A stretch of 64,000 nucleotides of DNA from Chitinophagaceae bacterium (GTDB lineage: Bacteria; Bacteroidota; Bacteroidia; Chitinophagales; Chitinophagaceae): the NCBI GenBank assembly GCA_019638595.1, contig JAHBTJ010000011.1, forward strand, positions 1 to 64,000, read 5' to 3'. Positions within the stretch are counted from its first letter, which is position 1. The number at the start of each line of letters is the position of its first letter. The translations under genes and the position numbers were made by a program. Shown here piece after piece: positions 1-64,000 of the stretch. Below the pieces are notes generated by a model. That model searched no databases, was not told the DNA's origin, and saw nothing but the letters and a program-made list of their open reading frames with translations.

Positions 1-1
1 T

Positions 2-898
2 CCATGGCTGGTAGTGCTGATCGCCCTGCCCGATCCCGGTGCTGTTGTAAAGCAGGTAGGTCTGCAGCAACTGGCGTTATCTAACACCCTGTCTGTTTGC
101 TGGGGCATTGCCAATGTGTTATACCTTGTGTGTGTTGTAAAAATTGGCGCAGCGTTGACCGGCGCGGTGCTTTCTGCTGCCGGTCTGTGTGTCGGCGTTA
201 CCATCCCTATGATCTTAAAAGGCAGTGGCTTATTCAATCATGCGGCTGATATTTTTTCACCCGCAGGTATAGTCATTATAATAGGTTTGATCGCAATTAT
301 TATCGGCATTGTGTTTGTAAGCAAGGCGGGATTTGGCAGAGAAAAAGTATTGAAACAAAACAGCGACCGCCCTGGTTCCGGTTCGGGAAATTTTTTGCAG
401 GGTCTGCTGCTGGTTATTCTTGCTGGATTTCTTTCCAGCGGATTATCGCTCGCATTTGTTTACGGACAAGGTCCGGTTATTGAAGCCGCAAAAGCACAGG
501 GAGCATCGGACTTAACAGCCAACATTACCGTATGGGCATTTTGCGCTTTGGGCGGCGGTTTGGTAAATGTAGGATATGCGCTTTACCTGATGGCAAAACA
601 TCGCTCCTGGAAAAAGTTGTTTGAACGCAAAGACGAGTTATTGTATGGCTCGATCATAGGATTGCAATTTATCATAGCCGTCATTTTGTTAGGCAGGGGC
701 ATGTTACTATTGGGAGCATTGGGCGCTTCCATTGGATTTGCCATCCAGCAATCGTTGCAGGTAATTGGCAATCAACTGGTGGGTTTCTGGGGTGGTGAGT
801 GGAAAGGCGTGCATGGGTTACCAAGAAAAAATATGTACATAGCGATTACAGTAATACTGCTGGCAGTCGTGATCCTGGCTTACAGCAATACCCTGTAA
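2..898 (+). CDS. rhaT: L-rhamnose:H+ symporter RhaT, 5' truncated
   Basis: This inner-membrane permease is expected to import L-rhamnose with protons. About 298 residues with nine or so hydrophobic segments are visible. The reading frame stays open to the window edge, so the true start lies outside; compared with the usual length of about 340 residues, roughly 45 N-terminal residues are missing. The first visible residues (PWLVVLIALPDP) match the end of the second membrane helix of E. coli RhaT as I remember it. The C-terminal FWGGEWKG motif corresponds to the conserved KEW region near the last helix. A GTG at 14 could be taken for a start but would cut into that helix. The neighbouring AraC gene suggests this is the end of a rhamnose catabolic operon. 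Confidence 0.85.
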   Translation, partial: PWLVVLIALPDPGAVVKQVGLQQLALSNTLSVCWGIANVLYLVCVVKIGAALTGAVLSAAGLCVGVTIPMILKGSGLFNHAADIFSPAGIVIIIGLIAIIIGIVFVSKAGFGREKVLKQNSDRPGSGSGNFLQGLLLVILAGFLSSGLSLAFVYGQGPVIEAAKAQGASDLTANITVWAFCALGGGLVNVGYALYLMAKHRSWKKLFERKDELLYGSIIGLQFIIAVILLGRGMLLLGALGASIGFAIQQSLQVIGNQLVGFWGGEWKGVHGLPRKNMYIAITVILLAVVILAYSNTL

Positions 899-989
899 TA
901 TTTTAGAATATGATAGTGCACAACAATTTTTTTTAAATCGCTTCTCAAAAGCTTTTACTCTTTAAATTGAAGTGTAAAACAGCGTCCCA

Positions 990-1850
990 ATGCAACCGCG
1001 GCTTATCAAGATCAACGTTCGTGAAAAATCTTCTTTCAGCATTACAAGATATGTATGTGAAGAGGGGTTTCCCAGCATCTGGCATTTTCACGACGAGTAT
1101 GAGTTAACACAGGTGGTGCAAAGCTGTGGAACGAGGATGGTGGGCGACAGCATTGACCGTTACCTGGACGGAGACTTGGTACTGATTGGAAGAAACCTGC
1201 CACATGTGTGGCGCAGCGACGAAACAAAAGCCGTAAAGCGTGCGGAAAGCCTGGTGGTTCATTTTATGCGTGATTTCCTTGGTCCGTTGTTTTTTAAAAT
1301 TCCCGAAATGACAAAAGTGAACGTGTTACTGGAAAGGTCGCATCGTGGTATTTGTATTTCGGGCGAAACAAAGAAAATGGTGGCTCCGCTGATGTTAAAA
1401 ATGGAAAGACAGGAGCCGGCAGACCAGATAGTGACACTATTATCCATACTTAACCAATTGGCAAGATCGGAAGAACTTTCTGATTTATCCAGCGAGGGTT
1501 TTGCTAATTCAATTGATGAATTTGACTCTAATAGGCTCAACAAGGTGTATGAGTATGTTATGAATAACTTCCAGAAAAACATATGTTTTTCTACAGTTGC
1601 AGAGATCGCAAACCTCAGTCCTACATCATTTAGTAGATACTTTAAGAACAGAACCAGAAAATCCTTTACGCAATTTATAATAGAAGTGAAAATTGGGTAT
1701 GCCTGTAAGCTATTGATGAATGGAGACATGACTGTTACCCAGGTTTGTTATGAAAGTGGGTTCCAGAATCTTTCCAATTTTAATGAGCAATTTAAAAGCA
1801 TCACGAAGCTTACACCCAAAAAATACCAGTCGTTACATGCAAGGAGTTGA
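990..1850 (+). CDS. AraC-family transcriptional regulator (cupin plus HTH)
   Basis: This is a cytoplasmic DNA-binding regulator of 286 residues, the normal AraC length. The N-terminal half carries a cupin-like sensing domain with HFHDEYEL near residues 33-40 and IGRNLPHVW further on. The C-terminal residues of about 185-283 form the double helix-turn-helix, ending in the typical GFQNLSNFNEQFKS and TPKKYQ signature. It follows the rhamnose symporter by 91 bp. Bacteroides rhamnose operons are controlled by an adjacent AraC-type regulator (RhaR), so a similar role is a fair inference, but the ligand cannot be read from the sequence. It could instead control the glycan locus downstream. Confidence 0.85.
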   Translation: MQPRLIKINVREKSSFSITRYVCEEGFPSIWHFHDEYELTQVVQSCGTRMVGDSIDRYLDGDLVLIGRNLPHVWRSDETKAVKRAESLVVHFMRDFLGPLFFKIPEMTKVNVLLERSHRGICISGETKKMVAPLMLKMERQEPADQIVTLLSILNQLARSEELSDLSSEGFANSIDEFDSNRLNKVYEYVMNNFQKNICFSTVAEIANLSPTSFSRYFKNRTRKSFTQFIIEVKIGYACKLLMNGDMTVTQVCYESGFQNLSNFNEQFKSITKLTPKKYQSLHARS

Positions 1851-1962
1851 AATAAAGATTGTTACATGGAAATAATAAATGCCTGTTTGTAGATATTTAG
1901 CGTAGAACAATTTTGAAAGCGATTGTATTTTCAATAAATTCGTTGTGTACTAACTGTTTTAC

Positions 1963-2553
1963 TTGCCATTGTACAATGAATATAATGATGCTGATCTGGC
2001 TGCTCTGATTGCTTCCGGAGACCAGTTGGCGTTTACCGTTTTGGTGGAACGCTATACCTCTGTTATATACGGGCATTTGGTCTCCTATCTTAAAAATGGG
2101 CAGGAAGCAGAGGATATAACACAGGATATATTTATTACACTCTGGAAAAACCGGCAACAACTCCCCGGCATACTCAATCTTTCAGCGTATTTATCTGCTA
2201 CAACAAGAAATCGCGCAAATAACGCCTTTCGTAATAAATTAAATACATTGGCGGAACCCCCGGCAGACACAATTGAAAGTGTTCTGGTTACGCCGTCCGA
2301 TCATCTTGAATACCGGGAACTTTATAATGTCCTGATGTCTGGTATAGCCGAACTTCCTCCCAGGCGTAAGCAGGTTTTCACCATGAGCCGTATAACCGGG
2401 TTGAGTTATGATGAGATCGCTGTTTCGCTTGGAATTTCCAGGAGCGCTGTTAAACAACATATCATCGAAGCAATGCTTTTTCTCAGGAAGCATCTTAAAA
2501 GCCGTATGGAAATGGCCGTGCCCATATTCATTATCTTTTTTTCTGCTAAATAA
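1963..2553 (+). CDS. ECF RNA polymerase sigma factor
   Basis: This is a sigma-70 family ECF factor of 196 residues. Region 2 lies at about residues 25-90 and includes the EDITQDIFITLWKN motif. Region 4 lies at about 133-185 and includes LPPRRKQVF and a helix-turn-helix around SYDEIAVSLGISRSAV. No ATG exists near the start: the frame is closed by TAA at 1951, so translation must begin at TTG 1963, TTG 1969 or CTG 1954. Together with the FecR gene 53 bp downstream and the STN-bearing SusC it forms the usual trans-envelope signalling set. The sigma factor is expected to be released when substrate occupies SusC and then to drive expression of the locus. Confidence 0.88.
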   Translation: MPLYNEYNDADLAALIASGDQLAFTVLVERYTSVIYGHLVSYLKNGQEAEDITQDIFITLWKNRQQLPGILNLSAYLSATTRNRANNAFRNKLNTLAEPPADTIESVLVTPSDHLEYRELYNVLMSGIAELPPRRKQVFTMSRITGLSYDEIAVSLGISRSAVKQHIIEAMLFLRKHLKSRMEMAVPIFIIFFSAK

Positions 2554-2606
2554 TTTTTTGTTGAGACCTGGCCTGTTCTTGTCAGCGTGTGTCTTATTCA
2601 GGTGAT

Positions 2607-3851
2607 ATGGATAAAACACTTGAATTTTATATTGACCGTTATCTTTCCGGGACTATTTCAGCAACTGAATGGCGGGAGTTACAGGAATTGATGAAAGATC
2701 CGGCTACGCAACGGCAACTCAACCAGTTGATGGATCGTCAATTGGCCGAAAGGGCTGCTGCTAACCCTTCCTACCCGGAAGTAGTGAACCGGGTTAAGGC
2801 TGCTGTTGCAAATGAGATAAGTAGTACAGGTGATCCGGGAATGTTGGCTTCGATGACTAATGACAAAAAAAGACGTAGTTTTTTGAATAGCCACTGGTTC
2901 CGCTATGCCGCAGCTATCCTGGTTGTAATGATCTTATCTGTTACCTATTATTTATTGTTTGATAATGGAAAGCAAAATGCCATACAGCAAACAGCAATAG
3001 TACAACAAGAGGAAATTACAGATATAGCTCCCGGAGGTGAAAAGGCGCTGCTTACATTATCGGACGGAACTACCATTGTGTTAGACAGCGCTTCCAATGG
3101 AATGCTGGCAAGCCAGGGCAGTACACAGGTTGTTAAGCTTGCCAACGGCAGTATCGTATATCACGCCCAGGGAACAACAAAGTCGTCCGAAATTCTAACC
3201 AACACCATGAGTACTCCGAGGGGAGGTAAATATCACCTTATTTTGCCGGATGGAACAGGTGTATGGCTGAATGCAGCTTCTTCTATTACCTACCCAACGG
3301 TTTTCACCGGAGATACGCGGCAGGTAAGCATAAAGGGAGAAGTTTATTTTGAAGTAGTAAAAAACCCCCGGATCCCGTTTGTTGTAACACTTGATCATTC
3401 AAGACGGATAGAAGTAACCGGAACTTCATTCAATATAAACGCCTATCCCGACGAGCCACAATGTAAAACCACTTTGCTGGAAGGGGTAGTGAAGGTACAT
3501 GCCGGAGGAAGCGTTAAGCAATTAATACCAGGGCAGCAGGCGCAAACTGTAATGAGCGACATGCAGAGTGTTGTAACTGTTACGGATCATGTTAACCTTG
3601 AGCAGGTAATGGCATGGAAAAACGGTGCGTTCAGCTTTAAAAATGCCGGTATTTATGAGGTGATGCGGCAAGTGTCGAGATGGTATGACCTGGATATTGA
3701 ATATCGTGGCTTTACATCTAAAACCGCTGAGGGACCGCACTTTAGCGGTGATATAGGTATGGATCTGAACTTGTCTGCCATACTGCGTGTGCTTGAAAAA
3801 AGCCAGGTGCGCTTCAGGCTCGAAGAAAAAAAGTTAATTGTTATGCCTTAA
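2607..3851 (+). CDS. FecR-family anti-sigma regulator
   Basis: This is an inner-membrane anti-sigma factor of 414 residues. The cytoplasmic N-terminus (about 1-95) should bind the ECF factor. One membrane helix follows (WFRYAAAILVVMILSVTYYL, near 97-118). The periplasmic FecR domain has the STPRGGKYHLILPDGTGVWL motif and is followed by a C-terminal domain ending in a short secretin/TonB-like fold that can meet the SusC STN domain. A GTG 18 bp upstream is also in frame, but the ATG at 2607 gives the usual N-terminus. It lies between the sigma and SusC genes and presumably relays the occupied-receptor signal. Confidence 0.88.
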   Translation: MDKTLEFYIDRYLSGTISATEWRELQELMKDPATQRQLNQLMDRQLAERAAANPSYPEVVNRVKAAVANEISSTGDPGMLASMTNDKKRRSFLNSHWFRYAAAILVVMILSVTYYLLFDNGKQNAIQQTAIVQQEEITDIAPGGEKALLTLSDGTTIVLDSASNGMLASQGSTQVVKLANGSIVYHAQGTTKSSEILTNTMSTPRGGKYHLILPDGTGVWLNAASSITYPTVFTGDTRQVSIKGEVYFEVVKNPRIPFVVTLDHSRRIEVTGTSFNINAYPDEPQCKTTLLEGVVKVHAGGSVKQLIPGQQAQTVMSDMQSVVTVTDHVNLEQVMAWKNGAFSFKNAGIYEVMRQVSRWYDLDIEYRGFTSKTAEGPHFSGDIGMDLNLSAILRVLEKSQVRFRLEEKKLIVMP

Positions 3852-3942
3852 ACTTTTAATAATTGTTATGCCATGAAAATTTTACAATTACTTCATCATC
3901 CCCCTTAAACAACCATCAGTTCGCACTGTTATCAACAAAAAA

Positions 3943-3967
3943 CCGTTCCGGGTTGCGACCGGAACGG
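3943..3967. promoter_or_regulatory. 9-bp stem-loop in the FecR-SusC gap
   Basis: CCGTTCCGG and CCGGAACGG are separated by a 7-nt loop (GTTGCGA). On the - strand the stem is followed by a run of T residues and would resemble a terminator, yet no - strand gene ends here. On + it would lie in the untranslated leader of the SusC transcript. It may be a processing or attenuation structure that separates regulator and receptor expression. Confidence 0.5.
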
Positions 3968-4012
3968 CAGGTATGTTGAGTTAACAGCATTACGATCAGC
4001 AAACAACTGCTT

Positions 4013-4027
4013 CCGAATAGTATTCGG
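4013..4027. promoter_or_regulatory. Perfect palindrome upstream of SusC
   Basis: CCGAATA, one central G, then TATTCGG form a perfect 15-bp palindrome ending 31 bp before the SusC start codon. It could be an operator or a small leader hairpin. No Bacteroidota promoter consensus was found convincingly next to it. Confidence 0.4.
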
Positions 4028-4058
4028 GGTAAATCATTAACCCAAACAAGTTAAAGAT

Positions 4059-7000
4059 ATGAAATTATGCGCATGCCCCAAAGCAGCTACAAGGCGGGTA
4101 TTGACTAAACAACTGCTTGTCATGAAACTGACGCTTGTATTGTTATTAGGATTTTTATTAAACGCCAGAGGCAATGGCTTTTCTCAAACCATTACCTGGT
4201 CGGCAAAGAATGTACCGCTTGAAAAAGTGTTTCCTGTTATTAAAAAGCAAACAGGATACCTGGTATTTTATAACGAAGATCTGCTGGATGATGCCAGGAG
4301 GGTCACGATCAATGTAAAAAATGAGGACCTGGAAACCGTGCTGCGGCTGATTTTCAGGGATCAGCCACTGGATTATTTCATTGAAAACAAAACCATTGTA
4401 ATTACAAGAAAGACCCATTCACCGGAAGCCAAAGTGCCCAAACTAACACAGGCGGATACCACAAGAGAAGTAAGAGGAACGGTACACAACGAAAAGGGGG
4501 AACCGCTATCAGGAGCTTCGATAGTGGTAACAGGTACTTCAACCGGCTCTTCTGCCGACGCCGCCGGAAATTTTGTTTTGCGTGTGCCTGATAGCCGGAA
4601 TGAACTTACCATTTCTTTTATCGGGTACGGCAGCCTGCAGGTAACCATTGGTGCATCCAACCGTGTAGCGGCTGTGCTACAGGAGGCTGCTTCCAGTGTA
4701 GATGATATTGTAGTGGTGGGTTACGGGTCGGTTAAGAAAAGTGATCTTACCGGGGCCGTTTCTTCTATCAGTAAAAAGGATATCGGCGACCGGCAGGTGT
4801 CTGATCTTGCCTCTTTGATACAGGGAAGAGCTGCAGGGGTAGATGTTTCGCAGGGAACCATCCGTATACGGGGTATAACAACCTTTAATAATTCTGATCC
4901 ACTGGTGGTGATAGACGGTTTTATCGGGGGGAATCTCTCTACGGTAAATCCCAATGACATTGAGAATATCGAGATCCTGAAAGATGCTTCTTCAACCGCT
5001 ATTTACGGTTCGCGTGGTGCTAACGGTGTTATTCTGGTAACTACCCGTTCAGGAAAAAAGGGTCCCATGAAACTCAACCTGAGTTATTACGAAGGTATTT
5101 CAACGGTGCCTAAAAAACTGGAACTGATGAATGCAGACCAGTATACAGATTATGTCCTGGACATTTTAGCGAACTCCAGTATTGCTCCTACTGAAAAATT
5201 GTTGTCGGGCGAAACCCGTACAGACAGGACCAACTGGCAGGACGAGGTTTTCAGGACCAGTCGCAACAGGGAGTTAAATGCAGATTTTTCCGGGGGGTCA
5301 GAAAACGCCAGCTATTTTGTAGGTATGGGCTACCGGCACAACGAAAACCCCACCTATCGGGGTATGCAGGAAGATAATTTTTACTTCCGCAATAAAAACA
5401 CTTTCACCATTAAAAAATGGTTCAGGCTCGGAAATAATTTTGCTTTTTCATATAATAATTTCAGGGGTGGCGGAGAATATGGTAACCCCGGGAACCTGGA
5501 TCATACCTTGAACGCGCCACAATATTTCCCTATCAGGGATGAGAATGGAAACTACTCCAAATCCAGCCGTACCATAGACATTGTTGAAATGTCGAATCCC
5601 TTCACCACTGCCGATAATAATCATGTGCAGGGAAACAGGATCAATTACCAGGCCGCTTTATGGGCAGAAGTAGAGCCTGTAAAAGGATTGACCTATAAAA
5701 TACAGGCAGGTGTGAGCGGTGATTTTGGCAGAACCCAGCTTTGGAATGATTCTTATACCGGTGGCATAGCAGGGGAGGCAACATTACCAACGCGGCTTCG
5801 CAAATACACCAGCTATGGTTTTGCTCCTTTAATAGAACAATACATTACGTACAAAAATACAATTGGCAAGCACGATTTTTCTGCCATGGTGGGTAATACC
5901 TGGCAGAACGGAGCGCGGAGTGGCAGCATAGGCGTATTTGGAGAAGGGCTTGACCTGGCTATACAAAACGTATTGACGGCACCCACCAATGTTGTTACAG
6001 AAGACAGGATCGGCAAATATGCGTATCTCTCTTATTTCGGTCGTATCAATTACCAGTTTGCAGATAAATACCTTGCCACCATTAATGTTCGTACCGATGG
6101 CTCACCCCGTTTTGCACCCGGTAACCGCTGGGGTACTTTTCCTTCGGTAGCGCTGGCGTGGAAAATGCATGAGGAAGGATTTATCCGTTCACTGAATGTT
6201 TTTGACCAGTTAAAGTTCAGGATAGGCTGGGGAAAATCGGGCAACGATGCGATCGGGGATTTCAGGTACCTGTCGCAGGTGTATACGTTGAACGTATATT
6301 ATCCCTTTGGTGATGATGGGAGGCGCGTGAACGGCGCTACAGTGATCAACAATGCCTCGTCCGGTATACGGTGGGAATCTACCGAAACAAGATCTGTTGG
6401 ATTGGATATGGCTTTTTTGAGCAACAGGCTCAGTATTACAGCCGATTATTACAGCAAGCTTACCAGTGATATTTTATATGAAGTGCCACAACCTGTTTCA
6501 CTGGGGTATGGCGATAGTGGTGGTAGTGGCAGCGCCGTTGTAAATGCTGCCAGTATGGAAAACAAAGGAGTAGAGCTGCAGGCTGGCTGGCGTTCCGGTA
6601 TAGGAGAGGTTACCTATTCGGTGAATGCTAATTATACCTATAATCATAATAAGGTAACATCACTGGGCGATGGGTCGTACCTGGATGGAGTGAACAGAAC
6701 AGATATAGGCAACCCGGTTGGATATTTCTACGGGTTTATAGCCGATGGCATATTTATGACGCAAAAAGAACTGGACGATGCGAATGCCGCTGCACAGGCA
6801 AAAGGATTTTCTGAATATCAACTGGGCACTACACGTCCCGGGGATGTGAGGTTTGTAGATGTAAATGGTGACGGGCGTGTGAACAACGACGATCGCACGC
6901 GCCTGGGCAGCCCCCATCCAACGCATATGTATGGTGTAAACCTGGGTCTTGGCTGGAAAGGGTTTGATTTCAATGTATTTCTGCAGGGAATAGCCGGTTC

Positions 7001-7418
7001 GAGCATTTACGATGGTAATTATCATCGTATAAGAGGAGGGATCCTCGTGTTAAATCAAAGCACATATGTATTAGACCGCTGGAGAAGCGAAGCTGAACCT
7101 GGTAATGGCATTGTTCCGCGCGCCGTAATAGGCGATCCCGCGCAAAATACCAGGGCATCAACACTGAGGCTGGTAAGTGGCAATTACGCCAAGATCAGGC
7201 AAATGTCGTTGGGTTATTCACTCCCTGCTGCCACCTGCCGCAAAATAGGCATTGATAAAATAAGAGTATATGTAAGCGCCTATAACTATTTCACCTTTAG
7301 CAGTTATCGCAATTACGATCCCGAAGTAGGTGGAGGTAACCTGTCACGCGGCATAGATAATGGCAATACCTGGCCAAGGCCCAGGATGCTCATGTTTGGT
7401 TTCCAGGTGAATTTATAA
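4059..7418 (+). CDS. SusC/RagA TonB-dependent receptor with STN domain
   Basis: This is an outer-membrane TonB-dependent glycan importer of 1119 residues. It has a long N-terminus with a second Met (MKLTLVLLLGFLL) at the real signal-peptide core, a layout also seen in the other STN-SusC of this window. The STN domain spans about 47-118, a carboxypeptidase-D-like domain about 139-198 (VRGTVHNEKGEPLSGASI) and the plug about 213-335 (DDIVVVGYGSVKKSDLTGAVSSI, IRIRG, ILKDASSTAIYGSRGANGV). The beta-barrel follows and ends in an aromatic-rich strand (RMLMFGFQVNL). The plug is slightly short before IRIRG. The STN domain agrees with control by the upstream FecR/ECF pair. It forms a complex with the SusD lipoprotein encoded 17 bp downstream. 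Confidence 0.95.
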   Translation: MKLCACPKAATRRVLTKQLLVMKLTLVLLLGFLLNARGNGFSQTITWSAKNVPLEKVFPVIKKQTGYLVFYNEDLLDDARRVTINVKNEDLETVLRLIFRDQPLDYFIENKTIVITRKTHSPEAKVPKLTQADTTREVRGTVHNEKGEPLSGASIVVTGTSTGSSADAAGNFVLRVPDSRNELTISFIGYGSLQVTIGASNRVAAVLQEAASSVDDIVVVGYGSVKKSDLTGAVSSISKKDIGDRQVSDLASLIQGRAAGVDVSQGTIRIRGITTFNNSDPLVVIDGFIGGNLSTVNPNDIENIEILKDASSTAIYGSRGANGVILVTTRSGKKGPMKLNLSYYEGISTVPKKLELMNADQYTDYVLDILANSSIAPTEKLLSGETRTDRTNWQDEVFRTSRNRELNADFSGGSENASYFVGMGYRHNENPTYRGMQEDNFYFRNKNTFTIKKWFRLGNNFAFSYNNFRGGGEYGNPGNLDHTLNAPQYFPIRDENGNYSKSSRTIDIVEMSNPFTTADNNHVQGNRINYQAALWAEVEPVKGLTYKIQAGVSGDFGRTQLWNDSYTGGIAGEATLPTRLRKYTSYGFAPLIEQYITYKNTIGKHDFSAMVGNTWQNGARSGSIGVFGEGLDLAIQNVLTAPTNVVTEDRIGKYAYLSYFGRINYQFADKYLATINVRTDGSPRFAPGNRWGTFPSVALAWKMHEEGFIRSLNVFDQLKFRIGWGKSGNDAIGDFRYLSQVYTLNVYYPFGDDGRRVNGATVINNASSGIRWESTETRSVGLDMAFLSNRLSITADYYSKLTSDILYEVPQPVSLGYGDSGGSGSAVVNAASMENKGVELQAGWRSGIGEVTYSVNANYTYNHNKVTSLGDGSYLDGVNRTDIGNPVGYFYGFIADGIFMTQKELDDANAAAQAKGFSEYQLGTTRPGDVRFVDVNGDGRVNNDDRTRLGSPHPTHMYGVNLGLGWKGFDFNVFLQGIAGSSIYDGNYHRIRGGILVLNQSTYVLDRWRSEAEPGNGIVPRAVIGDPAQNTRASTLRLVSGNYAKIRQMSLGYSLPAATCRKIGIDKIRVYVSAYNYFTFSSYRNYDPEVGGGNLSRGIDNGNTWPRPRMLMFGFQVNL

Positions 7419-7435
7419 TTATCAAAACCCGAATC

Positions 7436-8998
7436 ATGAAAAAATTAATGGATTATAATTACATAAAACTCATCCTGCTGTTAGCAGGATATGTGGCGAT
7501 GGGCGCATGTAATAAAGATATTCTGAATTATGCCGATCCCAACAGTAAGAATACGGATACCTATTTCAATACGCCCGATGAAATAGAAGCCGGTGCTATC
7601 GGTGTGTACTCCTCTTTTTTTCATAACAGCGCTTTTGCCTGGCAGTTGCCCGAAGTATTCGATGGGTTGGCCAATGAATACGATGGCAGGCCCCCTTCAG
7701 CCAACGAGCCCGAGATAGTTGCTATTTGGCGGTACGAACATAATAATGCTACCACTCCTATCAGGTCGTACTGGCGCCTGCTGTACAGGATGGTGCTCAG
7801 GGCCAATCTTGTTTTATACAAGGCTGGTCAATACCAGGATGCCAATGCTGCAAATGAAAAAGTGAGTCATGCCATGGGCGATGCTTATTTTTTGCGCGGT
7901 TGGGCATATAGTCAATTGGCTTTTCATTGGGGAAGTGTGCCATTGCGTACAGATTATGTAGTAGAAGGCAATGGAGATCTGCCGAGGTCTCCGGCAACGG
8001 AAATATGGGCGCAGGCGGAATCTGATCTCAAAAATGCCCAGTCGTTACTCCCCGACAGTTGGAGCGATGACTTCCTGGGACGCGCTACCAAAGGAGCCGC
8101 TTCAGGCTTTTTGGGAAAGCTGTACCTCTACAATCAAAAATACAGTGAGGCAGATGCAGAGTTTGAAAAAATGAAAGGGAAATACAGCCTGCTTCCCGGC
8201 AACAGGTGGGACGACAACTTTGGAGAAACCAATGAAAACAATGAGGAAAGCGTATTTGAGATACAGTTTTTCCATTATCCCGGCACCAATGTGTTTTATA
8301 TGTTCGGCGATCCTGAAACGAGCGATAATCCCGGCAGGCAGAACGCGCATGCGCAATTGTATAGCTGGACAGACTGGGCAAACTGGGCGTTCCAGCCCAG
8401 GCGGGTGGCAGACTTTCAATACAATGATGAAGATGGGCATGCTTTTACAGACCCGAGAGCGGCGCTTACTTTTTATGGCGGTACTATAGGCGATCAAACC
8501 TGGTGCGATCATTGTCCTGAAGGTATAAAAGCATATGATTTTGCTACTAACGGCTACTGGTACCGCAAATTCACCAATAAGGAATACAAGCCCTCTGAAA
8601 ATGGTGTACAAACCGGCAATAACATACGCCTGATGCGATACGCGGATGTATTGCTGATGCGCGCTGAATGCCGGATCAAAATGGGAAATGTGGGTGCGGG
8701 CATTGATTATGTAAATGAAGTGCGGGAACGTATAGGAGCGTTCCCATACGAAGATACCTATACTCCCGACCAGGCATTTGAATTATTAAAACGCGAGCGG
8801 CAACTGGAATTTATGGGAGAACAGATCCGGTACAATGACCTGAAGCGCTGGGGTATTTTAAAGGAAACCATGAATGTTGAACTGCAGGCATTGTTTGGAA
8901 CTTCCAATGTACAGGATAAGCATTATTTTTTCCCCATTCCGCAGATAGAGCTCGATACCAACAGGGATTTTGGACCGGTAGATAACAACTGGAACTGA
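7436..8998 (+). CDS. SusD/RagB outer-membrane lipoprotein
   Basis: This is a surface-exposed glycan-binding lipoprotein of 520 residues that caps the partner SusC. The N-terminus has a lipobox ending in Cys25 (VAMGAC). The SusD-like domain has tetratricopeptide-type helices (DAYFLRGWAYSQLAFHWGSVPL near residue 150), and the C-terminal RagB/SusD segment carries the conserved EQIRYNDLKRWGIL. It starts 17 bp after SusC and is followed 21 bp later by the first DUF4038 enzyme, so all are probably co-transcribed. The ligand is unknown; the downstream enzymes suggest a pectic side chain. Confidence 0.94.
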   Translation: MKKLMDYNYIKLILLLAGYVAMGACNKDILNYADPNSKNTDTYFNTPDEIEAGAIGVYSSFFHNSAFAWQLPEVFDGLANEYDGRPPSANEPEIVAIWRYEHNNATTPIRSYWRLLYRMVLRANLVLYKAGQYQDANAANEKVSHAMGDAYFLRGWAYSQLAFHWGSVPLRTDYVVEGNGDLPRSPATEIWAQAESDLKNAQSLLPDSWSDDFLGRATKGAASGFLGKLYLYNQKYSEADAEFEKMKGKYSLLPGNRWDDNFGETNENNEESVFEIQFFHYPGTNVFYMFGDPETSDNPGRQNAHAQLYSWTDWANWAFQPRRVADFQYNDEDGHAFTDPRAALTFYGGTIGDQTWCDHCPEGIKAYDFATNGYWYRKFTNKEYKPSENGVQTGNNIRLMRYADVLLMRAECRIKMGNVGAGIDYVNEVRERIGAFPYEDTYTPDQAFELLKRERQLEFMGEQIRYNDLKRWGILKETMNVELQALFGTSNVQDKHYFFPIPQIELDTNRDFGPVDNNWN

Positions 8999-9019
8999 AC
9001 AGCCGGCAATTATAATTTT

Positions 9020-10342
9020 ATGAACAAATTATTGATTACTGCAGGTGTATGCCTGCTCTCATTGATTTCCGCAGCGCAATATTCGTTCCCGCTAAAAGTA
9101 GGCGATAATCCCCGTTATCTTGTAGATCAAAAAGGCGAACCTTTTTTTTATAACGGAGATACCGGCTGGATGCTTTTTTTAAGATTAACCAAAGATGAAA
9201 CAAAGTACTACCTGGCTGACAGAAAGCGAAAGCATTTTACGGCTATTCAAACCATGCTTACCGGTTTTGCCACTTTCAAAGACGCGATCCGGGAAAAACC
9301 TTTTCGCGATTCTACCGATCTTGCCAGTATCAATGAATCTTATTTTGACCACGTGGAATGGGTGGTGCAGCAGGCGGATTCCATGGGGCTGCTGATGTCG
9401 ATTGCACCTTTATGGGCAGGTTGTTGCGGCGAAGGATTTGGCGGTAAGGGGGCGGTTGGTCCCCGGAGCATACTTTCAGACAACGGACCCCAAAAATGCA
9501 GGGCATTTGGTGAGTATATAGGAAAGCGGTTTGCTAAATACAATAATATAGTTTGGATCATGGGTGGAGATATTGACCCTTTCGAAGACCGGGAGGTAAT
9601 GAATGAACTGGCGCTGGGCATTAAATCGCAGGCTCCTCACCACCTGCTTACTTATCATGCTTCATCCTCTCATTCCAGTACCGATGTATGGCCCGATACT
9701 TCATGGCTGGATGTGGTAATGACCTATACTTATTTCAGGGGGTTCAACAAGGCCTGGAATAAAAATCAACCCGATGTATACGAAGTGAATTATAAAGAAT
9801 ACGCGAAGCAACCCGTAAAACCCTTTTTTCTCGGAGAATCAACTTACGAAGGTGAGCACGATGCCTGGGGTTCTCCGGTCCAGGTGCGGAAACAGGCATA
9901 TTGGTCTGTATTAACAGGTGGTATAGGGAACGCCTATGGCAGTCCGTTGTGGCGTATGGACGGTGACTGGAAACGGCAGCTTGAGTTGCCCGGAGGTAAT
10001 TCGCTTCAGTATTTTTATGAATTTTTCCGGTCAAGAAAATGGTTTGAGTTGCTGCCCGATTCCACATCCTCAATTATTACTTCGGGCGCCGGTAAATTTG
10101 CCGGCAATGATTATGCGGTCGCGGCAAAACATCGCGAAGGAAAATATATCATAGCCTATATTCCTTCGGGCAGGACTTTTACTATCAATACTTCGGGTAT
10201 TCGTGGCAGTAAGCTGAAAGCGTCCTGGTATGATCCGGCGAATGGCAAAACTACTTTTGCGGGAAAATATCGTAATAAAGGCGAACTTAGCTTTACAACC
10301 CCCGATGCAAATGACTGGGTACTGATCATTGAAAGCCACTAA
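9020..10342 (+). CDS. DUF4038 glycoside hydrolase, GH140-like
   Basis: This exported protein of 440 residues has a signal peptide (MNKLLITAGVCLLSLISAAQ), a TIM-barrel DUF4038 catalytic domain and a C-terminal collagen-binding-like domain of the DUF5060/putative-collagenase type. Known members of this family (GH140) release apiose-linked sugars from rhamnogalacturonan II. The barrel contains MGGDIDPF with Asp184 and FLGESTYEG with Glu273, which sit where the catalytic acid and nucleophile are expected. It is one of two adjacent, clearly diverged paralogues. The GH140 specificity is an inference from family and context, not proof. Confidence 0.82.
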   Translation: MNKLLITAGVCLLSLISAAQYSFPLKVGDNPRYLVDQKGEPFFYNGDTGWMLFLRLTKDETKYYLADRKRKHFTAIQTMLTGFATFKDAIREKPFRDSTDLASINESYFDHVEWVVQQADSMGLLMSIAPLWAGCCGEGFGGKGAVGPRSILSDNGPQKCRAFGEYIGKRFAKYNNIVWIMGGDIDPFEDREVMNELALGIKSQAPHHLLTYHASSSHSSTDVWPDTSWLDVVMTYTYFRGFNKAWNKNQPDVYEVNYKEYAKQPVKPFFLGESTYEGEHDAWGSPVQVRKQAYWSVLTGGIGNAYGSPLWRMDGDWKRQLELPGGNSLQYFYEFFRSRKWFELLPDSTSSIITSGAGKFAGNDYAVAAKHREGKYIIAYIPSGRTFTINTSGIRGSKLKASWYDPANGKTTFAGKYRNKGELSFTTPDANDWVLIIESH

Positions 10343-10354
10343 ACAAATGCCGTC

Positions 10355-11713
10355 ATGAAAAAAAATGTACTGTTTATACTATGCCAGTTGTTACTGCTGG
10401 CGGGCTACTCACAATTCACTGTAAGCGACAACAGGCATTTCATCATGCGCGACGGGAAACCGTTTTTCTGGCTGGGCGATACCGGCTGGGAACTGTTTCA
10501 CCGCCTTAACCGTGAGCAGGCAGACCAATACCTGGCACGCAGGAGCGAACAGGGATTTACCGTGATACAGGCGGTAGCGTTGGCGGAATTTGATGGTCTG
10601 CATACTCCTAATCCATATGGCGATTTGCCATTACTGAACGATAACCCGGCAACGCCCAATGAAAAATATTTTCAGCATGTAGACTATATTATTGATAAAG
10701 CCGCGGCATTGAACCTGGTAATAGGATTGTTGCCCACCTGGGGCGACAAAATATGGAAAAGCGGGTGGGGCAAAGGCCCGGAGGTATTTACCATACAAAA
10801 TGCAAAACAGTATGGGAAATGGCTGGCAGAAAGGTATAAGGATAAAAAGAACATCATCTGGATACTTGGCGGCGACCGTAACCCCCGGAATGAAGCGCAT
10901 ATTAACATATGGCGGAGTATGGCCGCCGGGATCATCGAAGGCTGTACGGTACAACCAATGATCACATTTCACCCGCAGCCTAATGAAACCGGCAGCGCTG
11001 AATGGTTTCATACAGATGACTGGTTAAGCTTTAATATGTTCCAGAACGGGCATTGCCGGAATATGCCTGTATACGACAAAATACAAGCCGTGTACAACAT
11101 GCATCCCATAAAACCTGTGATGGACGGAGAACCGCTGTACGAAGATCATCCTGTTTGCTTCAATGCAAAAGACCTCGGTACATCGAACGCGTACGATGTA
11201 AGGATCTATGCTTATCTTGACCTGTTTGCGGGAGCTCATGGCCACACCTACGGCTGTCATGATATATGGCAAATGTATTCGCCATACCGGGAGGCGGTAA
11301 ATGGTCCGCATGTATACTGGCAGGAAGCCATGGACTTACCCGGCGCCAGCCAAATGAAATATGTAAAGCGATTGATGCTTTCCAGGCCTTTCCTGGAACG
11401 GGTGCCCGATCAATCGCTGATCGTTGAAAATAACTATGCACCGTCGGAACGCATCCAGGCAACACGCGGAATGGATTATGCTTTTATTTATTCTGCAATG
11501 GGTAAGCCATTTACCGTGAATCTGAACAAAATAAGCGGCGCTGTTTTAAATGCCGGTTGGTTTGACCCGCGTAATGGAGAAATAAAAAAAATTGGATCCA
11601 TACACAAAAAACCGCAGCAAAAATTCATACCGCCATCGTCAGGATATGGACAGGACTGGGTGTTGATATTAGATGACGCATCTAAAAATTATGGACCGCC
11701 AGGCGATAATTGA
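10355..11713 (+). CDS. DUF4038 glycoside hydrolase, second GH140-like copy
   Basis: This exported enzyme of 452 residues has the same two-domain plan as the preceding gene and starts 12 bp after it. Its signal peptide is followed by the DUF4038 barrel motif FFWLGDTGWELFHRL. The candidate catalytic residues are Asp174 in ILGGDRNP and Glu259 in MDGEPLYED, and both are preserved. The sequence differs widely from its neighbour in the loops (for example the HDIWQMYSP segment), so the pair probably acts on different linkages of one substrate rather than being a recent duplication. The C-terminal small beta domain ends in WVLILDD. Confidence 0.82.
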   Translation: MKKNVLFILCQLLLLAGYSQFTVSDNRHFIMRDGKPFFWLGDTGWELFHRLNREQADQYLARRSEQGFTVIQAVALAEFDGLHTPNPYGDLPLLNDNPATPNEKYFQHVDYIIDKAAALNLVIGLLPTWGDKIWKSGWGKGPEVFTIQNAKQYGKWLAERYKDKKNIIWILGGDRNPRNEAHINIWRSMAAGIIEGCTVQPMITFHPQPNETGSAEWFHTDDWLSFNMFQNGHCRNMPVYDKIQAVYNMHPIKPVMDGEPLYEDHPVCFNAKDLGTSNAYDVRIYAYLDLFAGAHGHTYGCHDIWQMYSPYREAVNGPHVYWQEAMDLPGASQMKYVKRLMLSRPFLERVPDQSLIVENNYAPSERIQATRGMDYAFIYSAMGKPFTVNLNKISGAVLNAGWFDPRNGEIKKIGSIHKKPQQKFIPPSSGYGQDWVLILDDASKNYGPPGDN

Positions 11714-11851
11714 TATCATGAGCTACCGGCTTCCTCCAAAAACAATAATGTGCAAACGATTGTGCCGCTATTTTAAAGGATTTGTGCGTACTTTGGAAGC
11801 GAAAATTTGGAATACACCCTCTTTCGGGCTAAAACTCCTTTTTACATTATT

Positions 11852-13129
11852 ATGAAACAAAAGCAGAATAATTCCAGGCGCTTGTTTTTGAAAAATTCAA
11901 TGGGCGCGCTGGCGGCATTTACTATTGTGCCGAGGCATGTTTTGGGTGGGCCGGGGTACCTGGCGCCCAGCGATACGCTTACCAAAGCTGTTGTAGGTGT
12001 GGGATCTATGGGACGTGGACATTTTGAATATGCGGGAACGCGCACTGTGGCTGTTTGCGATGTGGATACCCGCCATATACAACTGGCCCTGGACGCGCTG
12101 GGCGGTGGCAAGGGTGTAAAAACGTTCAGGGATTACCGTGAGCTGATAGCTCTTCCCGAAGTGGATATTGTGCATGTGGCTACGCCGCCGCACTGGCACG
12201 GTATTATTGCCGCCGATGCCGCCCGTGCCGGAAAAGACATCTGGTGCGAAAAGCCCATGACTCGTACCATAGGTGAAGGAAAGCGCCTGGTGGAAGCGGT
12301 GCAGCAGCATGGCAGGATATTCAGACTGAATACCTGGTTCCGCTTTTCTGATAATTTTTATGGTATGAACACCACTGTAAAACCTATTAAGAAACTGGTG
12401 GAAAGCGGGATGCTGGGTTGGCCTTTAAAGGTTACGGTGAGCAGGCATACCGGTTTCGACTGGAAATTTTACTGGGTAGGAAAAACCGATCTGAAGCCCG
12501 GGCCCGTTCCTAAAGAGCTGGATTATGAAATGTGGCTGGGTCCTGCTCCTTATAAACCATACAGCGAGCATCGTGTACATACTACTTTCCGCGGCTACTG
12601 GGATTATGATGGCGGCGGATTGGGCGATATGGGACAGCATTATATAGATCCCATACAGTATTTCCTGGGTAAAGATGATACCAGTCCCGTATCTGTTGAA
12701 ATAGATGCGCCTCAACAGCACGATGATGCGGTGGGAACCTGGAGAAAAATTACTTATACCTACGAAGATGGCTGCCAGATCATACTCGACGGCGCCGGCA
12801 CTGCCGAAGGAGCTGCTTATATTGAAGGGCCTAAAGGAAAATTGTTTGCCGGCTTCCGGTCCGATATTCCCGATTTTGAAAGAAAGCTGGCAGCGTTTCC
12901 TGATCCTGCACCACAGGTAACAGATTTTGCAGACGCGGTAAAGAACCGGAAAAAATTCGCCCTCAATGAAGAGAATGGCCACCGCTCGTGTACCATTATC
13001 AATATTGGTAAGATAGCGCTGCAACTGGGCCGCAATCTTAAGTTCGACCCGGTAAAGCAGGAATTTATCAACGACGAAGGCGCTAATCGCTTATTGAATC
13101 CGCCTTTGCGTGGACCGTGGTTTATATAA
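11852..13129 (+). CDS. Tat-exported Gfo/Idh/MocA oxidoreductase
   Basis: This NAD(P)-dependent sugar oxidoreductase of 425 residues begins with a twin-arginine signal (NSRRLFLKNSMGALAAF), so it should be exported already folded with its cofactor. The start is ATG 11852; an in-frame TTG 45 bp upstream would bury the signal and is rejected. The Rossmann motif VVGVGSMGRG and the EKP motif (residues 133-135) are visible, followed by the alpha/beta substrate domain. The gene lies between the GH140-like enzymes and the DUF1080 protein. Family members oxidise a sugar hydroxyl, often C3, so that a DUF1080 enzyme can cleave the keto-glycoside. The specific substrate is not known. Confidence 0.85.
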   Translation: MKQKQNNSRRLFLKNSMGALAAFTIVPRHVLGGPGYLAPSDTLTKAVVGVGSMGRGHFEYAGTRTVAVCDVDTRHIQLALDALGGGKGVKTFRDYRELIALPEVDIVHVATPPHWHGIIAADAARAGKDIWCEKPMTRTIGEGKRLVEAVQQHGRIFRLNTWFRFSDNFYGMNTTVKPIKKLVESGMLGWPLKVTVSRHTGFDWKFYWVGKTDLKPGPVPKELDYEMWLGPAPYKPYSEHRVHTTFRGYWDYDGGGLGDMGQHYIDPIQYFLGKDDTSPVSVEIDAPQQHDDAVGTWRKITYTYEDGCQIILDGAGTAEGAAYIEGPKGKLFAGFRSDIPDFERKLAAFPDPAPQVTDFADAVKNRKKFALNEENGHRSCTIINIGKIALQLGRNLKFDPVKQEFINDEGANRLLNPPLRGPWFI

Positions 13130-13235
13130 TGGTCATAACAACGGGCAAAATGCGTTTGCCCGGGTACAGATGAAAAAAGCGGCCACCGGGCCGCACCACA
13201 AACCGAACCATAACAACACAACAACTTTCATTTAC

Positions 13236-16200
13236 ATGCGACAAATATTACTGATAGTTTTTTTGATGAACAGCCTGTTGTTCACGGCAACTGCTCAAAC
13301 AGATGATAACAGGACGGTGACCACCAAGATAGCCGACCTGTTGGCCAAATCGCCTGCCGATGATGCAAAGCAACTGGAAGCCAATGCCGCTGCGGTAGCG
13401 GGACTGGGCGAAGCCGGTATTACCGAGCTGGTAAAAAAGCTGGATGCCGGTGGCGATGTGAGCCGCCTGCATTTCGCCATCAGTGGTTTTTCTTTTGCGG
13501 CAACACAGCCCGGTAAAGAAAGCTGGAGGAGTGTGGCGGTAAAAGCGTATGGAGCCGCTCTGCCGCAATTAAAAGACAACGAAGCAAAATTATTTATACT
13601 CGCGCAACTGGAGCAGGTGGGTAAGGACGATGCGATCCCTTACCTGGAAGGGTATTTGAAAGATGAACGTTTTGCAGACCCGGCCGCCCGTGCACTGGCA
13701 ACCATTAACAGCGACGCGTCTAACAAAACATTACTGGCCGCGCTGGCAAATGCAACCGGCAATGCACGTTTGTCCATAGTGCAGGCATTGGGCGATACCC
13801 GTTACCGTGAGGCTGCGCAGCCCGTAGCGACTTTAGCGGCTTCTGACGATGCCAAAACGGCCAAGGTGGCTTTGTATACGCTGGCGCGTATAGGAGATCC
13901 TGCTTCCCAAAAAATACTGGCAGACGCCGCGGCTAAAAGCGGCTATACTTACAGTGTAACCGATGCGGCTTCATCTTACCTGTTATATCTTTCAAATCTT
14001 GCTACCGGCGGAAACACGAAAGTGGCAGAAAAAGCGGCAACGGCGTTGCTGAAAAAAGCGACTGCCGGTAACCAGGTGCACACCCGCAGCGCTGCTTTAA
14101 AATTGCTTACTGATATACAGGGCGGATCAGGCACTGCTTTGCTTACCGGCGCTATGAAAGATAAGAATGCTGAATACAGGGAAGCGGCCTTGAAATATGC
14201 CCAGCCGTATATCAATGAAACAACTACTCCCGCGTGGCTCAAAGCGCTCAGCAAAGCCGGCGCGCCCGCACAGTCGGAGATCATACGAATGTTAGGTAAT
14301 AAAGGCGTTGCGGCAGCGCTGCCGGTGGTATTAAAATCCATTCAAAGTAAAGATGCCGGCGTGCGTCTTTCGGCTATTACCGCTGCCGCTCAGATAGGCG
14401 GACAGGAAGCGTTACCTGCGTTGCTTGGTATATTAAAAACAGGAAGTACCGGTGAGATAGCCGCAGCCAGGTCGGCCATATTATCCATGGAGGGTAATGA
14501 TGTGGTAAATGAATTGGGTGATGCATTAAATGATGCTTCTCCGGCGGGTAAAGCTGCCATTATAGATGTGTTGGGCGCAAGAGCGGTAAGCTCAAAAGCT
14601 GCCGACATATTACCGTTAGCAGCAAATACCGATCCGCAGATCAGCAATTCGGCAAAGATTGCATTAAAACAAATGGTTACTCCGGCTAACCTGAAGCAGG
14701 TGTACCCGCTTTTATTATCGGCTGGCAATGCGCAGGATATCAGCGACTGGCAGCAGATCATCGTGGCAGGTGTCAGCAGGATCCCCAGCGCAAGAGGCCG
14801 TAACGCCGCCATCCTTGCAGAGATCAGTAAAGCGCCTGCCGATAAAAAATCGCTTTTTTACAATGTACTTTCCGGTATAGGTGATAAAGAAGGATTGGCA
14901 ACCGTAGCCGGAGCTTTTGCTTCGGGCAGCGATCCGGCCAAAAAAGATGTGATCAGCGCCCTTTCCAACTGGAAAGGCGGGCTGGCAACCACGCAGTTGT
15001 ACCAGGTGCTGCAGCAGGCTGGCAAAGGAGCTTTGGCGGCAGACGCTTTCACAGGCTTTGTAAAGCAGATCAGCATTTCAAAAAATACCGATGAGCTTAA
15101 GCTGATCATGCTGCGCAATGCGATGGAGTATGCGCAGACAGATGGCCAGAAAAAAGCGGTATTGAACCAGGTAGGAAAATGTAAAACATTCCTTGCATTT
15201 TTATATGCAGGCAGCTTTTTAGATAATCCTTCTTTAAAAAGAGAGGCAGCGAATGCCGCGATGAATATCGCTATGGCCGATAAATCCATTTATGGAACCA
15301 ACGTGCGCCAGGTGCTTGAGAAATCAATCAGCAGTTTGGGAGGCGCCGAAAGCGAATACCAGAAAGAAGCGTTGCGCAAGCACCTGGCGGAAATGCCGAA
15401 AGGAGAGGGCTTTACATCAATCTTTAATGGCAACGATCTTACAGGCTGGAAAGGACTGGTAGCCGACCCTGTTAAACGGGCAAAAATGGATGCCAAAACC
15501 TTAACCAAAGAACAGGCCAAAGCCGATGAGGAAATGCGTAACGGGTGGAGCGTAAGAGATGGCTTATTGGTTTTTAACGGTCATGGTAACAATCTTTGCA
15601 CGGAGAAAAAATATGCCGACTTTGAAATGTATGTTGACTGGAAGATCACCAAAGACGGCGACGCCGGTATTTACCTGCGTGGTACGCCGCAGGTGCAGAT
15701 ATGGGATACCTCACGTGTAGACGTTGGCGCCCAGGTGGGCTCCGGCGGGTTGTACAACAATCAGAAAAATGAAAGCAAGCCGCTGGTGCTGGCCGATAAT
15801 GCCATTGGCGACTGGAACACTTTCCGCATACAAATGGTGGGTGACCTGGTAACAGTGTACCTGAACGGGGTGCTGGTGGTGAACGGAGTGCCGCTCGAAA
15901 ATTACTGGGATCGCAACCTTCCTATCTTCCCCGAAGAGCAGATAGAGCTGCAGGCACACGGAACGTATGTAGCGTACCGGGATATTTATATCAGGGAAAT
16001 TCCCCGTCCCAAACCGTATGAGCTCACGGATGATGAGAAGAAAGAAGGGTACAGGATCCTGTTCGACGGCACGAGCCTGCACGAGTGGGTAGGCAATAAA
16101 ACCGCTTATGTTATTGAAGATGGCAATATTGCCGTATATCCAAAGCGCGGTGGTAACGGTAACCTGTATACGAAAGATGAATACAGCGATTTTGCTTTCA

Positions 16201-16664
16201 GGTTTGAATTTAAATTAACGCCCGGCGCTAACAACGGTGTAGGTATACGCACTCCGTTAACAGGAGATGCCGCCTATGAAGGAATGGAAATACAGGTGCT
16301 GGACGACGATGCTGATATTTATAAGGAGCTGAAGCCTTACCAGTATCATGGGTCGGTGTATGGAATTATTGCAGCTAAAAGAGGACACCTGAAGCCGGTT
16401 GGTGAATGGAATGAAGAAGAGATCCGTATCGAAGGAACCAGGATCAAAGTTACCCTGAACGGTACTGTTATTGTGGATGGCGATATAGCGGAGGCATCTA
16501 AAGATGGTACTGCCGATCACCGCGACCATCCGGGATTAAAGAGAACCAGCGGGCATATAGGATTCTTAGGGCATGGCGATACTTTGTTCTTCAGGAACAT
16601 TCGTGTAAAAGATCTGGCAAAGCCTGCAGCCGCACCTGTTAAAGGCAAAGCGAAGAAAAAGTAA
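13236..16664 (+). CDS. HEAT-repeat protein with two DUF1080 domains
   Basis: This is a very large exported protein of 1142 residues. The start at ATG 13236 gives a clean signal peptide (MRQILLIVFLMNSLLFTATA); an upstream in-frame start overlapping the previous gene is rejected. Residues of about 25-715 are helical HEAT-like repeats rich in Ala and Lys. Two DUF1080 (3-keto-disaccharide hydrolase) domains follow, near 723-930 (GFTSIFNGNDLTGW) and near 930-1125 (YRILFDGTSLHEW). The tail is basic and low in complexity (KGKAKKK). DUF1080 proteins cleave 3-keto-glycosides made by Gfo/Idh/MocA enzymes, which fits the gene immediately before it. The HEAT array may hold the hydrolase in a larger complex. 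Confidence 0.88.
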   Translation: MRQILLIVFLMNSLLFTATAQTDDNRTVTTKIADLLAKSPADDAKQLEANAAAVAGLGEAGITELVKKLDAGGDVSRLHFAISGFSFAATQPGKESWRSVAVKAYGAALPQLKDNEAKLFILAQLEQVGKDDAIPYLEGYLKDERFADPAARALATINSDASNKTLLAALANATGNARLSIVQALGDTRYREAAQPVATLAASDDAKTAKVALYTLARIGDPASQKILADAAAKSGYTYSVTDAASSYLLYLSNLATGGNTKVAEKAATALLKKATAGNQVHTRSAALKLLTDIQGGSGTALLTGAMKDKNAEYREAALKYAQPYINETTTPAWLKALSKAGAPAQSEIIRMLGNKGVAAALPVVLKSIQSKDAGVRLSAITAAAQIGGQEALPALLGILKTGSTGEIAAARSAILSMEGNDVVNELGDALNDASPAGKAAIIDVLGARAVSSKAADILPLAANTDPQISNSAKIALKQMVTPANLKQVYPLLLSAGNAQDISDWQQIIVAGVSRIPSARGRNAAILAEISKAPADKKSLFYNVLSGIGDKEGLATVAGAFASGSDPAKKDVISALSNWKGGLATTQLYQVLQQAGKGALAADAFTGFVKQISISKNTDELKLIMLRNAMEYAQTDGQKKAVLNQVGKCKTFLAFLYAGSFLDNPSLKREAANAAMNIAMADKSIYGTNVRQVLEKSISSLGGAESEYQKEALRKHLAEMPKGEGFTSIFNGNDLTGWKGLVADPVKRAKMDAKTLTKEQAKADEEMRNGWSVRDGLLVFNGHGNNLCTEKKYADFEMYVDWKITKDGDAGIYLRGTPQVQIWDTSRVDVGAQVGSGGLYNNQKNESKPLVLADNAIGDWNTFRIQMVGDLVTVYLNGVLVVNGVPLENYWDRNLPIFPEEQIELQAHGTYVAYRDIYIREIPRPKPYELTDDEKKEGYRILFDGTSLHEWVGNKTAYVIEDGNIAVYPKRGGNGNLYTKDEYSDFAFRFEFKLTPGANNGVGIRTPLTGDAAYEGMEIQVLDDDADIYKELKPYQYHGSVYGIIAAKRGHLKPVGEWNEEEIRIEGTRIKVTLNGTVIVDGDIAEASKDGTADHRDHPGLKRTSGHIGFLGHGDTLFFRNIRVKDLAKPAAAPVKGKAKKK

Positions 16665-16669
16665 ATGAA

Positions 16670-16746
16670 GTTACAGGTTTCAGGTTACAAGGAAGAAGTT
16701 CGTTGCGTCCTGGAACCTGTTACAGGTTGCATGTTTCAGGTATGAT
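16670..16746. repeat. Heptad array A (GTTACAG type), two blocks
   Basis: Units of 7 bp resembling GTTACAG or GTTTCAG occur at 16670-16690 and again at 16719-16746. Between them, at 16709-16723, similar units run in the opposite orientation and match the first block at 13 of 15 positions when reverse-complemented. The array begins 5 bp after the DUF1080 stop codon and may fold into a hairpin in the 3' untranslated region. Confidence 0.7.
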
Positions 16747-16764
16747 GGATGTTGAAGGTTTGTT

Positions 16765-16980
16765 GTTTATAGTTTGTAGTTTATGGTTTTCTCCAACTAT
16801 AAGTGTTCTATGCGTTATTTTGAAGGCTGCCATATCAACAATTTTATAGCGTCATGGACGCGAAAGTTTGGTGGCAGTTATGAAGTAACGTATTGACAAA
16901 GCTCCGTAGGAGCGGCATTTTCGCAGGTTTCAAACGTTTATGGTTCCCAGCTATAAACAAAAAACCATAAACTATAAATT
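16765..16980. repeat. Heptad array B (GTTTATA type) with distant inverted arm
   Basis: The left arm at 16765-16790 consists of 7-bp units (GTTTATA, GTTTGTA, GTTTATG). The right arm at 16962-16980 reads as the reverse complement of the left arm but lacks exactly one heptad. The two arms enclose about 170 bp with no recognisable gene. The exact one-unit difference shows that the heptad is the unit of gain and loss. Confidence 0.75.
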
Positions 16981-16990
16981 GCTGCTTACA

Positions 16991-17053
16991 CTCACAGCCC
17001 GCAGCTCATAGCTCATAGCCGATAGCCCATAGCTGACAGCCCACACCCCATAT
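16991..17053. repeat. Heptad array C, nine units
   Basis: Nine uninterrupted 7-bp units share the consensus C-(T/C)-(C/G)-A-(T/C)-A-G; examples are CTCATAG and CCGATAG. The array ends 70 bp before the next gene. The same heptamer family recurs at 36254-36281 and 61913-62045. The stretch 16665-17123 holds only arrays A, B and C and no supported gene. Confidence 0.85.
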
Positions 17054-17123
17054 CATATTCATAAAAATCGCATGTGTTTTTTACAAAAGATCATTGTAAT
17101 TTCAGGTTTACTAAATATTGAGT

Positions 17124-17471
17124 ATGCAGGCCAAAACAAATACGGAACCGAAGATCGTATATCGCTTTTTCAATGCTGAAAATGGCAATTGCATAACCGG
17201 ATCTGAAGCCAGGAAGCTACCTCCTGATGCTGTTATTGTAGAAGCCCTTCGCGTACCCTCTAAAAAGTCATCCGTACCCAAAGCTCAAAAGCATTTTCCG
17301 CAAAACTATCCTTCACCGGCATTGAACGAAGTCAGCCAGCCTGTATCAATAAATGCCCGCATGGAAAATATGTTTACGCGTTTTATAAGCCGTCTCAAGC
17401 GTGCGTTTATCATTTCGCCGGGTAATAAAAAGGAGCAACCCCTGTTTGAAGTAAATGAATCTTTCAGGTAA
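17124..17471 (+). CDS. Hypothetical small cytoplasmic protein
   Basis: The product of 115 residues is not recognised. It has no signal peptide or membrane segment. The first part (PKIVYRFFNAENGNCITGSEARKLPPDAVIVEAL) looks like a compact fold; the rest is basic and Pro/Ser/Lys-rich with a small amphipathic stretch (MFTRFISRLKRAFI). ATG 17124 is preferred to the in-frame TTG 6 bp upstream. It lies 36 bp before the thioredoxin-like gene on the same strand, so the two may be co-transcribed. Confidence 0.55.
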   Translation: MQAKTNTEPKIVYRFFNAENGNCITGSEARKLPPDAVIVEALRVPSKKSSVPKAQKHFPQNYPSPALNEVSQPVSINARMENMFTRFISRLKRAFIISPGNKKEQPLFEVNESFR

Positions 17472-17507
17472 AGAATTACAATAGACCTTTGATTAATATC
17501 AATCAAT

Positions 17508-18626
17508 ATGAGATCAGTCTTTGCCGCTTTTTTCACGCTGCTCTTTTTACAATCCTATAGTCAGTACGCGTTTGAGCTGAATGGTAGGGTGCCGCCTTCG
17601 CTCAATCATCAAAAGTTGGTTTTTTGTATATGGGATGTGTATTCGAACCATGCATTTAAAAAAACAGATACCATTTTAATAAAGAATAACGCATTTTCGG
17701 TAAAAGGCTTTTTAAATAAGCCTTCCGAAAACGCTTACTTATTATTGATGGATAAGCGCAGCCAGGTATATTTTGTTATAGATTCCGGGAAGAATACAAT
17801 GATCGTTCATGAAATACCGGCTAATTCCATAACAAAGAAAAATAAGCTTTCTGCGTCAGAGATGATCAATTCGAAGTCAAATATATTGAAGAAAAAGCTT
17901 GATCGTTTCTTATATGAGGACTACCTGGAGGAGCAGAGGAATAAGAATAATAAATCAGACAGCCTGGCCGTGGCGCGTTTGAAGCAACTGAGATTAAAAG
18001 AGTTTAACCTGTTGCAACAGTTTCCCGACACCTATTATAGCCTTATTAAGCTATATAGTTTATCAGGTGCACGTTCGCTAAAGCTCGATAAAATATTAGC
18101 CTTTTATAATACGTTGGATGCCAGGATCAGGGAAACCACATTAGGTAAGGAACTAAAGGAGAAGCTGCTTAATTATTATAAGCTGGAAGCGGGGAGCGCT
18201 GTTAAATCTTTTTCGGCCTTCACTCCAACAGGCGCAAACTTTACCAACCAGTCTTTGAATGATACGGTTTACCTCCTGGCATTTGGGGCTACCTGGTGCG
18301 GCCCCTGCAAGCAAAATATTCCTATGCTGAAAGGGGTATATAATAAATTCCGTGATAAAAAATTTGCCATAGTGTATGTTAACCTCGACGGGAATGAGGA
18401 TGTATGGAAAAGCCAGATAAAAAGTTATGGGATGGACTGGATCAATGTGTCGGATAACGTAAAATGGAAAGAAAGTGAGCTGGTAAAAGCTTTTAATATT
18501 ACAGTTATTCCCCTGTATTTTGTAATTGACCAGGATCAAAAAATTGTTTATAACTCCAGGAGCAGGCTGTCAGAAAATGCAGGGTACGAAGAAATGGAGC
18601 AAGTCATTACAGGGCTTTTAAAATGA
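17508..18626 (+). CDS. TlpA-like periplasmic thioredoxin with DUF4369-type N-terminus
   Basis: This exported thiol-disulfide oxidoreductase of 372 residues has a signal peptide (MRSVFAAFFTLLFLQSYSQ). An N-terminal beta-rich domain of the DUF4369 kind is followed by a helical linker and a C-terminal thioredoxin domain with the redox motif WCGPC at residues 263-267 and a cis-Pro loop (NITVIPLYFVID). Proteins of this layout are abundant in Bacteroidota and are thought to reduce or isomerise periplasmic disulfides. Nothing nearby reveals its partner. Confidence 0.88.
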   Translation: MRSVFAAFFTLLFLQSYSQYAFELNGRVPPSLNHQKLVFCIWDVYSNHAFKKTDTILIKNNAFSVKGFLNKPSENAYLLLMDKRSQVYFVIDSGKNTMIVHEIPANSITKKNKLSASEMINSKSNILKKKLDRFLYEDYLEEQRNKNNKSDSLAVARLKQLRLKEFNLLQQFPDTYYSLIKLYSLSGARSLKLDKILAFYNTLDARIRETTLGKELKEKLLNYYKLEAGSAVKSFSAFTPTGANFTNQSLNDTVYLLAFGATWCGPCKQNIPMLKGVYNKFRDKKFAIVYVNLDGNEDVWKSQIKSYGMDWINVSDNVKWKESELVKAFNITVIPLYFVIDQDQKIVYNSRSRLSENAGYEEMEQVITGLLK

Positions 18627-18657
18627 AATTTTTATCCGGATCTGTAATGTGTGAATA

Positions 18658-18890
18658 GGCTGCATTTCAAATTGTCCGGCTCTTGTACAAATGCCCGGCG
18701 GGTTTCTCACCCTCCGTGAAACGCTTTTAGTTCAAACGTCAGGAAGGCGGGTTCGAAATGACGTTCGAGGTCTTCGTCCTTTCGACTGAGCCAACAGGGG
18801 CATTATAATTAAATCACTTTTACGCGAAGGAGAACTGCTCTCACCGAAGGTAAATGTGCCGGGCGTTTGTACAAATGCTCAACATTTGCA
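18658..18890. repeat. Dispersed intergenic repeat, copy R1
   Basis: This is a non-coding copy of a repeat of about 200 bp. The stretch 18774-18853 matches the reverse complement of 35343-35404 followed by 35278-35300, with both motifs CCTTTCGAC and TAATTAAATCAC conserved. It lacks the small hairpin that copies R2 and R3 carry. A second copy follows directly. Confidence 0.75.
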
Positions 18891-19113
18891 CTTTGCTTAA
18901 CAGATTTCTCACCCGCCGCAATACACCTTTAATTCAATACAACCTGGGGGCAGGTTCGAAATGACGACTACGGATTCTGTCCTTTCTATAGGCTGACACC
19001 CCCTCCAGCCTGCTAAAACCTGAACTTTATTGCGGTATGTGCTTATTCCTGATTTTGCCGCAATGAAAATAGCGCCCACCGAAGGTAAATGCAGCATCTG
19101 CAATGTGTGAATA
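18891..19113. repeat. Dispersed intergenic repeat, copy R2, with flanking direct repeat
   Basis: This second copy contains TTCGAAATGACG, a CCTTTC motif and a hairpin (ATTGCGG / CCGCAAT at 19029-19063), then CACCGAAGGTAAA. The R1-R2 block is bounded by direct repeats that agree at 16 of 17 bases (18641-18657 and 19097-19113; core AATGTGTGAATA). That pattern suggests insertion or recombination as one unit. The gap 18627-19133 contains no other recognisable feature. Confidence 0.75.
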
Positions 19114-19133
19114 TTGTTGATGAATGATAAAAA

Positions 19134-19787
19134 TTATCCCGCGGCAAATAAAACGAATTCCACCCGCCGGTTTTCCGCGCGGCCGCTTTCTCCGGCGTTG
19201 TCCGAAACAGGGTCTGCCATCCCGTTAAATGACAGGTGTATCTGGCTTTCGTTTACGCCCAGTTCTACCAGGTAATCTTTTATGTTCTCCGCCCGCCTGG
19301 AGGACAGTGAATCGTTGTAATAATTGCTTCCGATATTGTCTGTATAACCGGCAATGCTAACCCGTTGGGTAGAATCAAACAGCAGTTGGTCTGCTATATG
19401 CATTACCTGGTTGAATGCTTCAATATCCCTGAGTTCATGTTGGTCAAAGTCAAATTGTACCGCTCCTTTTGCTGTAAATATGCCGGGTTGCGATACCCTT
19501 TTATGTAGTTGAAGATTGCTCTGATTCGCAGAACTTAATTTGTTCTGCCACTTACCACGTTTGTTCTTTTTTAATTTTTCCTTTTTGACAGTATTGGCAG
19601 GCGCTTTTTTGAGCTCTTTGTGACCGGTAGCTATGCTGTCGTTTTTTTCAGGCGCCCGGGGTGTGCTGCCCAATAGCTCATTAACAGTAATGTAAGCCGC
19701 GAATGAGCGGTCTGTATTTACACCATTGTTAAGCCTGAGCTGAACGGATAATAATAGTATGACAGTGATGAGGAAAGTACTTTTCAT
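19134..19787 (-). CDS. OmpA-family peptidoglycan-binding protein
   Basis: This is a small exported protein of 217 residues. The N-terminal hydrophobic segment is a signal peptide or anchor. A Lys-rich linker at about 55-85 (KKEKLKKNKRGKWQNKL) precedes the OmpA C-terminal domain at about 100-215, with the peptidoglycan-binding signature TDNIGSNYYNDSLSSRRAENIKDYL and the final GRAENRRVEFVL. There is no beta-barrel domain, so it probably tethers an envelope to the cell wall in isolation. No operon partner is visible; the gene points away from the thioredoxin-like gene across the repeat block. Confidence 0.88.
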   Translation of the reverse strand: MKSTFLITVILLLSVQLRLNNGVNTDRSFAAYITVNELLGSTPRAPEKNDSIATGHKELKKAPANTVKKEKLKKNKRGKWQNKLSSANQSNLQLHKRVSQPGIFTAKGAVQFDFDQHELRDIEAFNQVMHIADQLLFDSTQRVSIAGYTDNIGSNYYNDSLSSRRAENIKDYLVELGVNESQIHLSFNGMADPVSDNAGESGRAENRRVEFVLFAAG

Positions 19788-19906
19788 GGTAACATATTAT
19801 AACCTGGAAAAATTACTGTAAAAATAAACTCCGGCTTTTGTATGCAGTACTTTTTTAGATCAACGGCGGTTGTTTTACCGATTATTTACCATATAGTAGT
19901 TATATT

Positions 19907-20464
19907 GTGGTACGCTGGAAATCACGTCCATTTTATACCAATGAACGGAATATACATTACATTCATTGCGCTATGTTGCTGCTGTTGTCTACCATCAGGA
20001 GCGAGGTGCAGGCATGGCAGTATAAGTATGAATTAAAAGCTTCCGTTTCGGGCGTGGTTTCGTTCACAGGCTTCTTACAGGAAAACCAGGAAATAAAAGC
20101 AGGGCAATCCCTGTTCTATATTCAACCCGTTAATACTTTCTATTTTGTAGAAATAGTAATACCACAATATAATTTTGGAAAGGTAGAAAAAGGGCAAAAA
20201 GTATTACTCCGGTTTCAGGCATATCCTTTTGAGCAATATGGATCAGTTTCAGGAAAAATTGACTTTATTAAACCTACACCAACTGACAGCGGTTACCTTG
20301 CCAGAGTTGAGCTACCCAATGGGTTAATCACCAATTACGGGAAGCACCTTCAATATAAAAACGGATTGGTTGCTGAGGCAAATATTATTACGGAAGATAT
20401 GAGATTATTGGAGCGCTTCTATTACGGGATAGTTCGAAATTTGGAAATAAACGGGTGCATTTAA
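19907..20464 (+). pseudogene. HlyD-like secretion adaptor, C-terminal remnant
   Basis: The 185-residue open frame resembles only the C-terminal half of a Bacteroidota HlyD/bacteriocin-secretion membrane-fusion protein. Visible parts are the end of the coiled coil (LSTIRSEVQAWQYKYEL), the lipoyl half-motif VSGVVSFTGFLQENQEIKAGQ and the beta-barrel (VIPQYNFGKVEKGQKVLLRF). Full-length relatives have about 430 residues with an N-terminal membrane helix; nothing like that is found upstream, and no ABC transporter is near. The last three codons are supplied by the MITE-like element inserted at the 3' end. Without it the frame would end two codons later, so the insertion hit the very end of an already broken gene. 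Confidence 0.75.
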
Positions 20465-20567
20465 AATTGTCGCACTCCTTTGCTTCATGTGGGCGGTGGA
20501 GACACCGCCCACGGCTGGCTGCCCCGGTTGGTGGGGGCACCAACCGGCGACAATTTTAAATGCACCC
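20453..20567. mobile_element. 115-bp MITE-like palindromic element with 8-bp target duplication
   Basis: The ends 20453-20473 and 20547-20567 are perfect 21-bp inverted repeats. The direct repeat AAATAAAC lies immediately outside both ends (20445-20452 and 20568-20575) and fits an 8-bp target-site duplication. Inside are two perfect 10-bp stem-loops, GTGGGCGGTG/CACCGCCCAC with loop GAGA (20489-20512) and CCGGTTGGTG/CACCAACCGG with loop GGGG (20524-20547). The element has no coding capacity and would need a transposase in trans. No second copy was seen in this window. Confidence 0.85.
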
Positions 20568-20625
20568 AAATAAACAGATAAGACCTTTATTAACTCTTAA
20601 ATTGTTAAGTTCAAAAATTGCTACC

Positions 20626-20665
20626 AAAAGAAAAAGAGAGACCGAACCGCCTCTCTTTTTCTTTT
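20626..20665. terminator. Bidirectional terminator between HlyD remnant and SusD
   Basis: A perfect 15-bp stem (AAAAGAAAAAGAGAG and its complement) encloses a 10-nt loop. The stem is A-rich on one side and T-rich on the other, so it can stop transcripts from both directions. It begins 20 bp downstream of the SusD stop codon on the - strand. Confidence 0.8.
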
Positions 20666-20685
20666 GTTGTGGTTAACTGCAATCT

Positions 20686-22524
20686 TTAATAACCCGGATT
20701 TTGTTGTAATGCATTATTGCTTCTTCTTATCTCATCGTTTGGAATAGGGAAAAGATAATAATGATCTCCCGGCCAGGGCACTCTTTTTTCAGCTTCTTCT
20801 ATTACTCCGTATGTATACGATAGCTTTCCAATCAAATCGCCTGCCTGTGCACCCGTCCAGTCCATCTTTACGCTGGTTAATCCGCGTATGGGAATATCCA
20901 CCATTCCGGGAGCTGCCTTCCAGCGCATGATATCAAAGAAACGATGATCTTCCAGGTGCAGCTCAATCGCTCTTTCATTCCGGTAGTCGCGTACCAGGTT
21001 GGCGCCGCTGCTGGTAATAGGAGGCATATTGGTAGAAGGTCTGCTCCTGACCATATTAATGTACTGGCGCGCCTTGTCTTCATCGCCCAGGGCTATTTGT
21101 ATTTCAGCATAGTTCAGGATAAATTCAGTTAACCTCATGAATACAGTTACCTGGTTGTAATTAAAGTCATAACTGGCGCGCGGCCCGTCAAAATCCATGA
21201 GCTTTCTGAAGGTATACCCTGTTTGCACCCTCCAGTGGAAAGGGGTAAGCCCTTTTACCCAGTAAGTCTTAGAATCCCGGCCGAAATCAAACAACGTTTG
21301 TCCATTTTCGGGATCTACTTTGTTGGGATTTGCATAAGGAGCGACGTTGTCCGGGTTGGGGTTTGCATCTTCCCAGTATTCGTATAACCGGTGCGTGGTT
21401 TTTGATCCGTCCTGTATATATACAGGACCGCCACCGGGATAAAGAACGCTTGTATAATACCTCGGGTCCCTGTTTTCATTGGGTTTTTGAGGATCATAAC
21501 CGGAAGCAGCGTTCACGGTAACGCCATCTGCCTGGTAAGTATATTGGCCGTTTGCCATCTGGAACATGTTCACAAAAGTTTGTGTCGGCATCAACCGTTG
21601 CCTGGCGTCAAAGCCACTGGGCCAATAATCGTAGTTGTAGCCCCAGTCAGGTATTCTTGTTGACGGGGTATACGATTTACCGAAAATGGTTTCGTCGTTT
21701 TTAAGGGGTTTGGTGAATAAATCGTCGGTACTTTCATGAAGCGTGTAGCCGGCATCCAGCACCGCTTTGGTAGCTGTTTCCGCGGCTTCCCATTTAGCGC
21801 GGTCGTTTGCCGGGTTGTTCAGCGGGCTTGCCGCATACAGCAGCACTCTTGCCTTTAAGGCCAGCGCGGCATTTTTGCTGATCTTTCCTTCGTTAACCGG
21901 TACGCCATCCAAAAAGCCGATGGCATTATCACACTCCTGCAGGATGAAAGTCACACAGTCGGCAAAAGAATTCCTGGGCACATCAAAGCTTTCATCGTTA
22001 AGCTTAAAGCTTTGGGTGATGAGGGGAACACCGCCATAGGTGCGTATCAGCTCAAAATACATCCAGGCTCTTAAAAAATGAACCTCTCCCTTCATGGGAT
22101 TTAGCTTGTCTTCAGGAATGGTGGAAGTTTCTGTTTTTTCAAAAAAGATATTGGCTTTCCGGATATAGCCGTATTCATCATTCCATACATTGGTAAGGCT
22201 CGTAATATTATCGGGTGTAATAATACCGTCGGTATAATTGCGGATACCTCCGGCCCGATCGTGGGTTTCCGGCTGCGATACGGCGATATCTGTCAGCGTT
22301 TCATAGCCGCCGCTACCGGGGCTCCATGGCGGCTTAATGCCGTTATACACGTTGTAAACATAGTTTTGAAGAAAAGTAGCATCATTAAACACCGCGTCTT
22401 CAGATATGGCATCTAAAGGCGTCTTGTTTAACAGGTCACGGTTACAGGAAACAGATGTAATGACACCTGCCAGTATTATCACCGTTACCTTTTTAATTGT
22501 TTTATCAAGCAAAATATTTTTCAT
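20686..22524 (-). CDS. SusD/RagB lipoprotein of the second locus
   Basis: This outer-membrane glycan-binding lipoprotein has 612 residues, somewhat long for SusD. The lipobox ends at Cys27 (TSVSC). The N-terminal SusD domain contains EVHFLRAWMYFELIRTYGGVPL near residue 150, and the C-terminal segment has RAIELHLEDHRFFDIMRWKA and the closing YLFPIPNDEIRRS. It lies 10 bp downstream of its SusC partner and ends at a strong terminator, so the two genes form the end of the transcript. The ligand is unknown. Confidence 0.93.
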   Translation of the reverse strand: MKNILLDKTIKKVTVIILAGVITSVSCNRDLLNKTPLDAISEDAVFNDATFLQNYVYNVYNGIKPPWSPGSGGYETLTDIAVSQPETHDRAGGIRNYTDGIITPDNITSLTNVWNDEYGYIRKANIFFEKTETSTIPEDKLNPMKGEVHFLRAWMYFELIRTYGGVPLITQSFKLNDESFDVPRNSFADCVTFILQECDNAIGFLDGVPVNEGKISKNAALALKARVLLYAASPLNNPANDRAKWEAAETATKAVLDAGYTLHESTDDLFTKPLKNDETIFGKSYTPSTRIPDWGYNYDYWPSGFDARQRLMPTQTFVNMFQMANGQYTYQADGVTVNAASGYDPQKPNENRDPRYYTSVLYPGGGPVYIQDGSKTTHRLYEYWEDANPNPDNVAPYANPNKVDPENGQTLFDFGRDSKTYWVKGLTPFHWRVQTGYTFRKLMDFDGPRASYDFNYNQVTVFMRLTEFILNYAEIQIALGDEDKARQYINMVRSRPSTNMPPITSSGANLVRDYRNERAIELHLEDHRFFDIMRWKAAPGMVDIPIRGLTSVKMDWTGAQAGDLIGKLSYTYGVIEEAEKRVPWPGDHYYLFPIPNDEIRRSNNALQQNPGY

Positions 22525-22534
22525 ACAAAAAGTA

Positions 22535-25500
22535 TTAGAAAGTAATGTTAAGACCAGCGCTGATCGTTCTCATCATCGGATATACACCTCCGTTACCGGT
22601 TTGAGGCGCGGTTTCAGGATCCCCGGCCCCGTACTTGCTGAGGTTATTGAAGATCATGAGCAGGTTATCGCCTGATACATACAGGCGCAGCGCAGAAATC
22701 CTGAATTTGGTAAGCAGGTTCCCGGGCAGCGTGTATCCCAGTTGTGCTGATTTCAGCCTCAGCCAGGTGGCTTTATGATAATAAAAATCGCTGTTCTCCG
22801 ATGCAAAGCCCGTAGGCGAAATCATCGGTAACTCGGCATTCGTATTGTCGAGATTGAAGCTGTTCAGTGCAATATATCGTAAATTGTTACCTCCTGCACC
22901 CGAATTAAAGCCGTTTGAAATTCTCCATTTGGCGCCGCTTTGCCCTGCGAATAATATAGACAGATCAAAATCCTTATAGTCCAGTCCAATATTCAATCCA
23001 AACATCATTGGTACTAACAGGGCGCCGTTGTTCAAAGTGGTATTGAACATGTACCTGTCCCTGCTGTTTATTTCTCCATCGTTGTTCAGATCCGCGAAGA
23101 TCAGCCCTCCGATCCTGGCACCCGGGTAATTTACATTTTTATCCAGGTCGTCCTGGCTCCTGTAAATGCCGATTGCTTTGTATAACAATCCGGAACCCAG
23201 CGGCTGACCTTCCAGTTTCTGGTAAGGTTCAGATTGGGGTGTTTCATCAAAGTACACGATCTTATTTTGTGTGTAGGCAAAGTTGGCATTCAGACGCATA
23301 CTCACATTACCGATGTTTTGCCTGTAACCTGCCTGTATCTCAAATCCATTATTTTCCATCTTTCCTATGTTCTCGTCTGGCAGCACCAGACCGGTATAGC
23401 CGGGAATGGAGGCCTGTCTTCTTCCAAGGATATTGGATGTTTTATTCTTATACAGGTCAAGTTCAAAAGTGAGGCGGTTTTGTAAAAAACCGAGCTCTAT
23501 CCCCAGGTCTGTAGATTCCATTACTTCCCAGGTAATATTAGGGTTCCCGTCCACAATCTGTGTAAGTCCCCTTGCATCTGCACCGTTCACTACCCATCCT
23601 GCTCCATAACCAAATACGGAAAGGTACTGGAAGGGATTTACGCGGTCGTTACCCAGTTGTCCCCAGGAAGCCCTGATCTTAAAATTGCTGAATATATTCT
23701 GGGGCATGAAGGATTCGTTGCTCACCACCCATGCTGCAGATGCCTGGGGAAAGAAACCATATCGTCTTTCTTTGGGAAAGATCGTGGAACCATCGTACCT
23801 CGCACTAAAGCCCAGCATGTACTTGCTCTTATAATCATAGCTTAACCTGCCAAAATAATTGCGTCTCGCATTTTCTGCCGGCCAGCCACTTCCGAGCCAG
23901 TTGTTGCGGTCCGTGCTGCCTGCAAAAAGCTCATCCAGCAATGGAGAATCGTATCCCAGGCGCTGGTACCACATGGTATCAGCCCTGTAGTCCATTTGTT
24001 CGTACGCTACGAATACGCCAATTTTATGATCATTGTTTATCGTTGTGTTATAAGAGAGCTTAATGTTATTAGTAATGCGCTGGCTTTGGTAAAAGTCTTG
24101 CCTTAAGCCGATATCTTCTACTGTTCTTGATTGTTTTTCTACTATTTCGCCGGTATTGGGATCTTTTTCATAGTATGGCCAAACATAGTTGAACACTTTA
24201 CGGAATTCATACGTTTTGACTATGGAAGAAAAGCCATCAAGTGTTAACCCTTTTACATATGGGATATTCCATTTAAAGCGAACTGTACCGCTTAAAATAT
24301 CAGCTTTATACCTGCGATAGCCCGGACTGAGCAACCTGGCCACAGGATTTAAGTGAGACCAGCCTTCGCCGGGATAGCGATAATCGCCACCAATATAGGC
24401 TTCCTGTAAGGGGCTTGTAGAAGCAAAAGCGCCCACATCACCACCTGGACCACTTTGCGGCAGTTCTGTTGCTTTTTCACGCCCGGAAAGGTCCAACCCA
24501 ACTTCGAAGTTGCTGGTTATAGAAACATCAATATTGCTTCTTACATTGTATTGCTTCACTTTGGTTTTATCATCACCCCGCATAATACCGCCCTGGTAAG
24601 CGGTTCCCACTGATACAAAGTATCTTACCTTGTCTGTACCGCCACGCATGGTTAAAGACTGGCGGTTCTGACCAACCGGCGGATCCACCAATGCATCGTA
24701 CCAGTTCTCGGCGCGTCTTGTTCCATTCCTGAAGGCGTCAATCACTTCCTGCGGAAAATCCGGAGGAGTACCTTCCAGTTCCCTGCGTTTGTTCAGTACA
24801 TCTATATATTCATAAACGTCTGCCGGCTTTACCTTCATGGTAGGCGATTGCCATGAAAAAGTGCTGGAAAAATCAAAAGCAGCTTTTCCTGATTTACCGC
24901 GCTTGGTAGTAACGAGTATTACACCACCGGCAGACTGGGCGCCGTATATGGCTGCAGACGCATCTTTCAGCACCGAAATGGATTCAATATCATTGGGATC
25001 CAACCTGTTCAAACCATCCGGGTCTGCATTGGCTACCCCGTCTATTACGATCAGGGCGGAAGTATTCCTGTACGTTTTGGCGCCTCTCACCAGTATCTGT
25101 GCGTCGTCAAAACCCGGTGAAGCACTTTGTTGCGCCACAAACAAACCGGGCAATCTTCCGGCCAGGGAGTTGGAAACAGACAGGTTGGTTGATTTTTTTA
25201 TTTCAGCGCCCGTGGTTTGTACCACCGCGTTGGTAAGCTCAGAACGTTTTTGCGTACCATAGCCTACCACCACCACGTCTTCCAGGCTTTGGGCAAGAGA
25301 TTCCAGTTGTACATTGGCCGAAGAAGCCGATGCTGCCGTGATCTCCCTGTTGGTATATCCTACAAAGGATATTACCAGTACGCTGCTCCTGCTTTTTACT
25401 GTTAGTGAATAATTGCCGTTTGCATCAGACAGTGTTCCATTGGTAGTGCCTTTTTCCAGTACATTGGCGCCTTCAATGCCATTACCGCTTTCATCGGTAA

Positions 25501-25702
25501 TCCTGCCTTTCACTGTAGTGTCCTGGAAAGGCCGGTTGTTGAATTTGGGGAAAGTATTCTTTTCAGGATGCTTTAGTAAGGGCGTGTTATTTGCCCATAC
25601 CGCGGAAAAGAAAACGAAGGGAAGTATGAATCCCAAAAGTACGGATGAGACCTTATATATATATATATATATATGCTTGTTTAGCAGCAGTTTAGATTTC
25701 AT
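22535..25702 (-). CDS. SusC/RagA TonB-dependent receptor without STN domain
   Basis: This outer-membrane receptor has 1055 residues. The signal peptide core (SSVLLGFILPFVFFSAVWA) follows an n-region that reads HIYIYIYK because of an AT dinucleotide tract. A carboxypeptidase-D-like domain (VKGRITDESGNGIEGANVLE) and plug (DVVVVGYGTQKRSELTNAVV, SVLKDASAAIYGAQSAGGVI) come next, then the barrel. There is no STN domain and no sigma/FecR pair nearby, so regulation must differ from the other two receptors in the window. It is transcribed ahead of SusD with a 10-bp gap. The FG-GAP gene starts in the opposite direction upstream. Confidence 0.94.
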   Translation of the reverse strand: MKSKLLLNKHIYIYIYKVSSVLLGFILPFVFFSAVWANNTPLLKHPEKNTFPKFNNRPFQDTTVKGRITDESGNGIEGANVLEKGTTNGTLSDANGNYSLTVKSRSSVLVISFVGYTNREITAASASSANVQLESLAQSLEDVVVVGYGTQKRSELTNAVVQTTGAEIKKSTNLSVSNSLAGRLPGLFVAQQSASPGFDDAQILVRGAKTYRNTSALIVIDGVANADPDGLNRLDPNDIESISVLKDASAAIYGAQSAGGVILVTTKRGKSGKAAFDFSSTFSWQSPTMKVKPADVYEYIDVLNKRRELEGTPPDFPQEVIDAFRNGTRRAENWYDALVDPPVGQNRQSLTMRGGTDKVRYFVSVGTAYQGGIMRGDDKTKVKQYNVRSNIDVSITSNFEVGLDLSGREKATELPQSGPGGDVGAFASTSPLQEAYIGGDYRYPGEGWSHLNPVARLLSPGYRRYKADILSGTVRFKWNIPYVKGLTLDGFSSIVKTYEFRKVFNYVWPYYEKDPNTGEIVEKQSRTVEDIGLRQDFYQSQRITNNIKLSYNTTINNDHKIGVFVAYEQMDYRADTMWYQRLGYDSPLLDELFAGSTDRNNWLGSGWPAENARRNYFGRLSYDYKSKYMLGFSARYDGSTIFPKERRYGFFPQASAAWVVSNESFMPQNIFSNFKIRASWGQLGNDRVNPFQYLSVFGYGAGWVVNGADARGLTQIVDGNPNITWEVMESTDLGIELGFLQNRLTFELDLYKNKTSNILGRRQASIPGYTGLVLPDENIGKMENNGFEIQAGYRQNIGNVSMRLNANFAYTQNKIVYFDETPQSEPYQKLEGQPLGSGLLYKAIGIYRSQDDLDKNVNYPGARIGGLIFADLNNDGEINSRDRYMFNTTLNNGALLVPMMFGLNIGLDYKDFDLSILFAGQSGAKWRISNGFNSGAGGNNLRYIALNSFNLDNTNAELPMISPTGFASENSDFYYHKATWLRLKSAQLGYTLPGNLLTKFRISALRLYVSGDNLLMIFNNLSKYGAGDPETAPQTGNGGVYPMMRTISAGLNITF
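25654..25674. repeat. AT dinucleotide tract inside the SusC start region
   Basis: Twenty-one bases of strictly alternating T and A form ten and a half dinucleotide units, occupying codons 10 to 16 of the SusC gene. A gain or loss of one or two units would shift the reading frame; three units would keep it. Confidence 0.9.
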
Positions 25703-26179
25703 GTCAAGCCGTTAATAATGAATAATGTTGATTCGAAGTCTTAAGTATAAATACAAATAAGTAGAAGAGATTACCTTATACAAAGGAAGCTCACACTTAG
25801 GAGGTATTTGCATGCATGTAAGTGCTGTTTTATTGGTTAATGAAGTATACAGAATTATAAGCTATTCCCTTCTGGCGAAAGCCCTCACAGTGTGATAAGC
25901 ACTTTACTTCCGTTGCTGTTTAAAGGTTAGATGAGGTGTTTCTTTTCGATCACTGTCCTGTGCTATCCCGTGTGTAAGTGTGTATGTATTTACATACGTA
26001 CATGACCCAAATATAATTAAAAAATACAATTGACATATTTTTTCTTTATTTTTATTGCAACATGTTTTTTCGATGCAAAACTTTCAGCTTCTTTTTTTAA
26101 TGCCATAATACAATGCCCGCTGAGCAACGGAAATATTTTTCGTATTCTTACAACTGTTAGTTCGCAAAACAACATTTAT
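25703..26179. other. Divergent promoter region without genes
   Basis: This gap of 477 bp separates SusC (-) from the FG-GAP gene (+) and must hold both promoters. It is AT-rich and has no supported open frame. The only clear structure is the palindrome at 25982-25997, described separately. Confidence 0.6.
25982..25997. promoter_or_regulatory. Perfect 16-bp palindrome, candidate operator
   Basis: GTATGTA, two T, then TACATAC form a perfect palindrome in the gap between the divergent SusC and FG-GAP genes. Its centre, TATTTACAT, also appears at 31114-31122 upstream of the glycosidase in the same locus. A shared regulator is possible but unproven. Confidence 0.4.
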
Positions 26180-29100
26180 ATGAGGTTTTTCTTTCCAGGT
26201 CTGATTTTCCTGTTTGTTTTTTATTCTTTCTTCTCCTGCAAACAAAACACCGCTTTGTTCCAGCCGGTAAACCCCGGCCATTCGGGCATTCATTTTAACA
26301 ATACCATCCGCGAAACAGACTCATTAAATCCTATTGATAATACCAACCTCTATAATGGCGGCGGCGTAGGCATCGGCGATTTTAACGGCGACGGGCTGAA
26401 GGATATATATTTTACCGGCAATATGGTTTCGAACAAACTGTATGTAAACAAAGGGTCGTTTAAGTTTGAGGACGTTACCGCTGAAGCGGGCGTGAGCGGT
26501 GAAGGAAAATGGTGCAGGGGAGTGGCAGTAGTTGATATTAACAACGACGGGAAACAGGACCTGTATGTTTGCGCCTCGATGGATAAGGACCCGGAGAGAA
26601 GAAGGAACCTGCTGTATATTAACCAGGGAAATAATGAAAAGGGCATCCCGGTTTTTAAAGAAATGGCAGGGGAATATGGATTGGACGATACGACTCATTC
26701 TACCATGGCCGCTTTTTTTGATTATGACAATGACGGAGACCTGGACATGTATTTGCTGGTGAATGAAATAGTACCCGGGGTAAACCCTTCTGTATTCAAA
26801 CCCAAGGTGGTTGACGGCTCTTTTCCCAGTACAGGGCGTTTATACAGGAACGACCGCGACAGCGTTACCGGCAACATATTGTTTACAGATGTAAGCAAAC
26901 AGGCAGGGGTTACCATAGAAGGATACGGTCATGGTGTATCTGTAGCGGATATTAACAAAGACGGGTGGAAAGACATAATAGTAGCCAACGACTTTATTGC
27001 CAACGATCTTGTATACATCAATAACCACAATGGTACGTTTACGGATAAGGCTTCTTCTTATTTGAAGCATACTTCTGCCAATGGCATGGGGTTGGATGTG
27101 ATTGATATTAACAACGACGGGCTGGCGGATATCATTGAGCTGGATATGAACCCTGAAGATAATTACAGGAAAAAGATGATGCTGAACCCCGGTAATTACA
27201 GGATATCCCAACTGAATGAATTTTTTAAATACCAGTACCAGTATGTAAGAAATACCCTGCAACTGAATCTTGGACCCCGCGTACATGCAGGCGATTCTGT
27301 GGGAGATCCTGTTTTTGCCGATATCGGCCTTTTTTCGGGTATCACAGAAACGGACTGGAGCTGGGCGCCACTGGTGGCCGACTTTGATAATGACGGTTAC
27401 AGGGACCTGGTAGTGACGAACGGCTTCCCCAGGGATATAACCGATCATGATTTCATCATGTTGCGGGAGCAATCCATACATGTGCCTGATAAATCTTATT
27501 TCCTTTCTAAGATACCTGAGGTTAAGCTGCACAATTATGCTTTTCGTAACAATGGCGACTGCACTTTTACAGATGTATCTGATAGCTGGGGTCTTATGAC
27601 GCCTTCTTATGCGAATGGCGCGGTGTACGCCGATCTTGATAATGATGGCGACCTGGATATAGTGATCAGCAATATCAATGATATAGCATCCGTATATAAA
27701 AATACTGTAGCAGATGCTGAAGACCCCGCAAAGAATTACCTGTCTGTACACTTAACGGGCGACTCCCTTAACATTCACGGAATAGGCGCATGGGTTGAAT
27801 TGTATTATGGAAACAGCTTACAGGTATATGAACAAACACCTTATCGCGGCTACCTGTCCACCGTACAGCTCGAGCCTTATTTTGGGTTGAAAAACGTGCA
27901 GGCAGTTGATTCCGTAATTGTCAAATGGCCCGGGGGCGTGAAGGAAGTGATCAGAAATGTGGCGGCGAACCAAACTTTACAAGCGAATAAAAAGAACGCA
28001 CGTGAAACTTATTCCTGGCAAACACCGGCGCTTGCTCAAAATAACCTGTTTACGGAAATAAGCGATGAGCTGGGCATCGGGTATGTTCACAGGCAAACAG
28101 ACGTCAACGATTTTAATATTCAAAAGTTACTGCATCATAAGTTTTCGGAGTATGGTCCTTCGCTTGCGGTGGGAGATATTAATGGCGACGGATTGGACGA
28201 TATGATCGCCGGCGGGAACGATGTTGTTGAAGCAACTGCCTTCCTGCAACAGGCAAATGGAACTTTTGTTCAAAGAGCCATTCTTTCTTCGATGTCAATA
28301 CAAACCGGCAGCTTCCAGGATATGGGAATGGTATTGCTGGATGCCGATGGCGATGGCGACCTGGATCTGTACATTGCCAGGGGCGGTTATGAAAGCAAAA
28401 GCAATGCCGCTGTGTACCAGGACCTGTTTTTGGTAAACGATGGTAAAGGAAATTTTAAACCCGATACAACCGCCATACCGCAAAATTTTACCAGCAAATC
28501 ATGTGTGCGTGCGGCAGATTACGATGGCGATGGCGACCTGGACCTGTTTGTGGCAGGCAGGGTTGATCCCTGGCATTTTCCCAAACCGGTTTCCAGCTTT
28601 GTCTATCGCAACGACTCGCAAAATGGCCGGGTAAAATTTACCGATGTAACTCATACGGTGGCAGAAGAGCTGAACGGGGTAGGGCTTGTTAGTGATATGC
28701 TGTTTACTGATTTTGACAATGATGGTTGGGTAGATATTATATTGGCAGGAGAGTGGATGCCGTTGACATTTTTTAAAAATGAAAAAGGCGTTTTTAAAAA
28801 TGTTACTTCCGCTACAGGCATCGGCAACCAGGTAGGATGGTGGACAAGCATTGTGCCTGGCGATTTTGATAACGACGGAGATATAGACTATGTAATGGGT
28901 AATTTGGGCAAAAACACTTTTTATAAGGCTACAGACCAATACCCGGTCCGGGTATATGCCAAAGATTTTGATAACAATAATGCATACGACATGTTTCTTT
29001 CCTTATACCTGCCGGCCAACCTGCAGGATACGGTAAAGAAAGAATTTCCCGCGCATTTGCGCGATGATATGATCAGGCAAATGGAGTCGGTGCGCTCAAA

Positions 29101-29761
29101 GTTTAAAGACTATCAATCATACGCTACTGCTACTATGGGCCAGGTGCTTTCGCCGGAGCAAATAAAGGAAGCGCTTATCCTGAAGGCGAATAATTTCAAT
29201 TCAAGCTATTGCCGCAACGATGGAGGGGGGAAATTTACCCTGGTGCCGTTGCCCAAAGAAGCGCAATGGTCGGCTTTGAATGGTATGGTAGCGGATGATT
29301 TTGATGGGGATGGAAATCCTGACATAGTGATCAATACCAATGATTATGGCAACGAAATAACGATAGGAAGGTATGATGCCATGAATGGATTGCTGATGAA
29401 AGGGGACGGAAAGGGGAACTTTCAGCCATTGCCTGTATCGGAGAGTGGTATTTTTATTCCTGCCAATGGTAAGGCGTTGGTTAAATTAACAGATAAGCAG
29501 GGAAGGTATTTACTGGCTGCCGCGCAAAATAAGGGGCCGCTCAAGGTATTCACACTAAAAAAAGAAACAGTTCATATTCCTTTGCTGCCGGGCGAGGTAA
29601 ACGCCGAATTGCTGTTTGCGGATGGCAGAAAACAAAAGCAGGAATTCTATTATGGCAGCTCATTCCTGTCGCAACCTGCACGGTTTATAAGCGTGCATAA
29701 GAATGTAAAAGCTGTTACAATTACCGGCGCCAACGGCAAAACAAGAACGCTGGAATTTTAG
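26180..29761 (+). CDS. Large FG-GAP/VCBS lipoprotein with ASPIC/UnbV domain
   Basis: This surface or outer-membrane lipoprotein has 1193 residues. The start at ATG 26180 gives a lipoprotein signal ending in Cys20 (FYSFFSC); an in-frame upstream start would hide it. At least thirteen calcium-binding motifs of the type D-x-(D/N)-x-D-G-x-x-D are spread along the chain, for example DFNGDGLKDIYF and DADGDGDLDLYI, as in integrin-type beta-propellers. An ASPIC/UnbV segment lies near residues 555-620 (GIGAWVELYYGNSLQVYEQ). Such proteins often accompany SusC/SusD pairs and may bind glycans. It converges with the glycosidase gene, with only 7 bp between the stops. Confidence 0.9.
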   Translation: MRFFFPGLIFLFVFYSFFSCKQNTALFQPVNPGHSGIHFNNTIRETDSLNPIDNTNLYNGGGVGIGDFNGDGLKDIYFTGNMVSNKLYVNKGSFKFEDVTAEAGVSGEGKWCRGVAVVDINNDGKQDLYVCASMDKDPERRRNLLYINQGNNEKGIPVFKEMAGEYGLDDTTHSTMAAFFDYDNDGDLDMYLLVNEIVPGVNPSVFKPKVVDGSFPSTGRLYRNDRDSVTGNILFTDVSKQAGVTIEGYGHGVSVADINKDGWKDIIVANDFIANDLVYINNHNGTFTDKASSYLKHTSANGMGLDVIDINNDGLADIIELDMNPEDNYRKKMMLNPGNYRISQLNEFFKYQYQYVRNTLQLNLGPRVHAGDSVGDPVFADIGLFSGITETDWSWAPLVADFDNDGYRDLVVTNGFPRDITDHDFIMLREQSIHVPDKSYFLSKIPEVKLHNYAFRNNGDCTFTDVSDSWGLMTPSYANGAVYADLDNDGDLDIVISNINDIASVYKNTVADAEDPAKNYLSVHLTGDSLNIHGIGAWVELYYGNSLQVYEQTPYRGYLSTVQLEPYFGLKNVQAVDSVIVKWPGGVKEVIRNVAANQTLQANKKNARETYSWQTPALAQNNLFTEISDELGIGYVHRQTDVNDFNIQKLLHHKFSEYGPSLAVGDINGDGLDDMIAGGNDVVEATAFLQQANGTFVQRAILSSMSIQTGSFQDMGMVLLDADGDGDLDLYIARGGYESKSNAAVYQDLFLVNDGKGNFKPDTTAIPQNFTSKSCVRAADYDGDGDLDLFVAGRVDPWHFPKPVSSFVYRNDSQNGRVKFTDVTHTVAEELNGVGLVSDMLFTDFDNDGWVDIILAGEWMPLTFFKNEKGVFKNVTSATGIGNQVGWWTSIVPGDFDNDGDIDYVMGNLGKNTFYKATDQYPVRVYAKDFDNNNAYDMFLSLYLPANLQDTVKKEFPAHLRDDMIRQMESVRSKFKDYQSYATATMGQVLSPEQIKEALILKANNFNSSYCRNDGGGKFTLVPLPKEAQWSALNGMVADDFDGDGNPDIVINTNDYGNEITIGRYDAMNGLLMKGDGKGNFQPLPVSESGIFIPANGKALVKLTDKQGRYLLAAAQNKGPLKVFTLKKETVHIPLLPGEVNAELLFADGRKQKQEFYYGSSFLSQPARFISVHKNVKAVTITGANGKTRTLEF

Positions 29762-29768
29762 CGGGCTG

Positions 29769-31061
29769 TTATTGGATCACTTTTTCAAACATCCTGATGG
29801 CGGTAAACAATACGCCTGCCTCGCCCCGGAAAGTGCCTGAACCTCTTGGCTTATTGTCTATTGAATACCATTCGTAAAACCCGTTATTGTCCTTTACCCT
29901 TTTTACCATCGGTTGAATCTGCCCGTATGCTTCCTTTATAAAACCATGTTTTATCAATTGCTGTATCATTCTTCCGCCAAACCAGGTCCAGTCGCCGCCA
30001 TTTTGATAGCTGTATTCGGGGTTCATGATCTGGTTGGCAAAATACCCTTTTGGATACGGAGGATACAGGGTTAACCCTATAGAGGGGGCGCCTGCCTGCT
30101 TTACTCTTTTTATCATTTCGTCCAGCGCGGCCTTGATTTCTTTTTTATCCAGCAATCCCGCTTCAATGGCAATAGCGGTTCCCCCAAAATAATAAATGGC
30201 ATTTTCATCAAAGTCTGCCGGGAATGGAGAACCGTTCAGGTAAATATGAGGAATGAATTTCCGGGCTTTTTTATCCCATAAATATTTCATGCAGTGATCA
30301 GCGATCTGCTTTCTTACAGGTTGCCATTTGGCTTTTGTACCAGGCAATAATTCCATCATATTGTCAAGCGCTATGATAAACATGGCATTATCGTAAATGT
30401 CAATAGCCGGATGGGTATTGGCATCGAGGTCAACGCCCCAGCCATGCTCGGGCTGTACATCACCCCAGTCGGCGGTGGTAGCCCCAATGAGTAGTCCGTA
30501 TTTTTCATTGTACCGGTGTTGCATTAAAAAATCCATGCTCCATTCCATCCGGTCGCTTACGCGCCTGTTGCCAATGGTTTCATCCAGGATGGTTTTATCG
30601 CCGGTTAATTGTATGTATTTGTATACGGCCTGTATCAGCGACGATTCCTGGTCGGTTTCCACGGTATTTTTATGACCGGCATAGCGGGGCTCCAGCTTTG
30701 AATAAGAAAAATCCGTTTCGCCTTTGCCTATTTTTTCAGCCGGGGTAAACCCGTCAATAATATTTCCGTCGTCGCCCTGCATCCTGAAGAATACCAACAG
30801 ATTTTCTTTTAATACCTCCCCGGGGTTCACCTCCGCAGCAAGCTCTACAAATGTATTGTAATCCCTTATCCATACTTCGCGATAGCCATCGCCGGCATTA
30901 AACCCCGTTTTCATTACCTGCAGCGCCTTTTCTTTTACAAGGGCAAAATAAGGGTCGTTCAGTATCTGTGTTTTAAGAGCGGCGGGAACAAATGCTTTTT
31001 GTTGTGCAAAGCATACACAGCACAGGTGCAGCAGCAGCAGGGTGTAAATTGATCTGGGCAT
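29769..31061 (-). CDS. Exported six-hairpin (alpha/alpha)6 glycoside hydrolase
   Basis: This exported enzyme of 430 residues has a signal peptide (MPRSIYTLLLLHLCCVCFAQ). Helical repeats rich in Trp, Asp and Glu (REVWIRDYNTFVEL, ADWGDVQPEHGWGVDLD, NGGDWTWFGGRM) indicate an (alpha/alpha)6 toroid of the MGH1-like/amylo-1,6-glucosidase group. WIRDYN near residue 64 and the ADWGD stretch near 200 are likely active-site parts. I cannot assign a CAZy family or substrate from sequence alone. It lies at the far edge of the second glycan locus. Confidence 0.7.
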   Translation of the reverse strand: MPRSIYTLLLLHLCCVCFAQQKAFVPAALKTQILNDPYFALVKEKALQVMKTGFNAGDGYREVWIRDYNTFVELAAEVNPGEVLKENLLVFFRMQGDDGNIIDGFTPAEKIGKGETDFSYSKLEPRYAGHKNTVETDQESSLIQAVYKYIQLTGDKTILDETIGNRRVSDRMEWSMDFLMQHRYNEKYGLLIGATTADWGDVQPEHGWGVDLDANTHPAIDIYDNAMFIIALDNMMELLPGTKAKWQPVRKQIADHCMKYLWDKKARKFIPHIYLNGSPFPADFDENAIYYFGGTAIAIEAGLLDKKEIKAALDEMIKRVKQAGAPSIGLTLYPPYPKGYFANQIMNPEYSYQNGGDWTWFGGRMIQQLIKHGFIKEAYGQIQPMVKRVKDNNGFYEWYSIDNKPRGSGTFRGEAGVLFTAIRMFEKVIQ

Positions 31062-31162
31062 ATTTAATATGTTTAAAGAAGGAATTCTTACCTGTCATAT
31101 AAATGTACAAACATATTTACATTTTATCCAAAATATAACCGCTCAAATGCGGCGGTAGCTTT

Positions 31163-31271
31163 AAGGGTAGCCCTGGCGGGGCACAATAAAACGTTTGGCA
31201 TGTGCCAAGAGCACAACGCGTTTGTATGCAAAGAGGATAGTTGTTAATGATGCGCCATCGGCGCTACCCTT
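31163..31271. repeat. Palindromic intergenic element next to the LytTR stop
   Basis: The outer arms AAGGGTAGC (31163-31171) and GCTACCCTT (31263-31271) are exact inverted repeats. Two smaller hairpins lie inside: TTGGCA/TGCCAA at 31195-31208 and TTTG/CAAA at 31221-31232. The right arm ends at the first base of the stop codon of the response regulator. It could be a terminator-like structure or an old MITE; no target duplication was found. Confidence 0.5.
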
Positions 31272-32023
31272 TATTGAAAGGCTTCTAAAAATTGCTCTTT
31301 ATAAGCAGGAGACAATTCCACTTCCGCACCGTCATTCATTACTACATATCCTCCTGCGCTTTTATGATATGACTTAACAAAATGAATATTAATTATGTGC
31401 GATTTATGTATGCGTATAAAAGGGAAAGGCAGCATATCCGTAAAATGTTTCAGAAACCGGCAAACCATTCTTTTGCTGCCATCTCTTAAATGTACATCGG
31501 TAAAATTTCCATTCCCTTTTAAGCGAACTATGTTTTCTATTTTTACCACCTCAAAACCATCATTGGTCGGCAAAATGATCTGTTGCCTCTCAGACCTGGG
31601 TTCTTTAAAATTTTCAAGAATAACCTGGTTACGGTTAATAAGCTGCTGATTTTGCAATTGCTGCTGCACTTTATTTACTGCTATAATAAGCTCTTCTATG
31701 CTGACGGGTTTTAACAAATAATAAGCCGCGCTTTGATTAAGCGCTTTTAGTGAATATTCAGAGAACGCCGTAACAAAAATGGTTTCAAATAGCAGATCCC
31801 GGCAGCCATCCAGTACATCAAAAGCATTGCCAAAAGGCATTTCAACATCCAGGAAAACTAACTGCGGTCGCAGCTTATGTAGTATTTCAATGGCATCTTT
31901 ACAATTTTTAGCAGTGCCGCTAACCTCTACCTGGGGGCAGAATTTTTTTATATAACCTTCCAGCGCCGCTCTTGCCGCATCCTCATCTTCTACTATCACT
32001 GCTTTAATTTTAGATATCTGCAT
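31271..32023 (-). CDS. LytTR-family response regulator
   Basis: This two-component regulator has 250 residues. The receiver domain (about 1-125) has the acidic pair Glu12-Asp13 and the phosphorylation site Asp59 in LVFLDVEMPFGNAFDVL. The LytTR DNA-binding domain is at about 140-248 (KIENIVRLKGNGNFTDVHL, RIHKSHIINI). It overlaps the 3' end of the kinase gene by 14 bp, which implies translational coupling. LytTR regulators in Bacteroidota usually act on few targets; no target operator was identified here. Confidence 0.93.
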   Translation of the reverse strand: MQISKIKAVIVEDEDAARAALEGYIKKFCPQVEVSGTAKNCKDAIEILHKLRPQLVFLDVEMPFGNAFDVLDGCRDLLFETIFVTAFSEYSLKALNQSAAYYLLKPVSIEELIIAVNKVQQQLQNQQLINRNQVILENFKEPRSERQQIILPTNDGFEVVKIENIVRLKGNGNFTDVHLRDGSKRMVCRFLKHFTDMLPFPFIRIHKSHIINIHFVKSYHKSAGGYVVMNDGAEVELSPAYKEQFLEAFQ

Positions 32024-33836
32024 TGGGCTTTGTAATTATGGGTATGCTGATTATAACGCGGGTGCCTGTATCCTGATTGTTGTTTATCTCTTCTGCTTTT
32101 ACGGAGATATCCATTTTATAAATATCATTTAACAGGCTGATCCTTTCCATTGTATTATTAATTCCCCTCGATTGATGCAATTTTTGATTTTCTGTTTTTA
32201 ATAACCTGCTTTTGGTAATGCCGATACCATCATCTGTAACAATCACGTCAATGCGCTTCCCTTTCTTTTGAAACTCCAGCAATAATTTACCTTTCCCGTC
32301 TTTATATCGTAATCCGTGCCATACGGCATTTTCGAGATGCGGTTGTATCAGCATATTTGGGATTAAAGTTGCTTCTGCATCAATATCTTTTGATTCGGTA
32401 ATAATGTAATCAAACTTTTCCCTGAATCGCTGATGCTCCAATTCAAGGTATTTTTTAAGATGATCTGTCTCTACATTCAAGGGTACCAGGTCTTTGCCCG
32501 AATTTTCCATTACATTGCGCATCAGGCTGCTGTAGGAAGTAAGGTATTTATTCGCTTCCAGCTCATTGTTTTCAGCGATATATTGATTTACGCTGTTGAG
32601 GCTGTTGAATATAAAATGCGGATTCATTTCCCTGCGCAAAGACTGTAACGCGATCTTTTTATTTTTTATACGAATGGAACGCAAAGCCCTTATGATAAAA
32701 AATAAAAGCAAACTCATTATGGCAACAGACCCTATCAAAAAATAATTGAACCGGGTTTTCCTGTTCATCAATTCTGTTTGCAATACCTTTTCTTTTTCCA
32801 GCTCTTTGATCCGGTCTTCAGTTACTTCAAAAAGTTTGGCATCTATTAATGAGCTATCCTTTTTTATAATGGAATCAAGATCGTTCAGAAAAGCCCGGTA
32901 TATACTGTTTGCTTCGTCCTTCCTGTTTTGTTCTTCATACAATTTGGCTAACAGCAAGGCGCTGCTTTTAGCTTTGCCGGTATTGCCGGAAGTAACAGAT
33001 AAGCTATATGCTTCCTTCAGTAATACGCCAGCCTGTTGATACTTGTGCTGCTGCCCGTAGAGCTTTGAGAGTATATGAAGCTGATCAATTTGCTGTTCTG
33101 CATCGTGTGCGTTTCTTGATTCCGCCAGTATGTTTTCGGCAAGCGTAATTGCTTTGTCAAGTTGATTGTCGGAAGCATACACATTTGCCATTTTATTAGT
33201 GATGGCTGCTACCTCTTTACGGTCGGGACTGATTTCAATGGCTTTCTTAAAATTGGTAATGGCTTCGGTTGTATTGTTCTGAACTACCTGCGATTCGGCT
33301 ACCTGCTTATAAGCATTGGACGCTTCTTCTTTTTTACCTTCTTTTTCAAAAATCATGGCATTGTCCTGTGCCAGGGCCTCTTGCTTTTGAGGGTTGGCGG
33401 TACGCAGGCGACCGGCATCGTTTAAGTTAACCCGTTCAAGGTTACTGTCCCTGGCTTTTTGGGCCGCCGACTCGTAGTTTTCAATAGCCAGTTTTGTTTT
33501 TTCCTGCAGCTCCTGTACTTTGGCCAGATCACGCGTAACGACCCCCACTTTATCTTCCTGCTTTAAGCGTTGGTAGATACCCTTTGCTTTGGTCAGGTAA
33601 TCTTCCGCCTTTCCATAATCGCCTTTGTTGATCAGCTCATTTGCCAGTATTTCATATTCTTTGGCTGTTTTTTCTTCATCGCCGGCTGCCAATGCCTTTT
33701 TCACATTATCGGCTGCCTTTTTTACTTTGGAGGATTTTTTTTCACGGGGGCCGTATAATGAGTCCTGCTTCTGAGCAAGCAAGTCCGTGCTTAATAAGCA
33801 GGCAAACAAACAATATATGATAACAGTATAGCGCAT
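32010..33836 (-). CDS. LytS-like sensor histidine kinase with TPR sensor
   Basis: This membrane sensor kinase has 608 residues. A signal peptide (MRYTVIIYCLFACLLSTDLLAQ) precedes periplasmic tetratricopeptide-like repeats at about 60-340. One membrane helix (FNYFLIGSVAIMSLLLFFII, about 365-385) leads to a His_kinase domain with His407 in EMNPHFIFNSLN and an ATPase domain (MLIQPHLENAVWHGL, VTDDGIGI). It is the cognate kinase of the overlapping LytTR gene. The TPR region probably senses a protein or peptide rather than a small sugar. Upstream lies a divergent VWA gene. Confidence 0.9.
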   Translation of the reverse strand: MRYTVIIYCLFACLLSTDLLAQKQDSLYGPREKKSSKVKKAADNVKKALAAGDEEKTAKEYEILANELINKGDYGKAEDYLTKAKGIYQRLKQEDKVGVVTRDLAKVQELQEKTKLAIENYESAAQKARDSNLERVNLNDAGRLRTANPQKQEALAQDNAMIFEKEGKKEEASNAYKQVAESQVVQNNTTEAITNFKKAIEISPDRKEVAAITNKMANVYASDNQLDKAITLAENILAESRNAHDAEQQIDQLHILSKLYGQQHKYQQAGVLLKEAYSLSVTSGNTGKAKSSALLLAKLYEEQNRKDEANSIYRAFLNDLDSIIKKDSSLIDAKLFEVTEDRIKELEKEKVLQTELMNRKTRFNYFLIGSVAIMSLLLFFIIRALRSIRIKNKKIALQSLRREMNPHFIFNSLNSVNQYIAENNELEANKYLTSYSSLMRNVMENSGKDLVPLNVETDHLKKYLELEHQRFREKFDYIITESKDIDAEATLIPNMLIQPHLENAVWHGLRYKDGKGKLLLEFQKKGKRIDVIVTDDGIGITKSRLLKTENQKLHQSRGINNTMERISLLNDIYKMDISVKAEEINNNQDTGTRVIISIPIITKPNADI

Positions 33837-33977
33837 TGTTATTATCAGGCTGTAAAAATAGCATATTTAAAATGTATGCACCCTGGTTTCACCCAGTCGC
33901 CGGGTCGTTTCACCAAGTGATACAAAAACAAAAAAATCGTCATTCTATTTTTGACTCATCATCATAAAATATTTGTT

Positions 33978-35153
33978 ATGAAAGTCAGATTAATAACAGC
34001 AGTCATTTTATTATCTTCTATCATGGCGTTTGGCAATTGCCGGTTGCCATCTACCAGGGCCCAGGATAACACAGGAATGAGTATGAACGGGCAACCGGAA
34101 AGGAATAAGGCAGATAATACCAAAATACAGGTTGCATTGCTGCTTGATACCTCCAGTAGTATGGATGGATTAATTGAACAGGCAAAATCGCGGTTATGGA
34201 ATATTATTAATACCATTACCACGCTTAAATATCAGGGCAAAGAACCGGTAGTGGAAATAGCTTTATATGAATATGGTAATGATGGTTTGTCGAAACAATC
34301 GAATTACATACGCCAGGTAACACCATTGATAACCGATCTTGACCTGCTCTCAGAAAAACTGTTCGCTTTACGTACCAATGGCGGTAGTGAATATTGCGGA
34401 GCTGTTATTAATGAGGCGCTTAAAAAGCTATCCTGGGGAAAAGAGAAAGCTGATATGAAATTAATGTATATAGCGGGTAATGAACCGTTTAACCAGGGCG
34501 GCATCAGTTATAAGGAAAGTGTGGCTGAAGCATTGAATAATGAGGTGTATGTTAACACTATTTTTTGCGGAAACAGACTGGAAGGCATCCAGACATTTTG
34601 GAAAGATGGTGCAGATAAAGGCGGTGGAAAATATTTTAATATTGATTCCGACCAAAGGATCAGATTTATCGAAACACCTTACGATGCGCAGATTGAAGCC
34701 TGCGATATCCGTATCAACAATACGTATATTGGCTATGGAAAGCAGGGACGGCTGAAAAAAGAGAACCAGGTTTTACAGGACAATAATGCAAAGTCTATTC
34801 ATAAAGGTAATTACACGGAAAGGGCGGTCAGCAAATCTAAGTCAGCCTATAAAAATCAAAGCTGGGATTTGGTTGATCTTGCTAAAGAAGATAAGGCGGC
34901 GCTTGACCAGATAAAAGAGGAAGAATTGCCGGCAGAGCTTAAAGGAAAAACAAAAGCAGAGGTAAAAGCTATTGTGGCTGAAAAAGCTAAAGAAAGAGAG
35001 ACGATACAAAAGGAGATTACCGAACTGTCTGTTAAGCGCCAGCAGTATATTGATACGCAGGCAAAAGCTACTCCCGGCGCAGATGACCTGGGAGAGGCTA
35101 TCAATAAATCTATCCGGGAGGTAGCGGTTAAAAAGGGTTATGCTATACAATAA
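33978..35153 (+). CDS. Exported von Willebrand factor A domain protein
   Basis: The product of 391 residues starts at ATG 33978 with a signal peptide (MKVRLITAVILLSSIMAFG); a 9-residue longer in-frame start is less likely. The VWA domain has the metal-ion-dependent adhesion motif D-x-S-x-S at Asp57, Ser59 and Ser61 (LLLDTSSSMDG), followed by the expected Asp/Gly-rich loops. The last 130 residues are a Lys/Glu-rich helical tail (KAEVKAIVAEKAKERETIQKE) likely to form a coiled coil. It is transcribed away from the kinase gene. A Cys21 sits near the end of the signal, but the preceding Asn makes a lipobox doubtful. Confidence 0.85.
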   Translation: MKVRLITAVILLSSIMAFGNCRLPSTRAQDNTGMSMNGQPERNKADNTKIQVALLLDTSSSMDGLIEQAKSRLWNIINTITTLKYQGKEPVVEIALYEYGNDGLSKQSNYIRQVTPLITDLDLLSEKLFALRTNGGSEYCGAVINEALKKLSWGKEKADMKLMYIAGNEPFNQGGISYKESVAEALNNEVYVNTIFCGNRLEGIQTFWKDGADKGGGKYFNIDSDQRIRFIETPYDAQIEACDIRINNTYIGYGKQGRLKKENQVLQDNNAKSIHKGNYTERAVSKSKSAYKNQSWDLVDLAKEDKAALDQIKEEELPAELKGKTKAEVKAIVAEKAKERETIQKEITELSVKRQQYIDTQAKATPGADDLGEAINKSIREVAVKKGYAIQ

Positions 35154-35159
35154 TGCCGG

Positions 35160-35412
35160 TATCGAAACGTCATTTCGATGGCACTGTGGACTACTTGAAT
35201 TAACGAGCTTTTGCGTGCCTGAGAAATCTGTTAGGCAGTAGTACAAATGGTGAGCTGAACTACAAATGCCCGGTAGTTTTACCTTCGGTGAGAACTATTT
35301 TCATTGCGGCAAAATCAGAGATAAGCAAATACCGCAATAAAAGTTCTCCCCCGAAAAAGAGTGATTTAATTATAGTGTTCGTGTTGGCCCGGTCGAAAGG
35401 ACGGAACCTGAA
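35160..35412. repeat. Dispersed intergenic repeat, copy R3, inverted
   Basis: This copy runs in the opposite orientation to R1 and R2. Its segment 35278-35342 matches the reverse complement of 19026-19089 including the ATTGCGG hairpin, and 35343-35404 matches that of R1 at 18774-18835. It fills almost the whole gap between the VWA gene and the next hypothetical gene and therefore contains or replaces the latter's promoter. Confidence 0.75.
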
Positions 35413-35453
35413 AAAGTCAACATCTGTTGGCTGCAACTCTAAAATATCAACGT

Positions 35454-36101
35454 ATGAAACAAATAGTAATGACATTTCTTTTTTCTGCAACAGTATCAGC
35501 TTTGACATTTGGGCAAAAGCCGGGCAAAGACGAAGTAAATTTTTCAGACCCGTTTCAAATTGACAGCTCTGAATATTTCTTAATTCCTGCACTTATTGAT
35601 AATGACGATCAACAAACATATGGTAAGGGAAAAGGTTATTTGCCGTGGGGAAATTATAGCGACATGATTTTTTACAATGCTCAAACAAATCAAAGTAAAA
35701 AGTTATTCAATGGCCAATTAGCATTGATTGCTCCGTTTTATTCAGGAAGATACTATTACGGCCATGACAGGGAAAAAGATGTTCCTGCAAACATTTTGCC
35801 CAGGCATATTGTTTATTTAGCCAGGACAGACAACTTTAATGGTGATAAAGCCCTGGACACAGACGACCCGGTATATTTATACATCTCTACCAGGACGGGT
35901 GATAACTTACAACAAATTACACCGAAGGGATTTAACGTAGTTTCCTGGACAGTTTCCAAAGACAGGAAAATGATTTTAGTAAAAGGACAGAACGATAAAA
36001 ACGGGAATAAAAAATTCGGGAATGGTGATGATGAATTGTATTACAGAATTGATTTGGATGACGACATCTCGAAAATACAGTGCTACCAAATAAACTTGTG
36101 A
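35454..36101 (+). CDS. Hypothetical exported protein
   Basis: The product of 215 residues starts at ATG 35454 with a signal peptide (MKQIVMTFLFSATVSALTFG); an in-frame upstream Met adds nine residues and is less likely. The mature chain is rich in aromatic and Asp residues. Two calcium-loop-like stretches (NFNGDKALDTDDPVY and NDKNGNKKFGNGDDELYY) resemble EF-hand or TolB-propeller fragments, but I recognise no family. It follows repeat copy R3 directly and has no obvious operon partner. Confidence 0.6.
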   Translation: MKQIVMTFLFSATVSALTFGQKPGKDEVNFSDPFQIDSSEYFLIPALIDNDDQQTYGKGKGYLPWGNYSDMIFYNAQTNQSKKLFNGQLALIAPFYSGRYYYGHDREKDVPANILPRHIVYLARTDNFNGDKALDTDDPVYLYISTRTGDNLQQITPKGFNVVSWTVSKDRKMILVKGQNDKNGNKKFGNGDDELYYRIDLDDDISKIQCYQINL

Positions 36102-36125
36102 ATGAGGTGGGGGTGACCAAAAGGT

Positions 36126-36176
36126 CGTCATTGCGAGTTATTAATTAGGCGGGGCTCAATCATAGTGGTAATGACG
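36126..36176. repeat. Stem-loop with CGTCATTGCGAG motif
   Basis: CGTCATT at 36126-36132 pairs with AATGACG at 36170-36176. The left arm belongs to the widespread bacterial repeat motif CGTCATTGCGAG. The element lies between two convergent genes and may be a degraded repeat copy. Confidence 0.45.
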
Positions 36177-36253
36177 TTGAGTTAACAGCAGCCGTAAATG
36201 TCCTGACAGCATTGGTAAAAAAGCTGGAAACACAAATGCTAAACCGTTCGCTG

Positions 36254-36281
36254 CCGATAGCCGATCGCTCACAGCCTTCGG
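36254..36281. repeat. Heptad array D at the stop codon of the PDZ gene
   Basis: Four 7-bp units of the family seen in array C (CCGATAG, CTCACAG and variants) end exactly one base before the stop codon of the beta-helix/PDZ gene. The last unit, CCTTCGG, can pair with the upstream CCGA-containing units. Confidence 0.6.
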
Positions 36282-38645
36282 CTATTTCGTTTTTAATTCA
36301 ATATTCAACAATTGCTGATTACGAATAACTGTGATGGGTATGCGCCCGGTCCAGTTCAGAGATTGATATACATCCATCAATTGCTTTACGTCCCTCACAG
36401 GTTTTCCGCCGGCAGTGCGGATAACATCTTTATCCTGCAACGCCGATTGAGCGAGTAAGCTATTATTTCCTGCAGATAAAATAATAACGCCTGTTTCATC
36501 AGGTAACCCATAGGCAGAACGATCTCCCAGGCCATCTACTGACTTAATAGAACCTCCTAAAAAAACGACTGGCACAGATTTATCTGCCAGTCCTGCATCG
36601 GTGATCAATACAGGTATCTGAGGCTGTTGGGCAATTTTTTTAAGGGAAGGCTTCTGTACTCCAAATTCATTCATCGGGAAGTTTTTAAAACCTAACTTAA
36701 GCGCAGGCGAGTTGGGTGCTACAGTATAGTCTCCATTCGTTGGGTTTACAAACAGGGGATCGCCGGCAATGCTGTTTTTATCCGTTCCTCTTGATTGCGC
36801 ATCATGCAAAGCAGCAGTATCCGGAAATAAATTGTTGTTGATCCTGCCGCCCCAGTCGTTTACCTGTATCGGCGCGTATTTTTTCATCACTATATTTCTT
36901 TCAAATACATCGCCGCTGTTGGCAAACCATACATGCGGGTGAAAGGAATTGTTGATCATGATATTGTTTTCCACGATACGGTAGAAACCTTCTCTCAATT
37001 TTAAACCACCATTTAAACAAAGATTATTATAGATATGGTAATTGGAGGAGCCATCGTCCAGGTCTATATCCCAGCCGTGATCGCAACGGAACCGGTTATT
37101 GCGGATGATGGTTTGTTTTTGCGCATCCAGCAAAATCAGCTCAGGATGTGCTGCCGCAAGACTGTCCATGTATTTTCTGCCGGGCGCCCAAAACCGGTCG
37201 CGTCCCCAGGAATTAAATGAGCCATGATCTCCTGTTTCTCTCACTGTATTAAACACATCATTGAACTCGATAATATGCCCGCCGAAAGCACCATCGCCAA
37301 TGTTGATGCCGGCCCGTGATGTTTGATATATACTGTTATGGCTAACCGTAATTTCAGACGCTACCTGTATCTGCACGCCTGTTGCCTGTTTTTCAATATC
37401 GCCCAGGTCGTGGAAGAGATTATCGGTTACAATACAGTTTTGAGGAAAGTTATTGGTGAGTGGTCCCGGCGTTTTATCCAGTTGTTCATAAGGAACAAAA
37501 TTTTCATAGCCGAACGATGGGGACCGTACCGCCTTTGTATCGCCTATAAAGCACACCGCGTTTGCTCCTGTATTGTAAATATGGCAGCCGGTAATGGTAT
37601 CGTACTTATTATAGTTGCTCACCATGATCGCATTACCGCCAATACCTTCAAATACGCAATCGGCTATTTTACAATTTTCCGTACCATCCAGTAAAATGGC
37701 ACCGCCACGATATATGGTCCAGTCGCTGCGCAACAACGGCTCTTTGGTGTCCATAAAACTTCTTTCATTGTGGGCGAAACGTATGCCTGATATACCGATA
37801 TGCCTGAGAGGGTTGGTTTCAGTGCCTTTCAGCTCTATGCTGTTTTTGAGCTGGGATACTGTTACTATCGCTTTTGTGATATCAATGCCTTGTGACGGAT
37901 AATAATAAAGAATATTTTTATTCCTGTCAAGCCACCATTCACCGGGAGCATCCAGCTCTTCAAAAATGTTTTCAACAAAGCGATATTTTTCGTGCATTTT
38001 GTTGGGGCGGTTATTCTGCCATCCGCCTTCCATTTGCACATTACCTTCACTATCGACGCCGGTTATACGATAATGAAATCCGCCCCATTCATAGGCATGT
38101 AACGCATGAATATAGCCGCCCATCGGGTCTTTCCACTTTTTCACCCGTTCAGGTGCAATAGCGTCTGCGGCGGTACCATGAAATATCCTGGCGGTTGAAT
38201 CGTAGTTGGGATACCGTGCCAGTGGTTGCAGCGTATTGTTGATGTACATTCTTTCAAAAGAAATGCCGGCAGGAACATTTGCCATGTATATACCATTTTT
38301 CCAGGGCTTCCATTGCAGCGACAGTTGTTTACTTGCGCTGATGGTTACGTTTTCGTTGTTGTAAGCGGTAATCTGCAACGAGGCAGGTTGAAACTTTGCC
38401 GCGTGTATCGTGATCGTTTTATCAATATAGTATATTCCCTCGCGTAAGCTTATTGTTACATCTTTATTCTTGTGGGAAGCAGCGAACTCTACTGCGCGGG
38501 TGACGGTTTTAAAGGGTTTATGGAGCGACCCCGGACTTTTATCGTTCCCGTTTTTAGCCACATATAACTGCACCTGCGCCGTCGCCGGCATTAACGCAAG
38601 GAGAAAAATAAAACTCAACAGGTTTTTTTTACGATACGTTTGCAT
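36282..38645 (-). CDS. Exported right-handed beta-helix protein with C-terminal PDZ domain
   Basis: This exported protein of 787 residues starts with a signal peptide (MQTYRKKNLLSFIFLLALMP). The N-terminal motif LYVAKNGNDKSPGSLHKPFKTV is the typical opening of polysaccharide-lyase-like parallel beta-helices, followed by many short Asn-rich coils (NCIVTDNLF, IRNNRF, VENNIMINNSF). Residues of about 690-787 look like a PDZ domain (GVIILSAGNNSLLAQSALQDKDVI, GRIPITVI). Beta-helix enzymes of this type act on pectins or similar uronic-acid glycans. The PDZ domain suggests docking to another envelope protein. It lies downstream of the third SusC/SusD pair, separated by a terminator-like stem. Confidence 0.82.
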   Translation of the reverse strand: MQTYRKKNLLSFIFLLALMPATAQVQLYVAKNGNDKSPGSLHKPFKTVTRAVEFAASHKNKDVTISLREGIYYIDKTITIHAAKFQPASLQITAYNNENVTISASKQLSLQWKPWKNGIYMANVPAGISFERMYINNTLQPLARYPNYDSTARIFHGTAADAIAPERVKKWKDPMGGYIHALHAYEWGGFHYRITGVDSEGNVQMEGGWQNNRPNKMHEKYRFVENIFEELDAPGEWWLDRNKNILYYYPSQGIDITKAIVTVSQLKNSIELKGTETNPLRHIGISGIRFAHNERSFMDTKEPLLRSDWTIYRGGAILLDGTENCKIADCVFEGIGGNAIMVSNYNKYDTITGCHIYNTGANAVCFIGDTKAVRSPSFGYENFVPYEQLDKTPGPLTNNFPQNCIVTDNLFHDLGDIEKQATGVQIQVASEITVSHNSIYQTSRAGINIGDGAFGGHIIEFNDVFNTVRETGDHGSFNSWGRDRFWAPGRKYMDSLAAAHPELILLDAQKQTIIRNNRFRCDHGWDIDLDDGSSNYHIYNNLCLNGGLKLREGFYRIVENNIMINNSFHPHVWFANSGDVFERNIVMKKYAPIQVNDWGGRINNNLFPDTAALHDAQSRGTDKNSIAGDPLFVNPTNGDYTVAPNSPALKLGFKNFPMNEFGVQKPSLKKIAQQPQIPVLITDAGLADKSVPVVFLGGSIKSVDGLGDRSAYGLPDETGVIILSAGNNSLLAQSALQDKDVIRTAGGKPVRDVKQLMDVYQSLNWTGRIPITVIRNQQLLNIELKTK

Positions 38646-38787
38646 GAATGATTATTGTTTATTGGATCGTCGTGTGAATTTTTATCAAATTACTGTTTCC
38701 TGGCCAATACTGCTTCTTTTAGTTGTTTCAGGAGCACATAGGTCTCCGGGGAAATACTTCCATAAAGCAATATTGGCATTAGTAATA

Positions 38788-38822
38788 ATCGTTCACCTGC
38801 TAATTGTTTACAGGTGAACGAT
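38788..38822. terminator. Terminator-like stem between SusD and beta-helix gene
   Basis: ATCGTTCACCTG and its exact complement form a 12-bp stem with an 11-nt loop. On + it is followed by TTTATTTA; on - it begins 20 bp after the SusD stop codon. It probably attenuates read-through into the beta-helix gene. Confidence 0.7.
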
Positions 38823-38842
38823 TTTATTTATGGACGAGAAAA

Positions 38843-40294
38843 TTATTCGTATGCAGGGTTCTGGAGGATATTGTTATTCGTTATCTCATTATCTGGAATA
38901 TACCACGTGTTGTTATAAGCTCCAATGGGATGTACAAGCTCTGATCCTCGGATTGTTTGAATCCTGCTTAACGTATTGGTTCTTTTCAGATCATACCAGG
39001 CATTTCCTTCTAAATGCAGCTCCCATTTTCTTTCCATCAAAACTGCTTCTCTGAAGGTTTCTTTGGTGAGTCCTGTAAGGTCGGGCACATGTGTGGGATC
39101 TGATTTATTGACCCGGGCTCTCCATCTTATTGTATTGATGTATTGGTAGGCATTACCGGGACCATTGATTTCATTCTCTGCTTCTGCAGCAACCAGGTAC
39201 ATTTCTGCCAGCCTTAACAGAGGTACTGTGTATTCAAGTCTTCCTGCGTTGGCAGTAATCACACCTTCATCAATCCAGTCGAGGTTTACAAATTTGTGAA
39301 AGAAGGGAGCCAATGTTCCGCTGGGAGCCACATAATTTTCTTTAACACCCCAGGCTTTTCTTTGATCACCATTAGGGAAACTATTGATAAACCAGGTAGC
39401 AGGCGTGAGTATATATACATACCCGGGGGCGGTAGCGCTGTTTTGCATCAACGGATTACCTCCAACTCCCGGCTGGTAAGTCTGCTCCCAAATACTTTCC
39501 GACGTATAGGTTGTGTTGTGGAAAGTTTCTGCATAGTCGTCATTCAGCGTAAACTTACCTGAATTAATAACAGCCAGCGCTTTATCCCTGGCGTTGGCAT
39601 AATATTGGGTTTGGTTGAGTGGGTTTCCGGCCATGGTTAAATATACTTTTGCCAGTAAGGCCGTTGCTGCCAGTTTGTATACCCTGCCAACAGCGGGTGC
39701 ATTATCCGGGAGATTACTTTCTGCGAAGTTCATATCTTCGATGATCAGGTTGTACACATCCTGCTGTGAACTTCTTTCAAATTGTACGTTTGCCAGGTCT
39801 TCCAATGGCTCTGTCCGTAAAGGCACATCGCCAAATAACTGCACCAGTTGAAAGTAAGCATAGGCTCTCAGGAAGCGTGCTTCAGCCGAAAATGAATTTT
39901 TTTGGGTGTCGGATAAAATAGTGGATTCGCCGATCTTTTTCAGGATGAAGTTGGCGTCTTTGATCATGGCATAGTAATTCGCCCATAATCCTCTCACGTT
40001 ATAAAAAAATGGCTGATGATTGTTTTGGTAAACAGGCAATCCCTGCTCGTATGCGCCAGACACAGTTCCTATAATATCGCTGAAGCTTTCCCTGGATAAC
40101 CAGTTGTTGCCGCCAAGTGTGGAAGGAATTGTTCTGTATATGCCCAGTACCGTAAGTTCATAGCTGGAAGGACTGGTGTAAAATGCATCCGGGCTTACAA
40201 ATGTTTTAGGTTTTTCCTGCAGTATTTTTTTACAACCGGGCAATACCCAGGTTGCCAGTATGAGATATGTAATTATATTGAAAGTAACTTTCAT
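38843..40294 (-). CDS. SusD/RagB lipoprotein of the third locus
   Basis: This outer-membrane lipoprotein of 483 residues has a lipobox ending at Cys21 (WVLPGC). The SusD domain has ARFLRAYAYFQLVQLFGDVPL near residue 135 and the C-terminal segment has LMERKWELHLEGNAWYDLKRT, both diagnostic. It follows its SusC partner by 17 bp. The ligand is unknown; the downstream beta-helix protein points to an acidic polysaccharide. Confidence 0.93.
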   Translation of the reverse strand: MKVTFNIITYLILATWVLPGCKKILQEKPKTFVSPDAFYTSPSSYELTVLGIYRTIPSTLGGNNWLSRESFSDIIGTVSGAYEQGLPVYQNNHQPFFYNVRGLWANYYAMIKDANFILKKIGESTILSDTQKNSFSAEARFLRAYAYFQLVQLFGDVPLRTEPLEDLANVQFERSSQQDVYNLIIEDMNFAESNLPDNAPAVGRVYKLAATALLAKVYLTMAGNPLNQTQYYANARDKALAVINSGKFTLNDDYAETFHNTTYTSESIWEQTYQPGVGGNPLMQNSATAPGYVYILTPATWFINSFPNGDQRKAWGVKENYVAPSGTLAPFFHKFVNLDWIDEGVITANAGRLEYTVPLLRLAEMYLVAAEAENEINGPGNAYQYINTIRWRARVNKSDPTHVPDLTGLTKETFREAVLMERKWELHLEGNAWYDLKRTNTLSRIQTIRGSELVHPIGAYNNTWYIPDNEITNNNILQNPAYE

Positions 40295-40311
40295 GACAAT
40301 GAGTTTAGCAA

Positions 40312-43300
40312 TTAAAAATTAATTCTTACACCACCGGTTACAGCTTTGGTTGCCGGGTAGTTGCCGCGATCCCATCCGTTAATGGTTGCCGCCTGCCACG
40401 ATGCTTCAGGATCATAGCCTGAATATTTTGTTATGGTCAGCAGGTTCTGCCCGCTTATATACAATTGCAGTGAGGAAATTTTTAAAGCGTTCGTCACGTT
40501 GAGCGGAAAATCGTAGGAGAGTGTAATATCACGCAAACGTATATACGAACCATCTTCCACCCACAAGCTGTTAGCATAATCTCTTATATCATTTCCGCTG
40601 TTGGCGCTTGGTTTGTCGAACATATTTGCTCCTTTACCAGCTTGCCAGCGGTTGTCAAACGCTTCTCTGCTGGGTGCCCATTTGCCATTGAGTGTTATAT
40701 TGTATTTCCTGAACTCATTGGCTATGTCATTTCCATAGGAGCCTACAATAAGAAAAGATAAGCTGAAGTTCTTATAGGAAAGATTGTTGCCAAAGCCAAA
40801 TGTGAATTTAGGTTCAAAGCGGGTGAGGATGATACGGTCATCTCCATCAACAACACCGTTGCCATCCGTATCCTGGAATTTATAGTTGCCTGCTTTTTTG
40901 GTAGGTTCACCATTTGCCACAGCTTCTTCATCGGTTTGATATACACCCAGCACCTTATAGCCATATAACTGCTGCATGGAATTACCAATTAACATGGGAA
41001 ACCAGTTGCCTCCTGTACCTACTTCTTTGTACGTGATAGGGTTCCCGAGCGCATCTTTTCCAAGGTCTATTAATTTTGTTCTGTTGGTGGTTAGGTTAAA
41101 TGTTGATGTCCAGTTCACACCTTCTCCTCTTAATATATTCCCGCTTACCTGGAACTCGAAACCTTTGTTGCCCGTGGCGCCTGCGTTTTGCAAAACACTT
41201 ACAAAACCTGTATTGGGCGGAAGCGTAACATTCAGCAAAAGGTCTGTTGTTTTTTTGCTGTAATAATCTGCGGTAATCTGCAACCTGTCGTTAAATAATC
41301 CGAGGTCTACTCCTATATCAAACTGGCTGGTAGTTTCCCATTTTAACGACCTGTTTTCCAGGCGGCTCGAATAATAGGTTGTAGTAGCTGTGTTGTCGAA
41401 TGTAATATTGCCTGTGGATAACTGACCGAGTGTTTGGTAAGGAGATATGGCCTGGTTACCTGATATACCATAGCTTGCTCTGAGTTTGAGATTGGATACA
41501 GCTCTTACATTTTCCATGAAAGACTCTTCTGAAATTCTCCATGCTACAGCTCCCGAAGGAAAGAATGCATATTTGCTGTTTTCGCTGAATTTAGAGGATC
41601 CGTCGTACCTGCCGGTTACAGTAAACAGGTATTTACCATCGAAAGAATAATTAATACGGCCCAGGTAAGACAGCAACCTGAAGTCTGTCAGCCCTGAGTT
41701 GGTATTGGTGGGTCGTACGCTCGCTGCCGCTAAATTATTATTCAGGTAAATGTCTGTTAAAAAACCTGTGAAGGTCCCGCTATTCAGGTTTTCAGATTTG
41801 TTTTCCTGGAATGTAATTCCACCCAGTGCATCCAGGTTATGCCTGCCGGATTTCTTTGTATAGGTTAATAGATTTTCGTTAACGAAAGCAGATGAATTTC
41901 CGTAATTTTTAGAAGCGCCTCCATTCACATACAGACTAAGTGTGCTTGGCGCGTAATAATCAGATTTTGACCAGTTATTGTCAATGCCTGCGCTTAGCCT
42001 TAGCTTCAGGTCTTTGGTAATGGCGTAGGAAAGAACAACGTTACCGATAACCCGTAGTGATTTGTTGGGTCTGTATTCTTCTTTAGCCATACCATACGGA
42101 TTGGTTTGCCCCCAGGGTACGCCTGTAAAAATGGTATATTTACCGTTTGCGTCGTATATGCCTTGCGTGGGAGGCATTACCATGGTAGTAAAGGGTACGC
42201 CGCCACTGCCGTCGGCATTGAAATAGTTATTTTGAAAATAATTGGATTGCTGTAACGACAGGCTTATATTGGCTGTGATCTTTTCACTGATCTTTTGATC
42301 CAGATTACCCCTGAATGAGAATCGTTTAAAATTGGAGTTTTCTATGATGCCATCCTGGTCGAAGTAGCCGAATGAAGTGTAATATTTTGTTCCTGCAGTT
42401 CCACCGGATATGGAAAGGTCATGGTTCTGTACCGGCGCGGTATTGTATACAAGATCCTGCCAATCTGTTCCTTTTCCGGCGAGTGAATCAATCTGTGTCT
42501 GTGTCCAAACCTGTGGTGCTCCGTCGTTAGCTGCTACTTCATTTTGTAGTATGGCAAACTCCTGCGCATTAATGATATCCATTTTTTTGCGCAATGATTG
42601 TATTCCGTAATATCCGTTGTAGGATACCCGCGCTTTTCCTTCCTTCCCCTTTTTGGTGGTGATCATAATAACTCCGTTGGCTCCCCTTGAACCATAGATG
42701 GCGGTTGATGAAGCGTCTTTTAATATTTCAATTGTTTCAATATCCGCCGGGTTAAGCTGGGCGGTCAGCCCGTCAAGCGGAAGCCCATCCACTACATATA
42801 AAGGATCATTGCCCGCCTGTATGGAATTAGTTCCCCGTATCTTGATTGAAACGCCTTCTCCCGGCTGACCGGAGCGCTGAATAACCTGTACGCCGGGCGC
42901 GCGTCCCTGCAATGCGCCCGCGATGTTAGATACTCCTTTTACCTCCATTATCTTGTCGGCAGAAACAGAAGATACAGCGCCTGTAAGATCAGATTTTTTT
43001 ACAGATCCGTATGCGATCACTACCACTTCATCTGCCTGTTTATTATCGGGTTCAAGCGTTATTTTCAAATCTGACCTGCCGGCTGTATTGATTTCCCGGC
43101 TAACAAAGCCAACAAAAGATATAACAAGCGTGCCTGAGTTGCCCGGGATATTTAAATTAAACCTGCCATTCTCGTCGGTTGTAGTGCCTGTATTACTTCC
43201 TTTTAACTTTATGGATGCTCCCGGCAATGGTTTCCCTTCGTTATCAGTGACTAAACCTGTTATATTAATAGCTGCAGGAGGTAATGTTTCCGCTTGTTGT

Positions 43301-43671
43301 AAAACCCGGTCTTTTTGCTTAACTATCACCATTTTATTAAGAATGGTATAGGTGAGCGGCTGATCACGAAAACATGCTTCAAGGGCTACTTCGAGTGGAG
43401 CGTTGCTCAATGCTATGGTAACCTTTTTTGATTTTTGAAGTAAAGCGTCTGTGTAAATAAAAGTGTAGCCGGTTTGCTTTTTTATCTCTTTAAATATTTT
43501 TTCTAATCCTGCATTTTTTTGAAATAGATCCACCTGTTGAGCGAACCCGTTACCGTGAGCGCTGAGGCAAAAACTCCATAATAGAAAGGTAAAGAATTTC
43601 ATAAACAGAAGTTTTCTTAAGAAAACTGTTTGGTGTGACCTCCACGCTTGGAGGCAAGCAATTAATTGCAT
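40312..43671 (-). CDS. SusC/RagA TonB-dependent receptor with STN domain, third locus
   Basis: This receptor has 1119 residues, by coincidence the same length as the first one. As there, a second Met (MKFFTFLLWSFCLSAHG) marks the signal core behind a 22-residue extension. The STN domain lies at about 48-118 (LFQKNAGLEKIFKEIKKQTGY), the carboxypeptidase-D-like domain at about 137-196 (ITGLVTDNEGKPLPGASI) and the plug at about 213-340 (VVVIAYGSVKKSDLTGAVSSV, GVSIKIRGTNSIQAGNDPLYVVDG). The barrel follows. It is controlled presumably by the FecR/ECF pair just upstream. Transcribed with SusD, 17 bp apart. Confidence 0.95.
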   Translation of the reverse strand: MQLIACLQAWRSHQTVFLRKLLFMKFFTFLLWSFCLSAHGNGFAQQVDLFQKNAGLEKIFKEIKKQTGYTFIYTDALLQKSKKVTIALSNAPLEVALEACFRDQPLTYTILNKMVIVKQKDRVLQQAETLPPAAINITGLVTDNEGKPLPGASIKLKGSNTGTTTDENGRFNLNIPGNSGTLVISFVGFVSREINTAGRSDLKITLEPDNKQADEVVVIAYGSVKKSDLTGAVSSVSADKIMEVKGVSNIAGALQGRAPGVQVIQRSGQPGEGVSIKIRGTNSIQAGNDPLYVVDGLPLDGLTAQLNPADIETIEILKDASSTAIYGSRGANGVIMITTKKGKEGKARVSYNGYYGIQSLRKKMDIINAQEFAILQNEVAANDGAPQVWTQTQIDSLAGKGTDWQDLVYNTAPVQNHDLSISGGTAGTKYYTSFGYFDQDGIIENSNFKRFSFRGNLDQKISEKITANISLSLQQSNYFQNNYFNADGSGGVPFTTMVMPPTQGIYDANGKYTIFTGVPWGQTNPYGMAKEEYRPNKSLRVIGNVVLSYAITKDLKLRLSAGIDNNWSKSDYYAPSTLSLYVNGGASKNYGNSSAFVNENLLTYTKKSGRHNLDALGGITFQENKSENLNSGTFTGFLTDIYLNNNLAAASVRPTNTNSGLTDFRLLSYLGRINYSFDGKYLFTVTGRYDGSSKFSENSKYAFFPSGAVAWRISEESFMENVRAVSNLKLRASYGISGNQAISPYQTLGQLSTGNITFDNTATTTYYSSRLENRSLKWETTSQFDIGVDLGLFNDRLQITADYYSKKTTDLLLNVTLPPNTGFVSVLQNAGATGNKGFEFQVSGNILRGEGVNWTSTFNLTTNRTKLIDLGKDALGNPITYKEVGTGGNWFPMLIGNSMQQLYGYKVLGVYQTDEEAVANGEPTKKAGNYKFQDTDGNGVVDGDDRIILTRFEPKFTFGFGNNLSYKNFSLSFLIVGSYGNDIANEFRKYNITLNGKWAPSREAFDNRWQAGKGANMFDKPSANSGNDIRDYANSLWVEDGSYIRLRDITLSYDFPLNVTNALKISSLQLYISGQNLLTITKYSGYDPEASWQAATINGWDRGNYPATKAVTGGVRINF

Positions 43672-43830
43672 AGATTTGTATGGTTTGGTTAAACAATGAA
43701 AGCTGTTACGAGGTTTGATTTGTATGAACTAAATATTGGCCGGTAGTGTTAGCGCACTCCCGGTTTTTAATTGATACAGTTACAGTATTGCTGGTTTAAG
43801 TAGGCTTGAGGTTTATCATAAAGAGCAGTT

Positions 43831-45117
43831 TTAGTTCACAATTATTTTTCCGTTTTCTATGGTAAAATGGACAGCGCCTGTAAGCTCCAGCGCTTTTAAT
43901 GCGTCCGACAGCATTGTATTCATGGGTATGTCGGCATAAAACCTGTCATTTATTTTTCTTTTAAAAACCACGTCTGCATCATACCATCTGCTCAATTGTC
44001 TTAGCACAATCTCCAGTTCACATTCTTCAAAATGAAAAAAGCCATTCTTCCAGGCTATTACATCATTTATTTTTACATCCTCCAGCACTTTCATGCCTTC
44101 CTGTGGAGAAAATACAGCCTGTTGTCCCGGCGCCAGTTTTTTTGAGTTGCCGTTATTGTTGTAAATAACAGTTCCTTCCAGTAAGGTTGTTCGTACCTCA
44201 TTCTCTTCAGGATAAGCCATAATGTTAAAGTGGGTTCCGAGTACATTTACTTCGCCACCATTTCCCGATGTTGGGTTGATCTTTACAATGAAAGGGACTT
44301 TATCCTTTGACCCCGTTTTAACTAATGAGGCAACTTCAAAATATACTTCTCCCGTAATTTCAACCACTCTTTCCCTTGCTCCGAAAAAAGCGGGAAAGCG
44401 TATAGATGAAGCAGCATTTAACCATACTTTTGTGCCGTCTGATAATTCAATAGCATATTGTCCTCCCCGTGGTGTAATAATGGTATTATATGCCGTATTA
44501 CCAGTTTGAGCATTTACGGATTGGTAGTTAAGTTTTTCTCCCGATTTTACGATGTTGACATTTCCTTCCCGGGCAAGTATTCCGTTTTCAGCATCATCGA
44601 GTATTACATTTGATCCATCAGCTAACAACAATGTGGCCTTATTGGTACCGGGTGGGATGTCCTCATCCGGTTTCTTATTTTCTGCATTATCTATCCCGGC
44701 AATTTGCTGCCCGGGATCTTCAGAGGATAAGAAATATCCCAGTAGCAGGAAAAATAATATAACAGAAGCTGCTGCCAGTCCCTGCTTCCAGAACCGTATG
44801 ACCAAAGCTTTTTTTCCTGGCTGGGTAATGCCGGCTTTTTCATGGATCAGTTGCAATATTTCCTCCGGATCATACAATGCTCCGCTTTCCTCATTTTGTA
44901 TGCCTGATTCAAATTGCTGCTGCAGTATAGCCTGCAGCTCTTCACTTTCCGTCTTTTCCAGGTAATCTAAAAGCCATTTCTTTTCTTCTTCGGTGCAGGT
45001 TCGCTTAGCCAATAACTCTGCCAACTTGTTATTAGGGGCACTGCTGTTATTTTTTCCCACTGTTTTAATATTAGTTTTTGAGCTGATGAACAAATTCTCT
45101 GGTTTCAGCTGCTTCAC
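43831..45117 (-). CDS. FecR-family anti-sigma regulator, third locus
   Basis: This membrane anti-sigma factor has 428 residues. The cytoplasmic part (about 1-125) includes a small helical domain (CTEEEKKWLLDYLEKTESEEL). One membrane helix is near 130-150 (GLAAASVILFFLLLGYFL). The periplasmic FecR domain has TPRGGQYAIELSDGTKVWLNAASS and the C-terminal part contains LRQLSRWYDADVVF. It starts 18 bp after the sigma gene and precedes SusC by 159 bp. It should transmit the occupied state of the SusC STN domain to the sigma factor. Confidence 0.92.
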   Translation of the reverse strand: MKQLKPENLFISSKTNIKTVGKNNSSAPNNKLAELLAKRTCTEEEKKWLLDYLEKTESEELQAILQQQFESGIQNEESGALYDPEEILQLIHEKAGITQPGKKALVIRFWKQGLAAASVILFFLLLGYFLSSEDPGQQIAGIDNAENKKPDEDIPPGTNKATLLLADGSNVILDDAENGILAREGNVNIVKSGEKLNYQSVNAQTGNTAYNTIITPRGGQYAIELSDGTKVWLNAASSIRFPAFFGARERVVEITGEVYFEVASLVKTGSKDKVPFIVKINPTSGNGGEVNVLGTHFNIMAYPEENEVRTTLLEGTVIYNNNGNSKKLAPGQQAVFSPQEGMKVLEDVKINDVIAWKNGFFHFEECELEIVLRQLSRWYDADVVFKRKINDRFYADIPMNTMLSDALKALELTGAVHFTIENGKIIVN

Positions 45118-45135
45118 TAAGTAATACGGGAATAT

Positions 45136-45732
45136 TTAAAAACGGGGGGGATAAAAAACAAATAATATAAGAAAAATTGAAATTAGCGACTGTGGCTGAT
45201 GATGGATATAATCTTTTATATGGATAGTTGCCGCTGTGAGGTATTCTTTAACCGTATGCTTTGAAATGTTTAATTCCCGGGCTGTTTCTTCATAAGTCTT
45301 CCCGTTAAGCTTGCATAATTCAAAAACTTTTCTCTTTTTGGGAGACAGATCACTTATTGCCTGCTGTAATAATTGCAGTCGCTTCTCCTGCTCCATCTTT
45401 ATGAGGCCTGCCGGCTCATCTGCGATGATCATTTCTTCCACCAAAAGAGGTTTAGCAGTATTACACCTTAAATAATCAATGCATTTGCGATGAGCTGTAG
45501 TAAACAACCATCCTGCGATACTCTTGTCAGGATTTAAAGCTGTTCTTTTAATCCATAAGGTAATGAATACTTCCTGCAGGATGTCTTTTGAAGCCTCCTG
45601 ATCTTTTATGAGTCTCAGGATATTTGTATAGACGGACTTGTGATATTTCCAATATAATACATCAAACGCTGAAGCATCACCGTTTCCAATATCTCTCACA
45701 AGCTGTTGTTCATCGCTGTTTGCGGGTTTCAT
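45136..45732 (-). CDS. ECF RNA polymerase sigma factor, third locus
   Basis: This ECF sigma factor has 198 residues. Region 2 lies at about 25-90 (DILQEVFITLWIKR, a helix ending in FTTAHRKCIDYLRC) and region 4 at about 130-180 (LSPKKRKVFELCKLNGKTYEETARELNIS with a helix-turn-helix). It is the first gene of the - strand regulator-receptor operon. The upstream gap holds a perfect 18-bp palindrome, though 168 bp from the start. The C-terminus is hydrophobic (ISIFLILFVFYPP), as often seen in this subfamily. Confidence 0.92.
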   Translation of the reverse strand: MKPANSDEQQLVRDIGNGDASAFDVLYWKYHKSVYTNILRLIKDQEASKDILQEVFITLWIKRTALNPDKSIAGWLFTTAHRKCIDYLRCNTAKPLLVEEMIIADEPAGLIKMEQEKRLQLLQQAISDLSPKKRKVFELCKLNGKTYEETARELNISKHTVKEYLTAATIHIKDYIHHQPQSLISIFLILFVFYPPRF

Positions 45733-46154
45733 AAAACGACAAGCAGTAAGTCTGACAAAGATAGATCAGGCTCAATTTATATAAAAAATACACTATTGCC
45801 CGACTAAGGTATAAAAAAATCGGTTTGTAGTGTTAACAGTTAAATCAATTATTCTGTCTCTTATTCTTATAGAGCTGTCCCAATTACATTCAGACATATC
45901 TTACAATAAATTGTAAGTGAGAAAAACGGTTGTCTTTTTACTGTCATGCCATACTGCGGAAAATCAACAAACTGGTAAAATGACGAATAAAATTACGAGC
46001 TTCCTTCGGTAATGGTTTTTGGAAGTATTTAAGAGCATCCTGTTGTTATTTCAAAAAGAGCCGTATGCAAGCTATTTCTTACTATATTCGGGATAGATAC
46101 GTTCTGTCAACAGAACAAGTATCCGTTTCTCTTGAACCGTAAAACATATCTACT
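45733..46154. other. Divergent promoter region without genes
   Basis: A gap of 422 bp lies between the ECF gene (-) and the DegT-like gene (+). No open frame of note is present. The palindrome at 45900-45917 is its only clear structure. Confidence 0.55.
45900..45917. promoter_or_regulatory. Perfect 18-bp palindrome, candidate operator
   Basis: CTTACAAT, AA, ATTGTAAG form a perfect palindrome near the middle of the divergent gap. It may bind a dimeric regulator of either the sigma operon or the DegT/ceramidase genes. Confidence 0.4.
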
Positions 46155-47504
46155 GTGAGTAAAAAATTATTTCGTCGCGATTTTATCGGTAACCTGGCTT
46201 TGACGGGAACAGGCATAGCAATAGGCGTACCGCAGATACTCAAAGCTGGTACTACGGATTACAAACCTGCTATATTGGGTGGCCCTAAAGCGCATGCAGC
46301 GCCTTTTACAACCTGGCCGGTTTTTAATGCTACAGAAGAAAAAGGATTGACAGATGTTTTAAAAAGCAGGAATTGGGGAAGGCTGAATGGGAATGTAATG
46401 GCTGCCTTTGAATCGGAATACAGTAAGCTAACAGGCTGTAAACACAGCCTGGGTGTTTCCAGCGGTACCAGCGCATTGACTACAATACTGGGTGCCTTGG
46501 AAATAGGGCCGGGAGATGAAGTAATTATTCCCGTATATACTTTTGTTGCCACTTACAATGTAGTGGTATTGAATTATGCCCTGCCTATCCTGGTGGACAC
46601 AGACATTGAAACATTCCAGATGGACGCCACGAAAGTACAGGCAGCCATTACCCCGCAAACTAAAGTAATCATGCCGGTACATATAGGCGGTTCACCGGTA
46701 GATATAGATGTGTTTATGGAATTAGGTAAAAAAAATAATATCTCGCTTGTAGAAGATGCCTGCCAGGCTCATTTGGCTGAATGGAAAGGAAAGAAGGTTG
46801 GTAATTTTGGTATAGCAGGAGCATTCAGCTTTCAGTCTTCTAAAAATTTAAACTGTGCGGAAGGTGGGGCGATCACTACCAACGAGGAAGCTTTTATTCG
46901 TACCTGTTATAACTTTCATAACCAGGGGCAGGGTGGAAGATCTGCCGCTTATACCCCGGGAGTAGGAACACGTGGTACCAATCTTCGTTTAACTGAATTT
47001 CAGGGAAGTTTGTTGTTGGCGCAAATGACAAGACTGTTGGAACAAAGCAATCGTCGCTGGGAAAATGCGCAGTACCTTACCCGGTTGCTGAAGGAAATAC
47101 CTGGTATTACCCCGGCTAAGCTTTATCCCGGTACTACCCGGAGTGCTTATCATTTATATATGTTCCGCTATGATAAAAATCATTTTGCGGGTTTAAGCAG
47201 GTCAAAGTTCTTAGAAGCGCTTTCTGCCGAAGGCGTTCCTAATTCGGTAGGTTATGGGCAAATGAATAAAGACAGCTATGTAACCGGCCTGGCGAAGAAC
47301 AAACACTATCTTAAAATTTACGGCGAAAAAACAATGCAGGAATGGCTGGAGCGTAATCAATGCCCGCAAAATGATGTACTGACATCGGAGCAATCGGTTT
47401 GGTTGTTTCAGAACATGTTGCTGGGAACCAAAAAGGACATGGAACAAATAGCGGAAGGTATCAGGAAAATACAAAAATATGCTGCCGATATCGCGAAGCT
47501 ATAA
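46155..47504 (+). CDS. Tat-exported DegT/DnrJ/EryC1 PLP-dependent protein
   Basis: This protein of 449 residues belongs to the sugar aminotransferase family that uses pyridoxal phosphate. The catalytic lysine is Lys230 in FSFQSSKNLNCAEGG, and the cofactor-binding Asp is in LVEDACQAH. GVSSGTSALT near residue 100 binds the phosphate. Unusually, the first 32 residues form a twin-arginine signal (LFRRDFIGNLALTGTGIAIG), so the enzyme should act in the periplasm. The start is GTG 46155. It precedes the ceramidase-like gene by 84 bp and is probably co-transcribed. The substrate cannot be predicted; a role in modifying a glycan or sugar nucleotide product is a guess. Confidence 0.88.
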   Translation: MSKKLFRRDFIGNLALTGTGIAIGVPQILKAGTTDYKPAILGGPKAHAAPFTTWPVFNATEEKGLTDVLKSRNWGRLNGNVMAAFESEYSKLTGCKHSLGVSSGTSALTTILGALEIGPGDEVIIPVYTFVATYNVVVLNYALPILVDTDIETFQMDATKVQAAITPQTKVIMPVHIGGSPVDIDVFMELGKKNNISLVEDACQAHLAEWKGKKVGNFGIAGAFSFQSSKNLNCAEGGAITTNEEAFIRTCYNFHNQGQGGRSAAYTPGVGTRGTNLRLTEFQGSLLLAQMTRLLEQSNRRWENAQYLTRLLKEIPGITPAKLYPGTTRSAYHLYMFRYDKNHFAGLSRSKFLEALSAEGVPNSVGYGQMNKDSYVTGLAKNKHYLKIYGEKTMQEWLERNQCPQNDVLTSEQSVWLFQNMLLGTKKDMEQIAEGIRKIQKYAADIAKL

Positions 47505-47588
47505 ATTTTTGAACACCTGCCAGGTAACTTATCATTTAATTTAAAAATCTACACAATTCTGCTTTTTCTAAATTAACCATTTCGAGTT

Positions 47589-48929
47589 ATGAAAGCATAT
47601 ACCTCTTGTTTTTTGTTTTTCTTTTTAGTGATGACATATATGGATGGGGGAGCCCAATCTCTGAAAGCCGGTATTGGAAGGAAAGTCATTACCCCCAAAG
47701 ATCCTGCGTGGCTGAACGGTTATGCGTCGCCGCAAAGGTTCAGCCCCGCGGCAGGCAAAGATCATGATCTGTGGGCCAAAGCGATCGTATTGGAGGATGC
47801 GTCGCAAAAACGTGTTATCATTGTTACAACTGATGTGCTGGGATTGTCGCACGAAATATCGGAAGATGTTGGACGGAAAGTAAAAGAGAAATACAATGTG
47901 CCCAGGTCGCAGCTATTGCTGAACTCTTCGCATACACATTCGGGGCCGATGATATGGCCGTCAGCGGGGATGTTTGATTACGATACCCAAAACATGATTG
48001 TAGTGGCAGAATATGCGCAAAAGCTAACCAATGATATCATGGAAGCTATTGACGGTGCGGTGGCAGCGCTGCATCCTGTAAAAGTAGCGAGTGGTAACGG
48101 CAACGCAACCTTTGGTATTAACAGGCGGAGTCCTGAAATTAAAATACGTCCTGTTGATCATGATGTGCCGGTGCTTACTATCAGCGATCTGCAGGGTAAG
48201 CTGGAAGCTGTTTTGTTTGGGTATGCGTGTCACAATACTACGCTTGGCGGTAATTATATGAAAATAAACGGAGATTACGCCGGTTATGCCCAATTGGAGA
48301 TGGAAGCAAGCTATCCGGGAATTACAGCTTTGTTTTTCCAGGGTTGTGCAGGCGATATCAACCCTCACCCACGGGGTACTGTGGAACTTGCCATGCAGCA
48401 TGGCAAAACGCTTTGTAGCGCGGTGCAGGACGTTATAAAACACAACATGAGCCCGGTAGAGGGGTTGATCAAAACGGCTTTAATTGAAGTGCCACTGGAG
48501 TTTCCCGCATTAGATATACCGCAATACCAGCGCGAAATTGTAAGTGAAGACCAGTACCTGCAGCGCAGGGCCAAGCTGATGCTGAGCGCGTACAATAAGG
48601 GCTGGAATGTTACAACCTATAAATATCCCATACAGGCAATCAGGTTCGGGAAAAGCCTTTCTATACTGGCGATGGCGGGAGAGACCGTGGTGGATTATTC
48701 GTTGTGGGCCAAAAAACAGTACGGTAAGGAACGGCTTTTTGTTGCAGGCTACAGTAACGAGGTAATGTGTTACATACCTACCAAACGTATTATACAGGAA
48801 GGAGGATATGAGCCCAATTCCAGTATGATATATTATGTAATGCCCGGGCCCTTTATGGAAAATGTAGAAGAAAAAATATTAAAGGGCATACAGGCTGTTA
48901 TGAAAGATATAGGGGTAAAGCCACAGTGA
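47589..48929 (+). CDS. Exported neutral/alkaline ceramidase-like protein
   Basis: This exported protein of 446 residues has a signal peptide (MKAYTSCFLFFFLVMTYM). It matches the N-terminal catalytic domain of neutral ceramidases: NSSHTHSGP with metal-binding His, ACHNTTLGG, and FFQGCAGDINPHPRGTVE. True ceramidases carry a further C-terminal beta domain, which is absent here, as is common for Bacteroidota relatives found in glycan loci. It follows the DegT-like gene on the same strand. Whether the substrate is a lipid or a glycan amide is unclear. Confidence 0.85.
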   Translation: MKAYTSCFLFFFLVMTYMDGGAQSLKAGIGRKVITPKDPAWLNGYASPQRFSPAAGKDHDLWAKAIVLEDASQKRVIIVTTDVLGLSHEISEDVGRKVKEKYNVPRSQLLLNSSHTHSGPMIWPSAGMFDYDTQNMIVVAEYAQKLTNDIMEAIDGAVAALHPVKVASGNGNATFGINRRSPEIKIRPVDHDVPVLTISDLQGKLEAVLFGYACHNTTLGGNYMKINGDYAGYAQLEMEASYPGITALFFQGCAGDINPHPRGTVELAMQHGKTLCSAVQDVIKHNMSPVEGLIKTALIEVPLEFPALDIPQYQREIVSEDQYLQRRAKLMLSAYNKGWNVTTYKYPIQAIRFGKSLSILAMAGETVVDYSLWAKKQYGKERLFVAGYSNEVMCYIPTKRIIQEGGYEPNSSMIYYVMPGPFMENVEEKILKGIQAVMKDIGVKPQ

Positions 48930-48989
48930 AACAGGTGATTGGGACTGCTGGATCTGAGCGGGATCCCTGTCTATCCTGCAAAGTGCTGC

Positions 48990-49349
48990 TTATTCCTGCG
49001 GCTTATCCTGTATTTCGGTAGCATTTTTTTTATAAATATCTTCTACTCCTTTCATGAACTTATCTACTTTGGTATCGGCGTAAGGTCCAAAGGCATCTGC
49101 TAAAGTTCCTTTAATGCCATCCCGGGTTTCTATGGCGTACAATATGGAATTGTCTGCAGGATCGCTGGCGCCTTCAAAGCGATAGAAGTCTACCACTTTT
49201 ATTTCTTCCGGTGTGTATGTCTTTTTATTGTGTAAAGAAACAAGCCCATTGGCGGTCGCTTTAAAATCTTCGGTATATCCTTCCTTTACGAGCTTATTCA
49301 GGCAAAACGTCATTGTTTTCATGTCTTCTGTGCTGGCATTTCGTATCAT
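48990..49349 (-). CDS. Small conserved Bacteroidota protein of unknown function
   Basis: The 119-residue product has no signal or membrane helix. The motif VDFYRFEGASDPADNSILYAIE followed by GTLADAFGPYAD is characteristic of a small family often mis-annotated as phosphoribosylpyrophosphate synthetase; it is too short for that enzyme. A second start at Met10 is equally possible. It lies 72 bp downstream of the DUF2383-like gene on the same strand, and both may be stress-response genes. Confidence 0.7.
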   Translation of the reverse strand: MIRNASTEDMKTMTFCLNKLVKEGYTEDFKATANGLVSLHNKKTYTPEEIKVVDFYRFEGASDPADNSILYAIETRDGIKGTLADAFGPYADTKVDKFMKGVEDIYKKNATEIQDKPQE

Positions 49350-49421
49350 ACATTTATTGTTTAGAGGTAAAAGAAAAAAGAGGAGATGGTACTTTTATAT
49401 CATCTCCCCATATCGCCTGCT

Positions 49422-49889
49422 TTAAGCAGGTTGAGCATCTCTCAGGGCTTTTATCCGGTCGTGAGATTTACGCAGCTTATTTTTTTGTTCTGTTATCACA
49501 TGCCGTACGTCGGCAGACAGGCGATTGTCTGAATCTGACTCCAACGCCGATTTGTATGCTTTCTGCGCGGCGTCTTCTCCATATTCACATGCTTCCAGCA
49601 CTGATTTTCTGTCGTTTCCGCTAAAAGTGGCTTTTACATCCATCCACGCACGGTATATTTTGCCGCTTACCGTAGTACTGTCTGTAGCAGTCTCACCCTC
49701 CTGGTTTATATACCGGCTCAGTTCATTGGCATAAGTACGGCTTTCGGAAGCCATGCTGTTGAAAATACTGCGTAAGTCAGCGTCAATCGCCTCTATCTGG
49801 TTGATCGCTTTTTCGTAGCCTGCAACCCTGTCGTTGTTAATTTTGATCAGATCGTTCAGCACTTCTACATTTTTTTCATTTGTTTTCAT
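49422..49889 (-). CDS. PA2169/DUF2383 four-helix-bundle protein
   Basis: The 155-residue protein starts at ATG 49889 (MKTNEKNVEVLNDL); the longer in-frame start adds a poor N-terminus of 31 residues. It is entirely helical with the family hallmarks VLNDLIKINNDRVAGYEKA, AWMDVKATFSGNDRKSVLEACEYGEDAA and the closing KNKLRKSHDRIKALRD. These ferritin-like bundles of unknown function are often induced by stress in Bacteroidota. It may share a transcript with the small gene downstream. Confidence 0.85.
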   Translation of the reverse strand: MKTNEKNVEVLNDLIKINNDRVAGYEKAINQIEAIDADLRSIFNSMASESRTYANELSRYINQEGETATDSTTVSGKIYRAWMDVKATFSGNDRKSVLEACEYGEDAAQKAYKSALESDSDNRLSADVRHVITEQKNKLRKSHDRIKALRDAQPA

Positions 49890-50229
49890 AATTGTAAATT
49901 GTAAGTTTTCGATAAAAAATTGTTTGCTAACAATAGCTTTTAGTTTAGTGTTAGAGATTTTAAAAAAACGTACCAAAGCCAAAATAGCTTTGAAAATTCA
50001 ACAAAGCCTGTAAGAAGAGGGCATGGAAATGCAGGTTACGAGTAATATATTCTACAAACTTTATGGCAACAGCTTTGATAGTATATCCAAATTGCTTGTA
50101 CTCCTTTGCCGGGCTTGCCAAAAGTCCGTCATTGTGAGTAAATCATTAGGGCAACTAAGGCGTTTTGAAAATGGCAGGAATGGTTGTGATGTCAGGCGAT
50201 TGATGTAATCCGATTCCAGATTTTTCACA

Positions 50230-50274
50230 GTTGTTGGTATGCAGTGTAGCTAATGTGGGCGGCGTACCAACAAC
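50230..50274. repeat. Stem-loop GTTGTTGGTA/TACCAACAAC
   Basis: Exact 10-bp arms enclose 25 bp. The arm sequence is nearly the same as in the next hairpin and resembles the second internal stem of the MITE-like element at 20453-20567. Confidence 0.6.
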
Positions 50275-50318
50275 AGGATGTTAGGCAGGAGTTGAATTAA
50301 TATAACGTTTGGAGTAAT

Positions 50319-50366
50319 CGTTGTTGGTGAAGCTCTGGCACAAATCTGCGCTTAACACCAACAACG
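50319..50366. repeat. Stem-loop CGTTGTTGGTG/CACCAACAACG
   Basis: Exact 11-bp arms enclose 26 bp. Together with the hairpin 45 bp upstream it forms a pair of related palindromes in the same orientation. Confidence 0.6.
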
Positions 50367-50549
50367 GCAGCAAAATTTAAATATTTCTTTAGGAGTTGGT
50401 ATCTTTCCCTCGGCTACAGGAGTAATTATAGGTGGAGGATCTGGTCAGATACTTAATATAATGCAATATGATCAGCTGTCATATAAAAAACACACAGCTT
50501 ACCAGTTAGTCCATTAAGGCTTCTTGTTCCGACCTTTTAACTGTAGGAT

Positions 50550-50954
50550 ATGAAAACTAGGGTATTTTTTTTACTTATTGCTTTATCCATGGCCTTTAGT
50601 TTCTTCTATTTTATGTGGTGGAACTTAATAAATACGGATAAAACTGTATGGTTTATATTGGCCGGAATTGTAAAGTATTTTCCTTCAAGTATCGTATTTG
50701 TTTCAGCTTTTGTAATGCCAGTTGCGATTCTTTATGTTCTGGCTGGCATAGTACTTTTAAATAGAGAAAAACTTGGGATTGCTTTAACAATAATTTTATT
50801 GGGTCTAATTTTTTTCATAGATATCATTTTTATGAAATTTTTAAATAATGCCAATAAAGATTTTGATGTAATAGTTAGCAAATTAATAACTGATAGTGTA
50901 TTCGTATTATTTTTTATTTTATTTCTTCCCCGGAATGGTGCGATCCAAAAGTAA
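50550..50954 (+). CDS. Hypothetical four-helix membrane protein
   Basis: The 134-residue product has four hydrophobic segments (VFFLLIALSMAFSFFYFMWW; WFILAGIVKYFPSSIVFVSA; VAILYVLAGIVLLN; LTIILLGLIFFIDIIFMKF plus a final one near FVLFFILFL). No family is recognised. Small membrane proteins next to decayed genes are sometimes immunity proteins of toxins, but nothing here proves it. AT content is higher than in the neighbours. Confidence 0.55.
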   Translation: MKTRVFFLLIALSMAFSFFYFMWWNLINTDKTVWFILAGIVKYFPSSIVFVSAFVMPVAILYVLAGIVLLNREKLGIALTIILLGLIFFIDIIFMKFLNNANKDFDVIVSKLITDSVFVLFFILFLPRNGAIQK

Positions 50955-51333
50955 GAATATCTTTTTTCCTTCACCACTATGTCTCCCTCATAGATAAAAG
51001 TTAAGGGGTAGTATAAAACTTTCTTCTCACTACCATTACGGTGCAGGAATACGAGATAGGCAGTGGAAGCGGGCGCATTGGCATTTATTACCGACGGGGC
51101 GATATCCAGTCAGGCCCTATCTCCAATAGTCGTTCCTGTTTCTTTTACTTGCCATTATAAGTTAGCAATTGGGGGACAATCATTGAGCCGTGATATGTTG
51201 TATTTGTTTGTCGCAGCGTTCTGATTTGTAAGTATCCTAATTAATAAACATCAAACTGAATAATCTGCCATTGGCATCCCGCAGGTATAAACGTTTGATA
51301 TAAAACAAAAAAAATTGAAGCGACAAAAAAAAG

Positions 51334-51376
51334 TTTGGAGAGATCAGTTTTCTGAAGTTACTTTGTAACTCAAAGT
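51334..51376 (+). promoter_or_regulatory. Candidate promoter overlapped by a palindrome
   Basis: TTTG (51334-51337), a 20-bp spacer and TTACTTTG (51358-51365) fit the Bacteroidota -33/-7 pattern with one mismatch. The -7 element overlaps the inverted repeat ACTTTG-TAACT-CAAAGT (51360-51376). A repressor bound there would block transcription of the XrtN operon. Confidence 0.5.
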
Positions 51377-51415
51377 GCTTTTATGTTCCTATAAGGGACT
51401 AATTTTTTAAATAAA

Positions 51416-51434
51416 TACTTTGTAATTCAAAGTA
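51416..51434. promoter_or_regulatory. Second palindrome TACTTTG-TAATT-CAAAGTA
   Basis: A perfect 7-bp inverted repeat with a 5-bp centre, 57 bp downstream of the related palindrome at 51360-51376. The two sites differ at only one central base and the last base. This spacing is compatible with a pair of operator sites. Confidence 0.55.
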
Positions 51435-51544
51435 CTTTTAAATAATGTGATGATGGAAGAAGTTATCAGGCTCAAAAAAAGCAAAAAGGACCGGTCTTAT
51501 TTATTACACCTGCTAATATTTTGTTTCACCCTTAAAAATGAATC

Positions 51545-54055
51545 ATGCAAACTGACATTCAAAAACAAACCGATGGTCTTTATATCGGAGGACTGGTGTT
51601 GCTTGCCATTTCCTTTGTATTGTTTTGTGTTCCTTTTTTTCATCAGCCTGTGGGCAACGGCTTTTTTGTTGTTCATTTTTCAATAACAGGTCTCTACTTT
51701 TTTATACTATTGTTCTCGGGCAGGTTACGGAAAGGAAGGGAAGGGCTGCAGCCTGTGTTTGTATTCCTGCTGCTGTTCCTGGTGAGCGCGTATGCGCTTA
51801 ACCGGGAGATCTCCATTTTTGAACCTTCCGCTGACTGGTTCACGGTATTGCTGCTGATAGTGGGTGTGAATTACCTGCTATTGTATCTTTTTGACCTCCT
51901 GCCGGGATGGTTTCAATACCTGTGCTGTTTTATCGGGGGAGTAGCATTGGTTACTTTCATTTATCTCTCCTTGTATCTTTTTCCCACTTATTTGATCGGA
52001 GTTATTGCATCCTTGTTTCTGGGAATATCGCTGCATGTGTTTGTTCCGTTGTTGCTGTGTATTTATACGCTTGTTTTTTTCAGGAAGATAAAAGCACTTT
52101 CAAAGCAATACCTGGTCTGGTTTCGTGCCGGTATTGTGGTAAGCGTATTATGTGTTGCCCTGTTTGTAACTGCATGGGGCATCCGGGTACACAGGATCAA
52201 TAAAGCGATGGCTGTAGGTAGTGGTGATCTGCCTGCATGGGTGAGCGCCGCGCAAAAAATGAAGCCCGGGTTTATAGAAAACCGGATATGCAAGGCCGGA
52301 CTGGTGTATGATGTGCCTGATAACGCGGATGACCTGTTGGGAGATATATTCTGGAGGATGCCCTCCCGCAGTTTTGATGAGCAGGTAAAGCACGATCCGC
52401 TGGTATTGATCGCTTCTTTGATCGCCGGAAAAACAGATCTCTCTGCAAGCGACAGGATCAATATCCTGAAATCATTGTACGATTCGCGGCACCAGGCCGA
52501 AGAAAGGCTTTGGACCGGGGAAAACCTGGTTACCCGCTTTATAAATAATAACGTTGAGGTATGGCCGCAGTTCAGGATAGCGTATTCCGAACTAAAAATT
52601 AAAGTAGAAAATAATAACGAAGCAAACAACTGGCGGAACAACGTGCAGGAGGCGATCTATACTTTTCATATGCCCGAAGGCAGCGTGGTAACTTCATTAT
52701 CGTTATGGATCAATGGCGTTGAAGAAAAAGGAATACTTACCACTCGTTCAAAGGCAGACAATGCATATAAGACCATTGTAGGCAGGGAGGTAAGAGATCC
52801 TTCGGTGGTGCACTGGCAGGAGGGAAACCGTGTTATCGTGCGGGTATTCCCGGTTGATAAGGGAAAATACCGGGAGTTCAAAATAGGAATAACGAGCCCG
52901 CTCCGGTTATTGAACAACCGGTTGCTGTACCAACCCGTATATTTCGATGGGCCTTCGGCGGCAACCGCTAAAGAAGAGACGAAGATCAGGTTTATGCAAA
53001 AGCCGGTAAATATGCAAACTTCCGCTGCTTTTGATCCCGAAAGTGAAACTGTTTTTACAAGGAAGGGAAGGTTTAATGCCGGCTGGTATATTGCTATAGA
53101 CAAAGCGCCCGTTAACACCGCTGTATTTTCTTTTAACGGTAATCATTACAGGGCTTTTACCAACGGTCATGAAAAAGAACCGGTGGATATAAAGAACGTT
53201 TACCTGGATATAAACGCCTCCTGGTTGCCAAAAGAGTGCAGCAAAGTATACAGCGCGGTAAAACGGAAAAATATATTTGTTGTGGATGAGAAGGGTGAAC
53301 TGCAGGCGCTGACCGAACAGAATGCCGACCGGCTCTTCGACGCGTTGCGTAGTAATAGCTTTAGCCTGTTCCCATTTTCAAAGATCCATGATCCCGCATC
53401 GGCGCTGGTTATTACCAAAAGCGATATCTCATCTCCTTTACTGGAAGACATAAAGAATACGGAATTCGGGCAACTCACTAAAGCGTATATCTCCGGGCGG
53501 CAAAAGGTTCATCTGTTCAATATAGGAACCTCGCTTTCCCCCTACCTGCAGTCATTAAAAGAAGTGCAGTCGTTCAACTACGCGCAGGGAGATGTTGTTC
53601 TTTTGGAAGAATTGCTGCATACGCATCGCTATCCTGTTGGCTACGGAAGGGATAACGAGGTAGTACTGGATACGGCGGATATGATCATCCGGCAGGTGGA
53701 AGGCAAACAGGAGTCCGTTGCTCCCGATCATTTGATGCGATTGTTCGTATACAACAGCATTCTTAAAAAGCATGGCGCTGCAATCTTGTCCGGGGCTGAT
53801 GTGGAACAGGATGCCATAGCCGAAGCGGAGCAGGCATATGTCGTATCGCCGGTGTCAAGCCTGGTAGTGCTGGAGTCGCAACGGGATTATGACCGTTTTG
53901 ATATTAAAGCCAGTAAAGACAGTCTTAAAAATGCTTCCCTGGCATCTAAAGGCGCCGTTCCCGAACCCCATGAATGGGCAATGATCATTATAGCAGTATT
54001 GTTGCTGTTATATGTCCGCTACCGCTCTTTCGATCCCTCAACCGATAATGTATGA
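51545..54055 (+). CDS. XrtN-system VIT domain protein, exosortase substrate
   Basis: The product of 836 residues is the dedicated partner of exosortase N. The first 215 residues hold about seven membrane helices. A VIT (vault/inter-alpha-trypsin) domain lies near 378-462 (YTFHMPEGSVVTSLSLWINGVEEKG). The last 31 residues form a sorting tail: PEP at 806-808, a hydrophobic stretch at 812-824 and the basic RYR at 825-827. XrtN should cut at this tail and anchor the protein. It overlaps the exosortase start by 4 bp (ATGA), which ties the two in translation. ATG 51545 is the first plausible start. Confidence 0.9.
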   Translation: MQTDIQKQTDGLYIGGLVLLAISFVLFCVPFFHQPVGNGFFVVHFSITGLYFFILLFSGRLRKGREGLQPVFVFLLLFLVSAYALNREISIFEPSADWFTVLLLIVGVNYLLLYLFDLLPGWFQYLCCFIGGVALVTFIYLSLYLFPTYLIGVIASLFLGISLHVFVPLLLCIYTLVFFRKIKALSKQYLVWFRAGIVVSVLCVALFVTAWGIRVHRINKAMAVGSGDLPAWVSAAQKMKPGFIENRICKAGLVYDVPDNADDLLGDIFWRMPSRSFDEQVKHDPLVLIASLIAGKTDLSASDRINILKSLYDSRHQAEERLWTGENLVTRFINNNVEVWPQFRIAYSELKIKVENNNEANNWRNNVQEAIYTFHMPEGSVVTSLSLWINGVEEKGILTTRSKADNAYKTIVGREVRDPSVVHWQEGNRVIVRVFPVDKGKYREFKIGITSPLRLLNNRLLYQPVYFDGPSAATAKEETKIRFMQKPVNMQTSAAFDPESETVFTRKGRFNAGWYIAIDKAPVNTAVFSFNGNHYRAFTNGHEKEPVDIKNVYLDINASWLPKECSKVYSAVKRKNIFVVDEKGELQALTEQNADRLFDALRSNSFSLFPFSKIHDPASALVITKSDISSPLLEDIKNTEFGQLTKAYISGRQKVHLFNIGTSLSPYLQSLKEVQSFNYAQGDVVLLEELLHTHRYPVGYGRDNEVVLDTADMIIRQVEGKQESVAPDHLMRLFVYNSILKKHGAAILSGADVEQDAIAEAEQAYVVSPVSSLVVLESQRDYDRFDIKASKDSLKNASLASKGAVPEPHEWAMIIIAVLLLLYVRYRSFDPSTDNV

Positions 54056-55398
54056 TGTCTGCAGCCTTAAAGCCTGTAAGGGTACAATGGAGCGCCGTAT
54101 TTTTTTTGCTGGGTTATATGGCGATATGCTGCTGGCAACTGGGCGACTACATAAACAGGACTTCCACGGATTTCCAGTTAGGTATGCTGACGTTATTAAT
54201 CGTTGCTTCTTCTGCGCGCGGTAATAAAAAGGGTGGATGGCGGTTTGCGGCGGCAGCAGCAGGAATGGCGGTTGGAACTGTTTTTTTGCCTGTAAAAACC
54301 ATGTTGTATGCTACGGTTTTGCTGGCAGTATTTTTTGTGGCGGAAACATATGTAGGAAAAATGAGCGTGCTCAGCCTGCTGGTCATAATCCTGGTTTCAC
54401 CGCTGTGCAGGTATCTGATGAGCGTTTTCAGCTTTCCCATCAGGCTCTCACTAACCAACCAGGTAAGCGCGCTGCTTTCTTTTACCGGTGCCAACGCTGT
54501 GGCGGAAGGAAATATTATCATATATAATGGCAATGAGTTTTCTGTTGATCCTGCGTGTATGGGCTTGTATATGCTTATTACATCATTGCTTTCGGGAGTG
54601 ATGATAGTAGCGTTGCAACAAAAGAAATATGCACGTACCCTCCGGGCAGGCTGGCTGGTTGCTTATCTTATATGCATCGTAGTCTGTAATATAGTGTGCA
54701 ACCTGTGCAGGATATTTATTCTCGTTTACTATAAAATATTACCGGGTACCATTATGCACGATGTGGCCGGATTGCTGTGCTTTATGTTGTATGTTATCGT
54801 GCCGGTGCTGGTACTTTCGGGCTGGATGATAAAACGCTTTGGAGAGGAGGCCAACACGAAGCAGGAAAAATGTGGAGAAAATAAATATAGCGCCGGCTTA
54901 TGGATGCACGCGGTTGTGGCAGCTTTCTGCTTAGTGGCAGCCATTGCGGTATCTGATCGTTCACAAAATAAAGCTGCCGGCCTGGTATTTAAAAATACAG
55001 CGGGGTATACCCTATCCACCCTGCGCAATAACATCACTAAAATGGAAAACAGCCATTCATTGATCTATATAAAGCCGATAGCCGGGTTTTATTCGAGCGA
55101 TCATCATCCTATGATTTGCTGGTCGGGGAGCGGGTATGCGTTTACGAAAGTTCATACCGCTTATATAGCCGGCAGGAAAGTGTATGCAGGTGTATTAACC
55201 AAAGGCGATGAAAAGCTGTATACCGCATGGTGGTACGATAATGGAGATAAATATACCATTGAGCAATGGAACTGGCGATGGGAAATGCTGAAAGGAAGTA
55301 AGCCTTACGCGTTGGTAAATATTACGGCTGCGAATGATGGTGAGCTTACACAACAGGTGCAGTATTTTATTGAAACAGGCAGTATAAAAAATTTATAA
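54052..55398 (+). CDS. xrtN: Exosortase N (XrtN)
   Basis: This multi-pass membrane cysteine protease/transpeptidase has 448 residues. The catalytic triad of the exosortase family is intact: Cys169 in VDPACMGLYM, Arg220 in NLCRIFIL and His236 in MHDVAG. Eight or so helices precede and surround these residues. The C-terminal portion from about residue 300 is a soluble domain rich in Trp and Tyr, as in exosortases with an EpsI-like extension. The neighbouring VIT protein has the only matching sorting tail in this window. The genes overlap by 4 bp. Confidence 0.92.
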   Translation: MMSAALKPVRVQWSAVFFLLGYMAICCWQLGDYINRTSTDFQLGMLTLLIVASSARGNKKGGWRFAAAAAGMAVGTVFLPVKTMLYATVLLAVFFVAETYVGKMSVLSLLVIILVSPLCRYLMSVFSFPIRLSLTNQVSALLSFTGANAVAEGNIIIYNGNEFSVDPACMGLYMLITSLLSGVMIVALQQKKYARTLRAGWLVAYLICIVVCNIVCNLCRIFILVYYKILPGTIMHDVAGLLCFMLYVIVPVLVLSGWMIKRFGEEANTKQEKCGENKYSAGLWMHAVVAAFCLVAAIAVSDRSQNKAAGLVFKNTAGYTLSTLRNNITKMENSHSLIYIKPIAGFYSSDHHPMICWSGSGYAFTKVHTAYIAGRKVYAGVLTKGDEKLYTAWWYDNGDKYTIEQWNWRWEMLKGSKPYALVNITAANDGELTQQVQYFIETGSIKNL

Positions 55399-55411
55399 TA
55401 AAATGTAGTAT

Positions 55412-56179
55412 ATGGAATTTTTTGTTGCGAAAGATTCGGTCGTAAGGACCATATGGGGAAAACCGGATACGGTGCTTTTTATTTTTGCTGGCGCGGCAGC
55501 GGAATTCGCGTTAAATAAGTCGGTAGACTGGCTGTATTTTACCGGGAAACTTCCCGCCGATCCAATAGGGCGTTTATTCACTACCGTAAGTTATGCAAAG
55601 CAGATTGTTTTTTCCGGCACCCCCGAAGCCGTGGGCGCTATTGACAGGATCAACCAAATACACGCGGCTGTAGAATCAAAACGCGGGCAGTTAATACCGC
55701 AGGACGCTTACCGGGATGTGCTTTTTATGCTGGTACATTATTCTATATCGGCGTTTGAATTGCTGGAAAGGAAACTGACAGACATTGAAAAGGAAGAGGT
55801 GGTAAATGTATTTACGAGAGTGGGAAGAAGGATGGGCATTACTTTATTGCCGATAGGGTATAATGCCTGGAAACAAATGCGGGGCGCCCAACTGGAGAAT
55901 AGCCTGGTTGCCAGCGGTTATACTGCCGACCTGTATGCGCAATACCGGAAACATCTTGGTTTTTTGCGTTATTATGTGCTGATACATGTGCAGTACCTGG
56001 TAACGCCACCTCGTGTAAAACATCTGCTGAACCTGGAGCCCTCATTGATCTTAAACGCGCTGCTGCAATGCTATAAATGGAGCCGGAAAATAAAGATGGA
56101 TGAAATGATAAGATCGCTATTGCTGCCGGTTAAATACAGGCAGCAGGCAAGGTTATTGGATCAACAACTGTATTGTTGA
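55412..56179 (+). CDS. DUF2236/MpaB-like oxygenase family protein
   Basis: The 255-residue protein belongs to the family of latex-clearing/MpaB-like haem oxygenases (DUF2236), recognised by AEFALNKSVDWLYFTGKLPADPIGRLFTTVSY, MLVHYSISAFELLERKLTDIE and HVQYLVTPPRV. The family is thought to bind haem via a conserved His. The substrate is unknown. It begins 13 bp after xrtN and is likely in the same transcript, though a functional link with the exosortase is not established. Confidence 0.75.
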   Translation: MEFFVAKDSVVRTIWGKPDTVLFIFAGAAAEFALNKSVDWLYFTGKLPADPIGRLFTTVSYAKQIVFSGTPEAVGAIDRINQIHAAVESKRGQLIPQDAYRDVLFMLVHYSISAFELLERKLTDIEKEEVVNVFTRVGRRMGITLLPIGYNAWKQMRGAQLENSLVASGYTADLYAQYRKHLGFLRYYVLIHVQYLVTPPRVKHLLNLEPSLILNALLQCYKWSRKIKMDEMIRSLLLPVKYRQQARLLDQQLYC

Positions 56180-56215
56180 TCAGGGTAGTGCGGTAATAGT
56201 ATATCTTTACCATTT

Positions 56216-57052
56216 ATGGTACAGGCTGGATTATATCACACATTGAAAGTATTGCGATTGGTGGAGCCCGGGGCATACCTGGACGATGGGGATGAGGGAA
56301 TTTTATTGCCCAACAGGTTTGTGCCGAAGGGGTTGAAGCGGGGAGATGAAATAAGGGTTTTTGTGCACCACGACTCCGAAGGAAGGCAGATCGCTACTAC
56401 GCAGCAGCCTAAGGCTGTTTTGGGTGATATAGTGATGCTGGAAGCGGTATCCGTTACGCCGCAGGGGGCTTTCCTTGATTGGGGATTGATGAAAGATATT
56501 TTTGTGCCAAAATCGAAACAGCGATCAGGCATGTATGCGGGGGAAAAATATCTTGTAAAAATATACCTCGATGAACAAACAGGCAGGGTGGCGGCAACGG
56601 AAAAGATTGATGCTTTTTTAAGCAATGAGATACTTACTGTTAAGGAAATGGAGCTGGTTGACCTGGTAGTATACCGGCGCAGCGATATTGGTTATGTGGT
56701 CATTATCAATAACAGGCATACCGGTGTTATTCATTTTAATGAAGTATTCCGCAACCTGGAGACAGGAGACCGGCTACAAGGCTTTGTAAAAACCATTGCC
56801 GAAGATCATAAAATAGATGTAGTTGCAGGCAAACCTGGTTACGAAAAGGTAAGCGATGAAGCAGAAAAGGTATTGAAGCTGCTGGAAGAAAACAATGGTT
56901 ATTTACCTTATAACGATAAGTCGGCGCCCGAAGACATTTATGATTTTTTCGGGATGAGTAAAAAAGTGTTTAAAATGACCACAGGTGGCCTGTATAAGCA
57001 AAAGAAAATTGTTTTTACCCAAACCGGGATCCGGTTAGTAAAAGATCAATAA
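56216..57052 (+). CDS. CvfB-family S1 RNA-binding protein
   Basis: The 278-residue cytoplasmic protein has the CvfB layout: several S1-like beta-barrels (GVIHFNEVFRNLETGDRLQGFV, FLDWGLMKDIFVPKSKQ) followed by a winged-helix domain (EDIYDFFGMSKKVFKMTTGGLYKQKKI) that ends the chain. CvfB proteins bind RNA and affect virulence or stress gene expression in Firmicutes; the role in Bacteroidota is not defined. It starts 36 bp after the MpaB-like gene. Confidence 0.88.
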   Translation: MVQAGLYHTLKVLRLVEPGAYLDDGDEGILLPNRFVPKGLKRGDEIRVFVHHDSEGRQIATTQQPKAVLGDIVMLEAVSVTPQGAFLDWGLMKDIFVPKSKQRSGMYAGEKYLVKIYLDEQTGRVAATEKIDAFLSNEILTVKEMELVDLVVYRRSDIGYVVIINNRHTGVIHFNEVFRNLETGDRLQGFVKTIAEDHKIDVVAGKPGYEKVSDEAEKVLKLLEENNGYLPYNDKSAPEDIYDFFGMSKKVFKMTTGGLYKQKKIVFTQTGIRLVKDQ

Positions 57053-57070
57053 GACGGATCGGTTAATTTT

Positions 57071-57682
57071 TCAGGATTCAATATTAAATGCCCTGTTTAA
57101 CGACCATATTACATCTTCGGGCCTCCTTGAGGAGGGGATAAACTTTTTCAGCGGCTCAACTATTTGAGGGTATTCATCAATGAAAGCGAGTGCCGGTATT
57201 TCGCGCAATGAAAAATTTTTCATGATAGCTGAAAACGGATTCGTATCGTTGCCCGAAAAGCGAATGTATTTTGAAGAAGTAATAATGATCTCTGTTAAGC
57301 CCTGCGCGGTATGAGATGCCAGGGTAAATGCCAGGGTGCAATCCTGGGTGAGTTCCCTTTCAAACCTGCTGAGTGTTTGCAATACTCCTGTTCTTGAAAC
57401 CTGTTCTGTGGCATAGGTCGCTTCATTATCCAGTGAATATTCCAGTACAATTTCCGGGGGCAACAGGGTAGCCAGTTCCGTTATAAGATCCCACAGCCTT
57501 GAATTATTAATATTGATCTCTGCCTGGAAGCGGTATGGGATCTTTGGATTATTATATGGCGTTAGCTTATATCCTTCCACGATCAAAGCCCTTTTTCTTT
57601 TCAGCAATAGCTCTTCTATGTCTGGCCTGTGATCCATTTCCCGGGCTTCGGGTACTCTCGCTGTAACAGGTATTTCTAGCAT
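57071..57682 (-). CDS. Conserved hypothetical protein
   Basis: The 203-residue cytoplasmic protein is not recognised. It has no membrane helix or signal peptide. Features are a mixed alpha/beta sequence with YRFQAEININNSRLWDLITEL and LPPEIVLEYSLDNEATYATE, which suggest a single globular domain. It converges with the CvfB gene across 18 bp. Function unknown. Confidence 0.55.
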   Translation of the reverse strand: MLEIPVTARVPEAREMDHRPDIEELLLKRKRALIVEGYKLTPYNNPKIPYRFQAEININNSRLWDLITELATLLPPEIVLEYSLDNEATYATEQVSRTGVLQTLSRFERELTQDCTLAFTLASHTAQGLTEIIITSSKYIRFSGNDTNPFSAIMKNFSLREIPALAFIDEYPQIVEPLKKFIPSSRRPEDVIWSLNRAFNIES

Positions 57683-57790
57683 CAGGTAAAGATAGGTAAC
57701 CGCGGTTGTACGGGGTATTTAAAAATTACCGGGCTTTCGATATATGATTGATAAAAGACTAAGTAATATTGCAGCTTATAATTTTTTCAA

Positions 57791-58699
57791 TTGAATAAAA
57801 CTACGCGGGGGTATTTGCTGGCTGTTATACCTGCTGTTTTCTGGGGGATATCGGGCGCCTTTTGCCAGTACCTGTTTGAGCGGAAATCCTTTAACCCGGA
57901 ATGGCTGGTTACAATAAGGTTGTTTATGGCAGGGCTTATCTTACTGGTAATAGCGGCATTTAAAAAGCAGGATATATGGCAGGTATGGAAAAGCAGGAGG
58001 GAGGTTCTGCAACTGGTAATATTCAGTACTGCCGGTATGGCGGCTGTTCAGTATACTTATTTCGCAGCCATTTATGCTTCCAATGCGGCAACCGCCACCG
58101 TATTGCAATACATTGGGCCGGCAATGATAGCCGCTTACCTGGCAGCTCGGTATAAAAAAATGCCTGCCGCGCTTGAAGCACTGGCTATCATACTTGCCAT
58201 AGCCGGTACTTTTTTGCTGGTAACACATGGCAGCCTGAATAGTCTTTCCGTATCGGGCACAGCTTTTTTTTGGGGAATGGCTTCAGCGTGTACGCTTGCC
58301 TTTTATACTTTGTATCCTTTACAATTATTAGAGCGTTTTCAGTCGGCGGTGATTGTCGGATGGGGAATGTTTTTAGGAGGTATTGTATTCTGTTTTATTC
58401 ACAGTCCGCTGGATGTGCCGGGTATATGGGATGCTGAGAGTATAGCCATGATTGCTTTTATTGTTTTACCGGCTACCCTGTTTGCATTTTACGCTTACCT
58501 GGTGAGCGTGCAATATATAGGCGCCACCAAAGCCAGTTTGCTCACTTCTGTAGAACCATTGTCTGCCACTCTTTTTGCGGTACTATGGTTAAAAGTTCCT
58601 TTTGACGGCTACGACTGGGCGGGAACTTTATTGATATTGAGCGCTGTAGTATTACTGGCACTTGAAAAAAGAGAAGGCGCTGTTGCGGAAAGTAGATAA
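57791..58699 (+). CDS. EamA/DMT-family metabolite exporter
   Basis: The 302-residue inner-membrane protein has ten helices in two EamA domains (about 6-145 and 155-292). Typical marks are ISGAFCQYLFERKSFNPEWL, the repeat with VLQYIGPAMIAAYLAA, and YIGATKASLLTSVEPLSATLFAVLWL. The start is TTG 57791; no ATG is near. The substrate of such exporters is often an amino acid or related metabolite. The three genes on the - strand downstream are not obviously connected. Confidence 0.9.
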   Translation: MNKTTRGYLLAVIPAVFWGISGAFCQYLFERKSFNPEWLVTIRLFMAGLILLVIAAFKKQDIWQVWKSRREVLQLVIFSTAGMAAVQYTYFAAIYASNAATATVLQYIGPAMIAAYLAARYKKMPAALEALAIILAIAGTFLLVTHGSLNSLSVSGTAFFWGMASACTLAFYTLYPLQLLERFQSAVIVGWGMFLGGIVFCFIHSPLDVPGIWDAESIAMIAFIVLPATLFAFYAYLVSVQYIGATKASLLTSVEPLSATLFAVLWLKVPFDGYDWAGTLLILSAVVLLALEKREGAVAESR

Positions 58700-58858
58700 G
58701 CGTCTCCTCTGCCTGGTTTTATCCTGGATGATAGGGGTGAATAGGAGCACTTAGGAACTATATGATGTAGGCGGGCATACAAAAGCTATCTTTTCTTAAC
58801 AGGAAACTATGCGCCTTTATCATTTCTATGCATCTGTGTGGTAAAATGTTTTACGGTA

Positions 58859-59659
58859 TTATTTTTTCGTTGGTATAGTGCTGGTATCCTTAGGCGGATT
58901 ACGGCCAATAAAAGGATATTGTTCAAGTGTCATTATCTGCCCGCTGATAGGCCCCGATTCGTCGGATAACCAATAAATAGCCGCCGCTGCAATTTCTGCA
59001 GGCCAAATGATCCTGCCGGCAGGTGCATACACATTGGGCAGGTCTTTGTACCAATCGTCGGCAAGGCCATGCTGCCGTTTGCGGATGGCTTCGTTTTCCG
59101 TTAATACCCAGCCGGGATTGATCTGGTTTACTCTTACTCCTTCTTCACGGAAAAGAGTGTCTCCGAGATTTTGAGTCATGGTCATGAGCGCGCCTTTCGA
59201 TACACTGTATGCAAACAGGTTGGGTTCGCCGCTGAATGCATTGACTGAACCTATATTCAGGACAGATCCTTTTTGCTGGTGCAGATGGGGGAGCGCAGCT
59301 TTGATCAAAGCAAAGGGAGCTACCGTATTTACCTCTATTACTTTCCGTAATAAAGCAGTATCTGTCGTGTGTATGTTAGAGGAAGTGACAACCGCTGCAT
59401 TGTTCACCACGGCATCCAGCTTCCCGAAAGTGCTGATCGCCAGATCAACCAGCCGTTGTACAGTTCCTTCATGGGTGATATCTTCTATGTGAAGCACTGC
59501 GTTCTGTTGCCCCAGCGAAGCCACTACTTCTTCTCCCCATTCTTTTTCAAGTCCATGTACTATTACCCTTGCTCCTTCTGCCACGCAGCGGATCGCAATG
59601 GCTTTCCCAATGCCCGTACAACTGCCGGTTATGATGATGACTTTGTTCGCTAATCGCAT
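58859..59659 (-). CDS. Short-chain dehydrogenase/reductase
   Basis: The 266-residue NAD(P)-dependent enzyme has the glycine motif TGSCTGIG (residues 11-18), NNAAV (87-91), catalytic Ser138, Tyr151 and Lys155 (YSVSK), and the C-terminal ISGQIMTLEQYPF. It is the last of three - strand genes with a dehydrogenase and a HUMPS-family decarboxylase, probably part of a sugar or polyol pathway. The gap to the dehydrogenase is filled by heptad array E. Confidence 0.88.
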   Translation of the reverse strand: MRLANKVIIITGSCTGIGKAIAIRCVAEGARVIVHGLEKEWGEEVVASLGQQNAVLHIEDITHEGTVQRLVDLAISTFGKLDAVVNNAAVVTSSNIHTTDTALLRKVIEVNTVAPFALIKAALPHLHQQKGSVLNIGSVNAFSGEPNLFAYSVSKGALMTMTQNLGDTLFREEGVRVNQINPGWVLTENEAIRKRQHGLADDWYKDLPNVYAPAGRIIWPAEIAAAAIYWLSDESGPISGQIMTLEQYPFIGRNPPKDTSTIPTKK

Positions 59660-59666
59660 TGAGTTG

Positions 59667-59743
59667 ATTTGAGATTTGAAATTTGAGATTTATTCCTGAT
59701 TTGATATTGATTGCAAAATATCAAATATCAAATTTCAAATATT
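59667..59743. repeat. Heptad array E (ATTTGAA type), inverted arms
   Basis: The left arm (59667-59691) holds three 7-bp units of ATTTGAG/ATTTGAA plus a partial one. The right arm (59716-59743) holds units of TCAAATA/TCAAATT, the complement. The array fills the gap from 8 bp after the SDR start codon side to the base before the dehydrogenase stop codon. Confidence 0.85.
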
Positions 59744-60769
59744 TTATACTGGTTTCAACACACTTTTCACTACTTCGCCTTTATGCATTTTTTCAAACGC
59801 TTCGTGCCATTCTGTTACGGGCCACACACCGCCGATGATCGGTTTTACATCCAGTTGTCCACTCGCCAGTAAGGCGATCACGCGTTCCCAGATAGGCCAG
59901 TTATGACTGAAGCTTCCCTGCAGGGTCACGTTTTTCTGCACCAGCGGATCAAGCGAGAAATTCAGCGGCTGAGGACCCCAGCCCACTTTCGAAATTGTTC
60001 CCTTGGGGCGAACCAGTTGCAGCGCCATTTTTAAAGTGATGCTTGCACCGGCGGCATCAATTACACAATCAGCCCCCATACCGTCTCTGTTAGTAGCCCA
60101 TGGCATTGCGTCACCAATAATAGTTTCGCAGCCATATTGCTTTGCTATATCAAGGCGGTGGCGATCTGCTTCCAGGCCCACTATAGCCACCTCTGCGCCG
60201 CACAGCCTTGCCATTGCCGCGCAAAGTATACCTATTGTTCCGGGACCTAATACTATTACTCTGTCGCCTGGTTTCAGACGGGTATTTTCAATCACTGCAT
60301 TATAGGCTACACAACAGGGTTCTGTTAGGCAAGCCTGCTCAAATGCCAACTGGTCCGGTACCCTGTGCAGGCATCTTGCAGGCACGCGCACATATTTTGT
60401 CATAGCACCGTTCACGCCATAGCCAAATCCTTTCCGGTTAGGATCTAAGTTGTACAAGCCGCTTCTTGTCATCGGGCTGTTAGGGTCTATAACCGCTGCC
60501 GTTTCACTCACCACTCTGTCTCCTTCTTTCCAGCCGGTAACGCGGCTGCCCAGCACAGCTATATGTCCGCCAAATTCATGACCTAGTACAACAGGATAGT
60601 TAACCGGCCAGCTATGGTCGGCAGTCCACTGATGCAGGTCGCTGCCACATACGCCAACATTGGCAACTTCCAGCAATACATCTTCATCGCCTATCTGAGG
60701 TTTTTCTATTTCCCTTATTTCTACCGATCCTTTTTCAGGAGCATAATTTACAACCGCTGCTGATTTCAT
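59744..60769 (-). CDS. Zinc-dependent medium-chain dehydrogenase lacking the structural zinc site
   Basis: The 341-residue enzyme belongs to the sorbitol/threonine-dehydrogenase family. Catalytic zinc ligands are Cys41, His64 and Glu65 (GVCGSD and GHEFGGH), and the Rossmann motif is VIVLGPGTIGILC. The four-cysteine lobe that holds the structural zinc in most relatives is missing: residues 95-120 (VIDPNSPMTRSGLYNL) carry no Cys. Its likely job is oxidation of a polyol or sugar acid, with the SDR and the HUMPS decarboxylase in the same - strand set. Confidence 0.88.
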   Translation of the reverse strand: MKSAAVVNYAPEKGSVEIREIEKPQIGDEDVLLEVANVGVCGSDLHQWTADHSWPVNYPVVLGHEFGGHIAVLGSRVTGWKEGDRVVSETAAVIDPNSPMTRSGLYNLDPNRKGFGYGVNGAMTKYVRVPARCLHRVPDQLAFEQACLTEPCCVAYNAVIENTRLKPGDRVIVLGPGTIGILCAAMARLCGAEVAIVGLEADRHRLDIAKQYGCETIIGDAMPWATNRDGMGADCVIDAAGASITLKMALQLVRPKGTISKVGWGPQPLNFSLDPLVQKNVTLQGSFSHNWPIWERVIALLASGQLDVKPIIGGVWPVTEWHEAFEKMHKGEVVKSVLKPV

Positions 60770-60775
60770 TTGATT

Positions 60776-60885
60776 TGAAATTTGGTATTTGAAATGGTGT
60801 ATTTGAAATTTGATATTTAAGATTTGATATGCTATAATTTGACCGCTTAATCAACCAAAGCATCTCAAATCTCAAATTTCAAATA
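60776..60885. repeat. Heptad array F (TGAAATT type), inverted arms
   Basis: Eight 7-bp units around TGAAATT occupy 60776-60831. The right arm at 60865-60885 consists of three complementary units (TCAAATC, TCAAATT, TCAAATA). It lies between the dehydrogenase start and the decarboxylase stop. The heptamer is the same as in array E on the other side of the dehydrogenase. Confidence 0.85.
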
Positions 60886-60886
60886 A

Positions 60887-61576
60887 TTAAATGTCGTACG
60901 CATGTATCTTCTCACAAATAAGCCTCAGGGAGCTTTCCAGGTCGCCATCGGCGGTTTTAAATGCATCGGCATCTATGGTAAGAGGGGCGCCCAAAACTAC
61001 CAAAGGAGCTCCATACTCCGGGCAGCGGATGGCTTGCTCCAGCGTTAATCCCCCTACCGCCTGCACAGGTATCTTTACTGCATTTACAACTTCCTTTAAC
61101 TGGTCGAGCGGACTGGGCATGCGTTTGCCCTGTGCTGCTATGCCCCGTCTTTCGTCGTAACCAATATGGTGAATCACGTAATCGCAACCCAGGTCTTCCA
61201 GCCATTTGGCGGCTGCTACCATATCCGGGCAGCCCAGGTTATCGCCCATTACTTTGGCGCCGAAATCGCGTCCGGCATTCACTACACATTTGATGGTTTC
61301 TTCGTGCGCCCGGGCCATTACTACTACATGAGTGGCGCCCGCTTTCGCCATCATTTCTGCTTCCAGGTAACCGCCGTCCATGGTTTTAAGGTCTGCTACA
61401 ATAGGTACCCCGGGAAATGCTTCGCGTAATTTTTTTACACCGTGTAATCCTTCTGCAAGTATAAGGGGAGTGCCGGCTTCCAGCCAGTCTACACCCGCGC
61501 GCATGGCAAGGGCAGCCGTTTCAAGAGCTTCGTCAATATTGGTAAGATCGAGCGATATCTGAACGATGGGTTTCAT
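60887..61576 (-). CDS. HUMPS/KGPDC-family decarboxylase or aldolase
   Basis: The 229-residue TIM-barrel enzyme belongs to the orotidine-monophosphate-decarboxylase suprafamily. The signature D-x-K-x-x-D is present as Asp62, Lys64 and Asp67 (VADLKTMDGG). IHHIGYDERRG and VGGLTLEQAI are typical of hexulose-6-phosphate synthase and 3-keto-L-gulonate-6-phosphate decarboxylase. Both produce or consume pentulose 5-phosphates. It is first in the transcript, upstream of the dehydrogenase and SDR; their combination suggests catabolism of a sugar acid or polyol. Confidence 0.85.
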   Translation of the reverse strand: MKPIVQISLDLTNIDEALETAALAMRAGVDWLEAGTPLILAEGLHGVKKLREAFPGVPIVADLKTMDGGYLEAEMMAKAGATHVVVMARAHEETIKCVVNAGRDFGAKVMGDNLGCPDMVAAAKWLEDLGCDYVIHHIGYDERRGIAAQGKRMPSPLDQLKEVVNAVKIPVQAVGGLTLEQAIRCPEYGAPLVVLGAPLTIDADAFKTADGDLESSLRLICEKIHAYDI

Positions 61577-61680
61577 AATCAGTAAATTTATCTGTCGGTT
61601 TAATCCTTTTTATTGATAAAAAATGTTGTACTAAAGAGCTGTTTCAAACACGTATATACTCATTGCCGTGCAGCGTGGTT

Positions 61681-61893
61681 TCAGGAATTGGCTATTGATT
61701 TTTCTGTTTTGAACATCCTGTAAGCCAGTATAGTACTTACCAGCATCAGCAATGCGCCCAGCAAAAACGGAGCTCCCGGAAAATATACCGGAGCATTTTT
61801 CTTTGTAAAGTAAGCAAAAAGATTTGTCATTAACAGCGGCCCTACTATTGTAGTTGCGCTCATCATACTGGTTAAAGCTCCCTTGTTTGGAAG
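61681..61893 (-). pseudogene. MFS (TetA-like) transporter, C-terminal remnant
   Basis: The frame reads LPNKGALTSMMSATTIVGPL and ends at GALLMLVSTILAYRMFKT, i.e. the last two helices of a tetracycline-resistance-type MFS transporter. Relatives have about 400 residues; here only about 70 remain, with no intact upstream part. The sequence upstream is array G. It is a decayed gene end and unlikely to be functional. Confidence 0.75.
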
Positions 61894-61912
61894 ATGCCAT
61901 TTAAATAATTTT

Positions 61913-62045
61913 GCTATCAGCTATCAGCCACGAGCTATCAGCCGTGGCAACCAGTTAAAATTTTTTAATTTTCTTTCTATTGTTATTAAAAGCGTACATG
62001 ACACCGAAAGCTGACTGCTGATAGCTGACAGCCGAAAGCCGACAG
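61913..62045. repeat. Heptad array G (GCTATCA/CTGATAG type), inverted arms
   Basis: The left block (61913-61947) has five units such as GCTATCA and GCCACGA. The right block (62004-62045) has six units such as CTGATAG and CCGAAAG, the reverse complement. The two blocks are 56 bp apart and the right one ends 5 bp before the Ogt stop codon. The heptamer family is that of arrays C and D. Confidence 0.85.
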
Positions 62046-62050
62046 CTCCC

Positions 62051-62578
62051 TCACCATCCCCCCAGTGTTTGAACGCCGCTGCCGAATTTTGCTTCATGGT
62101 CGAGCAGCCATTTTTTGCGCCAGAGGTCGCCGCCATAACCTACAAGGCTTCCATTGGCGCCGATAACACGGTGGCAGGGCACTACAATGCTGATCTGGTT
62201 TTTGCCATTGGTGGTTCCCACGGCCCTGATGGCTTTGACGTCTCCAATGCGCTTTGATAATTCCATATATGAAATTGTTTTGCCGTAAGGAATATCCAGC
62301 AATGCGCCCCACACTTTTTGCTGGAAAGCAGTTCCCTGCTGGCTGAAAGGAAAATCAAAATCTTTTCGTATACCTTCAAAATATTCTTTCAATTGTAGTA
62401 TACATGCATTGATATGAACATTGCCCGAAACAGCTCCCGGAAGCTGCTCCGTATCCAGTTTAGGCCCCTTCCAGGCATTTACAAAAAGAATGGCATGAAT
62501 CCCCTCATCGTCCGCTTTTATTTCCAGCCATCCTACAGGCGAATCGTAGTAAGTGGTTTGCAATTCCGTTGCTATCAT
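62051..62578 (-). CDS. ogt: Methylated-DNA-protein cysteine methyltransferase (Ogt type)
   Basis: The 175-residue DNA repair protein removes alkyl groups from O6-methylguanine. The acceptor motif PCHR is at residues 134-137 with Cys135 as the acceptor, followed by LVGYGGDLWRKKWLLDHE. The N-terminal small domain and the helix-turn-helix with TISYMELSKRIG are present. There is no Ada-type regulator domain. It is a single gene next to the MFS remnant. Confidence 0.93.
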   Translation of the reverse strand: MIATELQTTYYDSPVGWLEIKADDEGIHAILFVNAWKGPKLDTEQLPGAVSGNVHINACILQLKEYFEGIRKDFDFPFSQQGTAFQQKVWGALLDIPYGKTISYMELSKRIGDVKAIRAVGTTNGKNQISIVVPCHRVIGANGSLVGYGGDLWRKKWLLDHEAKFGSGVQTLGGW

Positions 62579-62707
62579 AACAGGATCTTTTAAAAAGCCG
62601 GTAAATTTACTGTTATTATCAGCCTGTTTTACTACCGTTGATAACTTTTTGAGCAGGTGCAGGCTCTCATTAAATTTTGATAAATTACATGCTCTAATTT
62701 TTACAAT

Positions 62708-63271
62708 ATGTTAGATTGGTTAAAACAACCCTGGCCCTGGTATGTGGCGGGGCCGCTGATAGGGTTAACCGTACCGCTTCTTCTGTTATTAGGAAACAAA
62801 TCGTTTGGTATATCGTCCTCACTGCGGCACATATGCGCTGCGTGTATGCCTTCAAAGATCCCTTTTTTTCAGTACGACTGGAAAAAGGAAGTGTGGAACC
62901 TGTTTTTTGTGAGTGGCATATTGCTGGGAGGTATTATAGCCGGGCAGTTGCTGGCAGATCCGCAGCCCGTGAAAGTAAGCGCTGAGCTTTCTACTGAACT
63001 GGCGGGTTATGGCATTACCGATTACAGCAGTATGGTTCCTAAAGATATTTTTTCGTGGGAAACTCTTTTTACGGCAAGGGGAATTATCATGATGATTGTT
63101 GGTGGTTTCCTGGTTGGGTTTGGCACCCGGTATGCCGGTGGATGTACCAGCGGTCATGCTATCATGGGGCTGAGTAATTTACAATTGCCCTCGTTGATAG
63201 CAACCTGTTGTTTTATGGCGGGCGGTTTTATTACCACCTGGCTCATTCTTCCCTGGATATTACAACTATAA
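62708..63271 (+). CDS. YeeE/YedE-family transporter, first half
   Basis: The 187-residue membrane protein has about four to five helices and the family signature GFGTRYAGGCTSGHAIMGLSNL with the conserved Cys. Proteins of this kind import thiosulfate or related sulfur compounds. It is followed 14 bp later by a second half-size gene, so the pair may assemble into one transporter. A near-identical architecture is widespread in Bacteroidota. Confidence 0.88.
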   Translation: MLDWLKQPWPWYVAGPLIGLTVPLLLLLGNKSFGISSSLRHICAACMPSKIPFFQYDWKKEVWNLFFVSGILLGGIIAGQLLADPQPVKVSAELSTELAGYGITDYSSMVPKDIFSWETLFTARGIIMMIVGGFLVGFGTRYAGGCTSGHAIMGLSNLQLPSLIATCCFMAGGFITTWLILPWILQL

Positions 63272-63285
63272 TCTTATATAATCTT

Positions 63286-63816
63286 ATGTCGTCTTCTATA
63301 AATACCGCTAATACCTCATTTGTTAAACAAATACCTGATACAGATTCAGAAATACGATCTGCGAATGCGGTCATTACTTCAAAAAGCAGTTTCGATAAAC
63401 CGCTGGCGTCTAATATAAAATACCTGCCGGCGGGAATATTCTTCGGGATCCTGCTGGTAAAAGCCGAGATCATTTCCTGGTTCAGGATACGGGAAATGTT
63501 CAAACTGGAGAGTTTCCACATGTATGGAGTGATAGGTTCGGCGGTAGCGGTGGGCATGCTGAGCGTATGGCTGATCAAAAAATTCAAAGCCAGGTCGGTT
63601 GAAGGGGAGGCCATTCAACCGGAACCTAAACCAATGAACAAAGGCGTTATATATGGCGGGTTGATTTTTGGAGTGGGTTGGGCCATAACCGGTGCCTGTC
63701 CCGGCCCGTTGTTTGCACAAATTGGTACAGGGGCAACCGTTACTATAGTAACACTTTTGAGCGCTGTTGCCGGTACCTGGGTATATGGGCTGATAAGGAA
63801 CAGGTTACCGCATTGA
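63286..63816 (+). CDS. YeeE/YedE-family (DUF6691) transporter, second half
   Basis: The 176-residue protein starts at ATG 63286 (MSSSINTANTS), preferred to an in-frame start 78 bp upstream that would overlap the previous gene. It has a hydrophilic N-terminus of about 40 residues, longer than usual, then four helices with the signature GWAITGACPGPLFAQIGTG and its conserved Cys. It is likely the second half of a thiosulfate-type transporter with the preceding gene. Confidence 0.86.
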   Translation: MSSSINTANTSFVKQIPDTDSEIRSANAVITSKSSFDKPLASNIKYLPAGIFFGILLVKAEIISWFRIREMFKLESFHMYGVIGSAVAVGMLSVWLIKKFKARSVEGEAIQPEPKPMNKGVIYGGLIFGVGWAITGACPGPLFAQIGTGATVTIVTLLSAVAGTWVYGLIRNRLPH

Positions 63817-63828
63817 TATAATGTAATA

Positions 63829-63856
63829 TCCCTGACCGGTTGCTTCCGGTCAGGGA
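63829..63856. terminator. Stem-loop after the YeeE/YedE pair
   Basis: TCCCTGACCGG and CCGGTCAGGGA form an 11-bp stem with a 6-nt loop, 12 bp after the stop. No strong T-run follows, so it is a probable terminator only. Confidence 0.6.
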
Positions 63857-64000
63857 TGATCAATTTGCCGCTATATTATATTTTACTTTTATAGGTTTGA
63901 AGAAAGTTAAAAGATCGTGGTACTCTTGGGTTTGAAATGTAAACCCCCGGCTCGAAAAATATTTTCTGTGTGCTTTGAAATGTAATTGATTTGAATTTAC

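What the first reader, a model, noticed from the sequence alone, without database searches (positions are those of the whole stretch)
16670..17053. Three different heptamer arrays side by side in one intergenic gap
Between the DUF1080 gene and the next gene lie arrays A (GTTACAG type), B (GTTTATA type) and C (CTCATAG type). All have a strict 7-bp period. In array B the inverted arm lacks exactly one heptad, so units are gained and lost as wholes. This resembles the heptanucleotide STRR sequences described in cyanobacteria, which I do not know as established in Bacteroidota.
Basis: partly seen in the sequence, partly recalled or inferred. Interest (0 to 1): 0.72.

Follow-up and report, generated by a model that had tools for sequence, protein, structure and literature searches.

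The report
Gene-end hairpins built from seven-base repeats
The three reported arrays are parts of one dispersed, hairpin-like unit built from interchangeable seven-base repeats; this bacterium carries many such units just after its genes, here in the place where related species have an ordinary transcription terminator.

Summary
In detail: period 7 is the special period of this genome's spacers (30 arrays in 80 kb of unselected intergenic DNA against 0.25 in shuffles). The arrays are not independent. They are modules of one dispersed two-armed unit made of four heptad families (A-D). G-rich heptads lie left and C-rich heptads right in 58 of 65 gaps (shuffled labels: mean 17, maximum 27); A and C take opposite arms (30 against 9); copies share long stretches. 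In the window the unit is A<B< | B>C>, split by a 146-bp MITE-like repeat. Units start a median 8 nt after stop codons in tandem gaps and avoid short divergent spacers (1 of 80; convergent 21 of 81). Downstream of this gene 12 of 12 readable relatives have a strong intrinsic terminator; the window genome has the unit instead. Against: no U tract, no arm-specific pairing, terminator depletion significant only in this genome. The STRR comparison fits unit length only; heptamer arrays in Bacteroidota are in print (PMC4679880). Best reading: a BIME-like gene-end hairpin repeat; its function in ending transcripts is inferred, its copying route unknown.

The parts
16668..16691 (-). A-family heptads, first piece (G-rich orientation, A<)
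   Evidence: HMM call in gap coordinates 4-27, score 24; TRF period 7
16670..16723 (+). hairpin of the first A piece with the inverted sequence after it, starting 6 nt after the stop codon; no U tract
   Evidence: 81-nt stretch folds at -26.9 kcal/mol, z -3.7
16719..16741 (-). A-family heptads, second piece (A<)
   Evidence: HMM score 21
16751..16789 (-). B-family left arm (B<)
   Evidence: HMM score 32; TRF
16797..16942 (.). 146-bp MITE-like dispersed repeat inserted in the centre of the unit; ends read by eye
   Evidence: 14 copies of 90 nt or more counted in the sequence held, this one included, plus one 73-nt fragment
16951..16978 (+). B-family right arm (B>)
   Evidence: HMM score 24; inverted repeat with the left arm
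16991..17052 (+). C-family right arm (C>)
   Evidence: HMM score 54; TRF
   Evidence: ORF list
59666..59742 (.). second unit of the window, D< D>
   Evidence: fold z -3.5
60772..60884 (.). third unit, D< D< D>; its 117-nt spacer is identical in G004
   Evidence: fold z -5.6
61913..62048 (.). fourth unit, C< C>
   Evidence: fold z -4.4

Best explanation
The arrays are modules of one dispersed two-armed intergenic repeat (canonical order D-A-B | B-C, in either orientation) that this lineage carries at gene 3' ends. Each arm is a run of degenerate heptads; the left arm is of the G-rich kind and the right arm of the C-rich kind, so a transcript of either strand meets a G/U-rich arm and then an A/C-rich arm and can fold into a long imperfect hairpin just after the stop codon. 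Shown: copies share long stretches, so units spread as wholes by an unknown route; arms have fixed polarity and module order; single heptads differ between sister species in well-aligned spacers; units lie after stop codons, and at this gene the unit stands where relatives have a terminator. Inferred: that the unit serves as a bidirectional gene-end hairpin that ends or protects transcripts, and that heptads change by slippage or unequal exchange.
For: Polarity 58 of 65, 37 of 39 after removal of similar copies and 16 of 19 in unselected stretches, 14 of 15 in G004 and 8 of 10 in other genus members, and 21 to 2 without the family model. A and C on opposite arms 30 to 9. Long matches between spacers 68 against 3 simulated at 80 bits or more. 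First array a median 8 nt after the stop in tandem gaps and 7 nt in convergent gaps; short divergent spacers 1 of 80, convergent 21 of 81. Strong canonical terminators after 5 of 92 array gene ends and 77 of 376 others, p 0.00035. Downstream of this gene 12 of 12 readable relatives have a terminator and no arrays; the window genome has none. Folding: all four window spacers z -3.5 to -5.6; 58% of 66 units below -2.
Against: Arms of one unit do not pair better than arms of different units (-15.3 against -16.3; worse than 99.9% of family-matched permutations). T tracts are rarer after units (4 of 107) than in control 25-mers (93 of 822). Terminator depletion is not significant in G004 (1 of 22 against 15 of 86) and absent in other genus members (2 of 16 against 7 of 66). 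Arrays are pooled no better conserved than other spacer DNA (84.3% against 87.3% and 83.4%). Occupancy is kept only partly beyond the sister species. In pooled alignments multiples of 7 are not in excess among indels (7 of 46).
Confidence: 0.5

Rival explanations
1. The same dispersed repeat, but selfish or neutral: a BIME-like element that is merely tolerated after genes and destroys or displaces terminators without taking over their task.
For: Arms are not co-adapted, no U tract, no extra conservation, absence from promoters explained by purifying selection. The MITE in the centre shows that such loops are insertion targets.
Against: All 13 array spacers of the window genome that could be compared also have arrays in G004, often with changed content; strong folding of the four window spacers; loss of a terminator should often be costly.
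Confidence: 0.33
2. Plain simple-sequence arrays made at each place by slippage, as the first reader's STRR comparison implies.
For: Heptad period only; some single-heptad differences; long pure C arrays in distant families; the proposal by Mrazek and colleagues that 7 nt favours slippage (seen only as cited in PMC4679880, section 3).
Against: Polarity, opposite-arm rule, conserved non-heptad linker (58 copies) and long matches between copies in excess of independent heptads.
Confidence: 0.07
3. Binding sites for a translational or transcriptional regulator, as proposed for TAACTGA repeats in Beggiatoaceae, or a phase-variation switch.
For: Heptad length; the C family is one base from TAACTGA (PMC4679880).
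Against: Arrays follow stops (median 8 nt) rather than precede starts (43 nt in tandem gaps, 117 nt in divergent gaps); short divergent spacers are nearly free of them.
Confidence: 0.04
4. Scars of chromosome breaks healed by adding G-rich heptads to both 3' ends before rejoining, as in fused telomeres (analogy recalled).
For: G-rich left and C-rich right with independent arms and a short centre (median 6.5 nt) is the layout this would give.
Against: Units are copied as wholes with a fixed linker; no link with synteny breaks (5 of 18 array gaps against 10 of 28 array-free gaps); no enzyme was sought.
Confidence: 0.03

Closest known systems
TAACTGA direct repeats (MacGregor 2015, PMC4679880)
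   Same: Heptamer, intergenic, present in Bacteroidetes; other heptamer repeats noted in some of the same spacers; the C family is one base away.
   Different: In the main genome of that paper one favoured heptamer lies mostly just upstream of start codons and related heptamers are rarely repeated; here four degenerate families lie in two-armed units after stop codons.
BIME / REP-type interspersed palindromic repeats (features recalled)
   Same: Dispersed, extragenic, inverted arms, gene 3' ends, mosaic modules.
   Different: Built of heptads; no fixed core hairpin; strict G-arm/C-arm polarity; no RAYT partner was sought.
Cyanobacterial heptanucleotide STRR (recalled)
   Same: Seven-base tandem units in spacers.
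   Different: Degenerate units, four families in ordered inverted arms.
Intrinsic (Rho-independent) terminators
   Same: Hairpin just after the stop codon; in this genome the two rarely follow the same gene.
   Different: No U tract; long AU-rich imperfect stems; arm polarity that canonical terminators here lack (47 to 42).

Membership tests
Intrinsic terminator | U tract directly after the hairpin | tested here: not met
   T tract within 25 nt after 4 of 107 units against 93 of 822 control 25-mers
Intrinsic terminator | stable hairpin just downstream of the stop codon | tested here: met
   window unit: hairpin from 6 nt after the stop, z -3.7; units in general median z -2.3
Intrinsic terminator | ends transcripts | not testable with these tools
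   needs RNA 3'-end data
BIME/REP-like interspersed palindromic repeat | dispersed, extragenic copies that share sequence | tested here: met
BIME/REP-like interspersed palindromic repeat | gene 3' ends preferred over promoters | tested here: met
BIME/REP-like interspersed palindromic repeat | RAYT-type transposase partner | not tested
   no search was made
TAACTGA repeats | position just upstream of start codons | tested here: not met
TAACTGA repeats | one favoured heptamer, relatives rarely repeated | tested here: not met
   four degenerate families
Heptanucleotide simple-sequence repeat (STRR/LSSR) | 7-bp period beyond chance | tested here: met
Heptanucleotide simple-sequence repeat (STRR/LSSR) | length change by whole units | tested here: inconclusive
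   seen in near-identical spacers, no excess of multiples of 7 in pooled alignments (7 of 46)
MITE (the whole heptad unit as one) | fixed ends with terminal inverted repeats and target duplications | tested here: not met
   ends of shared stretches vary between the five pairs aligned; the 146-bp insert, in contrast, has fixed ends

The most novel reading that the evidence does not exclude
A modular gene-end signal: exchangeable heptad (in some lineages octad) modules with fixed G-arm/C-arm polarity that replace intrinsic terminators and act as bidirectional terminators or 3'-end protectors without a U tract, so that sequence families can be swapped at a locus while the function stays.
Probability: 0.2. 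Interest if true: 0.75.

Novelty: new variant of a known kind. Interest (0 to 1): 0.52.

Why it matters
Heptamer repeats in bacterial genomes have been put down to slippage or left without a use. Here they are organised: polarity, module order, dispersal as wholes, placement after stop codons, and a clear case of standing in for a terminator. That makes the question of what they do directly testable by RNA 3'-end mapping in cultured Chitinophagaceae. If the units end transcripts, gene-end annotation in many Bacteroidota needs them.

Tried and rejected
Arm-specific hairpin pairing, and fold-back copying of one arm into the other: rejected (A and C on opposite arms). Special conservation of arrays: not found in pooled data, although one spacer is identical over 117 nt. 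Link with synteny breaks: none, 5 of 18 against 10 of 28. Polarity as a by-product of canonical terminator shape: rejected, 47 to 42. Polarity as a start-codon constraint: unlikely, since it holds in 14 of 15 convergent gaps. Rfam: one match far below its gathering score (17 of 50 bits, E 0.17), taken as chance. Polarity outside the family: 4 to 2 in G158 and 1 to 0 in G199, not established. Terminator depletion was not significant in G004 and absent in other genus members. A stop codon in each heptad was considered on reading and dropped without a call.

Paper searches. Only PMC4679880 was opened (abstract, sections 3, 8, 12); of all others I saw the search listing. Within these eight searches I saw no description of a polarised composite heptad unit; the library lacks most subscription journals. 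STRR, BIME/REP and telomere features are recalled.

Limits of the sample: gene calls come from a small script of my own; 20 of the 60 own-genome stretches were chosen partly around B hits; the HMM was trained on the spacers it was then counted on, with one shuffle as control.

Full report
Setting. The window lies in a genome of 7,056,364 bases in 52 contigs. Matches to the C-terminal part of the upstream protein point to Chitinophagaceae: the best record is MAG ACE_BAC13 (93% identity), whose contig has the same length as the matching contig of sister genome G004, and the closest named isolate among the top rows is Agriterribacter humi (87%). The whole genome was not available as a file. I used the window and 60 stretches, 1.26 Mb in all; 20 stretches were chosen partly around B hits and 40 (L085-L124, 800 kb) were not.

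Is it real? TRF reports the arrays. Gap 16665-17123 has a best period-7 score of 19; 0 of 5000 shuffles reach it. In the 40 unselected stretches (401 spacers, 80 kb) there are 30 period-7 arrays in 19 spacers at score 11 or more, against a mean of 0.25 in 20 shuffles; of the other periods from 2 to 15, period 14 has 22 and the rest at most 3. Coding DNA (1,116 kb, all stretches) has 5 at period 7, no more than at periods 3, 6, 9, 12 and 15. Three B heptads with up to 2 mismatches: 177 places genome-wide against 26 for the reversed pattern. The C pattern: 208 against 0.

Four families, one unit. Nearly all strong arrays read by eye as four families, which an HMM sharpened to A [CTA]AACCTG, B AAAC[CTA]A[TC], C AGC[TC][GC]A[TC], D AAAT[CT]TC; 332 arrays at score 12 or more against 11 in one shuffle, trained and counted on the same spacers. 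Where families abut they switch in phase: A and B in 23 of 25 cases, B and C in 18 of 30. In 58 of 65 spacers with both orientations all G-rich arrays lie left of all C-rich ones; label shuffling gives 17.2 on average and 27 at most in 2000 trials. The rule holds after removal of similar copies (37 of 39), in unselected stretches (16 of 19), in each gene-orientation class, in G004 (14 of 15) and in other genus members (8 of 10), and without the family model (21 to 2). Some of the seven violations look like two units side by side (my reading). B is most often innermost. A and C sit on opposite arms (30 to 9; 10 to 2 in unselected stretches, 11 to 5 after removal of similar copies). D shares an arm with A 17 times and with C 6 times, joined to A by a linker that is not a heptad; linker plus edges occurs 58 times here, 32 in G004 and 0 to 2 times in the ten other genus members, with no control hits. 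Long matches between spacers exceed a simulation with independent heptads: 68 against 3 pairs at 80 bits or more, 15 against 0 at 100; one pair shares 177 bp at 89%. The arrays are therefore parts of a dispersed unit.

The window unit. After the stop codon at 16664 come A< A< B<, then a 146-bp repeat, then B> C>. The repeat has 14 copies of 90 nt or more in the sequence held, the window's included; seven stretches had been fetched because they hold it. Its terminal inverted repeats and, in other copies, target duplications of about 9 bp, often within a palindrome, were read by eye. One other copy (L051) also lies between B arms and shares 285 bp at 88% with the window, so unit and insert seem to have been copied together. 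The first A piece and the inverted sequence behind it fold into a hairpin that starts 6 nt after the stop (z -3.7). The whole stretch 16665-17060 folds at z -4.5; the B left arm alone (z 0.3) and the C arm alone (z -1.6) do not fold well. The three other window units fold at z -3.5, -5.6 and -4.4.

Place in the genome. In tandem gaps the first array starts a median 8 nt after the stop and the last ends 43 nt before the start; in convergent gaps the median distance to the stop is 7 nt, in divergent gaps the distance to the start is 117 nt. Among spacers under 300 bp, 21 of 81 convergent, 48 of 354 tandem and 1 of 80 divergent ones carry arrays; in the unselected set 10 of 52, 17 of 224 and 1 of 54. 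Strong canonical terminators (-12 kcal/mol or lower, with U tract) follow 5 of 92 array gene ends and 77 of 376 others (p 0.00035); at -10 it is 9 of 92 and 88 of 376, where shuffled array spacers give 2-10%. In G004 the trend is the same but not significant (1 of 22 against 15 of 86) and in other genus members it is absent (2 of 16 against 7 of 66). At the gene of this finding, 13 named relatives were examined (L183-L195). One is masked there. The other 12, nine close ones and three Flavihumibacter, all have a hairpin with U tract of -14.1 kcal/mol or lower ending within 63 nt of the stop and no arrays in the next 500 nt. The window genome's best in 180 nt is -5.3.

Between species. Of 31 syntenic spacers compared with G004, all 13 with arrays here have arrays there; of 18 without, 17 have none there. 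Five are nearly identical (92-100%); in these the array indels are 7 or 14 nt, apart from two of 1 nt beside the C arrays at 61867-62050. The others have changed contents, often in the centre. In the pooled alignments only 7 of 46 indels in arrays are multiples of 7, no more than chance, so unit-wise change rests on the few clean cases. Spacer 60770-60886 is identical over 117 nt while four-fold sites of its flanking genes are 60% and 57% identical; pooled, however, array identity is 84.3%, other DNA of the same gaps 87.3% and array-free gaps 83.4%. In G002, G003, G005, G006 and G008 the orthologues of five array spacers held arrays in 14 of 17 comparisons, often of another family, for example D<D> here and B<B<B> in G002. 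Three more spacers gave 2 of 2, 1 of 4 and 0 of 5 in these genomes. Together 17 of 28, against a base rate of 9% (35 of 401 unselected) to 15% (97 of 634).

Mechanism. Shown: dispersal as wholes, polarity, module order, gene-end placement, hairpin potential, and absence of canonical terminators where units lie in this genome. Inferred: that the units end or protect transcripts. Against a classical terminator stand the missing U tract and the lack of a pairing preference between arms of one unit; the latter means that arms are interchangeable, since right arms pair better than their shuffles (-15.3 against -11.6) but no better with their own left arm than with another. The cause of the polarity is open. 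A neutral, BIME-like reading is the main rival.

Distribution. The C pattern (up to 1 mismatch) is in 21 of 198 sampled genomes of the phylum, the own genome included; the reversed control matches in 7 genomes. In several distant genomes it forms long pure arrays like simple sequence repeats. Eight-base arrays dominate in one genome of another family and occur beside heptads in G020. Polarity is well supported in the genus, agrees in two other genera of the family (G020 2 to 0, G015 1 to 0), and is unproven beyond.

Known things. The nearest published case found is TAACTGA repeats (PMC4679880); placement and build differ. STRR and BIME features are recalled. I file this as a new variant of interspersed palindromic repeats, built from heptanucleotide arrays.

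Noticed in passing
window 16797-16942; copies in L005, L014, L045-L051, L088, L121, L122: 146-bp MITE-like repeat with inverted ends; several copies sit in the middle of a palindrome with a target duplication of about 9 bp (read by eye).
   Followed up: partly
L008 10593-10856 and 14739-14959: Two units, 89% alike over 177 bp and inverted, bracket a 3.9-kb block whose neighbours lie on other contigs in G004.
   Followed up: partly
window 60770-60886: Spacer identical over 117 nt in G004 although four-fold sites of the flanking genes are only 57-60% identical; folds at z -5.6.
   Followed up: partly
L080 (G031) and L064 (G020): Arrays with an 8-bp period, G-rich ones left of C-rich ones where they lie near each other.
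   Followed up: no
L264, L266, L267, L270 (G199, G074, G090): Long pure AGCTGAT-type tandem arrays in a distant family of the phylum.
   Followed up: no
L284 (G006:C104), 2761-3328: Five A-family arrays, most of them about 143 bp apart, perhaps a larger tandem repeat.
   Followed up: no
window 61883/61884 against G004:C22: G004 has about 1,007 bp more at the left edge of the C<C> unit.
   Followed up: no
L052 7506-12489 (G004:C42): G004 has about 5 kb between this gene and the orthologue of the next small ORF, where the window genome has only the heptad unit.
   Followed up: partly
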